38,068 nucleotides of DNA, from contig CALZGZ010000103.1 in NCBI GenBank assembly GCA_945787105.1, forward strand, positions 1-38,068, written 5' to 3'. The notes beneath the pieces were generated by a model. That model had not been told where the DNA came from and did no database searches. It saw only the letters and a list, made by a program, of their open reading frames with translations. Of this stretch, positions 1-38,068 are shown one piece after another. The stretch comes from an uncultured Gammaproteobacteria bacterium. GTDB taxonomy: Bacteria > Pseudomonadota > Gammaproteobacteria > Arenicellales > JAANXG01. The position numbers and the translations under genes are program-made. Position 1 is the first letter of the stretch; the number at the start of each line of letters is the position of its first letter.

Positions 1-237
1 CAAAAGCGCCGCCATGGCCGCCCTCTCCCTCTCCACCACAAAACGGACTCACCCCATTGGGGGTCAAACCGGCGTTTTCGCGGCAACGTTGCGGGCAACG
101 GCCTAGGGGACGCTGTCACTAATCCCTGCAAAACGGCCATTCATGTACTAAATTTACAGATACAGACATCGTGTGAAGGACAACGCCCAAACGCGCGGTT
201 AAGAACGCGGGACATTGTCTACAACTGGGGGGTGACC
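1..237. other. Upstream intergenic region, no gene seen
   Basis: No convincing coding frame. It holds a small CCCC-ATT-GGGG hairpin near 53-64 and a palindrome GCAACGTTGC near 84-93. The last bases carry the G-rich ribosome-binding site of the following gene. It may contain that gene's promoter, but I cannot place -10/-35 boxes with confidence. Confidence 0.4.
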
Positions 238-555
238 ATGACCAATATGTTGAAGAACTGCTGGGAAATTACTAAGTGTGGGCGCGAAAAGAACGGCGCA
301 AAAGCATATGAACTGGGTGAGTGCGCCGCCTCGATAGAGGGACTGGGTCATAGCTGCTGGGCCTTCGTTGGCGCATCCGGATGCGCAATGGTGCGCGGTA
401 AGGACGCGCTGAAAAACGACAACGGCTGCTTGACTTGTGAGGTCTATCGACGGTACTTCAGAACCCTGGATACGGCCGCAAATGGAATCGCCGAGTTTTT
501 TCCGAAAGAAGAGAACAAATACACGAACATGCTGTTGGAGCGATTGAAGCTGTAA
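238..555 (+). CDS. Small cysteine-rich 'two-CW' domain protein
   Basis: A 105-residue soluble protein with cysteines at 8, 14, 29, 40, 49, 64 and 67 and two Cys-Trp pairs (C8-W9 and C40-W41). The opening N-C-W-E-x-x-K-C-G-R-E pattern recurs in many small proteobacterial proteins and as an accessory module in signalling proteins; it is thought to bind a metal or an Fe-S centre. No signal peptide or membrane segment is visible. ATG 238 was chosen because a GGGGGG Shine-Dalgarno stretch lies about four bases upstream; an in-frame GTG at 232 falls inside that stretch. The downstream gene converges from the other strand. The exact role is unknown. The family call is confident from the motif; metal binding is inference. 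Confidence 0.75.
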   Translation: MTNMLKNCWEITKCGREKNGAKAYELGECAASIEGLGHSCWAFVGASGCAMVRGKDALKNDNGCLTCEVYRRYFRTLDTAANGIAEFFPKEENKYTNMLLERLKL

Positions 556-622
556 AAGAACAATAGGCAACAAAACCCGTGAATAGAAAAATATGAGTTC
601 GAGCGGACCGATGTACTCAGCT

Positions 623-2585
623 CTATTTGATGCGTAATACCCTGATCTGACCGTCATCGTATATGACGTCTGCGTAACCATCAGTAGTTGAAATCTTAGA
701 CAAGAACGACACAAATTGTTGGTGCCGCAAGGCAATGATACGCCGTCGCGGAAAGTCGTTTTTTAACGCAAATTGCATGGCTTTTCTTGACCGGACAGCC
801 GGACCCGCGTATTGCCAAAGCACATTTGAGGTACCTTGACTTTTCAGGTATTCGACACCAGCGTCGAGCTCAGACGCAAATGGAAAATCCAACCCAGGGC
901 TGGTCAAGCCTGCCGGGTCCACATCGACAATGTTGTTGCGGGCGTAATTCAATTGGAAGGAGGCCTTGGTCCACACCAACGCTGTTTCACCTGCCGGAAT
1001 AGCGGCTTGCGCACCCTGCACCCATCTCCTGCCCCGTGGTCCCATGACGAAATCACAATAATGCACATAGTCCCTATGCTTAAGCGTTGGGATCGCCAGA
1101 GCGTGTCCAAGACGCCAAGCCTGCTCGTATCGCGCTAACACAGAGGGAGCGAACGCTACCAACACGCTGCAGCCGGCAATTATGGTTACCCAACGAAGAA
1201 TTGTCTCGCGGGCGTGTTTCAAATTCCCATGCTCCCAGGAACCAACCGCCGCCGCAAATAAGGCGCATCCAGCGATTAAAACCGGGCCGACGTATCGAAC
1301 ACCTGCATTATGCCCCGACATCATCGGGGCAAGTATCCACATACCTATGATGTAAAAAATCGCCAAAGACAATGCCGCCGACAGCAGCATCCAACTCTTG
1401 GGATTGGGCTTTCTAACGGAATACGCGGCGACACAACTCACCGTAATTAAAGCGAGAACGAAGAACGAGAAATGCATGTTGGTAACATTAAATCCATAAA
1501 AAAGAATTTCCGTGGAAAACGGTTGCCAAGCCGGCAATATGGGCGCGGAATGCAATTCGCTAGAGAACATAAATTCCGTCTCAGGTACGCTCATGACCGC
1601 AACCAACTTGTCTCCGTGACTTCCTAGCCATGGGGCGGCAAAAAAAAAGCGACGAGAATGGAATCCGTAAGCCCCAATCAAGAAATGGTAACCGGTTACG
1701 CGACCCTAATACAGAAACACCGAGAAAGAACGCATAATGCACGGGAATGAACAACGCCAAAGATGTCTTCAACGAAAGTAATGCGGCATAACTCAAACCA
1801 AACAAAATAGAATGCCGCCAATTAAAACAATCATCAATTGAATCGCAGAAAAACGGTATCGTGAAAACCAATATGAGAACAGCTGCGCCCATATAAATCG
1901 CCGACGTATTGACATAGAGAGGATCTATAAATGAGATCATGGCGCAAAAAAATACAGACCAACCCCAATGTCTTCCCAGAAATTTCAAAAACGCCGCCAT
2001 AGTCGCCATGCATAAGGTCAATCCCAAAACGGCATCAATGGCGTTCACATACGCGATTGGACGTACCATGTAGGCAAAGCTTTGCAGAAAGCTCATCCCT
2101 CCCATGGCTTCGGTCCCCAACGCGTCGAATTTGCTGGCCGGCAACATTCCCTGCTGCAGCATGCGAACCGGATATTTCAAGTATTTCTCGAAATCGTCGT
2201 GGAGATTAAATGCAGACGGGTTTGCATAAAAAATATAAGCAACCAAACCAAATATAATTACTGGCCAGTAATGCAATGATTCCTTAAAACCGATAGTCAA
2301 TACTTGCGGCCAATCATTATTCACTTGTTCCAAAGTGCCTCTCAACACCCGAGATAAGTGCCACAGTCCAATAACCCATCCGATTAACGTAATACCCAAT
2401 AAGGATCCCGCGTACGCGAGGCCAAGAATATTCAGCACCCCGCCGACAACCAATAAAGCAGTCAACCCCACCACAGGGACAACGCCCATAGGAAGCTTTG
2501 TGTTCAAAATACCGGCAACACCGGCTCCGAATCCGTACAAAGCGAAGTAGAAAGAAACAAGCAAAGCTAGAAAGAAGATGTCCAT
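623..2585 (-). pseudogene. Polytopic membrane protein (GT-C glycosyltransferase-like), frameshifted
   Basis: Two overlapping reading frames form one gene of about 654 codons. The N-terminal half (from ATG 2585) carries about nine hydrophobic segments and a luminal-type H-D-D-F-E-K-Y-L-K-Y motif after the third or fourth segment, reminiscent of GT-C fold glycosyltransferases. The C-terminal half (to 623) has more membrane segments and a soluble tail of about 170 residues. The frames meet at a run of nine A/T at 1640-1648. Removing one base joins ...SSLFF to AAPWLGSHG. The locus is AT-richer than its neighbours, hinting at transfer. It may be a true pseudogene, a phase-variable tract or a sequencing error. 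The GT-C assignment is tentative; membrane topology and the frameshift are seen directly. Confidence 0.6.
1640..1648. repeat. 9-nt A homopolymer at the frameshift point
   Basis: Nine consecutive A on the plus strand (T on the coding strand) lie exactly where the two halves of the membrane-protein gene change frame. With eight bases the gene reads through continuously. Confidence 0.85.
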
Positions 2586-2950
2586 ATACCCATCTTAGTA
2601 CGACATGCTAATCCTAAGGATTTACAGAGCAAATGCTGCGCTGGGCGTTGTGATCGACCAGCCACTGACTAATCAGCACAAGGGAAGCACCGAGTCCGGT
2701 TTGGGTATTTCGTCGACATCGTGCCCAATCACGCCGACATTTTCTAATTCAAATATCGCATTGGATAACGGAGAAGGATAACCAGAAGGAGCCCCTTTGT
2801 TTTGTGACGCGTAAGCAAATGGGTACCGGACAGATGGCCTGATCTGCCGGCATTATGCTACGCTTCGCGTGTCGTACCTCGCGCGCTAATCCCCGTCTTT
2901 ACGCCAACCTCGTCATCCGCACCTAGCGACCATGTCTTACCGAGACCGCG
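2586..2950. other. Intergenic, nothing recognised
   Basis: This 365-base stretch lies between the 3' end of the aminotransferase gene and the 5' end of the membrane-protein gene, both on the minus strand. I see no ORF with coding character, no clear terminator and none of the repeats found elsewhere in the window. It presumably contains the promoter of the membrane-protein gene. Confidence 0.3.
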
Positions 2951-4297
2951 TCAAGCGCCCAGGACGCTGGTAATCGCATCGTTTACGATTACCACCATGC
3001 GGTCGAGCTGGTCGTGGTCGATCACAATCGGCGGTGCCAGCAAAAGGATATCGTCACGAATCCGCGTGAACAGGCCCCGTTCGATCATGGCAAGTTGAAT
3101 ATGCGCGCCAATCTTCCTACCGGCGTCGAAAGAACGTTTGCTTGCCCGATCTTCGACGATCTCGACACCACACATCAGTCCTAGGCCGCGGATGTCCCCG
3201 ACGTGCGGGTGATCCGTGAGTGTGGCGCGCAGCTGGTCTACCAAGTATTGGCCCTTGTCGGCCGCTTGTTGTGGGAAATTTTCTTTTTCGATGACATCCA
3301 GCATCGCGCACCCGATGGCGCACCCCACCGGATGTCCGCTATAGGTATAGGCGTGCATCCAGGCCTGCCCGCTTTCGTTCATGGTCTGCGCGATCTCGTC
3401 GCTGATTCCGATGCCACCGAGGGGGAAATAGCCGGAAGTAATCGCCTTGGCAAACTGCATCAAATCCGGTTCGACACCCCAATGCTGGAGACCGAATAGC
3501 TTCCCGGTGCGGCCGAATCCGGTGATCACTTCGTCGGAGACAAGCAACACCTCGTATTGATTGCAGATCTCGCGGATCCTAGGGAAATAATCATCCTGGG
3601 GCACGATTAGCCCACCCGCTCCCTGTACCGGCTCGGCGATGAACATGGCCACGGTCTCCGGACCTTCGCGCAGAATCGCCTGCTCCAGCTCCTCGGCCGC
3701 GGCAACACCTTGACTGACGCCCGCCGGCGCTTGATAGCGATAGGGATACGGCGATGGAATATGGGTGAACCCCGGTATCCGCGGCTCGAACATCGGCCAG
3801 TAGGCGCTCATCCCGGTGGCGCACATAGCCGCCAGGGTGACGCCATGGTACCCCCACTGGCGGGAAATGACCTTGGTCTTCTCGGGTTTACCCTTGAGCT
3901 TCCAGTAGAAACGCGCCATCTTGATGTTGCTGTCCGTGCTTTCCCCACCGCCGGAGGTGAAAAAGAAGCGGTTAATACTCGGGTAGGTAATCGACGCGAG
4001 ACGCTCGGCAAGCTCGATCGCCTTGGGGTTCGAACTCCCGGTGTAACCGGAGACGTAGGGCAATGTCGCCATCTGTTCACTGGCCGCATCGATCAGTTCC
4101 CCCCGTCCGTGACCGGCGGTGACATTCCATAAGCCGGCCAACCCGTCGATGCAGGTGTTACCGTCGGCATCGGTCAAGATTACCCCCTCACCACGAACCC
4201 ACACACGTGCCTTTTCATGCATCAGCTGACTGTGCAGCGGGTGAATCAAGTGCTGCTGGTCTAAGGAGAGTAATGTTGCGTTCTGTTGGGTCATCAT
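2951..4297 (-). CDS. Class III (omega) aminotransferase, PLP-dependent
   Basis: A full-length fold-type I, class III aminotransferase of 448 residues. Family features are present: G-L-W near 55-57, the S-G-G-G-E-S phosphate-binding stretch at 115-120, W-G-Y-H-G at 148-152 (aromatic stacking on PLP), D255 in L-V-S-D-E-V (pyridine nitrogen), and the Schiff-base lysine K284 in F-A-K-A-I-T-S-G-Y. The overall pattern resembles putrescine/beta-alanine:pyruvate aminotransferases (SpuC/OapT type), which move an amino group from a primary amine or omega-amino acid to pyruvate or a keto acid. The substrate cannot be decided from sequence. It starts at a double ATG with only a weak purine-rich ribosome site. 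It is monocistronic, set apart from the next minus-strand genes by a 545-base repeat-rich gap. Cytoplasmic. Confidence 0.9.
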   Translation of the reverse strand: MMTQQNATLLSLDQQHLIHPLHSQLMHEKARVWVRGEGVILTDADGNTCIDGLAGLWNVTAGHGRGELIDAASEQMATLPYVSGYTGSSNPKAIELAERLASITYPSINRFFFTSGGGESTDSNIKMARFYWKLKGKPEKTKVISRQWGYHGVTLAAMCATGMSAYWPMFEPRIPGFTHIPSPYPYRYQAPAGVSQGVAAAEELEQAILREGPETVAMFIAEPVQGAGGLIVPQDDYFPRIREICNQYEVLLVSDEVITGFGRTGKLFGLQHWGVEPDLMQFAKAITSGYFPLGGIGISDEIAQTMNESGQAWMHAYTYSGHPVGCAIGCAMLDVIEKENFPQQAADKGQYLVDQLRATLTDHPHVGDIRGLGLMCGVEIVEDRASKRSFDAGRKIGAHIQLAMIERGLFTRIRDDILLLAPPIVIDHDQLDRMVVIVNDAITSVLGA

Positions 4298-4571
4298 TAT
4301 TTGTATCGCTTTGAGTTCGTTTAAGAATGGCTCACGGCATGCATAGGATCCACAAGATTGTAACGCTAACGGCTCAGAGAGTACTGGTTACACCCTGGGA
4401 AACGGCGAGCTATTATACAGCACAGACACACGATAAGTCGCAGGTCGCCCCGGGGCCACATATCGCACCAAGGCACCCCGCCTATATTCTTGCCACGTAA
4501 CGTGGCGAATCGAAAGTCGCCATTTCATGGAACAAACGCTGCGGGTCTCTCCGGTTTATCGCCATGAAGCG
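4298..4571. other. Leader/promoter region of the aminotransferase
   Basis: Non-coding. It should hold the promoter of the minus-strand aminotransferase. It contains a near-perfect palindrome, GCCACGT-A-ACGTGGC (4492-4506), that could be an operator or hairpin, and one copy of the short motif ending GCACCAAGG. Confidence 0.35.
4455..4474 (+). repeat. Short dispersed motif (..CATATCGCACCAAGGC)
   Basis: Shares CATAT[C/T]GCACCAAGG with sites at 28021, 17967 and, inverted, 33928. This is the most diverged copy on its 5' side. Confidence 0.5.
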
Positions 4572-4630
4572 AGGCGCAGTTATCCCGGTGCTGACTCAGT
4601 CTCGAACGTCTGCACTTGCGCTGCACTCAA
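4572..4630 (+). repeat. Dispersed repeat, ~50 bp, copy 1
   Basis: Matches 18070-18125 over about 50 bases with a few substitutions. Shared blocks include TTATCCCGG, GCTGACTC and CTGCACTTGCGCT. It carries overlapping ORFs that are not credible genes. Confidence 0.7.
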
Positions 4631-4667
4631 CAGAAAAAACAAGGTCGGAGTCACACACTCTGACTCC
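4631..4667 (-). terminator. Candidate hairpin terminator downstream of the aldo/keto reductase
   Basis: Read on the minus strand, GGAGTCA pairs with TGACTCC (4647-4653 with 4661-4667), followed after seven bases by GTTTTTTC. It lies about 175 bases beyond the aldo/keto reductase stop, so it may end the transporter-reductase transcript. The spacer before the T-run makes it imperfect. Confidence 0.4.
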
Positions 4668-4674
4668 CCTTATT

Positions 4675-4800
4675 TCTTCGCACCTGCGCGGCGCCTGTCC
4701 CCGCATAGCAGGGGGCTCGTGCCCGCACAGCAGGGGAACAGCAGGGGAACCAGCCGCCCGGCCCTATGCGGTGTCGCGGGGCTTGTCCCATCGCCATCAT
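4675..4800 (-). repeat. Composite GC-rich repeat (palindromic 21-mer family), copy 1
   Basis: On the minus strand this contains two variants of CCCCTGCTGTGCGGGG plus flanking GGGCGGCTGG. The same units occur near 33800 and 36510-36600. The palindromes create many false ORFs with PHSRG / PAQQG peptides in several frames. Confidence 0.7.
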
Positions 4801-4842
4801 CCGCGCTGCGTGGCGCACGATGCGAGCCGGGAATGGCGCGAT

Positions 4843-5787
4843 TTACAGATCCTCGACAAATCGTGCCATGCGGCCGCGCATGGTCGCGTCGGGCAACCGC
4901 CCCAATCCCGCGCCCATATTGTCGATCAGGTGTTTTGGTTTGCGCGTCGCAGGGATCACGTTGGTGACGCGGGGATCACTAATCAGGTACTTGATGAAGA
5001 AGTGACCCCAGCTATTACAGTCAAACTCGGCGGTCCAAGCAGGCAACGGTTTGCCGCGCACCTTGCGGAACAAGGCCCCCTTCTCGAAGTTGCGATGAGC
5101 GATCACCGCCACCCCGTGGTCCGCGGCCGCCGGTATCAACCGTTGCTCGGCTTGCCGGTTGACGATCGAATACGGAAATTGCACGAAATCCAGTTTTTCC
5201 GATCTTATCAAGCGTTCCAAATCATCGAATGCGCTCGCAGTGTAATGAGTAATGCCGACATACCGGATCCTTTTTTGCGCAATCCAGTCACGTATCGTCG
5301 CCAGATGGATTTGCGTATCCACAAGATTGTGGACTTGCATCAGGTCGATAACCGGTGCGCGCAGCAATTGGAAAGAATTCTCCATCTGCTCGACTCCTTG
5401 TTCGCGTCCGGGGGTCCATACCTTGGTCGCGTAGAACAATGCATCATCCAACTCGAGGTCGGACACCAAATCGCCGACGACTTCCTCGGCGCGGCCGTAC
5501 ATCGGCGACGAATCGATCATGGTCCCGCCGTGTTCAACGAACAAGCGCACGACCTCGCGTAGCGGGGCGCGGGAATTCTCGTCACCGGCGACATCAAACG
5601 TGCGCGCGGTGCCCAATCCGATGACCGGAATGGATTCCGCCGACGAGGGTATCTTGCGCTTGCGCTGTTCAGCGGCCGTCGCATTCACCTTAAAAGGTCC
5701 GATCACCGCTAAGCCGGCGAGAGCGGACAATCGCTTCAATGCCTGGCGCCGGGTCAAATTTTGCGGCGAGTCGTTACTCTGCATCAT
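4843..5787 (-). CDS. Aldo/keto reductase with twin-arginine-type leader
   Basis: A 314-residue NAD(P)H-dependent oxidoreductase of the aldo/keto reductase superfamily. The catalytic tetrad is visible as D92 (I-D-S-S-P-M-Y), Y97, K122 (Y-A-T-K-V-W) and H153 (M-Q-V-H-N). Residues 12-38 read L-T-R-R-Q-A-L-K-R-L followed by a hydrophobic stretch ending near A-T-A-A. That looks like a Tat signal, so the enzyme is probably exported folded with its cofactor. The first ATG overlaps the stop of the upstream transporter gene as ATGA (5784-5787), implying translational coupling. The substrate is unknown; a periplasmic aldehyde or ketone is likely. The family call is strong; Tat export is inferred from the motif. 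Confidence 0.85.
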   Translation of the reverse strand: MMQSNDSPQNLTRRQALKRLSALAGLAVIGPFKVNATAAEQRKRKIPSSAESIPVIGLGTARTFDVAGDENSRAPLREVVRLFVEHGGTMIDSSPMYGRAEEVVGDLVSDLELDDALFYATKVWTPGREQGVEQMENSFQLLRAPVIDLMQVHNLVDTQIHLATIRDWIAQKRIRYVGITHYTASAFDDLERLIRSEKLDFVQFPYSIVNRQAEQRLIPAAADHGVAVIAHRNFEKGALFRKVRGKPLPAWTAEFDCNSWGHFFIKYLISDPRVTNVIPATRKPKHLIDNMGAGLGRLPDATMRGRMARFVEDL

Positions 5788-7112
5788 GGCGTTTTGTCTC
5801 CAATTAATGCCGGGGCAGCGTCTAGGATATCAGCATGATGCTCTTGCCGGGCCCGCGCCCGACCCAACCGCCACCCGGAAATCAGCCAAATCGCCGCCAC
5901 CGGCACCGCTACCCACGCGATGCCCGCCGCGGTCAGACCCAACGCGGTGAGCCCCGCATATGCCCAGCCACTGACCGCGTCTCCGCCCCGGTATACGGCG
6001 GTGTCGATGAAGTTTTTCGATTTGTACTTATCGGCCACCGGCAACACCGTGTACAACATCTCGCGGCCCGGTCGCGCGATGGCGTAGTTTCCGGCACGTC
6101 TGAGAATCTGCACAACGAGTAACACGATCAACACCGGCGCCGTGGCCAGCGCCGTAAACCCAATAATAAGAAAGAGCGGCACTACGGCAAGCGTCACCGA
6201 CAATCCGAATCGGCTGGCCAGCCGACCGGTTACGAATAGCTGCAGCCCGATGGTCAAGGCATTGGTGCCAAAATCGATCAGCGCAAACACTCGTGTGCGT
6301 TCTTCGGAAGTGGCGAAGGCATCGCGTACGATGCCCGCCTGGGTGAAGTACAGAAATGTCGCCAACGTCGTATACAGCAATATGTACAGGCAGATCCCCA
6401 GAAGATAAGGCGATCGTGCCACGCGTTTCATGCCATCGAACCAGTTGCCTCCGATCGGATGAGTGTCCAATTGATGTACCGGCCGATCCTGGCCGTCCGC
6501 CCAACTGCGCAATCGACGAATACAAACCAGTGCGATACAAAGAAACAATGCCGATACCCACAACAGGTTCGACGTTCCGAGCGGCACCGCCAAGCTTACC
6601 GTCAGCGCCGGTCCGACGACCGCACCGGCACTCCCTCCCGCCGCGATGAACCCAAACAGCCGCTTGGCCTGCCCGTCATCGTATAGTTCGACCATGAACG
6701 ACCAAAACACCGATATCACAAACAAGTTGAAAACACTCAGCCATACAAAAAACACCCGCGCGACCAAAGCGGGTTTGATTCCGCTTGCAAACAGAAAATA
6801 AAACACCACGATATTGGCGATGAAAAACCCGTACACCAGAACCAGGAGTTTTCCGCGGGAATAGCGCGAGGACACCCAACCAAACAACGGCACCACACAC
6901 AACATGGTCACGAACGTGGCGGTAAACAGCCATTGCAGATTCTCAACACCGCCGCGTATCCCCATCTCATCGCGAATCGGACGCAGGATGTAATAGGCGC
7001 AGAGCAGCATAAAGAAATACAGAAATGACCAACCCAACGCGCGCAACTCGTTGGGCTCTGCGGAGACGAGCCGGCTCACGCGGCCGGGTATTGAGTGATT
7101 GGGTGTCGACAC
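5784..7112 (-). CDS. MFS / NTP-NDP exchange-like transporter (ATP/ADP translocase family)
   Basis: An integral membrane protein of 442 residues with about twelve hydrophobic segments. The early Y-Y-I-L-R-P-I-R-D-E-M motif and the later A-R-P-G-R-E-M-L-Y...K-Y-K-S-K-N-F-I-D-T...Y-R-G-G-D block are typical of bacterial NTP/NDP-exchange-transporter (Tlc/Npt-like) proteins within the major facilitator superfamily. Free-living bacteria carry many of these with unproven substrates, so nucleotide transport should not be assumed. It starts at GTG 7112 with no strong ribosome-binding site. The stop overlaps the start of the Tat-type reductase gene, which suggests the two act together, possibly on an imported or exported compound. 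Confidence 0.82.
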   Translation of the reverse strand: MSTPNHSIPGRVSRLVSAEPNELRALGWSFLYFFMLLCAYYILRPIRDEMGIRGGVENLQWLFTATFVTMLCVVPLFGWVSSRYSRGKLLVLVYGFFIANIVVFYFLFASGIKPALVARVFFVWLSVFNLFVISVFWSFMVELYDDGQAKRLFGFIAAGGSAGAVVGPALTVSLAVPLGTSNLLWVSALFLCIALVCIRRLRSWADGQDRPVHQLDTHPIGGNWFDGMKRVARSPYLLGICLYILLYTTLATFLYFTQAGIVRDAFATSEERTRVFALIDFGTNALTIGLQLFVTGRLASRFGLSVTLAVVPLFLIIGFTALATAPVLIVLLVVQILRRAGNYAIARPGREMLYTVLPVADKYKSKNFIDTAVYRGGDAVSGWAYAGLTALGLTAAGIAWVAVPVAAIWLISGWRLGRARARQEHHADILDAAPALIGDKTP

Positions 7113-7194
7113 CGCTATCGCTGACCGAAGATGGTAGTCATTAATGTAAGATACCGGGAACAGACCTAAGTTGGAAAAGGCATTTGGAAAACAA

Positions 7195-7295
7195 TCGGTG
7201 ACGATTTTCGACTTAAGGACCTACAACACGTCTACGGACCCGAAAAAAATCGGCGCCCACGCCTTTATTAAGGCCAAAAATAATCGTCAACGACC
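7195..7295 (+). repeat. Hairpin element, copy 1 (longer, degraded)
   Basis: Ends TCGGTGACGATT (7195-7206) and AATCGTCAACGACC (7282-7295) are inverted with one mismatch. The interior shares AACACGTCTAC and the following 'ACCC..AAAA' with the element at 8366-8436. No ORF inside. It looks like a non-autonomous palindromic element. Confidence 0.6.
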
Positions 7296-7324
7296 CATTG
7301 TCGTCCCACTCGAGATAACGTTTC

Positions 7325-7475
7325 ATGCTGTGAACCCTTCGGCTTCGCTCAGGGCAGGTTTTTAAATATATCATCCTGAGGCGCAGCGCGCAGAAGGATC
7401 TTACCCTGCCACAGTCACCACCGGCATCCAAGGCAGCCAGATTCCCCGCTACGCTCAGAATGACAACGAGCATTC
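7325..7475 (+). repeat. TCATCCTGAG...CTCAGAATGACA palindromic repeat
   Basis: Opposed ends TCATCCTGAGGCGCAGC and GCTACGCTCAGAATGACA, with CTTCGGCTTCGCTCAGG upstream. It belongs to the family also seen near 10680, 15285-15480 and 18205. Confidence 0.6.
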
Positions 7476-7620
7476 GATTTACTCTGCCCACACCGCGCTC
7501 GCCGAACTCCGGTCCCCGATCTTTCCTGAGCATCGTCACGGCGAAAATTTGTAGCCGGAAGAGAGAATCATTCGGACCGGGTACAATACGGCCACTCAAG
7601 GTTAACTATGCATCCTTCCC

Positions 7621-8349
7621 ATGACACAATCGGTTTTTATCACTGGAAACAGCGGCGGACTCGGTTATGGATTGACCGCGGAATACTTGTCGCGGGGTTA
7701 TGAGGTCTATGGTCTGAGCCGCCGCGGTTGCACCGGCATCGACACCAAAGCGCTGCATGACGTGCGTTGTGACTTGTCGCGAGCATCCGCCATCGTGCCA
7801 GCTTTGGAGTCGTTACTTGGCGAAGTCAGCCGCTTGAACCTGGTTTTTTTAAACGCCGGCGTGCTTGGTGATATACGTGACATCACCGAAACACCGCTCG
7901 CGGACATCCTGCGGGTAATGGATATCAACGTGTGGGCCAACAAAATCATTCTCGACTGGCTGCATGCACGCGAACTCGGTATCGAACAGATTGTTCTTAT
8001 TTCATCTGGCGCCGCGGTCAAGAGCCACAAAGGTTGGGGCGCATATTCGTTGTCAAAAGCCACATTGAACATGCTCAGCCAGCTATATGCGCCAGAATAC
8101 CCCGACACTCATCTATGCGCCCTAGCACCTGGTCTGGTGGACACCGCAATGCAGGACCATCTATGCAATCCCGATGAAGTCGATGTTGATCGGTACCCAT
8201 CGGTGCAAAAATTGCGGGCTGCCCGCGGAACGGACCGCATGCCCACACCACAGGCGGCGGCACAGCGGTTGGCGCAAGTGATCCCCAAACTCAAAGACCA
8301 TCCAAGCGGCAGCTTTGTCGATGTGCGTACCATGAACGCCGCACCGTAG
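7621..8349 (+). CDS. Short-chain dehydrogenase/reductase (SDR)
   Basis: A 242-residue classical SDR, probably a soluble NAD(P)(H)-dependent alcohol/ketone oxidoreductase. Seen directly: a Rossmann glycine motif T-G-N-S-G-G-L-G near 8-15, N-A-G at 78-80, N103 in the helix-4 position, S128/S129, and the catalytic Y142-x-x-x-K146 in A-Y-S-L-S-K. After the active site, A-P-G-L-V-D-T is the usual P-G loop. The pattern is closest to sepiapterin/benzil-reductase-like SDRs, but the substrate is undecidable. No convincing ribosome-binding site precedes ATG 7621. The gene is isolated, with a related hairpin element on each side (7195-7295 and 8366-8436). Confidence 0.85.
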   Translation: MTQSVFITGNSGGLGYGLTAEYLSRGYEVYGLSRRGCTGIDTKALHDVRCDLSRASAIVPALESLLGEVSRLNLVFLNAGVLGDIRDITETPLADILRVMDINVWANKIILDWLHARELGIEQIVLISSGAAVKSHKGWGAYSLSKATLNMLSQLYAPEYPDTHLCALAPGLVDTAMQDHLCNPDEVDVDRYPSVQKLRAARGTDRMPTPQAAAQRLAQVIPKLKDHPSGSFVDVRTMNAAP

Positions 8350-8365
8350 GCTAGAAAAGGGAAAC

Positions 8366-8436
8366 GGGGTCGGTGACGATTTACCACGCCATATCACAAC
8401 ACGTCTACAAACCCAAAAATAGTCGTCACCGACCCC
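8366..8436 (+). repeat. Hairpin element, copy 2 (perfect 14-bp inverted ends)
   Basis: GGGGTCGGTGACGA (8366-8379) is the exact inverse of TCGTCACCGACCCC (8423-8436), with a 43-base loop carrying AACACGTCTAC. It sits between the SDR and nfeD genes. The long ORF that appears to start at 8373 reads through it artificially. Confidence 0.8.
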
Positions 8437-8471
8437 TTTTGACGAAGTACAATAAGGGTGTCGTGAAGTTT

Positions 8472-9866
8472 ATGAAACAGGCGGGTTACAAATTTGGCGT
8501 CTACGCGGCGGGAATCATCGGCGCGTTGTCGCTGGTGTCGCTGTTTTCGGCGGCTGGGATCAAGGCCGATGAGGGCCGTGCGTTGTTGCTCGAACTCGAC
8601 GGCATCATCGGCCCCGCCACCAGTGATTTTTTGATTCGCGGTATGCGAAGGGCCGAGGAAGACAATGTCCAGGTGTTGATCATTCGCATGAACACCCCAG
8701 GGGGACTCGACACCTCGATGCGCGAGATTATCAAGCACGTCCTCGCAAGCCCGGTTCCGGTAGTCTCCTATGTGTCGCCGGCGGGTTCGCGGGCCGCCAG
8801 CGCCGGGACCTATATGATGTACGCCAGTCATGTAGCGGCCATGGCCCCCGCCACCAACCTCGGCGCCGCGACGCCGGTCAAACTTACCCCTGGTGGGTTG
8901 GGGGCGCCGAAACCGCCGGAATCAAAGGACAAAGAAGCCAACGACAAAGAGAAAAAAGACGACGCCATGGAGGGCGGCGCGATGGAACGAAAGATCGTCA
9001 ACGACGCCGTGGCCTACATCCGCGGGCTCGCCAAATTATACGGACGCAACGCCGAGTGGGCGGAAAAGGCGGTGCGTGAAGGAGTCAGCCTGACCGCCGA
9101 CGACGCCCTCGACGAGGGCGTGATTGACCTCATCGCCAAGGATGTTGACGACCTGCTGAAGCAGTTGGATGGCCGTGAAGTCACCGTCGAGGACAAGAAG
9201 ATCACACTGCATACCAGCGGTATGAAGGTTGAGACCCTGGAACCCGACTGGCGTAACCGACTGCTCGCCATCATCACCAATCCCAACGTCGCGTATATCC
9301 TCATGTTGTTGGGGATCTACGGCTTGTTCTTCGAGCTGTCCAATCCGGGAAGTATATTCCCGGGGGTCGTAGGGGGGATCTGCATCCTGTTGGCGTTGTA
9401 TGCCTTTCATGTGCTGCCGGTGGATTACGCGGGCGTCGCCCTGATACTGCTCGGCATCGCACTCATGGTCGCCGAGCTATTCGCGCCGAGTTTCGGCATT
9501 CTGGGGATCGGTGGTGCAGTTGCGTTCGTGATTGGCTCGATGATCCTAATCGACACCGAGATCGAAGCGTTTCGAATATCGATGCCGTTGATCATTGTTG
9601 TTGCGATCTTTACCGCCTTGTTCGTGTTCGCCCTTGTTTCCCTGGCAATCAAACAACGCCGCAAACCGGTGGTGAGTGGCAAGGAACAGATGATCGGCAG
9701 CATCGGCGAAGCGACCGCCGCTTTTAACGAAGTCGGGCAAATCCGGGTCCACGGAGAAATATGGGAAGCGCACAGCAAGGACCCTGTAGATCAAGGACAA
9801 CGAGTCAAAGTGAATGATATGCAGGGACTGACCCTTTTAGTGGAACCGTTAGCGAAGGAGGAATAA
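8472..9866 (+). CDS. nfeD: NfeD-like membrane serine protease (ClpP-class)
   Basis: A long-form NfeD protein of 464 residues. A signal/anchor segment (about 9-30) is followed by a ClpP-like protease domain, where S110 in R-A-A-S-A-G-T-Y-M is the likely nucleophile and K174 ([10 protein letters not shown]) the likely general base, as in archaeal PH1510. A charged low-complexity insert (about 145-168, rich in K/D/E) separates them. Four or so membrane helices (about 272-395) and a C-terminal OB-fold NfeD domain (about 405-460) follow. The family cleaves stomatin partners and is tied to membrane quality control. ATG 8472 was chosen; an in-frame GTG at 8463 is possible. The ORF extends to 8373 only through the hairpin element. 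It forms an operon with the slipin gene, four bases downstream. Confidence 0.9.
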
Positions 9867-9870
9867 ATCA

Positions 9871-10632
9871 ATGAGTGTATATATTGTCCCGATCCTGGCT
9901 GCCCTTGTTTTAATCATCTTTTTTGTCATCAAGATCCTGCGTGAATACGAGCGTGGCGTGATCTTTTTTCTGGGACGTTTCCAGACAGTCAAAGGGCCCG
10001 GTCTCGTCATCGTCGTTCCCCCAATCCAGCAAATGGTGCGTATCGACTTGCGCACCCGGGTGCTGGACGTGCCGACTCAGGACGTAATCTCGCGCGATAA
10101 CGTCTCGGTTAAAGTCAACGCGGTGGTCTATTACCGGGTGGTTGATCCGGAGCGAGCGATCATTCAGGTTGAACAGTTTCACACGGCGACCAGCCAACTG
10201 GCCCAGACCACCTTGCGGTCGGTGCTCGGCCAACACGAACTGGACGAGATGTTGTCGGAACGGGATAAGCTCAATTCGGATATTCAAGTGATCCTGGACA
10301 AACAGACCGACGCGTGGGGAATCAAGGTGGCCAACGTCGAGATCAAACACGTAGACCTCGATGAGAGTATGATTCGCGCCATCGCCAAGCAGGCAGAGGC
10401 GGAACGGATGCGGCGCGCGAAAATAATCAGCGCCGAGGGTGAGCTGCAAGCGTCCCACAAATTGACCGAAGCCGCGGGGGTATTACGTCACGAACCGCAC
10501 GCCATCACACTGCGCTACCTGCAGACCATGATCGATATGTCCCACGAGCAGAACCAGACGATTTTCTTTCCATTTCCCATCGAAATGCTGAGCATGATTA
10601 AGGGCATCGCTGACAGCAAGAAAAGTGACTAA
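9871..10632 (+). CDS. Slipin (stomatin-like SPFH/band-7 protein)
   Basis: A 253-residue membrane-anchored SPFH protein. An N-terminal hydrophobic hairpin (about 4-22) leads into the band-7 domain with [17 protein letters not shown] and R-T-R-V-L-D-V-P. A heptad-like A-x-A-E-x-R-R-A-K-I-I-x-A-E-G-E region (about 170-195) supports oligomerisation. The family forms large assemblies in membrane microdomains, and the partner NfeD protease clips the C-terminal region of stomatin in archaea. The strong site AAGGAGGAA overlaps the nfeD stop and lies 7-8 bases before ATG 9871, so the two genes are co-translated. Downstream is a repeat-rich space shared with a convergent gene. Confidence 0.92.
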
Positions 10633-10679
10633 AAATTCGGGTCAGCCCCCTAATGTTTAGGGTCTCACCTTAATTCTTC

Positions 10680-10795
10680 TATGTCATCCTGCCGCGCACC
10701 GCAGGGGTGGATGTCACTCCCACATCTACCGATATCACTTTCGCCTGGCAAGCTTTAATATGTCATTCCGAGCAACGCGAGGAATGACAGCGGTG
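10680..10795 (+). repeat. TCATCCTG/TCATTCCGAG palindromic repeat
   Basis: Contains TGTCATTCCGAGCAACGCGAGGAATGACA, a hairpin formed by GTCATTCC and GGAATGAC, preceded by a TCATCCTGCCGCG half. Same family as 15285-15480 and 18205. Confidence 0.55.
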
Positions 10796-10859
10796 GTGGT
10801 TAATGACGTAGGGGTCTGACCCGAACGGTACTCACTCAAGACCATTAGGAACTCAATAA

Positions 10860-11120
10860 GGCTGAAGCGAGCGAGAATTTACGGGACTGTCGGCGGCACG
10901 GATGCCGGCGTCGAGTCTAGATGGACGTATCCACGGCGGGTCGCGGAAATTGTCAAACGGTTCAGTTCAGCCTGGAACCTTGGACGAAAAGGACTGACGC
11001 GAGGGAAAATTTACCGGACCGACGCCGGCACGGATGCTGGCTTCGAGCCTACACGGATGTATTTACGGCGGGTCGCGGAAATTCTCACGCGCTTGAGCTT
11101 GGCCTGGAACCTTTACCAGG
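10860..11120 (+). repeat. Structured ~131-bp repeat, two tandem copies
   Basis: Copy A (10860-10990) and copy B (10991-11120) share GAATTTACGGGAC-like starts, a stem-loop, CGTCGAG, TGGACGTAT/CGGATGTATTTACGGCG and TCGCGGAAATT. The main stem is GGCGGCA/TGCCGGC in A and GCCGGCA/TGCTGGC in B. Other copies are at 18342 and 30728-30990, all in the same orientation. Confidence 0.8.
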
Positions 11121-11145
11121 TCTGGTCCATTTCCTCGCGTTTAAT

Positions 11146-12303
11146 TCAAGCCGTTGCTACGATCAACGGCACATACATCTCCGCATCGCTGGTACCGCCG
11201 TGCACCCCGATTTGGATATGTCGCTCCTCCCCCGGCAGCCAGTCCTTGATCACGAACCGCTGTTTCATGATCAGCGTATAGTCTCCGACCCGCTCGCGAA
11301 GCCGCGGATGGGGATCACCGGCGCCAAAGTATCCGTTATCGATCAACTCGTCGCTGGGCCGAAGTTCCGCGTGTTCCCCCAATTTAGCGGTGACGTATTG
11401 TTCAAACGCCTCGCGCCGACCGGGCCTGACATAACAATAGGCAGCCCGCCGCTCGCCACACAACGGTAAGGCAAGGGTTTCGGCAAGATCAGGGTGATCA
11501 TCCAAGTCGATGTGGTCCGCATCCGACACATCGATCATACCGTGGTCGGCAGTCACCACAATCATCGTGCCGCTGCCCTTAATACTGTCAAGAAATTCGC
11601 CGAAGGCGGCATCGATATCTTGGTAATGCTTTGCGGCCTGGTGACTATTGATGCCATGACTGTGCCCGGTGTGGTCTAGGCCCGGCCAATAACAATAAAT
11701 GAATTTACGCTTGGGTGGAGCTCGCGCGATTGCCGCTGTGGTTGCGAACATCTGTGACAACGTCGCATAGATACGCACCTCGGCCCTACCTTTGTGCGAT
11801 ATATTGAAGTCCGAGTAGGCAATATCCCGAGGTGTCACGAGATAGGTGGGGACACCCATCCGGTCGGAAATCGGGACATGGCCAAACAACCGCTCGGCGT
11901 CGATGCCGCTGTGACTCAAATCCACACCGCCATAACGGGGTGAACCGCGCAGTACCGTCATCACCGCGCCCAATTCACGGAAATACATAAACCAACCGGT
12001 GATCGCATGTTGCTGCGGTGCATCCCCGGTCAAATAGGTGGTGATCGCGGATGCCGTGGTTGACGGAAACACCGAGGTCAATCTGCCTTTGAGATGCTGG
12101 CGTAAAACGCCCTCTTCGCGCTGCATCAGAAATTCATAACCGAGCCCATCGAGCACCAACAAAAGCATATTTCGATGCTCGCCCAGCATCAGGGGATCGA
12201 GGTTAGCAAGCGCTGGATATAGCGGCGAACACCCATCCCCGGCGTGTATAAAAGAACTCATCAGATTGACGATGCTGCCGTCTCGGTAATCGGGTAGCGC
12301 CAT
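11146..12303 (-). CDS. Alkaline-phosphatase superfamily phosphodiesterase/nucleotide pyrophosphatase
   Basis: A 385-residue protein with the metal-binding scaffold of type I phosphodiesterase/nucleotide pyrophosphatases. D52 in L-V-L-D-G-L-G and T82/T83 in P-S-T-T-A-S supply a metal ligand and the nucleophile. D210 and H214 in W-P-G-L-D-H-T-G-H, D253-H254 in T-A-D-H-G-M and H368 in G-V-H-G-G complete the two-zinc site. No signal peptide is visible, so it is probably cytoplasmic. It may hydrolyse a phosphodiester or a phosphate monoester; the exact substrate is unknown. It lies 41 bases beyond the ADP-ribosylglycohydrolase gene on the same strand and is likely co-transcribed with it. That pairing could mean related nucleotide or ADP-ribose chemistry, but this is inference. 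Confidence 0.87.
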   Translation of the reverse strand: MALPDYRDGSIVNLMSSFIHAGDGCSPLYPALANLDPLMLGEHRNMLLLVLDGLGYEFLMQREEGVLRQHLKGRLTSVFPSTTASAITTYLTGDAPQQHAITGWFMYFRELGAVMTVLRGSPRYGGVDLSHSGIDAERLFGHVPISDRMGVPTYLVTPRDIAYSDFNISHKGRAEVRIYATLSQMFATTAAIARAPPKRKFIYCYWPGLDHTGHSHGINSHQAAKHYQDIDAAFGEFLDSIKGSGTMIVVTADHGMIDVSDADHIDLDDHPDLAETLALPLCGERRAAYCYVRPGRREAFEQYVTAKLGEHAELRPSDELIDNGYFGAGDPHPRLRERVGDYTLIMKQRFVIKDWLPGEERHIQIGVHGGTSDAEMYVPLIVATA

Positions 12304-12344
12304 AAGCTACAATTCTCCGCCTCGCGCCGTATGGATAACAAGTA

Positions 12345-13142
12345 TCAGTGTGTGCCCACCCCGTAGACCTCGTCAAATCTATTCACAACCTCTAACAAGT
12401 CCTCCGTTAAACGTTCCTCCACAGCGTCCGCAATCCACTGCGGTACGCCATCATAGTAGGCCTGGGCAATCGCGCCAGCGATACACGCCATGGTGTCGCT
12501 GTCGCCACCCAGGGACACCGCGTTGCGAATCGTATCTTCGTAGTCGACGGATTCGATAAATGCGATCAGAGATTCTGGAACCGAACCCTGGCAAGACACA
12601 TCGAATTGGTAACCGGGCCGGATGTGATCCAACAAGCGATTCAAATCGTACTTGAACCGTTGCGTCATCTCATTTTTTATCTGCTGCTTGTCCGCGCCTG
12701 AGCGCGCTAGAAACACCGACAATGCAACCGCCTGCGCACCCTTGACACCCTCCGGGTGATCATGGGTGACCAGTGCCGTTTGCTCCGCCTGTTGGAGCAC
12801 ACTAGCAACCGAGTCACAGGCATAGCCCACGGCCGACACCCGCATCGCCGAGCCGTTACCCCAACTGTTATAAGGCTCGTTGTCATCGGACAGCAGCCAA
12901 CGGATGAACGAGCCGCCGTAGCCGGCGTCGGGATAACGTTTGCCCCATCGTTTCAGGTAAACAGCAAACCCGCCGTCACTCAATAGTGCATCGGCAATGG
13001 CAATGGTCAGCACAGAATCATCGGTGAACCGCGACCCACGACTGAGCAATGGGAATTCCTTGGTCTTGATGGGACGCGCCTCGTACAACGATCCGACCAT
13101 ATCACCGGCGATGGCACCCACCAGCGGAGTGCTACCATTCAC
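12345..13142 (-). CDS. ADP-ribosylglycohydrolase family protein (DraG/ARH-like)
   Basis: A 265-residue enzyme of the all-helical ADP-ribosyl(glyco)hydrolase family, which removes ADP-ribose from proteins or small molecules using two Mg ions. The signatures are all present: G-A-I-A-G-D-M-V-G-S near 9-18, the first metal site T40-D41-D42 (F-T-D-D-S-V), G-N-G-S-A-M-R at 96-101, T-H-D-H-P-E-G at 126-132, and the second metal site G-G-D-S-D-T at 212-217. It starts at GTG 13142 with GGAGG about nine bases upstream. It is divergent from the TGS GTPase gene (65 bases between starts). Substrate unknown. Many bacterial members are not true DraG, and no nitrogenase gene is in view. Confidence 0.9.
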   Translation of the reverse strand: MNGSTPLVGAIAGDMVGSLYEARPIKTKEFPLLSRGSRFTDDSVLTIAIADALLSDGGFAVYLKRWGKRYPDAGYGGSFIRWLLSDDNEPYNSWGNGSAMRVSAVGYACDSVASVLQQAEQTALVTHDHPEGVKGAQAVALSVFLARSGADKQQIKNEMTQRFKYDLNRLLDHIRPGYQFDVSCQGSVPESLIAFIESVDYEDTIRNAVSLGGDSDTMACIAGAIAQAYYDGVPQWIADAVEERLTEDLLEVVNRFDEVYGVGTH

Positions 13143-13207
13143 TAATCGATGCCTCCGGCTTAGCGCTTGTATTAATTACCAACCTGTAGTAACACATTTC
13201 ACTACCC

Positions 13208-14248
13208 ATGCCGACCAACGTCACCGCTGAATACAAAAAAGCCGAGCAGGCCTTTCGCCAGGCCCAGGAACCGCGCGAACGCTTAGCCTGCCTGAAAGAG
13301 ATGTTACGCACTATACCCAAGCACAAAGGAACCGAACATCTTCAGGCGGACATCAAGACCCGAATCAAACAACTCACCGAGGAATTAGCCGGACCCAAGA
13401 AGGGGGCTGGACGCAAGGGGCCCAGTTACACCGTGCGTCCCGAGGGCGCCGCACAGATCGCCCTGGTAGGTCCTCCCAACGCGGGCAAATCCAGTCTCCA
13501 TGCCCGATTGACAGGGTCCCATAGCGAGACCGGTCCGTATCCTTACACCACCAAACTACCGGTACCAGGTATGCTGGCGTTCGAAGACACGCACTTTCAG
13601 TTGGTGGATCTACCGCCGGTGTCGGCCGACTTCATGGAAACTTGGATGGCTAACGCGTTGCAGAACGCCGATGCCGCGCTTCTGGTCGTCGACATTAATG
13701 ACCCGGACTGCACGGATCATGTCCAGGCTATCTGCCTACGGCTCGCTGAAAAGAAGATAATTCTCGCCGAACGTTGGCGCGGGTTTAACGGCGGCGATGT
13801 GCATCGCGACCGACCGCAGAGCGATGATGAATGGGCGGACCCGTTCCAAGTTATCTTGCCAACGTTGCTGATCGCCAATAAGTGCGATCTTAATCCTGAT
13901 CCCGACGAAGTGCGGGTATTGGAGGAACTATTGGAGGTACGCTTCCCCGCGGTAGCTACCTCGATCGAGACCGGAGCCGGTCTCGACCGGATTGGGCCGA
14001 TGCTGTTTAAGGGCCTGCAAATCGTGCGTGTTTATACCAAGGCCCCGGGCAAAGAACCGGACGTTGGCCGGCCATTTACCGTTTATCGCGGTGACACCGT
14101 GCGTGACGTGGCCCGCTTGGTACACAAAGAACTGGCCGAAAAGTTCAGCTTTGCGCGCATATGGGGCAGCGGGCAGTTTGCCGGCCAACAAGTCGGTTCC
14201 GATCACATTGTCGCCGATCGCGACGTCATCGAGTTACATACAAAGTAA
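13208..14248 (+). CDS. DRG/OBG-type GTPase with C-terminal TGS domain
   Basis: A 346-residue translation-factor-class GTPase. A charged helical N-terminus (1-78) precedes the G domain: P-loop G88-P-P-N-A-G-K-S-S, switch II/G3 D-L-P-P (134-137), N-K-C-D (224-227, G4) and S-I-E-T-G (G5-like). A TGS domain occupies about 272-346. The arrangement matches DRG-like proteins, common in archaea and eukaryotes and found in some bacteria, where a ribosome-linked role is suspected. G3 is D-L-P-P rather than the more usual D-x-P-G/D-T-P-G. ATG 13208 has no strong ribosome site; the gene may be leaderless or weakly translated. It converges on a small hypothetical gene. Confidence 0.88.
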   Translation: MPTNVTAEYKKAEQAFRQAQEPRERLACLKEMLRTIPKHKGTEHLQADIKTRIKQLTEELAGPKKGAGRKGPSYTVRPEGAAQIALVGPPNAGKSSLHARLTGSHSETGPYPYTTKLPVPGMLAFEDTHFQLVDLPPVSADFMETWMANALQNADAALLVVDINDPDCTDHVQAICLRLAEKKIILAERWRGFNGGDVHRDRPQSDDEWADPFQVILPTLLIANKCDLNPDPDEVRVLEELLEVRFPAVATSIETGAGLDRIGPMLFKGLQIVRVYTKAPGKEPDVGRPFTVYRGDTVRDVARLVHKELAEKFSFARIWGSGQFAGQQVGSDHIVADRDVIELHTK

Positions 14249-14300
14249 TAAAGCGCAAAGCGCGAATTGACAAGCTTACCCGTGATCTTCGAGTCTTAGA

Positions 14301-14609
14301 CTACGCAGTCCCCGTATTGATGTCGTGAGGCGAATGATAATACTCACTCTCTTTGACCAGTTCCTGCGTAAAGCGAATAAGCTCGGCGAGGCGCTTTTCC
14401 GCGGTATTAATAGGTTCACAATCCTCGCATCTCGGATCACCACAGGGTTGCCGGGTATACAGCCAATACTGTATGGCACCGGCAAGTATTCCATCGGCGA
14501 TATCCCACACGTCGGCCTCCTCATCACTGTCCGCTAACCGGTTGGCAAGGTCGATGGCCTCGCGAGCGGCATTGTCATAACTTTTTGACTCGTCGTAATC
14601 TTGATACAT
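14301..14609 (-). CDS. Conserved-looking small hypothetical protein
   Basis: A 102-residue acidic, soluble protein. I do not recognise the family. Visible features are a helical N-terminal half rich in A/D/E (A-R-E-A-I-D-L-A-N-R-L-A), a W-x-x-A-D-G-I-L-A-G-A-I-Q-Y-W-L stretch, and a cluster C-x4-C-x2-C (P-C-G-D-P-R-C-E-D-C) near 56-63 that could bind metal. No signal peptide. Codon use and the amphipathic helices argue that it is a real gene, unlike the overlapping plus-strand frames. It converges on the TGS GTPase gene 52 bases away. Confidence 0.6.
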   Translation of the reverse strand: MYQDYDESKSYDNAAREAIDLANRLADSDEEADVWDIADGILAGAIQYWLYTRQPCGDPRCEDCEPINTAEKRLAELIRFTQELVKESEYYHSPHDINTGTA

Positions 14610-14773
14610 GGGTGGAACTCGCTCTGATGAGTGGATGCTGTTACCAATCTTATCAGTAATATCGGCGTCACCGGACGCCTGAGTCGGCTGATATTTGCCT
14701 GCTTAGTGTACAACGGGGTGCCGGCGAGGGGTAGAAGACGGTTTTGAGATAACCAACAAGGGCCAACACGCCC

Positions 14774-15190
14774 CTATACGAACTGCAGCTGTGTGTGCTT
14801 GGCCGTGTTTGTTAAATTCCGCGACACCGGACAATTTTTCATTCGTTCAACAATATAGGCGACATCATCCGCAGTGGCTTGTCCCGAGTGCAACGCAACA
14901 TCAAAGCTTGCGTGGATCTCATGAACGAACCAGTCTTCCGATGTGGTCAATTTGAATCTGCCGGTCACGGTGTCGAGCGCCATACCAAGTTCAGTAGCGT
15001 TGCTGTGGAGATACATGTGCTGGCAGATAAACACAGAGTAAACAAAAATCAAAAACCCGCGGGTCTCAAGGTTCAAATCGAGCGGCTCCCACTCACCGTC
15101 AGCGAGCACCTGTACCTCCAACTTTTTCAGTGTGTTCTCCGGGATGTCGTGGAGACTGGATAAACGCAGCTCAAAGGTCCGTTGTGTCAT
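14774..15190 (-). CDS. OsmC-like peroxiredoxin / thiol peroxidase
   Basis: A 138-residue OsmC/Ohr-superfamily protein. Both redox cysteines are present: C56 in V-F-I-C-Q-H and C120 in M-K-N-C-P-V-S-R-N-L, the latter a hallmark of the family. OsmC/Ohr proteins reduce organic hydroperoxides with dithiol reductants; some SBP-linked or YhfA-like members act on other thiol substrates. No signal peptide, so it is cytoplasmic. The middle region is less canonical than in classical OsmC or Ohr, so I do not assign a symbol. It is on the same strand as the DUF3365 haem-protein gene but separated from it by about 370 bases of repeats, so it probably has its own promoter. Confidence 0.8.
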   Translation of the reverse strand: MTQRTFELRLSSLHDIPENTLKKLEVQVLADGEWEPLDLNLETRGFLIFVYSVFICQHMYLHSNATELGMALDTVTGRFKLTTSEDWFVHEIHASFDVALHSGQATADDVAYIVERMKNCPVSRNLTNTAKHTQLQFV

Positions 15191-15564
15191 GGCCCCACCG
15201 TTTCGCTACAAAAAGTTAGGGTCAGAAAAATTGGCATCAAAGTCATCGCTGTACCACTAACATGCGGCGCAAACACTTGAGGTCATTCCAAGCGCAGCGA
15301 GGATTCCGACCTGTTGGTGGTCGTGTCGATTCAGTGTTGTCATGCCGATCATTGTTTGTGTCATTCTGAGCGAAGCGAAGAATCTCACCGTGCCTAATGA
15401 TGACGTTAAGTTCAAGACGGTGAGATCCTTCCCCCTGCTGTGCGAGGACAAGCAGCCGCTCGCGGCTTCAGGATGACAACAACAAGAAAAATTCGCGGTG
15501 ACCGGAGCCGATTAGATCTACCCCGAGCGACGCCGAGGGAGCCTAGTTTTGCCAATCACACTAT
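15191..15564. other. Intergenic, occupied by palindromic repeat
   Basis: No gene. The region is mostly the inverted repeat at 15280-15480 plus a GGGTCAG fragment near 15220. Confidence 0.4.
15280..15480 (+). repeat. CATTCTGAGCGAAGCGAAGAATC-type inverted repeat
   Basis: The left arm is TCATTCTGAGCGAAGCGAAG then AATCTCACCGT. The right arm is ACGGTGAGATCCTT followed, after a CTGCTGTGCGAGGACAAGC block, by CGCGGCTTCAGGATGACA. A further GTCATTCCAAGCGCAGCGAGGATTCC unit precedes it. The right side contains a variant of the GC-rich 21-mer, so two repeat families are nested here. Confidence 0.75.
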
Positions 15565-16149
15565 TCATTCTATGGGCTGGGTAATCGTAAAGGCCCCGCG
15601 AATATCGCCCACCGCATAACCGCGAGCCTGATCCGTCGGATACAACTGTTTCAGCTTCGCTTCCACTGCCGGGGCGACCGAGTCACCGCCGTGGCAATTG
15701 AGGCACACCGCTTGCGTGGGAATCGCCTTCATCCATCGAAACACCTTCTTATCACCCTGCGCCACCACCTCATGGTGTTCCAGTGCCTGCGGCGCCTCCC
15801 CTGCCTTTTTGCGTGCATCGAATTTCTCTAGTACGGAACGCTCCCAGGCATCCGGCGCATTCGCGGGATTGCGGGTTTTCAAGCTGGTGCGGGCCACGCG
15901 CCAACCTTTGGCGTCAGCATGCTGTTGGGTAATCACCATCGCCTTGGTGTGGCACACATCCAACGCATTCACCGGCCCACCGGCCTTCATCGCCGCTTGC
16001 AGTTCACCCTTTAATGACTGCATGAATTGCTTTGCCGTCTGGCGACTCATCTTTACGCGGTCGTCGGTGGAAGTCTCGCCGGCGGCAAACGTGACGCTCA
16101 TTGCCGCGAGCAATAAACCCGACGTGAACACAAGGGTGGAACGTTTCAT
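15565..16149 (-). CDS. Periplasmic DUF3365 (Tll0287-like) mono-haem protein
   Basis: A 194-residue secreted protein. A signal peptide (1-22, ending A-A-G-E) precedes a Tll0287-like/DUF3365 domain. One c-type haem site is clear: C149-L-N-C152-H153. C66-H67 (D-V-C-H) is a conserved family position. R-G-Y-A-V-G-D-I-R-G-A-F-T-I near the C-terminus is typical of the domain. These proteins act as haem-based redox or sensor modules in the periplasm. ATG 16149 is preceded by TAGGAG at seven bases. The DUF2892 membrane-protein gene is 19 bases upstream, so the two are probably one transcript. Confidence 0.88.
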   Translation of the reverse strand: MKRSTLVFTSGLLLAAMSVTFAAGETSTDDRVKMSRQTAKQFMQSLKGELQAAMKAGGPVNALDVCHTKAMVITQQHADAKGWRVARTSLKTRNPANAPDAWERSVLEKFDARKKAGEAPQALEHHEVVAQGDKKVFRWMKAIPTQAVCLNCHGGDSVAPAVEAKLKQLYPTDQARGYAVGDIRGAFTITQPIE

Positions 16150-16168
16150 ATTAATCTCCTAGGGTTTG

Positions 16169-16372
16169 TTAGTTAAATACGACGCCTGGCTTGGTACCGA
16201 CGCGCTTTAGAATCTTGGCCAACGGGCAAAAACCGGTAAACGCGGCCTGCAACAGGTTGACGCCAACAAAGGCGGTCACCCACAACCAGTACGGGTAGTG
16301 ATAATGCGCCAAGGCGACGCTGAGCAAAATCATGGTGCCGGCAAATACGAGCACGATGCGGTCAATGGACAT
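16169..16372 (-). CDS. DUF2892 small inner-membrane protein
   Basis: A 67-residue two-helix membrane protein: hydrophobic segments at about 5-22 and 27-46, then the conserved [13 protein letters not shown] motif (about 47-59). This matches the DUF2892 family, often found fused or next to rhodanese domains (YgaP-like) and thought to belong with sulfur or thiol handling. Function unproven. It lies directly upstream of the DUF3365 gene. Confidence 0.85.
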
Positions 16373-16848
16373 GCGGTGGATTCCGTTAAATTAGTATTAC
16401 ACCATATGCTAATATACAACCCCCCACAGGTCAACACCCTGACCGGGGCATCGACACCCCAACCGCCACCCACCCCTCCCGCCGGGCGGTGCTCAAGGGC
16501 CGAGCTTTGTCCGTCGCGCGGCCCGCCCCACCCGTGCGGAGCCACACCCAGCGTCACCGCGCCTTGCCCGCGGATCCACCACGATAGCTGCCGCCGGTGG
16601 CCATTGCCGCGGCTTCGCTGCTGGTGAAATGCCGCACGGTCGTGGAACAGGCCAGGCCCCCAACCATCCACTTGACCGACCTGGCAACGGGACTGAGTGC
16701 CATCATCCACGGTACAGCGCTCGGTATCGCAATGCGCGACCAACGATTCATTCCAGTCAAGCCTTTGGGCTGAATGAAGGATATAGGTCGGCAGGATCCC
16801 ATGGTTCTCGATCGTCATGAACACGGGCTTTGTATCCACAAGCACCAC
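16330..16848 (-). CDS. Doubtful ORF after the DsrC-like gene
   Basis: An open frame of 172 codons from GTG 16848, seven bases past the DsrC-like stop. The first ~70 residues have plausible codon use and composition ([12 protein letters not shown]..., several Cys/His). The rest is Gly/Trp/Arg-rich and runs over the start of DUF2892. No family recognised. It could be a short real gene, a decayed gene, or a chance frame. Competing ORFs on both strands (for example 16554-16802 minus) are no better. Confidence 0.3.
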
Positions 16849-16854
16849 CGAGCG

Positions 16855-17220
16855 CTATTGAACGCTTCCAAACGAAGGGTCGTTAGTGCCAGGGGGTGGA
16901 TGTAGTCCCGCAATCCTGCAACCTTGGGCGACCGGACCGCCGGGAAGCAGCTTGTAGAGAAATTTTATACCGCCTTTTTGGTGAAATTTTTCATCCAGCG
17001 CATCGTGCAACTCACGTATGTGCAGGTTGGGCTCGTTCTTTGAGAAATACTCCTGAAGCGCCCGCACTGCTTCCCAAAGGTCATCGCTTGGCGCGAGGCC
17101 TTCTTCGCGCGCCCGGACAACCGCTACTTCGCGTGTCCAACCATCCGGGGCGTGCGGAAATCCCGAGTCCTCGCCCTCGTTATCGCCGGGGTGCAAGATA
17201 TCATCCATTGATTCCGCCAT
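16855..17220 (-). CDS. DsrC/TusE-family protein lacking the terminal cysteine
   Basis: A 121-residue member of the DsrC/TusE/DsvC family, small sulfur-carrier proteins of the cytoplasm. D-G-W-T-R-E-V-A (26-33), L-W-E-A-V-R-A-L-Q-E-Y-F (48-59), the H-I-R-E-L segment and G-G-I-K-F-L-Y-K-L-L-P-G-G-P-V-A-Q-G-C-R-I-A-G-L (83-106) are classic. C101 is the upstream CysB-equivalent. The position eleven residues later, where DsrC and TusE carry the reactive penultimate cysteine, is T112, and the tail extends to N-D-P-S-F-G-S-V-Q. No frameshift is apparent. It therefore cannot do normal persulfide transfer and may be a regulatory paralogue. ATG 17220 has GGAGGAG upstream. Confidence 0.87.
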   Translation of the reverse strand: MAESMDDILHPGDNEGEDSGFPHAPDGWTREVAVVRAREEGLAPSDDLWEAVRALQEYFSKNEPNLHIRELHDALDEKFHQKGGIKFLYKLLPGGPVAQGCRIAGLHPPPGTNDPSFGSVQ

Positions 17221-17427
17221 GTCTATCTCCTCCGTTGGTAACTATTGGTGTTGATACCCGATTCACCGCGTGCGGTGACCCACACTACCTAAGAATTACA
17301 AATCAATTGTACTTGGTTCGTCAATCGGCTTTACCCGCCGCAGCCCAAACTGAGTATGATTACCCCTGTGTCGGCGTTAGGGTAAACGCTGTTTATCGTT
17401 CCAGCACCACTATTGGATTTAGGACCA

Positions 17428-17955
17428 ATGAATGAGAATCGCTCCGAAGAAGTCAATATCAGCCAGTCCGTTGCCATCCTGGTGGACGGCAACAATATAG
17501 AACGCAGCATCCACGAGGAAACCGGCGATGCCAACACGATGCTCAATTTCGACAAACTAGTCCCCAAGTTGCTGGATAACCGGGGATTAAATCGATTGGT
17601 CTATTTTCGCGAAGGTAAACAGATTTCCTCAAAACTCCGGGAACGTCTGCACTTCCACTACCATGGCTCGGTACGGCCTTGTCATAAAAGCGCTGATATC
17701 CCTTTGACCATCAAAGCGATGCAGCTCGCAAGCAAGGTTGATACGATCATCATTATGTCCGGGGACTCGGACTTTGTTGAACTGGTCAGACACCTAAAAT
17801 CAGAAGGTGTGCGGGTGGAGATCGCCGCTGTGCCCAGGACAACATCACATGTGCTGGTTGACGACGCCGATTATTTTCATGAACTTAGCGAAGAATATTG
17901 GTTCACACTCGCTGCTAAGAAAACTGCACGAACACCCACCAAGAAGCGCAGATAG
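17428..17955 (+). CDS. NYN-domain (LabA/DUF88-like) putative ribonuclease
   Basis: A 175-residue soluble protein with a NYN/PIN-like fold. Acidic and polar active-site positions are visible: D20-G-N-N in I-L-V-D-G-N-N, D90 in K-S-A-D-I-P-L-T-I-K-A-M, and D113/D115 in M-S-G-D-S-D-F. The later V-E-I-A-A-V-P is the usual final strand. NYN proteins are metal-dependent RNA nucleases or regulators; the target is unknown. The tail is Lys/Arg-rich, perhaps for nucleic-acid contact. ATG 17428 is preferred over TTG 17413, with AGGA just upstream. It is divergent from the DsrC-like gene. Confidence 0.85.
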   Translation: MNENRSEEVNISQSVAILVDGNNIERSIHEETGDANTMLNFDKLVPKLLDNRGLNRLVYFREGKQISSKLRERLHFHYHGSVRPCHKSADIPLTIKAMQLASKVDTIIIMSGDSDFVELVRHLKSEGVRVEIAAVPRTTSHVLVDDADYFHELSEEYWFTLAAKKTARTPTKKRR

Positions 17956-17966
17956 TATCCAAAACA

Positions 17967-17990
17967 TTAGCCCGTGTATTGCACCAAGGT
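17967..17990 (+). repeat. Short dispersed motif (TTAGCCCGTGTATTGCACCAAGG)
   Basis: Matches TTAGCCCGCATATCGCACCAAGG at 28021 and the inverted copy at 33928 with two or three differences. Confidence 0.6.
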
Positions 17991-18069
17991 GGTAATAAGA
18001 AGAGTTAACAAGTTGTTCGGAGCCAACAATTCAATCAATGCCCAGTATGACAGTTTGTGCCGCAGTATG

Positions 18070-18125
18070 CGCTTATCCCGGCGCTGACTCGTTCTTGAAC
18101 GCCTGCACTTGCGCTTCACTCAGCG
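18070..18125 (+). repeat. Dispersed repeat, ~50 bp, copy 2
   Basis: Second copy of the 4572-4630 repeat: TTATCCCGGCGCTGACTC, then GAACGCCTGCACTTGCGCT. It continues into GGGTCCAGCCGCCC and CTTGTCCCCG, fragments of the GC-rich composite family. Confidence 0.7.
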
Positions 18126-18204
18126 CCTAGCTACGGCGATACATTTCGCTCCGGTCGGGGTCCAGCCGCCCGAGCCTGCGCTTGTCCCCGTCTTGAACTC
18201 GCCG

Positions 18205-18275
18205 TCACGATTAACCATGGTGAGATTCCTCACTTCGTTCGGAATGACATCAAGCGCTCGGAATGACAATATTAA
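18205..18275 (+). repeat. ATTCCTCACTTCG/TCGGAATGACA palindromic repeat
   Basis: Contains GTGAGATTCCTCACTTCG then TTCGGAATGACATCAAGCGC and a second CGGAATGACA. Member of the TCATTCTGAG family. Confidence 0.55.
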
Positions 18276-18341
18276 GTGAGCACGATGTAGCGGAGTCAGA
18301 CCCCAGTTGACCACTTACTTGAGACAATCAAGCGCTGAAAA

Positions 18342-18470
18342 CGGCTGAATCGAAGGAGAATTTACGGGACCGTCGCCAGCAGGGATGCTGGTGTCGAGCC
18401 TACACGGATGTAGTGACGGCGTGTCCCGGAAATTGTCGCTCGGTTTAGCTCGATGTGACGCCTTCTTTGG
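18342..18470 (+). repeat. Structured ~131-bp repeat, single copy
   Basis: GGCTGAATCGAAGGAG, ACGGGACCGTC, stem GCCAGCA/TGCTGGT, CGAGCCTACACGGATGTA, GGCGTGTCCCGGAAATT. The stem ends in one G-T wobble relative to the 30728 copies. Preceded by GCGCTGAAAACGG, as at 30717. It lies just beyond the 3' end of the FHA-protease gene. Confidence 0.8.
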
Positions 18471-18498
18471 CCTATTTTCGCCAGCCGGGTGTCCGCAC

Positions 18499-20049
18499 TC
18501 ATTGCGCATGCGGCGTGTTTTGTAGCAACGCCAGTGCGATGCTCGCCGGAACCCCGAGATTGGAGCCGCCAAATTGCGTGATGATTGCGGCGGTGATCGC
18601 CACCACCGAGCCATCCATGTTCACCACCGGTCCACCGCTGCCACCCACCGTGGTCTCGGCGTCATAGGTCACGACATCCTCGGAGACCTGGCTCACTATA
18701 CCCCTGGTAGCCAGTGGCTTGATGTAATCGGACTCGGACAGATGCCGGGCGATAGTCCAAAGATCCGCATCGCCGTCCGGGGTGATGGCTTCGATAAACT
18801 CGGCGCTCGCGCGTACGATCAATCCCCTAGTGCCCAACGGATAACCGAGTACCAGCACCTCGTCACCGGGCCTGGGCTGTTCAGCTTCCAATCTCAAGAC
18901 CGGCACGTTGGGCATGGGTCCGACGACGCGAATCAACGCTAGATCCGCTTGCGTACTGAGCTTCACTACGCGCAGCTCGAGCGGCGCTTTGACGCCGGGG
19001 AAATAAGCCAGCAAGCGCGAGATTACCGGGGTCAGTCCACGCTCGGTTATCGTTTCCACCTGGGGATCGTCCTGCCACGGTTCGGCAACATGCTTGTTGG
19101 TCAACAGCAGGCCCGCTTTGGATACCACGAAGGCGGTACCCGAAAACATCAGCTGCAACTCTTGCCCCTTTTCCTCTAAGGTAAATACTACGATTCCATC
19201 CTCGGCCTCAATATAACGTAACGGTCTTTGGCTTGCGGGATCAACAAATCCGAATGACCCTTGAACAAAAGCCACCGAAGGGCTCACATTGGAGATGAGC
19301 CGCGCCACCAGATCGGAACGTGCCTCCAACAACTCGATACGCTCGAGGGTGGCAGCAACCCGCGCCTCTACCTCCGATTGCAGTGTCAGCAGGTCTTCGC
19401 GGGTCATTGCCTCGGCGCCGGTGCGTTTTAGTAACGCGGCGATGCCCTCGATGCGCGTGCCCTCGACGGCCACCCGCTGTTGCAGACGGATGTTCTGAGT
19501 GACTAATATCACAACGCTCACCACTAACGCGGTGAGCAGCACAAGAACCCAGAGGCGAAACCACAACGATGTTTGAGTCGCCAGGTCTTTGGTGATGTTG
19601 CTCAGGAACCGAGCGGTCCTGCCCAGTTGCGAGTGCCCATCCACCCGCGCTCCGTCTCGGGAGTCAGCGAACGCCTCGGCCAAGGTTTTCTTCGGAGTCA
19701 CCCCCGGCGGATACGTGCGAAAGCGAATCACCGGCCCGGCGTGCCCAACCTCCAATAAATCCCCGGAATTCAACATCCGGTTCTCATCCACTAATTGGCC
19801 GTTTACCCAGACACGACACCCGGGGGCAATTTCTATCTCATAGCTGTCACCGGCGCGATGCATGGTGGCGTGCACATCGCGCTCAGGCTCACCGTCGGGA
19901 GGGATGAACCCGACATCCGCATTGGCGCCACGGACGATATGAATCGTCTTTTCACCGAGATGCACCGTATGCCCGCGCCGGCGACCGGAGAGAATGACCA
20001 TCACCGGAACTCTGTTGGGAGGCGAACTTTCGTGGGAGGAAACAGGCAA
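18499..20049 (-). CDS. Membrane FHA-domain trypsin-like serine protease
   Basis: A 516-residue single-pass protein. An FHA domain (about 16-112) is followed by a linker, a transmembrane helix (about 163-184), a coiled coil (about 188-250) and a chymotrypsin/HtrA-like protease domain (about 255-510). The triad is visible: H320 (T-N-K-H-V), D369 (Q-A-D-L-A-L-I) and S471 (V-G-G-S-G-G-P). There is no PDZ domain after it. The N-terminal FHA should face the cytoplasm and the protease the periplasm, so phosphothreonine recognition may be linked across the membrane to proteolysis; this is inference. It starts at TTG 20049; ATG 20001 would clip the first FHA strand. It lies downstream of yjbQ on the same strand with a 189-base gap. 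Confidence 0.88.
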   Translation of the reverse strand: MPVSSHESSPPNRVPVMVILSGRRRGHTVHLGEKTIHIVRGANADVGFIPPDGEPERDVHATMHRAGDSYEIEIAPGCRVWVNGQLVDENRMLNSGDLLEVGHAGPVIRFRTYPPGVTPKKTLAEAFADSRDGARVDGHSQLGRTARFLSNITKDLATQTSLWFRLWVLVLLTALVVSVVILVTQNIRLQQRVAVEGTRIEGIAALLKRTGAEAMTREDLLTLQSEVEARVAATLERIELLEARSDLVARLISNVSPSVAFVQGSFGFVDPASQRPLRYIEAEDGIVVFTLEEKGQELQLMFSGTAFVVSKAGLLLTNKHVAEPWQDDPQVETITERGLTPVISRLLAYFPGVKAPLELRVVKLSTQADLALIRVVGPMPNVPVLRLEAEQPRPGDEVLVLGYPLGTRGLIVRASAEFIEAITPDGDADLWTIARHLSESDYIKPLATRGIVSQVSEDVVTYDAETTVGGSGGPVVNMDGSVVAITAAIITQFGGSNLGVPASIALALLQNTPHAQ

Positions 20050-20238
20050 CGTAGCTTAGACCCCCGCGGGTACGGTGGTTTTCTCGTTTTTAGATTGATC
20101 AATTATACATGGGTAGGACCTTGAGCGCGCCGGCTCAACGCCGGTGATAGTGCGCGGTATATCCCTACTCGCGCGCCCTGTTTCTACTGACCACGGTTCC
20201 CAATGGAAGAAAATGGGGGTTGAGTTAAATATGAGACG

Positions 20239-20655
20239 CTATTTTTCTTTTGCGCCGGCGATAATCGTGCACACTACTTTTCGATCATCACGTGGGCCAT
20301 CGAACTCACAGAAGAAGATATTCTGCCATGTCGATAATCCCAATTTGCCGTCCATCAATGGGATGGTCTCCGAGGGACCCACCAATCCAGCCTTGAGGTG
20401 GGCATCACCATTGCCGTCCTGGGCATCATGCAACCACACTCCTCGTGGAATGAGCTTGCTCAGAAAGTTGACCACATCCGTTTGCACACTCTCATCCCAG
20501 TTTTCTTGAATCATGATCGCAGCAGTCGCCCCCTGCGCGTATAACGATACCAGACCATTCGGAATGCGGCTGCGATCGACGATATCGCGCACCGACTCGG
20601 TAATATCAACGAGCGTTTCGCGACTGGGTGTGGCTAGGGAAATGATCTCACGCAT
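20239..20655 (-). CDS. YjbQ-family protein (UPF0047, thiamine-phosphate synthase-like)
   Basis: A 138-residue soluble protein of the YjbQ/UPF0047 family. The family hallmark G-x-V-S-L-Y-A-Q-G-A-T-A-A-I-M-I-Q-E (35-51), W-L-H-D (73-76), G-D-A-H-L-K-A-G-L-V-G-P-S (83-95) and L-G-L-S-T-W-Q-N-I-F-F-C-E-F-D-G-P-R (105-122) are all visible. Members show weak thiamine-phosphate-synthase activity, and their true cellular job is unsettled. The usual length is about 138 residues, so it is intact. GAGG precedes ATG 20655. It follows mazG by 61 bases on the same strand, so it is probably co-transcribed. Confidence 0.9.
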   Translation of the reverse strand: MREIISLATPSRETLVDITESVRDIVDRSRIPNGLVSLYAQGATAAIMIQENWDESVQTDVVNFLSKLIPRGVWLHDAQDGNGDAHLKAGLVGPSETIPLMDGKLGLSTWQNIFFCEFDGPRDDRKVVCTIIAGAKEK

Positions 20656-20716
20656 GTGGTTTTTTCCTCATCGTGACGCCGGCCGCCCCATTTCAAAATG
20701 TCAGAATCAAATCGAG

Positions 20717-21520
20717 TCACAGGGGATTCGCATCTTCGTTGTGTTTTACCTTGTCCCACAGCCGATCCAACTCTTGAAGATCCGTATCTTCGAAACGGCG
20801 CCCTTTCCTTGCCAACGTTGATTCCACAGCGCGAAACCGGCGTTCGAATTTTTCGTTTGCCGAACGCAACGCCTGCTCCGCGTTCACCCCGGCGTGGCGC
20901 GCCAAGTTGACACACGAAAACAGCAAATCACCGAGTTCCTGATAGATTCCGGCAAACTCACGATGGTCCTCGAGTTCAGTTTCTAACTCTCTTATCTCTT
21001 CCTTGCACTTTTCAATAACACCGCCGATATCCGGCCAGTCGAATCCAGCACGGGCCGCCCGTTGCTGTAACTTCTCAGCCCGAATTAACGCCGGCAAGGC
21101 CCGCGCCACGCCAGCCAGGATACTTGCATCGTGCTTCGCTTTATCCTCTCGCTCGCGCCGTTTGTGTTGATCCCACGCGCTTCTTAGCTCACGATCAGAA
21201 GTGTATTCAACATCGGCGAACACGTGTGGGTGGCGGCGAATCATCTTCTCGCAAATCGCATTGACGATGTCGGCGAACGAAAATATCTGTGTCTCCTGGG
21301 CCATCTGGGCATAGAACACGACCTGAAACAAAAGATCACCCAGTTCCTCGCGTAGTTCCTGTATGTCACCGCGGTCAATGGCATCGGCGACCTCATAGGC
21401 CTCCTCGATGGTGTATAGCGCGATCGTCGAAAAAGTCTGCTTGCGATCCCAAGGACAACCTTCCTCGGGATCCCGCAACCGCTTCATGATTGTCAACAGA
21501 TCGTCAATGGAGTGGGGCAT
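20717..21520 (-). CDS. mazG: Nucleoside triphosphate pyrophosphohydrolase MazG
   Basis: A 267-residue two-domain MazG, as in E. coli. It hydrolyses NTPs to NMP and PPi, clearing non-canonical nucleotides and modulating the stringent response. The N-terminal repeat has R-L-R-D-P-E-E-G-C-P-W-D-R-K-Q-T (14-29), the metal site E39-E40-A-Y-E43 and E-E-L-G-D-L-L-F-Q-V (58-67). The C-terminal repeat has E-E-I-R-E-L-E-T-E (about 174-182) and E-L-G-D-L-L-F-S-C. It is complete. Translation starts at ATG 21520. It is the first gene of a minus-strand set with yjbQ and, more loosely, the FHA protease. Confidence 0.95.
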   Translation of the reverse strand: MPHSIDDLLTIMKRLRDPEEGCPWDRKQTFSTIALYTIEEAYEVADAIDRGDIQELREELGDLLFQVVFYAQMAQETQIFSFADIVNAICEKMIRRHPHVFADVEYTSDRELRSAWDQHKRREREDKAKHDASILAGVARALPALIRAEKLQQRAARAGFDWPDIGGVIEKCKEEIRELETELEDHREFAGIYQELGDLLFSCVNLARHAGVNAEQALRSANEKFERRFRAVESTLARKGRRFEDTDLQELDRLWDKVKHNEDANPL

Positions 21521-21755
21521 GTTTGTTCATTCGCGATTCCGTTAGTGACACATTATTAGCTCGACCATGATAGATCAACCGTATTACTCAGAGCAGTAGA
21601 GTCAAAGCACAATCTCGAGGTGTTAACAGTTCATAATAGTTGTATGAGCGCAATACCCGGTTTATTTATCTGCCTAGAATCCAAGACCGCAGCGAGACAA
21701 CGCAAGTTGCCGGACTGACCGCTCCCGTCATACAATGTGAGGCCCGCAATGGTAC

Positions 21756-22280
21756 ATGAGTATGTGTATCAAGATCTTTATTCAATACTGGCTGGCCGCC
21801 GTTTTATTACTGACCGGCAGTGCGGTCCAAGCCGATGTTTTCAAATGGACAGATGCTTTGGGACAAACTCATTATGGCGATAAGCCGCCTAGCGAGACCC
21901 CCGGCGCCGAAGTCATAGACACCTTTGAATGCGGCACCCAAACATGCAAAGAAGAACAGGAACGCAGATGGCAAGCTGCGATGGAAGTCAACAAACGCAT
22001 GCAGGATTGGTTGGAACAACGTGCGGTGGAACGAGAGCGGACACAAGATCAGCGGAATTTGACCACGGCGTACGTTCATACCTATCACCCACCACAGTGG
22101 CCGCTTGTTCACTATCCGGGCTCGGTGTCTCGACCTGGTATGCTGCCACATGGACCCGATGCGGGGCCGCCAGGCCGACGGGGCCGGGGCAACAGGCCGC
22201 TAGGCAAGGCCCACGCCACCTCTCACCGGTACTTGGCTCGACCCCGGATCCGCACACCCGGGTCGGCTATTTATAGATAA
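21756..22280 (+). CDS. Secreted DUF4124-domain protein
   Basis: A 174-residue exported protein. Residues 1-26 form a signal peptide (I-F-I-Q-Y-W-L-A-A-V-L-L-L-T-G, cut near V-Q-A). Then the DUF4124 signature D-V-F-K-W-T-D-A-L-G-Q-T-H-Y-G-D-K-P-P (27-45), common in gammaproteobacteria, is followed by a cysteine pair (C-G-T-Q-T-C), a charged helix and a Pro/Gly/Arg-rich tail of low complexity. Function unknown; such proteins sit in the periplasm or outer envelope. The start could be ATG 21756 or ATG 21762. Single gene, divergent from mazG. Confidence 0.82.
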   Translation: MSMCIKIFIQYWLAAVLLLTGSAVQADVFKWTDALGQTHYGDKPPSETPGAEVIDTFECGTQTCKEEQERRWQAAMEVNKRMQDWLEQRAVERERTQDQRNLTTAYVHTYHPPQWPLVHYPGSVSRPGMLPHGPDAGPPGRRGRGNRPLGKAHATSHRYLARPRIRTPGSAIYR

Positions 22281-22392
22281 TTGTTACGATTTTTCGGGCC
22301 GGGGTTACGATGGAAGTGTTTGTTAACCCAGGTTCCTGGTAACCAATTCCTACAACGCAGAAAGATTTGACGAACCATAACGCGAGGTATTC

Positions 22393-23424
22393 ATGCACTA
22401 TATACCACTCGGTAACACCGGTCTGAAGGTCTCGCGATTGTGTTTGGGCTGTATGAGTTATGGCTCCCCGAAGTGGCGCGATTGGGTCCTGGATGAACAG
22501 GCCGCCCGCCCGTTCTTCGAGCAGGCGCTGGCTGCCGGGATCAATTTCTTTGACACCGCCAACCGCTACTCCGACGGTGAGAGTGAACGGGTGCTTGGCA
22601 GAGCACTCAAAGAACTAGGCGCGGAACGGGAGCATGTAGTGATCACCACCAAGGTATATCTGCCGATGGGAGACAGCCCCAATCAGCGCGGGCTCTCACG
22701 GAAACACATTCGCCATGCCATTGATGCCAGCCTCGATCGTCTGGGCATGGACTATGTGGACCTATATCAGATTCACCGCTTCGATCCAACGACCCCGATG
22801 GAGGAAACCCTGGAGGCGTTGACCGATGTGGTACGTGCCGGTAAAGCGTTGTATGTCGGCGCCTCGAGCATGTCTGCATGGCAATTCGCCCGGTTCCTGT
22901 ATCTTGCTGACCATCACGGTTATGCACGCTTTGTTTCCATGCAGAACCATTACAATCTTGTTTATCGCGAGGAGGAAAGAGAAATGATTCCCTTGTGCCG
23001 CGCTGAAGGTGTCGCGGTGATACCGTGGAGTCCGTTGGCGCGGGGCTTTCTGGCCGGTGATCGCAAACCGGACCGCAGCGGCGTTACCACCCGTGCCCAC
23101 ACGGATGAGCATGCGCATCGCATGTACTATCAAGAGGGTGATTTCTTGGTAATGGAGCGGCTCGGCAAGATCGCTAAACAGCGTGGCGTTTCCAACGCAC
23201 AAATCGCGCTCGCTTGGGTCCTGCAGCAACCGGGGGTGACGGCGCCGATCATTGGCGCGACCAAACGCCATCATCTCGATGAATTGATGCGGGCGTTGGA
23301 CATCACACTCGACGAGAAGGAACTGGCGGCATTGACGGAGTCATATCGGCCGCATCCGGTACTCGGGCATGGGGCAGGCAGTTCCACACCGACTTCCCCA
23401 GCGAAAGGACTTAATCAAAGTTAA
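22393..23424 (+). CDS. Aldo/keto reductase (YajO/AKR-type)
   Basis: A 343-residue cytoplasmic NADPH-dependent oxidoreductase. The AKR catalytic tetrad is D54 (F-F-D-T-A-N-R-Y), Y59, K87 (I-T-T-K-V-Y) and H128 (Q-I-H-R-F). Y-N-L-V-Y-R-E-E-E-R-E-M-I-P-L-C and I-P-W-S-P-L-A-R-G-F-L-A-G are typical of the YajO/AKR11-13 group. A C-terminal P-I-I-G-A-T block binds the 2'-phosphate side of NADPH. It has no leader, unlike the other aldo/keto reductase in this window, so the two are paralogues in different compartments. ATG 22393 has GAGGT seven bases upstream. The CDP-alcohol phosphatidyltransferase gene follows by 87 bases. Confidence 0.92.
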   Translation: MHYIPLGNTGLKVSRLCLGCMSYGSPKWRDWVLDEQAARPFFEQALAAGINFFDTANRYSDGESERVLGRALKELGAEREHVVITTKVYLPMGDSPNQRGLSRKHIRHAIDASLDRLGMDYVDLYQIHRFDPTTPMEETLEALTDVVRAGKALYVGASSMSAWQFARFLYLADHHGYARFVSMQNHYNLVYREEEREMIPLCRAEGVAVIPWSPLARGFLAGDRKPDRSGVTTRAHTDEHAHRMYYQEGDFLVMERLGKIAKQRGVSNAQIALAWVLQQPGVTAPIIGATKRHHLDELMRALDITLDEKELAALTESYRPHPVLGHGAGSSTPTSPAKGLNQS

Positions 23425-23511
23425 TCACGTTGATCAATACAGCCGATAATTGCAAGTGAACAAAGAACCACCGACCGGTATTGATGAACATCTTCGCATA
23501 AGGCTGGCATA

Positions 23512-24129
23512 TTGGGACCCATAGAGCGATTAAGAGAGAAGCAACGGCAACGCCTGCAAGCATGGCTGGCTCCCGTGGTGGGCTGGCTTGCGACACGTGC
23601 GGTTCGCCCCAATCTGCTCACCGCCGGCAACGTCATTTTTTCGCTACTTGCGGCGTGGCTGGTAATCAACGATCAGCTTGTCTGGGCCGGCATCGTGTTT
23701 CTGTTTGGCAGTACTTTGGACATGCTGGACGGTATGCTGGCCAGGTTGAACAACCAGGTCACGCCCTTTGGCGGATTTTTGGACTCCACGCTGGACCGAG
23801 TTTGCGAAGGCGTACTCTTCGCCGCCATCGCCTGGTGGCTGGCAACCCAGGGCAACACATGGGCGGTGGCTGCATTGGTGTTGGCCATGCTCGGCAGTAT
23901 GCTGACCAGTTACACCCGCGCGCGCGCGGAGGCGCTTGGCCTGAAGTGCAATGGGGGTTGGATCACACGGGCGGAACGCGTCATCGTCCTCTGCCTGGGC
24001 CTGATTACCCATCAGCTCGTATTCATGGCCTTTGTGTTGGCGGTACTCACCCTGTGGACCGCGGGACAACGCATCCACAATGTCTATAGACATCTGCCTC
24101 CAGAAGCTGAAGAACAAGAACCGGTTTAA
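23512..24129 (+). CDS. CDP-alcohol phosphatidyltransferase
   Basis: A 205-residue inner-membrane enzyme that transfers a phosphatidyl (or CDP-linked) group to an alcohol acceptor. The invariant motif D-G-x2-A-R-x8-G-x3-D-x3-D is complete: D73, G74, A77, R78, G87, D91 and D95. About five to six hydrophobic segments follow the pattern of the family. R-P-N-L-L-T-A-G-N precedes the first core helix. The acceptor (glycerol-3-P, inositol-P, serine or other) cannot be set from the sequence. Start TTG 23512 is the only in-frame choice near a weak AAGG; no ATG serves. Confidence 0.88.
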   Translation: MGPIERLREKQRQRLQAWLAPVVGWLATRAVRPNLLTAGNVIFSLLAAWLVINDQLVWAGIVFLFGSTLDMLDGMLARLNNQVTPFGGFLDSTLDRVCEGVLFAAIAWWLATQGNTWAVAALVLAMLGSMLTSYTRARAEALGLKCNGGWITRAERVIVLCLGLITHQLVFMAFVLAVLTLWTAGQRIHNVYRHLPPEAEEQEPV

Positions 24130-24580
24130 CTACGAGACACCGCTTGCAAACTGGCAGCTGGTGCCGTTTCGCAACACCAACCACTGCCGGACTGAAACAC
24201 CACTGCAACGCGGCGTCCAGCCCCCCGGCCCTGGCCTGGTTCTTACACCTTTGCACTTGGCCTGCACGCGTCCTGCGCCAGCATCCGGGATCCTGGTGAG
24301 CAATGCACAGCTAGAACCACAACCGTACAGAAATTAAGGAATTTGCGGTGCTACCGGTCGGCGGGCAATCCCGTTCGTCCATGGAAACGAAACTATCCAT
24401 AGTTTGGAGGGACTAATTGAGGTTAAGAATCTGTCAATCACGGAATTGAAGCGACGGGAAAACCGGAGGCGCGGCTGCTTGGCCCAGGCACGATCGGCAA
24501 CATCAAATAACGCTTGGAGCAAAATCGTGCATGTCCGCGGTTCCTTACAATGACCACCAGCCCAGGAGGAGGATCGACTC
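24130..24580. other. Intergenic, contains composite repeat and mtoX leader
   Basis: No gene. One inverted composite repeat unit lies at 24195-24312. The remaining 270 bases are the leader of the methanethiol oxidase gene. I find no convincing riboswitch or operator. Confidence 0.4.
24195..24312 (-). repeat. Composite repeat, inverted, partial
   Basis: Read on the minus strand: GCATTGCTCACCAGGATCCCGGATGCTGGCGCAGG, then GGGCCGGGGGGCTGGACGCCG. These match the outer parts of the 36459-36610 element but the central 21-mers are missing. Quoted runs are split: ACCAGGATCCCGGATGC and GGCTGGACGCCG are the diagnostic blocks. Confidence 0.6.
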
Positions 24581-25966
24581 ATGCGCGTTAGCAAACCATA
24601 CCGTTCCGCGTTCGGCACCATCACCGCAATCACTCTAGTCACTGCGTTAAGCTCGGTAGCAATCCTTAAGCCGTCTCTCGCGCTGGCCGACGAGACCTGC
24701 ATGTCGCCGTATATGGCCAAGATCGTCGGCCAAGAGGATTATGTCTACGTATGGACATTGGGTACCGTGGGCGTCGGGGATGAACAAGACAAACTGGTGA
24801 CCATCGACGTCAACCCGAACTCGACAAACTATGGAAGAGTAATCCATTCGCTGTCTGTCGGCGGGCGTAACGAGGCCCACCACTCCGGTTTTACCGATGA
24901 TCGGCGTTACCTGTGGGCAGCGGGACTCGATACCAGCAAGATTTTTATCTTCGACGTCCACAGCAACCCGGCTAAACCGAAAATCCACAAAATCGTCACT
25001 GATTTTGTGGCCAAGTCCGACGGCGTCGTTGGACCACACACGACCTACGCGCTTCCGGGACGGATGATGGTCACCGGACTGTCCAATAACAAGGATCATG
25101 GCGGTCGTACAGCGCTCGTCGAATACACCAATGAAGGCGAGTATGTGGCAACCCACTGGATGCCGACCGATGAAAAACCTCAAGGCGCGAAGAAATCCGG
25201 CCAGTTCGCGGATGGGTATGGATATGACGTGCGGGTACTGCCGCGCCGCAACGTGATGATTACTTCCTCGTTTACCGGATGGAACAACTACATGGCGGAT
25301 CTTGGCAAACTGATGGGCGATCAAGAGGCGATGAAACGTTTCGGTAACACGGTGGTGGTCTGGGACCTGCACGCCCGCAAGCCTAAAAAAATCTTGGATG
25401 TGCCGGGGGCACCGCTGGAGATCCGCTGCGCCTGGGGTCCGTTGCACAATTATTGTTTCACCACCACCGCACTTACCTCCAAGATCTGGCTGATCTACGA
25501 GGACGATAATCAACAATGGCAGGCGATGGAAGTCGCCGATATCGGTGATCCGACACAACTCCCACTACCGGTGGACATCTCGATCTCCGCAGACGACAAG
25601 ACCTTGTGGGTGGACACGTGGAATGACGGTAAAACCCGCCTGTTCGACATCTCCGATCCGTTTGCACCCAAGCAGGTTTACGAGGAAAAAATCGGCGGAC
25701 AGGTCAACATGCTTTCTCAAAGCTGGGATGGTAAGCGCGTATACTTTACCTCGTCGTTGCTCGCGAATTGGGACAAGAAACAAGGTGAAGACCTACAGTT
25801 TTTCAAGGCCTATGCGTGGGATGGAAAAAAACTGAGTCCCAAATTCAGCGTGGACTTTACCGCCGAGAAGCTCGGGCGCCCTCATCAGATGCGTTTTGGC
25901 TCTCATGCGTTGTATGGTCAGGCACATCCCAATTTAGGAACGGGTGTCGCTCAGCGCACTCGCTAG
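24581..25966 (+). CDS. mtoX: Methanethiol oxidase (selenium-binding protein SBP56 family), exported
   Basis: A 461-residue protein of the SBP56/selenium-binding family, whose bacterial representative is the copper-dependent methanethiol oxidase. That enzyme turns methanethiol, O2 and water into formaldehyde, H2S and H2O2 in the periplasm. A signal peptide spans about 1-36 (S-L-A-L-A-D-E-T-C). Family features: C40 near the mature start, E-A-H100-H101-S-G-F, G-P-H153-T-T-Y-A-L-P, the beta-propeller W-D-L/F-D-V repeats, and R-P-H435-Q-M-R-F-G at the end. The His residues are candidate copper ligands. AGGAGGAGG lies just before ATG 24581. The next gene joins SCO and MauG domains, which in known mtoX loci are the companions needed for maturation. 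The assignment to MTO rather than another SBP rests on this context. Confidence 0.88.
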   Translation: MRVSKPYRSAFGTITAITLVTALSSVAILKPSLALADETCMSPYMAKIVGQEDYVYVWTLGTVGVGDEQDKLVTIDVNPNSTNYGRVIHSLSVGGRNEAHHSGFTDDRRYLWAAGLDTSKIFIFDVHSNPAKPKIHKIVTDFVAKSDGVVGPHTTYALPGRMMVTGLSNNKDHGGRTALVEYTNEGEYVATHWMPTDEKPQGAKKSGQFADGYGYDVRVLPRRNVMITSSFTGWNNYMADLGKLMGDQEAMKRFGNTVVVWDLHARKPKKILDVPGAPLEIRCAWGPLHNYCFTTTALTSKIWLIYEDDNQQWQAMEVADIGDPTQLPLPVDISISADDKTLWVDTWNDGKTRLFDISDPFAPKQVYEEKIGGQVNMLSQSWDGKRVYFTSSLLANWDKKQGEDLQFFKAYAWDGKKLSPKFSVDFTAEKLGRPHQMRFGSHALYGQAHPNLGTGVAQRTR

Positions 25967-26017
25967 GAAAACAATTGGTGACGTGACCCCGGGCGAGTGG
26001 TTCACGACGGTCGCGTC

Positions 26018-27925
26018 ATGAACATGCGCACACCGCTGTTATCCGCGCTGACGATCGCGCTGGTGACTTCGCTCGCCGCCGCCCACGGTGAGCGCGACCG
26101 CGACCGGCCAAAAATCGAACCACAGATCGAGGCTCCGGGCGGCGCACTGCTCAATTTCGCTGCACCTTCTCCGGGTACCTACACTCTGCCGATACTAAAA
26201 CACGCCACGGACGGCGACGTGCTCACCATTGACGGCACCGCAACCCGTTTGCATGCTGTGTTTGGTAACCGGATCGTGTTACTAAGCCTGATTTATACGT
26301 CCTGCAGCGATGCTCGGGGCTGCCCGCTGGCTCTGTTGGTATTACAACAGGTGCAACGGCGATTGAACACCCAGCCGGGTATGCCAGACCGGGTGCGACT
26401 GATCAGCTTGAGCTTCGATCCGGTACGCGACAAACCGGCGGTGATGAGCCGCTACGGGGCCGGATTTACGGGGACCGACCCCGACTGGAGGTTCCTCACT
26501 ACCGCCTCGGAAACCAAGCTCGCCCCGATTCTGTCGCGCTATGGTCAATCAATCGTCAAGGAAAAGGATGAGAACGGTGTTTTTTTGGGGACGTTTTCAC
26601 ATGTGCTCAGATTGTTCCTGATCGATTCCTCGCGCCGCATCCGCAATATCTACAGCGCCGGTTTCCTGCATGCGGATACGCTCATCAACGATATCAAAAC
26701 CCTGACCCTCGAGGAGGTCGGCGCTACTGCCGCGCCATCAAGTCTTCAAGGCGCAGGAGATGACAAGACAGGCTACGATTCGTCGACCTATCAAACCCGC
26801 ACACGCAGCCTTCAAAATCGCAAAGGGCAAGTTGCGGATCTCAACGCACTGGCCAAACAACGTCCACTGGGTCTACCGGCCATTCCCGTTCCCGCTGACA
26901 ATCCGTTGACGCCGGAAAAAATTGAACTGGGCCGTAAATTGTTTTTTGATCGTCGTTTATCACTCAACAACACGTTTTCATGCGCGATGTGCCATATTCC
27001 CGAGCAAGGCTTCACCAGTAATGAATTGGCGACCGCAGTAGGAGTGGAAGGCCGCACGGTACGGCGCAATACACCGACGCTGTACAACGTGGCTTACATG
27101 GATGCCCTGTTTCATGATGGCCGCGAGACCACGTTGGAACATCAAATATGGGGCCCGCTGCTGGCCAAGAATGAGATGGCTAATCCGTCGATCGGATTTC
27201 TGATCGAGAAACTGAAGGGGATGTCCGATTATGATGGGTTATTCGAAGACGCTTTCGACGGACGACCGCCGACCATCGAGACCATCGGCATGGCGATAGC
27301 CAGCTATGAGCGCGCGTTGATTTCCGCGGCTTCGCCGTACGACCACTGGTATTACGGTGAGCAAGACAACGCGTTGAGTGACAGCGCAAAACGCGGATAC
27401 CGGTTGTTTGCCGGCAAGGCCCGCTGCAGCGCTTGTCATGTCATCGGAATGAATGACGCGCTGTTTACCGACAATCGGCTGCACAACACCGGCGTAGGCT
27501 ACACAGCATCAATGTATAAGACACCGGCGACGCGCAAGCTAACGGTGGCCCCCGGCGTTTTCATTGAGTTCGACGGCCAGGTGGTGGCCGATGCATCGGA
27601 GACCCCGCCTAACGATCTCGGACGCTACGAAATCACCCAAGATCCGGCCGACCGCTGGAAATACAAGACACCCAGTTTACGCAACGTATCGCTGACCGCA
27701 CCGTATATGCATAACGGCTCACTGCCGACACTGCGCGCCGTGGTTGAGTTTTACAACCGCGGCGGTATACCCAATGAGGGGTTGGATCCACTGTTGGGCA
27801 AGTTGGGGCTCAGCGACAGTGAAATAGACGATTTGGTGGCGTTCCTGGGGTCCCTTACCGGTGACAACGTAGATGTCCTGGTATCCGACGCATTCGCGGC
27901 ACCGATCGGTGACGTTGGACGTTAA
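26018..27925 (+). CDS. SCO/SenC-MauG fusion protein (copper chaperone plus di-haem peroxidase)
   Basis: A 635-residue periplasmic protein. A signal peptide (about 1-22) is followed by a thioredoxin-fold SCO/SenC domain (about 60-235): C96-S-D-A-R-G-C102 in place of the usual C-x3-C, and H195 in F-S-H-V-L as the third copper ligand. A linker (235-275) leads to a MauG/cytochrome-c-peroxidase domain (about 280-615) with two haem sites, C322-x2-C325-H326 and C470-x2-C473-H474, and A-P-Y-M564-H-N-G. In known mtoX loci, separate SCO and MauG-like genes are proposed to load copper and make an oxidised cofactor. Here both jobs sit on one chain. It begins 51 bases after mtoX. ATG 26018 was chosen because it starts the signal peptide cleanly; GTG 25997 is possible. 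Confidence 0.9.
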   Translation: MNMRTPLLSALTIALVTSLAAAHGERDRDRPKIEPQIEAPGGALLNFAAPSPGTYTLPILKHATDGDVLTIDGTATRLHAVFGNRIVLLSLIYTSCSDARGCPLALLVLQQVQRRLNTQPGMPDRVRLISLSFDPVRDKPAVMSRYGAGFTGTDPDWRFLTTASETKLAPILSRYGQSIVKEKDENGVFLGTFSHVLRLFLIDSSRRIRNIYSAGFLHADTLINDIKTLTLEEVGATAAPSSLQGAGDDKTGYDSSTYQTRTRSLQNRKGQVADLNALAKQRPLGLPAIPVPADNPLTPEKIELGRKLFFDRRLSLNNTFSCAMCHIPEQGFTSNELATAVGVEGRTVRRNTPTLYNVAYMDALFHDGRETTLEHQIWGPLLAKNEMANPSIGFLIEKLKGMSDYDGLFEDAFDGRPPTIETIGMAIASYERALISAASPYDHWYYGEQDNALSDSAKRGYRLFAGKARCSACHVIGMNDALFTDNRLHNTGVGYTASMYKTPATRKLTVAPGVFIEFDGQVVADASETPPNDLGRYEITQDPADRWKYKTPSLRNVSLTAPYMHNGSLPTLRAVVEFYNRGGIPNEGLDPLLGKLGLSDSEIDDLVAFLGSLTGDNVDVLVSDAFAAPIGDVGR

Positions 27926-28233
27926 CAGACAGACCGGACTTCGCGTCTTGGGCACCCCTCCTCCCAAGCCAATAAGCTTGTTTCATTTCTGCTGAGCTTG
28001 CTCACCGAATCCTCCCAGCGTTAGCCCGCATATCGCACCAAGGCCCAGGCAATCCAAGGCAACAGGCGTGCAGATAGGGAAAGTGATCTCGCCGATGTCG
28101 ATAGCTTGTTCACGGCGTGCTGCATGTCCAGGTTATCGATGAGACATCGCATCGGGTGCCAATATTACCTGCGCAATCTATGTTATCTTGAACGAATATT
28201 GACGACCGATGCTGTGCGCTTGAATACACAACA
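27926..28233. other. Intergenic before the molybdenum hydroxylase gene
   Basis: 308 bases without a gene. It has one GCACCAAGG motif at 28021. A promoter for the next gene is expected but not visible. Confidence 0.35.
28021..28044 (+). repeat. Short dispersed motif (TTAGCCCGCATATCGCACCA)
   Basis: Closest match to the inverted site at 33928 and the direct one at 17967; continues with AGGC. Confidence 0.6.
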
Positions 28234-30687
28234 ATGATAGAGATAACAGTGAACGGCGAAACGCACACTGTGTCGGTGGACCCGGACACCCCGCTGCTGT
28301 GGGTATTGCGCGATGTCCTCGGCCTCAAGGGCACCAAATTTGGATGCGGCGTCGGCATCTGCGGGATCTGCATGGTGTTGATCGACGGGGAGTCGAACCA
28401 CGCCTGTATGGTGCCGTTGGAGAAAGCTCAGGGACGACAAGTCACGACTATCGAAGGCCTTGCGCAACGAGGTCATCCACTCCTGAACACGTGGCTCGAA
28501 GAACAGGTCCCGCAATGCGGTTATTGTCAGCCCGGCCAGATCATGGCCGCCGCCGGGTTGCTCAATCGGCACCCGAATCCCGGCAATGCCGATCTGGAGA
28601 CTGCGATGTTAAAGGTATTGTGTCGCTGCGGCACCTACCAAAGAATTCGTCGCGCAATTACGCGGAGTGTTGACCTCGTCGAAACACGCCACCAGACACC
28701 ATTGCCCACTCCGCTAGAGCCGCCACCCGATACCGGCGTGGCGCTCAATCCTTGGTTGCGGATTCATGGCGACAACACCGTGACCGTCACTATCAACTTT
28801 GCGGAGCTGGGGCAAGGCGCGAGTACCGCACTCGCGATGTTGATCAGTGAAGAGCTGGAGGCCGAGTTGGCCCAGGTCCGGATGCTATTTGCGCCGGCGG
28901 CGAAGGTGTATGTCAACCCTCGTTTTGGGGTACAAGTGACCGGTGGTTCCACCGCGGTATCCAGCCAGTGGGAGCCACTCCGTCGTGCCGGCGCCAGCGC
29001 GCGAATGATGCTGATCAGGGCGGCCGCACAACAGTGGCGCGCACGCATCGGTGACTGCCGCGCCGAAGCATGCACCGTCATCCATGAACGCAGCGGTCGA
29101 CGTTTGCAATACGCCGCACTAGTTGACCGGGCGTCCAAGCTACCAACTCCAAAGCGCGTTACCTTCAAGCCCAGGGACCAATGGCGATTACTGGGCCGGG
29201 CCGCCGGGAGATTAGATCTTCTCGACATGGTGAAGGGGAAGACCGTTTATGGGTTTGATCTACAACGGCCCGACATGCTCGTCGCCAGTGTGCATAGATC
29301 ACCGTTGTTGGGAGGCAAGGTGCAAAGCGTGGTAGCGGACGATACCCTGGCAATTCCCGGGGTGTGCGCGGTGCATGTTATCGATAACGGCGTAGCAGTG
29401 CTGGCCGATGATGCGTATACCGCCATACGCGGCCGCCGGGCACTGCAGATCGAATGGTCCGAGGGCCTGTCCACGTTCGACACGGCAACACATTACCAAC
29501 GGCTGCAACAGGCTACGCAACAACCCGGTAAATTGATACGCCGTCGCGGCAGTGTGAGGCGCGTGCTAAATGAGGCACACATCCGTGTTAGCGCCGGGTA
29601 TCGCACAGTTTTCCTCGCTCATGCCACCTTGGAACCAATGAACTGCGTCGCGCATGTTCACGATCAACAATGCGACGTGTGGGTAGGCACACAAAATCAA
29701 AGCGCAGTGCAAAAGATCGCTTCCGGATTGACCGGTCTGCCCCGGCGAATGGTCAATGTCCACAGCCAGTTCTGCGGCGGCGGGTTCGGCCGCCGGCTGG
29801 AAACCGATATGGTCACCGACGCGGTACAACTGGCACAAAAGGTGCAACAACCAGTACAAGTTATCTGGACGCGACCGGACGATCTACAACACGATGTCTA
29901 CCGGCCCGCCCATTACGTTGCGCTTGAAGCGGGGCTGGATGTCGATGGCCAACCTACCGCCTGGCGGCTACGTGCCGCCGGTCCGAGTCTGGCTTTGGAA
30001 ATGATCTCCGTACCCTATGCGGTCCCTAACTTTCGCGAGGAGCATCGGGTCATCGAGAACGAAGTGCCAATCGGCAACTGGCGTTCGGTCGGCGCCGGTC
30101 AAAATGCCTTCACCATCGAAAGCTTTATCGACGAATTAGCGTGTGCCACAGGGCAAGATCCGTTCGCGTACCGCCACCGCCTTCTGGAGCATGCGCCCCG
30201 CTACCGAACAGTCCTGGAGCTTGCCGCCGAGAACGCCGGCTGGGGGCGTGAGCCGGCCGCAAATTGCGGCCACGGCATCGCGATCTATCGCTCATTTGGA
30301 ACAATCGTAGCGCAGGTCGCCGAAGTTGAGGTCGCGGATGCCCAGATTCACGTGCGGCGGGTGGTGTGCGCAGTCGACTGCGGCACCACGGTAAATCCCG
30401 ACACCGTGCGCGCGCAAATGGAGGGCGGAATCGCGTTTGGTTTATCTGCAGCGTTACACGAAGAGATTCGCATTGAAGCGGGAAGGGTGTTGCACACCAA
30501 TTTCGAGGATTATCCCATTTTGACGCTGGCGGAGATGCCGGTGGTCGAGGTGCATATTGTGAACAGTACCGAAGCTCCGGGTGGTGTCGGTGAACCAGGC
30601 GTGCCACCGATTGCCCCGGCCGTCGCCAACGCAGTGTACGCGGCCACCGGCCAGCGTCTGCGTACCCTTCCATTGCGGCTGGGCTAA
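28234..30687 (+). CDS. Single-chain isoquinoline 1-oxidoreductase/aldehyde-oxidase-type molybdenum hydroxylase
   Basis: An 817-residue fusion of the two subunits usually encoded as IorA and IorB. Residues 1-150 form the [2Fe-2S] subunit: ferredoxin-type cysteines C38, C43, C46 and C58, then the helical-cluster cysteines C95, C98, C130 and C132 (C-G-Y-C-Q-P-G, C-R-C-G-T-Y). From about 165 the molybdopterin part follows: E-L-G-Q-G-A-S-T, G-G-S-T-A-V, C-G-G-G-F-G-R-R and the catalytic glutamate E787 in G-V-G-E-P-G. There is no FAD domain and no signal peptide or Tat motif, so it is probably cytoplasmic and passes electrons to a separate acceptor. It hydroxylates an aldehyde or N-heterocycle; the substrate is unknown. 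It lies 308 bases after the SCO-MauG gene, same strand. No ribosome-binding site is evident at ATG 28234. Confidence 0.88.
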   Translation: MIEITVNGETHTVSVDPDTPLLWVLRDVLGLKGTKFGCGVGICGICMVLIDGESNHACMVPLEKAQGRQVTTIEGLAQRGHPLLNTWLEEQVPQCGYCQPGQIMAAAGLLNRHPNPGNADLETAMLKVLCRCGTYQRIRRAITRSVDLVETRHQTPLPTPLEPPPDTGVALNPWLRIHGDNTVTVTINFAELGQGASTALAMLISEELEAELAQVRMLFAPAAKVYVNPRFGVQVTGGSTAVSSQWEPLRRAGASARMMLIRAAAQQWRARIGDCRAEACTVIHERSGRRLQYAALVDRASKLPTPKRVTFKPRDQWRLLGRAAGRLDLLDMVKGKTVYGFDLQRPDMLVASVHRSPLLGGKVQSVVADDTLAIPGVCAVHVIDNGVAVLADDAYTAIRGRRALQIEWSEGLSTFDTATHYQRLQQATQQPGKLIRRRGSVRRVLNEAHIRVSAGYRTVFLAHATLEPMNCVAHVHDQQCDVWVGTQNQSAVQKIASGLTGLPRRMVNVHSQFCGGGFGRRLETDMVTDAVQLAQKVQQPVQVIWTRPDDLQHDVYRPAHYVALEAGLDVDGQPTAWRLRAAGPSLALEMISVPYAVPNFREEHRVIENEVPIGNWRSVGAGQNAFTIESFIDELACATGQDPFAYRHRLLEHAPRYRTVLELAAENAGWGREPAANCGHGIAIYRSFGTIVAQVAEVEVADAQIHVRRVVCAVDCGTTVNPDTVRAQMEGGIAFGLSAALHEEIRIEAGRVLHTNFEDYPILTLAEMPVVEVHIVNSTEAPGGVGEPGVPPIAPAVANAVYAATGQRLRTLPLRLG

Positions 30688-31017
30688 ACCGCATGACACT
30701 TATTCAAGACCAATTAAGAGCTGAAAAGGGCTGAATCGAGGGAGAATTTACGGGACCGTCGCCAGCAGGGATGCTGGCGTCGAGCCTACATGGATGTATT
30801 TACGGCGTGTCCCGGAAATTTTCACTCGGTTCAGATCGGCCCCGGAACCGTAAACGAAACGGGCTGAATCGAGAGAGAATTCACTGGACCGTCGCCAGCA
30901 AGGATGCTGGCGTCGAGCCTACATGGACGTATTTACGGCGTGTCCTGGCAATTTTCACTCCATTCAGCTTGCCCCCGAAGTTTCGAGAAGTGCCGTTCGG
31001 GGCCGACTCCACCTTTT
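30688..31017. other. Convergent intergenic region with tandem repeats
   Basis: This 330-base space lies between the convergent hydroxylase and bipA genes. It is almost entirely two copies of the ~133-bp structured repeat. ORFs here (for example starting M-L-A-S-S-L-H-G) come from the repeat. Confidence 0.6.
30728..30990 (+). repeat. Structured ~133-bp repeat, two tandem copies
   Basis: Copies at 30728-30860 and 30861-30990, period 133. Each has GGGCTGAATCGAG, a perfect stem GCCAGCA/TGCTGGC with a 4-base loop, TACATGGATGTA or TACATGGACGTA (second small stem), then GGCGTGTCC. In the first copy CGGGAC and GTCCCG can close an outer stem. Same orientation as the other three copies. Confidence 0.85.
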
Positions 31018-32847
31018 TTAACTCGCCCGGCGAGCGGCGCGCTTGCGCTCGTACTCCTTCAAGTGCCGCTTACGCACGCGAATGTGCGCCGGCGTAATCT
31101 CCAGCAATTCGTCCTTGTCGACAAATTCCAGTCCCTGCTCGAGCCCCATGCGTAACGGCGGGTTCAGCAACACATTGTCGTCCTTGGCCGCGGCACGAAC
31201 ATTAGTGAGCTGTTTGGCCTTCATGGGGTTCACCGTCAGATCATTATCACGGCTGTGAATTCCGATCACCTGACCTTCATACACTTCATCTCCCGGACCA
31301 ACCAGTAGCCGGCCGCGCTCTTGAAGATTGAACAACGCATACGCCAACGTCTTGCCGGTCGCATTGGAGATCAGCGCACCGTTGCGGCGCTCCGCGAGAC
31401 CCTCTGGCCCCGCGGGGCGGTAACAATCGAACACGTGATACAGTGTTCCGCTGCCGGAGGTCAGGGTCAGAAAGTCCGACTGAAAACCGATAAGCCCTCT
31501 GGCTGGTATCAGATAATCCAGCCGCACCCGGCCGCGGCCATCCGGCCGCAACTCCGTCAGCTCTCCCCGGCGCTGACCAATGGCTTCCATGATCGTGCCC
31601 TGATGTTGTGCCTCGACATCCACGGTCAGTTGCTCCCAGGGTTCCTCGCGTACCCCGTCGTATTCCCGGTAGATGACCTCGGGCCGCGACACGGCGACTT
31701 CGTATCCCTCGCGGCGCATGTTTTCCAGCAGGACGGCAAGATGTAACTCACCGCGCCCGGATACGATGAACTTCTCGGGATCGTCGGTTGCACTCACGCG
31801 AAGTGCGACATTGTGCACTGCCTCCCGCTGTAAACGTTCTGATAGCTGCCGCGAGGTCAAGTACTTACCGTCCCGGCCGCAATACGGGGAATTGTTGACT
31901 TGAAATGTCATGCTTATGGTCGGCTCGTCGACGCTCAGCATGGCTAAGGGTTCGGGATATTCCGGATCGCACAAGATATCGGAAATACCTAGATCTTCGA
32001 TACCGGTTATCGCGATGATGTCCCCCGCCTGCGCCCGCTCCACCTCCACACGGTTCAATCCCATGAATGTAAGTAGCCGCAGAATGCGTCCGGACCGTTC
32101 ACACCCATCGCGGTCAAGAATGACCACTGGGTCGTTGCGCTTGATTGCTCCACGCATTATGCGGCCGATACCTATCGTTCCCACGTAAGTGGAAAAGTCC
32201 AAAGACGAGATCTGCATTTGAAATGGTCCCTCCACGTCCACTGCCGGCGGTGGCGTGTAGGCAACAATGGTTTCGAAGAGTGGCTTTAGATCGATCCCCG
32301 GTTGTGCGATATCCAAAGTCGCTGTTCCCTGGATCGCCGAGGTATACACGACTGGAAAATCCAACTGCTCGTCAGTGGCGCCCAAACGATCGAAAAGTTC
32401 GAACGTCTGATCCAAAACCCAATGGGCGCGTGCATTATCGCGATCGATTTTGTTGATCACCACAATCGGTTTTAGACCATGGGAAAATGCCTTCTGGGTG
32501 ACGAAGCGTGTTTGCGGCATCGGTCCCTCCACGGCGTCCACTAACAACAACACCGAGTCCACCATTGACAGCACACGTTCGACCTCGCCACCGAAATCCG
32601 CATGACCCGGGGTGTCCACGATATTGATTCGGTAAGCTTGCCAGGCAATAGCGGTATTCTTTGCCAAAATTGTGATGCCCCGTTCCTTCTCGAGGTCATT
32701 AGAGTCGAGCACACGTTCCACCGCGACCCCGCGGGTCTTCAAGGTGCCCGACTGCTGCAACAACTTGTCAACCAGGGTCGTCTTGCCGTGATCGACGTGG
32801 GCAATAATGGCGATGTTTCGAATACGAATGACGGTAGGGTCGGTCAT
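31018..32847 (-). CDS. typA: Ribosome-associated translational GTPase BipA/TypA
   Basis: A 609-residue translational GTPase of the EF-G/LepA class, used in ribosome assembly at low temperature and stress. G1 is A-H-V-D-H-G-K-T (16-23), followed by R-G-I-T-I-L (switch I), [12 protein letters not shown] (G3), N-K-I-D-R (G4) and S-A-I-Q-G (G5). The C-terminal part has [10 protein letters not shown] and the BipA-specific end with [23 protein letters not shown] 32847 gives the usual family length; the ORF extends 11 codons further but the added residues do not fit. Its 3' end faces the tandem repeats. Confidence 0.96.
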
Positions 32848-33095
32848 AGGTCGGGGAAAGTCGCAACACACCGGTGCCAAAACAAGCGGAAAGTTGCGCG
32901 ACGACTAAGGTCTTGAGTCTCCGTTCTTGGGTCTCGTTTCTATGGCGCGATGATGGCGCGGATGTTGGCGACGAGTCCCACCCGAGCCACGGTCAACTTG
33001 ACCCATTCGGCGGGATGATCGGCGCCGTTTGGCCTAGGCGGGATCGAAAACCGGTTACAACCGGAAGCGAAAACCCGGCATCTGCCCAAGGGGGT

Positions 33096-33665
33096 TTACC
33101 AATGCCCGCCGCGTTTTCTTTTTTTGGCATGTTTCAGCGCCATCATGTCGTAGGAGGTGCGTTGTTCCGGAGTAAGCGCCTGGCGGACCGCCGCAATGTG
33201 TGTGTAGCGTTGCTGCATGACCTTCTTTTCAAGTTCGAGCAGTTCGTCGATGTGTTGCTGGATCGCCGCAGTGTCGGGTTCCTCCGCCGTGGCGAGCACC
33301 GCCAGATCCATCTTGATCGAATCCATCTTGGCCCTGAGCGGTGCATTGGCCTTGGCATGGGTTACCTGCAGCTGATCAACCTGTGTTCGTTGCTCCGGAG
33401 TCAGCGTCCTTTGCCAATGCCGCGCCAACAACTCTTTGCCCATGGATTCGCCGCGCGCTTCGCAGTGTCCCTGGTCTCCGTCACGTCCATGGTGCTCTGA
33501 GTGATGTTCCTGGTGCCTGCCGCCGGCACCGGGGTGCCCGCCTCGTTGCATATGACGCTCATGATGGCCGGCGCCGTGCCCTGTCTCACCAAACGCCACG
33601 CCAGCGGAGAACATCCCTCCCAACGTCAGCAACAAAACCAGTGTCATGGCCAGAATATGTGTCAT
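33096..33665 (-). CDS. Periplasmic Spy/CpxP-like (LTXXQ) histidine-rich protein
   Basis: A 189-residue exported protein. A signal peptide (1-26, ending G-V-A-F-G-E) is followed by a His/Gly-rich stretch (30-67, about 14 His) likely to bind metal ions. The helical LTXXQ-type domain has L-T-P-E-Q-R at 88-93 and again at 164-169. Such proteins act as periplasmic chaperones or metal-responsive regulators of envelope stress. The tail is Lys/Arg-rich. ATG 33665 has GGAGGTAA about six bases upstream; a longer frame to 33878 runs through repeat DNA and is not the true start. No two-component system is nearby. Confidence 0.85.
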   Translation of the reverse strand: MTHILAMTLVLLLTLGGMFSAGVAFGETGHGAGHHERHMQRGGHPGAGGRHQEHHSEHHGRDGDQGHCEARGESMGKELLARHWQRTLTPEQRTQVDQLQVTHAKANAPLRAKMDSIKMDLAVLATAEEPDTAAIQQHIDELLELEKKVMQQRYTHIAAVRQALTPEQRTSYDMMALKHAKKRKRGGHW

Positions 33666-33743
33666 CGCGGTTACCTCCGGTTCTACATCTGAACAATAAA
33701 GTTTAAACTCGGCCTGTTCCGGGAGCGTCTCACTGCCTCGCGC

Positions 33744-33850
33744 CCGCATGTTGCACCATGGATCCCGATCGATGGCGCAGGGTCTTGTTCTGCGCGCAGC
33801 TCCCCCGCTGTTCCCCTGCTGTGCGGGGACAAGGCGGGGACAAACCCGAC
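33744..33850 (+). repeat. Composite GC-rich repeat, copy
   Basis: GCCCGCATGTTGCACCATGG, ATCCCGAT, GGCGCAGGG, then CCCCTGCTGTGCGGGG and GACAAGGCGGGGACAA. Order matches the element at 36459-36610. Confidence 0.75.
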
Positions 33851-33927
33851 TCCGGGCACAAAATATGGCACCGAACATTTATCGAATTCCTATCCTCAAA
33901 CAAACTTTTAGCTGCTCTTCGCGCCGC

Positions 33928-33949
33928 CTTGGTGCAATATGCGGGCTAG
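33928..33949 (-). repeat. Short dispersed motif, inverted
   Basis: On the minus strand reads CTAGCCCGCATATTGCACCA followed by AGGCGG. Confidence 0.6.
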
Positions 33950-33994
33950 TATCGGGGATGAATACAAATCCATTGATTTGAGTGCTTGAGGCCT

Positions 33995-34300
33995 ATGATA
34001 GCGAATAAGGTTTTTTACGTCGTGAGCAAAAGATCTGTCGGCAAACTTTGTGATTCGTTTTTACTCCGCCCACGTTTGGGACGCAATGCCCACCGCCTGC
34101 TGTTTGCCCTCATTACCTCGGCGGTATCGCTCACGCCGGTGGCCGCCCAGCACCAGAATGACCGGCGGGATGTAAACCAGCAATCAGTCATTGAGGAGAT
34201 TGAGGCCCAGGGATTCCGGTTGATCGATGACAAATACTTGCTCTGGGCAAACTATTTCCTGGTGTTACCAAAGTTGATCCATGAGGGTGCGTCCGAGTAG
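33995..34300 (+). CDS. Small exported-looking hypothetical, possibly frameshifted
   Basis: From ATG 33995 this gives 101 residues (TTG 33986 is possible). A long N-terminus leads to a hydrophobic segment L-L-F-A-L-I-T-S-A-V-S-L-T-P-V-A-A-Q (about 36-53), which looks like a late signal peptide, and a polar tail I-E-E-I-E-A-Q-G-F-R-L-I-D-D-K. The family is not recognised. The stop at 34298-34300 may be artificial: one extra base there would continue as V-V-D-A-T-G-R-V-D-K-G-L-G-V-N-L-S-T-Y-L, which has protein-like character up to about 34360. The gene could be a pseudogene. It converges on the RRM gene. Confidence 0.45.
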   Translation: MIANKVFYVVSKRSVGKLCDSFLLRPRLGRNAHRLLFALITSAVSLTPVAAQHQNDRRDVNQQSVIEEIEAQGFRLIDDKYLLWANYFLVLPKLIHEGASE

Positions 34301-34368
34301 TCGATGCGACGGGGCGCGTCGACAAAGGCCTTGGCGTCAATCTCAGCACCTACCTCATGATTACATGG

Positions 34369-34650
34369 TCAACGACGCCGTCTTTTCTTTCCGCCTCTTC
34401 CACGGCTGCGCGTCGTGTCCTCATAACGGACTTTCAACGATTTACCGCCAAACGTCTTTCCGTCGAGGCCGGCGATAGCCGCCCTGGCCTCGTGCCCTTC
34501 CATTTCGATGAAGCCGAAGCCTCGGCACCTCCCAGTAAAGACATCGGACGCCAGTTGTATTGAACGCACCGTTCCAAACTCAGAAAATAACTCGCGAACC
34601 CCGTCTTCGGAGGCATCGCTTGGTAAATTACCCACGAACATTCTTTTCAA
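34369..34650 (-). CDS. RRM-domain RNA-binding protein
   Basis: A 93-residue protein made of one RNA recognition motif plus a basic tail. RNP2 is M-F-V-G-N-L (4-9) and RNP1 is R-C-R-G-F-G-F-I-E-M (41-50), with the aromatic F45 and F47 used for base stacking. The last 14 residues are Arg/Lys/Gly-rich (R-S-R-G-R-G-G-K-K-R-R-R-R). Bacterial proteins of this size are often cold-induced and occur with cold-shock proteins, as here, where a CspA-family gene lies just upstream on the same strand. A hairpin between the two probably keeps them separate. Confidence 0.92.
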   Translation of the reverse strand: MKRMFVGNLPSDASEDGVRELFSEFGTVRSIQLASDVFTGRCRGFGFIEMEGHEARAAIAGLDGKTFGGKSLKVRYEDTTRSRGRGGKKRRRR

Positions 34651-34701
34651 AACTTACCCTCGCCAATCTGATGAGAACCAACACCAGTTGGGACAATTAT
34701 T

Positions 34702-34726
34702 AAAAACCCCGCAACTACTTGCGGGG
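34702..34726 (-). terminator. Rho-independent terminator of the cold-shock gene
   Basis: On the minus strand, CCCCGCAA-GTAG-TTGCGGGG (34726 down to 34707) is followed immediately by TTTTTA. An 8-bp GC-rich stem with a 4-base loop and T-run, 30 bases after the csp stop. It forms a textbook intrinsic terminator. Confidence 0.9.
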
Positions 34727-34755
34727 TTCATATTTAGATGGAAGCGGATAAAGAA

Positions 34756-34962
34756 TTAGCTCTCGATTTTGACCTGAGCCGCTTGCAGGCCTTTGGGACC
34801 CTTTTCCACCTCAAAACTTACCGTCTGACCTTCTGCCAGGGACCGGTATCCACCGCCTACAATAGCGGAATAATGTACAAATACATCCTGATTGCCGTCG
34901 GATGGGGAAATAAAGCCGTAACCTTTGGATTCGTTAAACCATTTGACGGTACCTGTAGCCAT
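34756..34962 (-). CDS. Cold-shock protein, CspA family
   Basis: A 68-residue OB-fold nucleic-acid chaperone. RNP1 is K-G-Y-G-F-I (13-18) and RNP2 V-F-V-H-Y (27-31); N10-E-S-K-G and the [13 protein letters not shown]-x-V ending are standard. The usual F in F-V-H-F/Y is Y here. AGGTAAGATT precedes ATG 34962. A 5' leader of up to about 200 bases, typical of cold-shock mRNAs, extends upstream. A strong terminator follows. CspA paralogue identity cannot be set. Confidence 0.95.
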
Positions 34963-35242
34963 GTAATCTTACCTCTGTATATAAATATGTATCCGTCCTA
35001 TTGCAAATCATACGAGGCATACAGGGATAGAACCGGGAGGGTACTTTGTAGATGACCTGAATAACATGCAATGAGAACTAGTGCTAACTCAATTCGGCGG
35101 AGGACGCCTTAACCATCCCGCCTAAGTTCGCAGTATAACACAATCCCACATAAAGAATCCTTATCTTACAGGGCGCCATAAGCATGCACGTATGACTGCT
35201 CACGTGGCGCGACAACTCATCAACTAGGCTACCATTTTGGCA
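34963..35242. other. Leader/promoter region of the cold-shock gene
   Basis: 280 bases between gloA (3' end) and the csp start, both minus strand. Probably a long structured leader; no ORF. I could not identify a cold box with certainty. Confidence 0.35.
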
Positions 35243-35683
35243 CTACCATTCACCTGTATTCGCCATCGATACCCACGGTTCCTGGACTGCCAACGGTTCG
35301 CCTTTTTGCAGCAGCTCAACGGAGATTTGATCGGGTGAACGGATAAACGCCATGTAGCCGTCTCTAGGTGGCCGGTTAATCGTGACACCGCCATCCATCA
35401 AACGCTGACAAACCTCGTATATATTATCGACCCGGTATGCCAAATGACCGAAGTTACGGCCACTTGTGTATTGCTCAGGATCCCAGTTGTACGTCAATTC
35501 GACCATCGGCGCTTTGTCACGCTTCGCACGTTCACTATCGTTGGGCGCGGCAAGAAATATCAAGGTGTAACGTCCCTTGGGAGATTCTCTGCGGCTGATT
35601 TCCGCCAGTCCCAGTTTGTCACAAAAGAAATCCAGCGATGCGTCGATATCGCTGACTCGGATCATCGTATGTAAGTATTCCAA
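35243..35683 (-). CDS. gloA: Lactoylglutathione lyase (glyoxalase I)
   Basis: A 146-residue VOC-fold metalloenzyme turning the methylglyoxal-glutathione hemithioacetal into S-lactoylglutathione. All four metal ligands are present: H5 (L-H-T-M-I-R-V), E62 (V-E-L-T-Y-N), H80 (F-G-H-L-A-Y) and E123 (S-V-E-L-L-Q). TTG 35683 was chosen: AAGGAGG lies five bases upstream and the protein then begins M-E-Y-L-H-T-M, just like other GloA proteins. The frame is open to 35857, but those extra residues do not belong. Cytoplasmic. Monocistronic. Confidence 0.92.
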
Positions 35684-36031
35684 CACTACCTCCTTGGGAT
35701 CTCGTATGCAGTGGTTCGTTGGCCTGAGGGCAAAAACGCCAGATAGTATACGCTCATTGCCCGCCATTCCGGACAATGACAAAAAGACAACACCCCCGGT
35801 ATGGGCCACCACAAAAACCAAATGCTTTGCCTGGGCAGGGCCAGAAGAAATCGGCACCTAAGTATGACCGAGGGGAAGAATCCGGCCGTCCCCCGCTCTC
35901 CGGTCTGTCTCTGCGCGCACCCACCGCATCGACCGGGACCCGAATCCGCTGACCACCTATCGATACCGACCGCCATCAGATGATACCCTCTACCATAGAG
36001 ACCCCTAGCGAAATTGGAGTGTAGAAGCATC
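35684..36031. other. Divergent intergenic region, nothing recognised
   Basis: 348 bases between gloA (minus) and the conserved hypothetical (plus). No repeat of the families found elsewhere and no convincing small ORF; promoters for both genes should lie here. Confidence 0.3.
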
Positions 36032-36424
36032 GTGGAACCTAATGTCAACGCAACCGACCTCAAGATGGACCCCGCGGACCTTTATCATGAGGAAGTGTTC
36101 ACTGATCGAAAAATGGGAACCGTACGCCGGCTCACGCCGGTGAAGGCCGATGGATCGCCCGATACGAGCCGATCGGAGCTGTACGTCGGTCAGGCGCAAC
36201 TGCTCACACCGGTGGGCGCGGTACCGGTCAGTTTCGAGATCAGCGCGGGCTCACTCGATGAAGCGATTGAGCGCTTCGCCGAAGAAGCCAAACAGGCCGT
36301 CGACCGGACTGTGGAAGAACTCAAGGAGCTGCGCCGTGAAGCGAGTTCATCGATTATGGTGCCGCAAGTGGGTCCCGGCGGACCCGGCGGTCTTCCGGGA
36401 GGCGGCAAGATCCAAATGCCCTGA
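36032..36424 (+). CDS. Conserved-looking cytoplasmic hypothetical protein
   Basis: A 130-residue protein with no signal peptide or membrane segment. I do not recognise a named domain. Features: D-L-Y-H-E-E-V-F-T-D-R-K-M-G-T-V-R-R-L-T-P-V near the start, a beta-rich centre (Y-V-G-Q-A-Q-L-L-T-P-V-G-A-V-P-V-S-F-E-I), an amphipathic helix (about 72-103) and a Gly/Pro-rich tail. Codon use and composition look coding. Start GTG 36032 is preferred because TTG 36014 adds a non-matching hexapeptide; neither has a strong ribosome site. Confidence 0.65.
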   Translation: MEPNVNATDLKMDPADLYHEEVFTDRKMGTVRRLTPVKADGSPDTSRSELYVGQAQLLTPVGAVPVSFEISAGSLDEAIERFAEEAKQAVDRTVEELKELRREASSSIMVPQVGPGGPGGLPGGGKIQMP

Positions 36425-36949
36425 CGCGCATAACGCCCCGAGGCCGCGGAGTCACTAGCCCGCATTGCACACCAGGATCCCGGATGCCGACGCAGGACCC
36501 GTGCAGTGGGGCCCCCTGCTGTGCGGGGACAAGCCCCCTGCTGTTATCCTGTTGTTCCCCTGCTGTGCGGGGACAAGCGCCGGGTCGGGCGGCTGGACAC
36601 CGTATTGAAGCGATGCAAAAAAGCCGGAGTATTCACTCTGATACCATTTTCTGGAGTCCATTTTCTCACTACCCAAGCCCGCCCGGCACGCAGCATTGAT
36701 AGCAGTGCAAGCCGCGGCACCACACCTGCGGCGTCGGCCACGCATTAAGCATGGATTCGGTGCGTGACGCATTTGCGCATACGTAAAGTTAAGCCATACT
36801 AAAATGACAGGGTATTGGCCTTAAAATCCCGTGGTCGGGCTACGACTCAGCACACGTAACACTAGTTATTCATGGGGTTTCACATCTGGAGGACCCGTTT
36901 ACGGCCGTGGGTTCTCCGAACATGCGACTTCGCGCAGATCATCTAAACG
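36425..36949. other. Intergenic, composite repeat then promoter region
   Basis: 525 bases. The first ~190 contain the composite repeat with two 21-mers; the remainder (36620-36949) is unique DNA that must hold the promoter of the diguanylate cyclase gene. No coding frame supported. Confidence 0.45.
36459..36610 (+). repeat. Composite GC-rich repeat with two exact 21-mers
   Basis: Begins CTAGCCCGCATTGCACACCA, then GGATCCCGGATGC, GACGCAGGA. Identical 21-mers built on CCCCTGCTGTGCGGGG sit at 36513-36533 and 36557-36577; a partial third unit (CCCCCTGCTGTT) lies between them. It ends GGGCGGCTGGACACCG. Confidence 0.8.
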
Positions 36950-38068
36950 ATGAAACATATATTCTCGTCCGTTGGCGCCCGCACTATTCTCACCACAAGT
37001 ATCATGCTGGTACCCATGTTGCTGATGGCGGCAGCCGGCGCGTTTTTCTTCGTGAAAATCGTGGATGACGTTGGTGAGGCGGAAGAAGAGGTCCGCCGCG
37101 AACTGGTGCCCGTCATCAACCTGCAAACGCTTTTGCTGAAGGCGGTGATGCCCCCCAATGACTACTTAATCCATGGCCACCAAGAAGAACGAGAAAATTT
37201 CTCGCGGCTTGCTGATAACGTCGATCGCGCCCTCGAGGCGCTGGATGAGACGCATTTCGGCGAACAGGAAGAACGCGATATCTTGAGACGTGTAAATGAC
37301 CTCTGGCAGCAGGCCCGTGGGTTGGGAGACGAACTCGTCATGGTTCCGTATCCTCTAAAAGATCGTCAAGCCACCGCTCAGCGCATGGAGCTATTCGACA
37401 AAGTTATTGACGATGCGATCATCGAGTTTGATCATCTGCATCGCTATGTTATCGATGAATTGGGAGAGCACGTCGAGCGGGTCGAGAGGACTAAGGCCGA
37501 TGCCAGCGTGACTACTCTGGTGGCCTTCGCGATAGCGATCCTCATTGCCGTCATTGGCGCACTCGTGCTCGCACGCACGATTCTCAATCCGATCCGCACC
37601 CTGGACGAGGGCGTCTCGGCATTGCGGGAAGGGCATCTGAATCACCGCGTGAACATGCCAAGCGACGACGAGCTGGGCAAGCTCGGGAGAACGCTCAATG
37701 ATATGGCCATCAGGATCGAACATCTGGCGACACGAGATGAACTGACTGGGCTGTACGTACGCCGCGAATTCAAGCGTTTCTTCCGCGAGGAGATCAGCCG
37801 CGCCGCGCGCAGCGGCCGGCCGTTCTCACTGCTGTTGGTAGACGCCGATCACTTCAAGGACATCAACGATCGCTATGGCCACCGCGCGGGCGACCGGGTG
37901 CTGCGGACCCTGGCGCTGGTATTGAACCGCGACATGCGGGCGGTGGATCGGGTGGCCCGCATCGGCGGCGAGGAATTTGCCGTCATCATGCCAGACACAA
38001 AATGGGATGCGGCGATGGAAACTGCGGAGCGCATCCGCAGCATGACCGCAGCAAAAAAAGTGCACACG
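36950..38068 (+). CDS. Membrane diguanylate cyclase (HAMP-GGDEF), 3' end outside window
   Basis: 373 residues are visible and the frame is open at the window end. An N-terminal membrane helix (about 14-38) precedes a four-helix periplasmic sensor region (to about 180), a second helix (about 184-206), a HAMP domain (about 207-260, I-L-N-P-I-R-T-L-D-E-G-V) and a GGDEF domain. The active-site motif G-G-E-E-F is at 339-343 (37964-37978). D-A-D-H-F-K-x-I-N-D and an intact inhibitory site R-A-V-D, five residues before G-G, indicate an active, product-inhibited c-di-GMP synthase. A few GGDEF residues and the stop are missing. ATG 36950 has only a weak ribosome site. Confidence 0.92.
   Translation, partial: MKHIFSSVGARTILTTSIMLVPMLLMAAAGAFFFVKIVDDVGEAEEEVRRELVPVINLQTLLLKAVMPPNDYLIHGHQEERENFSRLADNVDRALEALDETHFGEQEERDILRRVNDLWQQARGLGDELVMVPYPLKDRQATAQRMELFDKVIDDAIIEFDHLHRYVIDELGEHVERVERTKADASVTTLVAFAIAILIAVIGALVLARTILNPIRTLDEGVSALREGHLNHRVNMPSDDELGKLGRTLNDMAIRIEHLATRDELTGLYVRREFKRFFREEISRAARSGRPFSLLLVDADHFKDINDRYGHRAGDRVLRTLALVLNRDMRAVDRVARIGGEEFAVIMPDTKWDAAMETAERIRSMTAAKKVHT

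Follow-up and report, generated by a model that had tools for sequence, protein, structure and literature searches.

The window, that is, the whole 38,068-nucleotide stretch of DNA that was analysed, holds a minus-strand reading frame (16855–17220) of 121 amino acids plus stop, free of internal stops and supported as a coding sequence by its translation, profile matches and orthologues. The product scored above the cut-offs of both Pfam PF04358 DsrC (58.2 bits, cut-off 24.9) and NCBIfam TIGR03342 (57.4 bits, cut-off 53.5) and has a predicted DsrC fold, and is thus a member of the DsrC/TusE/DsvC superfamily. Its sole cysteine, C101 (codon 16918–16920), is the CysB equivalent; translation and alignment with relatives place T112 (C101+11; codon 16885–16887) at the CysA position, and nine further residues, NDPSFGSVQ (residues 113–121; 16858–16884), form a C-terminal extension. 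Translation and profiles thereby confirmed the first-pass annotation of a DsrC family core, a CysB-equivalent C101, T112 in place of CysA and a nine-residue extension.

A Shine-Dalgarno sequence, GGAGGAG (17227–17233, minus strand), rated good, lies 5' of the ATG, and the AGGAGA core is the sole upstream stretch conserved in all six aligned congeneric sequences. Comparison with four congeners gave a dN/dS of approximately 0.14–0.22, indicating purifying selection on the gene. Pfam matches identified a divergent NYN-domain gene on the plus strand (17413–17955) and, on the minus strand, genes for a DUF2892 protein (PF11127, YgaP-like TM; 16169–16372) and a Tll0287-like haem protein (PF11845; 15565–16149). 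The ~480 bp between the DUF2892 and DsrC-like genes (16373–16854) contain only overlapping small ORFs, which may be a gene remnant; the sole one scanned (16298–16627, plus strand) matched no Pfam family.

Conservation of the C-terminal tail

We scanned named genomes and obtained 335 relatives, of which the best 80 were retained, so that the set leans to close relatives. Exactly 20 residues follow CysB, ending FG[ST][VT]x, in all of these best 80 of 335; the CysB position is occupied by Cys in 78 relatives and by Ser in the other two, and 67 have one cysteine only. The cultivated sulfur oxidisers Thiorhodococcus and Thiocystis are among the bacteria with such a gene. At the CysA position the 80 relatives have A (42 of them), S (33), T (4) or C (1), and the single relative with C carries the same tail after it. 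In alignment A1, 25 of 27 rows end FGSVx (the exceptions being FGATY and SGATF) and three have Ser at the CysB position. We name this group, defined by 20 residues after CysB and the FG[ST][VT]x end, the FG-tailed DsrC-like subfamily, and the window protein belongs to it. The earlier description of a "lost" cysteine was correct in that CysA is absent, but slightly misleading, since a conserved tail replaces CysA throughout the subfamily. Nor did the relatives restore the cysteine, as a sequencing error in the window would have led us to expect.

A second, more distant FG-tailed group (L117–L130, L134–L136) has a more DsrC-like N-terminus and mostly Ser at CysB; 13 of its 17 sequences carry S, L, M or A at this position, so the tail is retained where the thiol is gone. 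FG-tailed proteins also occur beyond the class, in three genomes recorded only as "same phylum" (G442, G506, G540); in a phylum sample of 299 genomes, six had a match, three of them outside the class.

We built the paralogue tree suggested by the first-pass annotation from the window protein, its counterparts at 28 of the 80 loci and 45 of 46 paralogues, with tail columns omitted, L121 left out as a near copy of L120, and group labels taken from our own sequence pattern. In this tree 44 of 46 FG-tailed rows stood apart from DsrC, TusE and other rows (branch support 90/89, not starred; the rows outside were L124 and L136), and the clade that contains the window protein (30 rows) was starred with support 98/94. 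Among the 80 relatives, FG-tailed orthologues scored at least 72.7 bits and other paralogues at most 57.5 bits.

The host genome encodes four PF04358 proteins. One paralogue is a canonical DsrC, ending KPTGCV and adjoining dsrEFH, which answers the earlier question of whether the genome has one; another has neither cysteine and ends RKGGY; a third has CysB only and lies directly upstream of a second dsrA. Because canonical DsrC is present as well, the FG-tailed gene is best described as a specialised paralogue.

Several further DsrC-like genes were seen near dsr genes. Locus L116 (G000:C259), as also L003, holds a second, divergent dsrAB (dsrA 476 bits vs 640 for the main dsrA), and at L116 a DsrC-like gene of its own, without CysA and ending LPSEHDG, lies just upstream; divergent-type dsrA was also found in G001, G003, G004, G006 and G011, each time close to a DsrC-family match on the same contig. 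At L115:13499–16479 (G000:C178), the genes 5' of the main dsrA include one that is TauD-like, one that is unassigned, one of the Cas6/Cmx6 family (TIGR02807 120.6 bits, above cut-off; PF09559 203.5 bits) and the cysteine-free DsrC-like gene with the RKGGY end. Other genomes, too, have the Cas6-like gene and the unassigned gene together close to dsr genes.

AlphaFold2, run with 65 sequences, gave a model with a DsrC core (pLDDT block means 81–91, residues 21–110) and a disordered tail (pLDDT below 50 at residues 118–121). As Foldseek alone returned a best match of only E 1.2e-3, we added a VIA-align comparison of the predicted model, in which the top seven matches were DsrC-family structures (Z 9.5–6.2) and the next scored 3.9. 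Conservation in evolution combined with disorder in isolation typifies docking motifs; the FGSV tail, conserved yet disordered in the model, may be one.

Genomic neighbours and co-occurrence with dsrA

Counting as FG genomes those with a match of at least 113 bits, we found dsrA in 26 of 27 FG genomes of a class sample (host excluded), compared with 66 of ~247 without the gene (Fisher p ~6e-13, with descent not corrected for; N = 275 including the window's own genome, 274 without it). Adding the genomes with 91–107 bit matches gave 36 of 38. G164, the one FG genome of the 27 with no dsrA match, is 90% complete, and dsrA is present in its congener G279. In the set of relatives, 25 of 28 FG genomes had dsrA vs 20 of 51 others (p ~1e-5, descent again not corrected for), a count that omits G006 (L033, whose FG-tailed form is divergent) and G031 (fragmentary), both with dsrA; G041, G066 (broken match) and G067 had the FG-tailed gene but no dsrA match. 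These three and G164 count against the adaptor role proposed below, and some may be incomplete assemblies. The FG-tailed subfamily is widespread and found mostly in bacteria with the sulfur-oxidation enzyme DsrAB.

Neighbours were analysed with all ORFs, as long opposite-strand ORFs hid genes when the longest ORFs alone were used. TusA genes adjoin the FG-tailed gene in 8 of 80 loci (best 80 of 335), in two lineages. Seven of these, recorded as Betaproteobacteria (one as Nitrosovibrio), have a tandem TusA gene on the same strand, its end 7–44 bp upstream of the FG-tailed gene; six of the seven have a further TusA-like frame downstream on the opposite strand. At L050 (G010), which belongs to the same family as the window, a single TusA gene stands on each side, and dsrA is 3 kb off; L050, L072, L095 and L101 are the four of the best 80 of 335 with dsrA within the flanks. 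Several observations count against an adaptor role in the same pathway: no TusA gene was detected in the other 72 of these 80 loci, the window contains no TusA match, and the host dsr cluster is on another contig. The TusA genes of the host sit on other contigs. With the queries used, we also found no dsr or TusA genes near the second FG-tailed group or L157–L162, a weak result with flanks of ~3 kb or less.

Among the best 80 of 335 relatives, NYN genes lie within 5 kb in 16 (15 hits upstream on the opposite strand), DUF2892 genes within 5 kb on the same strand in 14 (some upstream, some downstream), and Tll0287 and OsmC genes near 6 each; the Tll0287-like gene is thus a lineage-specific neighbour. 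One operon common to all genomes was not found, the neighbours differing by lineage. The first-pass annotation had pointed to thiol or redox proteins nearby: PF11127 and PF11845 are indeed present, but OsmC scored under its cut-off and few relatives share these genes, which makes them weak evidence; the links to dsrA, TusA and NYN genes, which that annotation had not picked up, are stronger. Across 81 neighbourhoods (L035–L114 and the window), a CopD-like membrane protein gene was seen near the FG-tailed gene in 16, usually 5' of it in the same orientation, and a 6-phosphogluconolactonase-like gene, named by sequence reading, in 13.

Proposed role and alternatives

The FG-tailed protein probably serves the sulfur pathway in an accessory role, and is probably neither a carrier of sulfur nor the product of a broken gene. 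With moderate confidence, we propose that it assists the TusA-DsrEFH-DsrC-DsrAB route as an accessory or adaptor whose docking motif is the FGSV tail, the binding and the effect on flow being what we infer. A DsrC paralogue that has kept the predicted fold and not the reactive end cysteine would bind at least one partner of the cytoplasmic sulfur relay (TusA, DsrEFH or DsrAB) through its DsrC surface and flexible tail, and would tune or scaffold sulfur flow without carrying sulfur on a C-terminal cysteine. This proposal draws on a tail whose length and end are constant across the best 80 of 335 relatives and which outlasts CysB in 13 of 17 second-group sequences; on the separate clade in a tree without tail columns; on co-occurrence with dsrA (26/27 in the class, 25/28 among relatives); on TusA adjacency (8/80) and dsrA in the flanks (4/80) among the best 80 of 335; on the predicted DsrC core with a disordered tail; and on Allochromatium vinosum DsrC, which loads sulfur or sulfite on its penultimate Cys alone and has no need of Cys100 for this (PMC3397948). 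With T112 in place of CysA, the earlier view that the protein cannot act through a penultimate cysteine as DsrC and TusE do is borne out, and the partner-binding role suggested at that time is the best reading.

A bolder version, that the tail is a new reverse-Dsr docking module of a non-carrier scaffold joining TusA, DsrEFH and DsrC (or DsrAB) and conserved across Pseudomonadota, is put forward only tentatively. If it were true, sulfur would be channelled instead of released, and the proteins would form their own deeply conserved subfamily.

The first-pass annotation had also raised a DNA-binding regulator. In our version of this reading, the helix-turn-helix-like DsrC core would bind DNA and the tail or CysB would sense sulfur state. 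The divergent arrangement with the NYN neighbour would suit such a protein, binding of A. vinosum DsrC to DNA 5' of the dsr cluster is stated in PMC5944118, and a putative role in transcription regulation is cited in PMC7787665. However, the region of residues 67–92 has a mean net charge of +0.6 in 46 FG-tailed rows vs +4.2 in 16 CysA rows, and no conserved operator was found beyond the ribosome site upstream in six congeneric sequences; the less basic helix region and the sharing of the ribosome site only make this reading unlikely.

We consider it improbable, too, that CysB is the working cysteine of a single-cysteine sulfur or disulfide carrier acting via C101. Its Cys is present in 78 of the best 80 of 335 relatives and is the sole cysteine in 67, and TusA adjacency would fit such a carrier as well. 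This retention suggests that the thiol still matters in the window's subgroup, which counts against the adaptor role and leaves room for a CysB-based carrier. Against it, Ser replaces the residue in 2 of the same 80 and in 3 of 27 rows of A1, 13 of 17 second-group sequences have no Cys there, all with an FG-type tail, and the corresponding A. vinosum DsrC cysteine takes no sulfur (PMC3397948).

An inhibitor or decoy competing with DsrC for DsrAB or DsrEFH would explain a DsrC core without the reactive cysteine alongside canonical DsrC in one genome, as well as the strong dsrA link; a pure decoy, though, should need no invariant nine-residue extension, and we rate this reading as quite improbable. 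A decaying or mis-sequenced dsrC, for which the missing cysteine is the only point in favour, is negligible in likelihood: sequencing error and pseudogene status were rejected given purifying selection (dN/dS 0.14–0.22), a tail conserved in 80/80 relatives (best 80 of 335) and the separate clade.

Sulfur oxidisers often have multiple DsrC copies, and family models call all of them TusE/DsrC sulfur relay proteins. The FG-tailed subfamily has a simple sequence signature, which warns against counting its members as functional DsrC; this signature, together with the dsrA link and the TusA neighbours in two lineages, makes the role of the protein directly testable.

Comparison with known DsrC-family proteins

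The protein shares its fold and core sequence with A. vinosum DsrC (PDB 1yx3; 75.5 bits against A1, VIA-align Z 8.8) and other DsrC structures (2v4j, 3or1, 3or2, 2xsj, 1ji8), retains CysB as DsrC does, and belongs to the same pathway by co-occurrence. It differs in having no penultimate CysA, 20 residues after CysB, an FGSVQ end and, in FG-tailed proteins generally, a less basic helix region. A functional DsrC has both cysteines; with CysB present and CysA absent, the window protein does not qualify as one.

The common fold and family TIGR03342 are also shared with TusE of tRNA thiolation, and 7syb, a solved DsrC-family sulfurtransferase, reached Z 9.5 against the window model (VIA-align). TusE-type proteins retain the end cysteine, and CysB is absent from most of them (PMC3397948); the FG-tailed protein is the reverse, with CysB kept and the end cysteine gone. 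Without CysA, and with a score of 53.6 for NF008562 TusE (cut-off 191), the window protein is not TusE.

Phage proteins of the dsrC_1 group are DsrC-like and likewise without CysA, their second C-terminal cysteine being absent (PMC4164917). They differ from the present subfamily in that one scan of viral contigs held no FG-tailed relative, on which a phage origin was rejected. The RspA type, in the Venceslau 2014 review, is reportedly a DsrC-like protein without one or both cysteines. No description of the FGSV tail was found in the available DsrC, TusE, RspA and TusA literature, although that review may contain one.

A further parallel is with the extra DsrC-family proteins of sulfur oxidisers. 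A. vinosum has four DsrC-family copies besides dsrC (Alvin_0028, 0345, 0732 and 1508), whose expression changes on pyrite (PMC11267869), Thiodictyon has three besides DsrC (PMC5944118), and the Riftia symbiont Endoriftia has several (PMC7787665). Several DsrC-family copies per sulfur-oxidiser genome are thus already known, and the FGSV-tailed variant, apparently new unless covered by the 2014 review, occurs as they do beside canonical DsrC.
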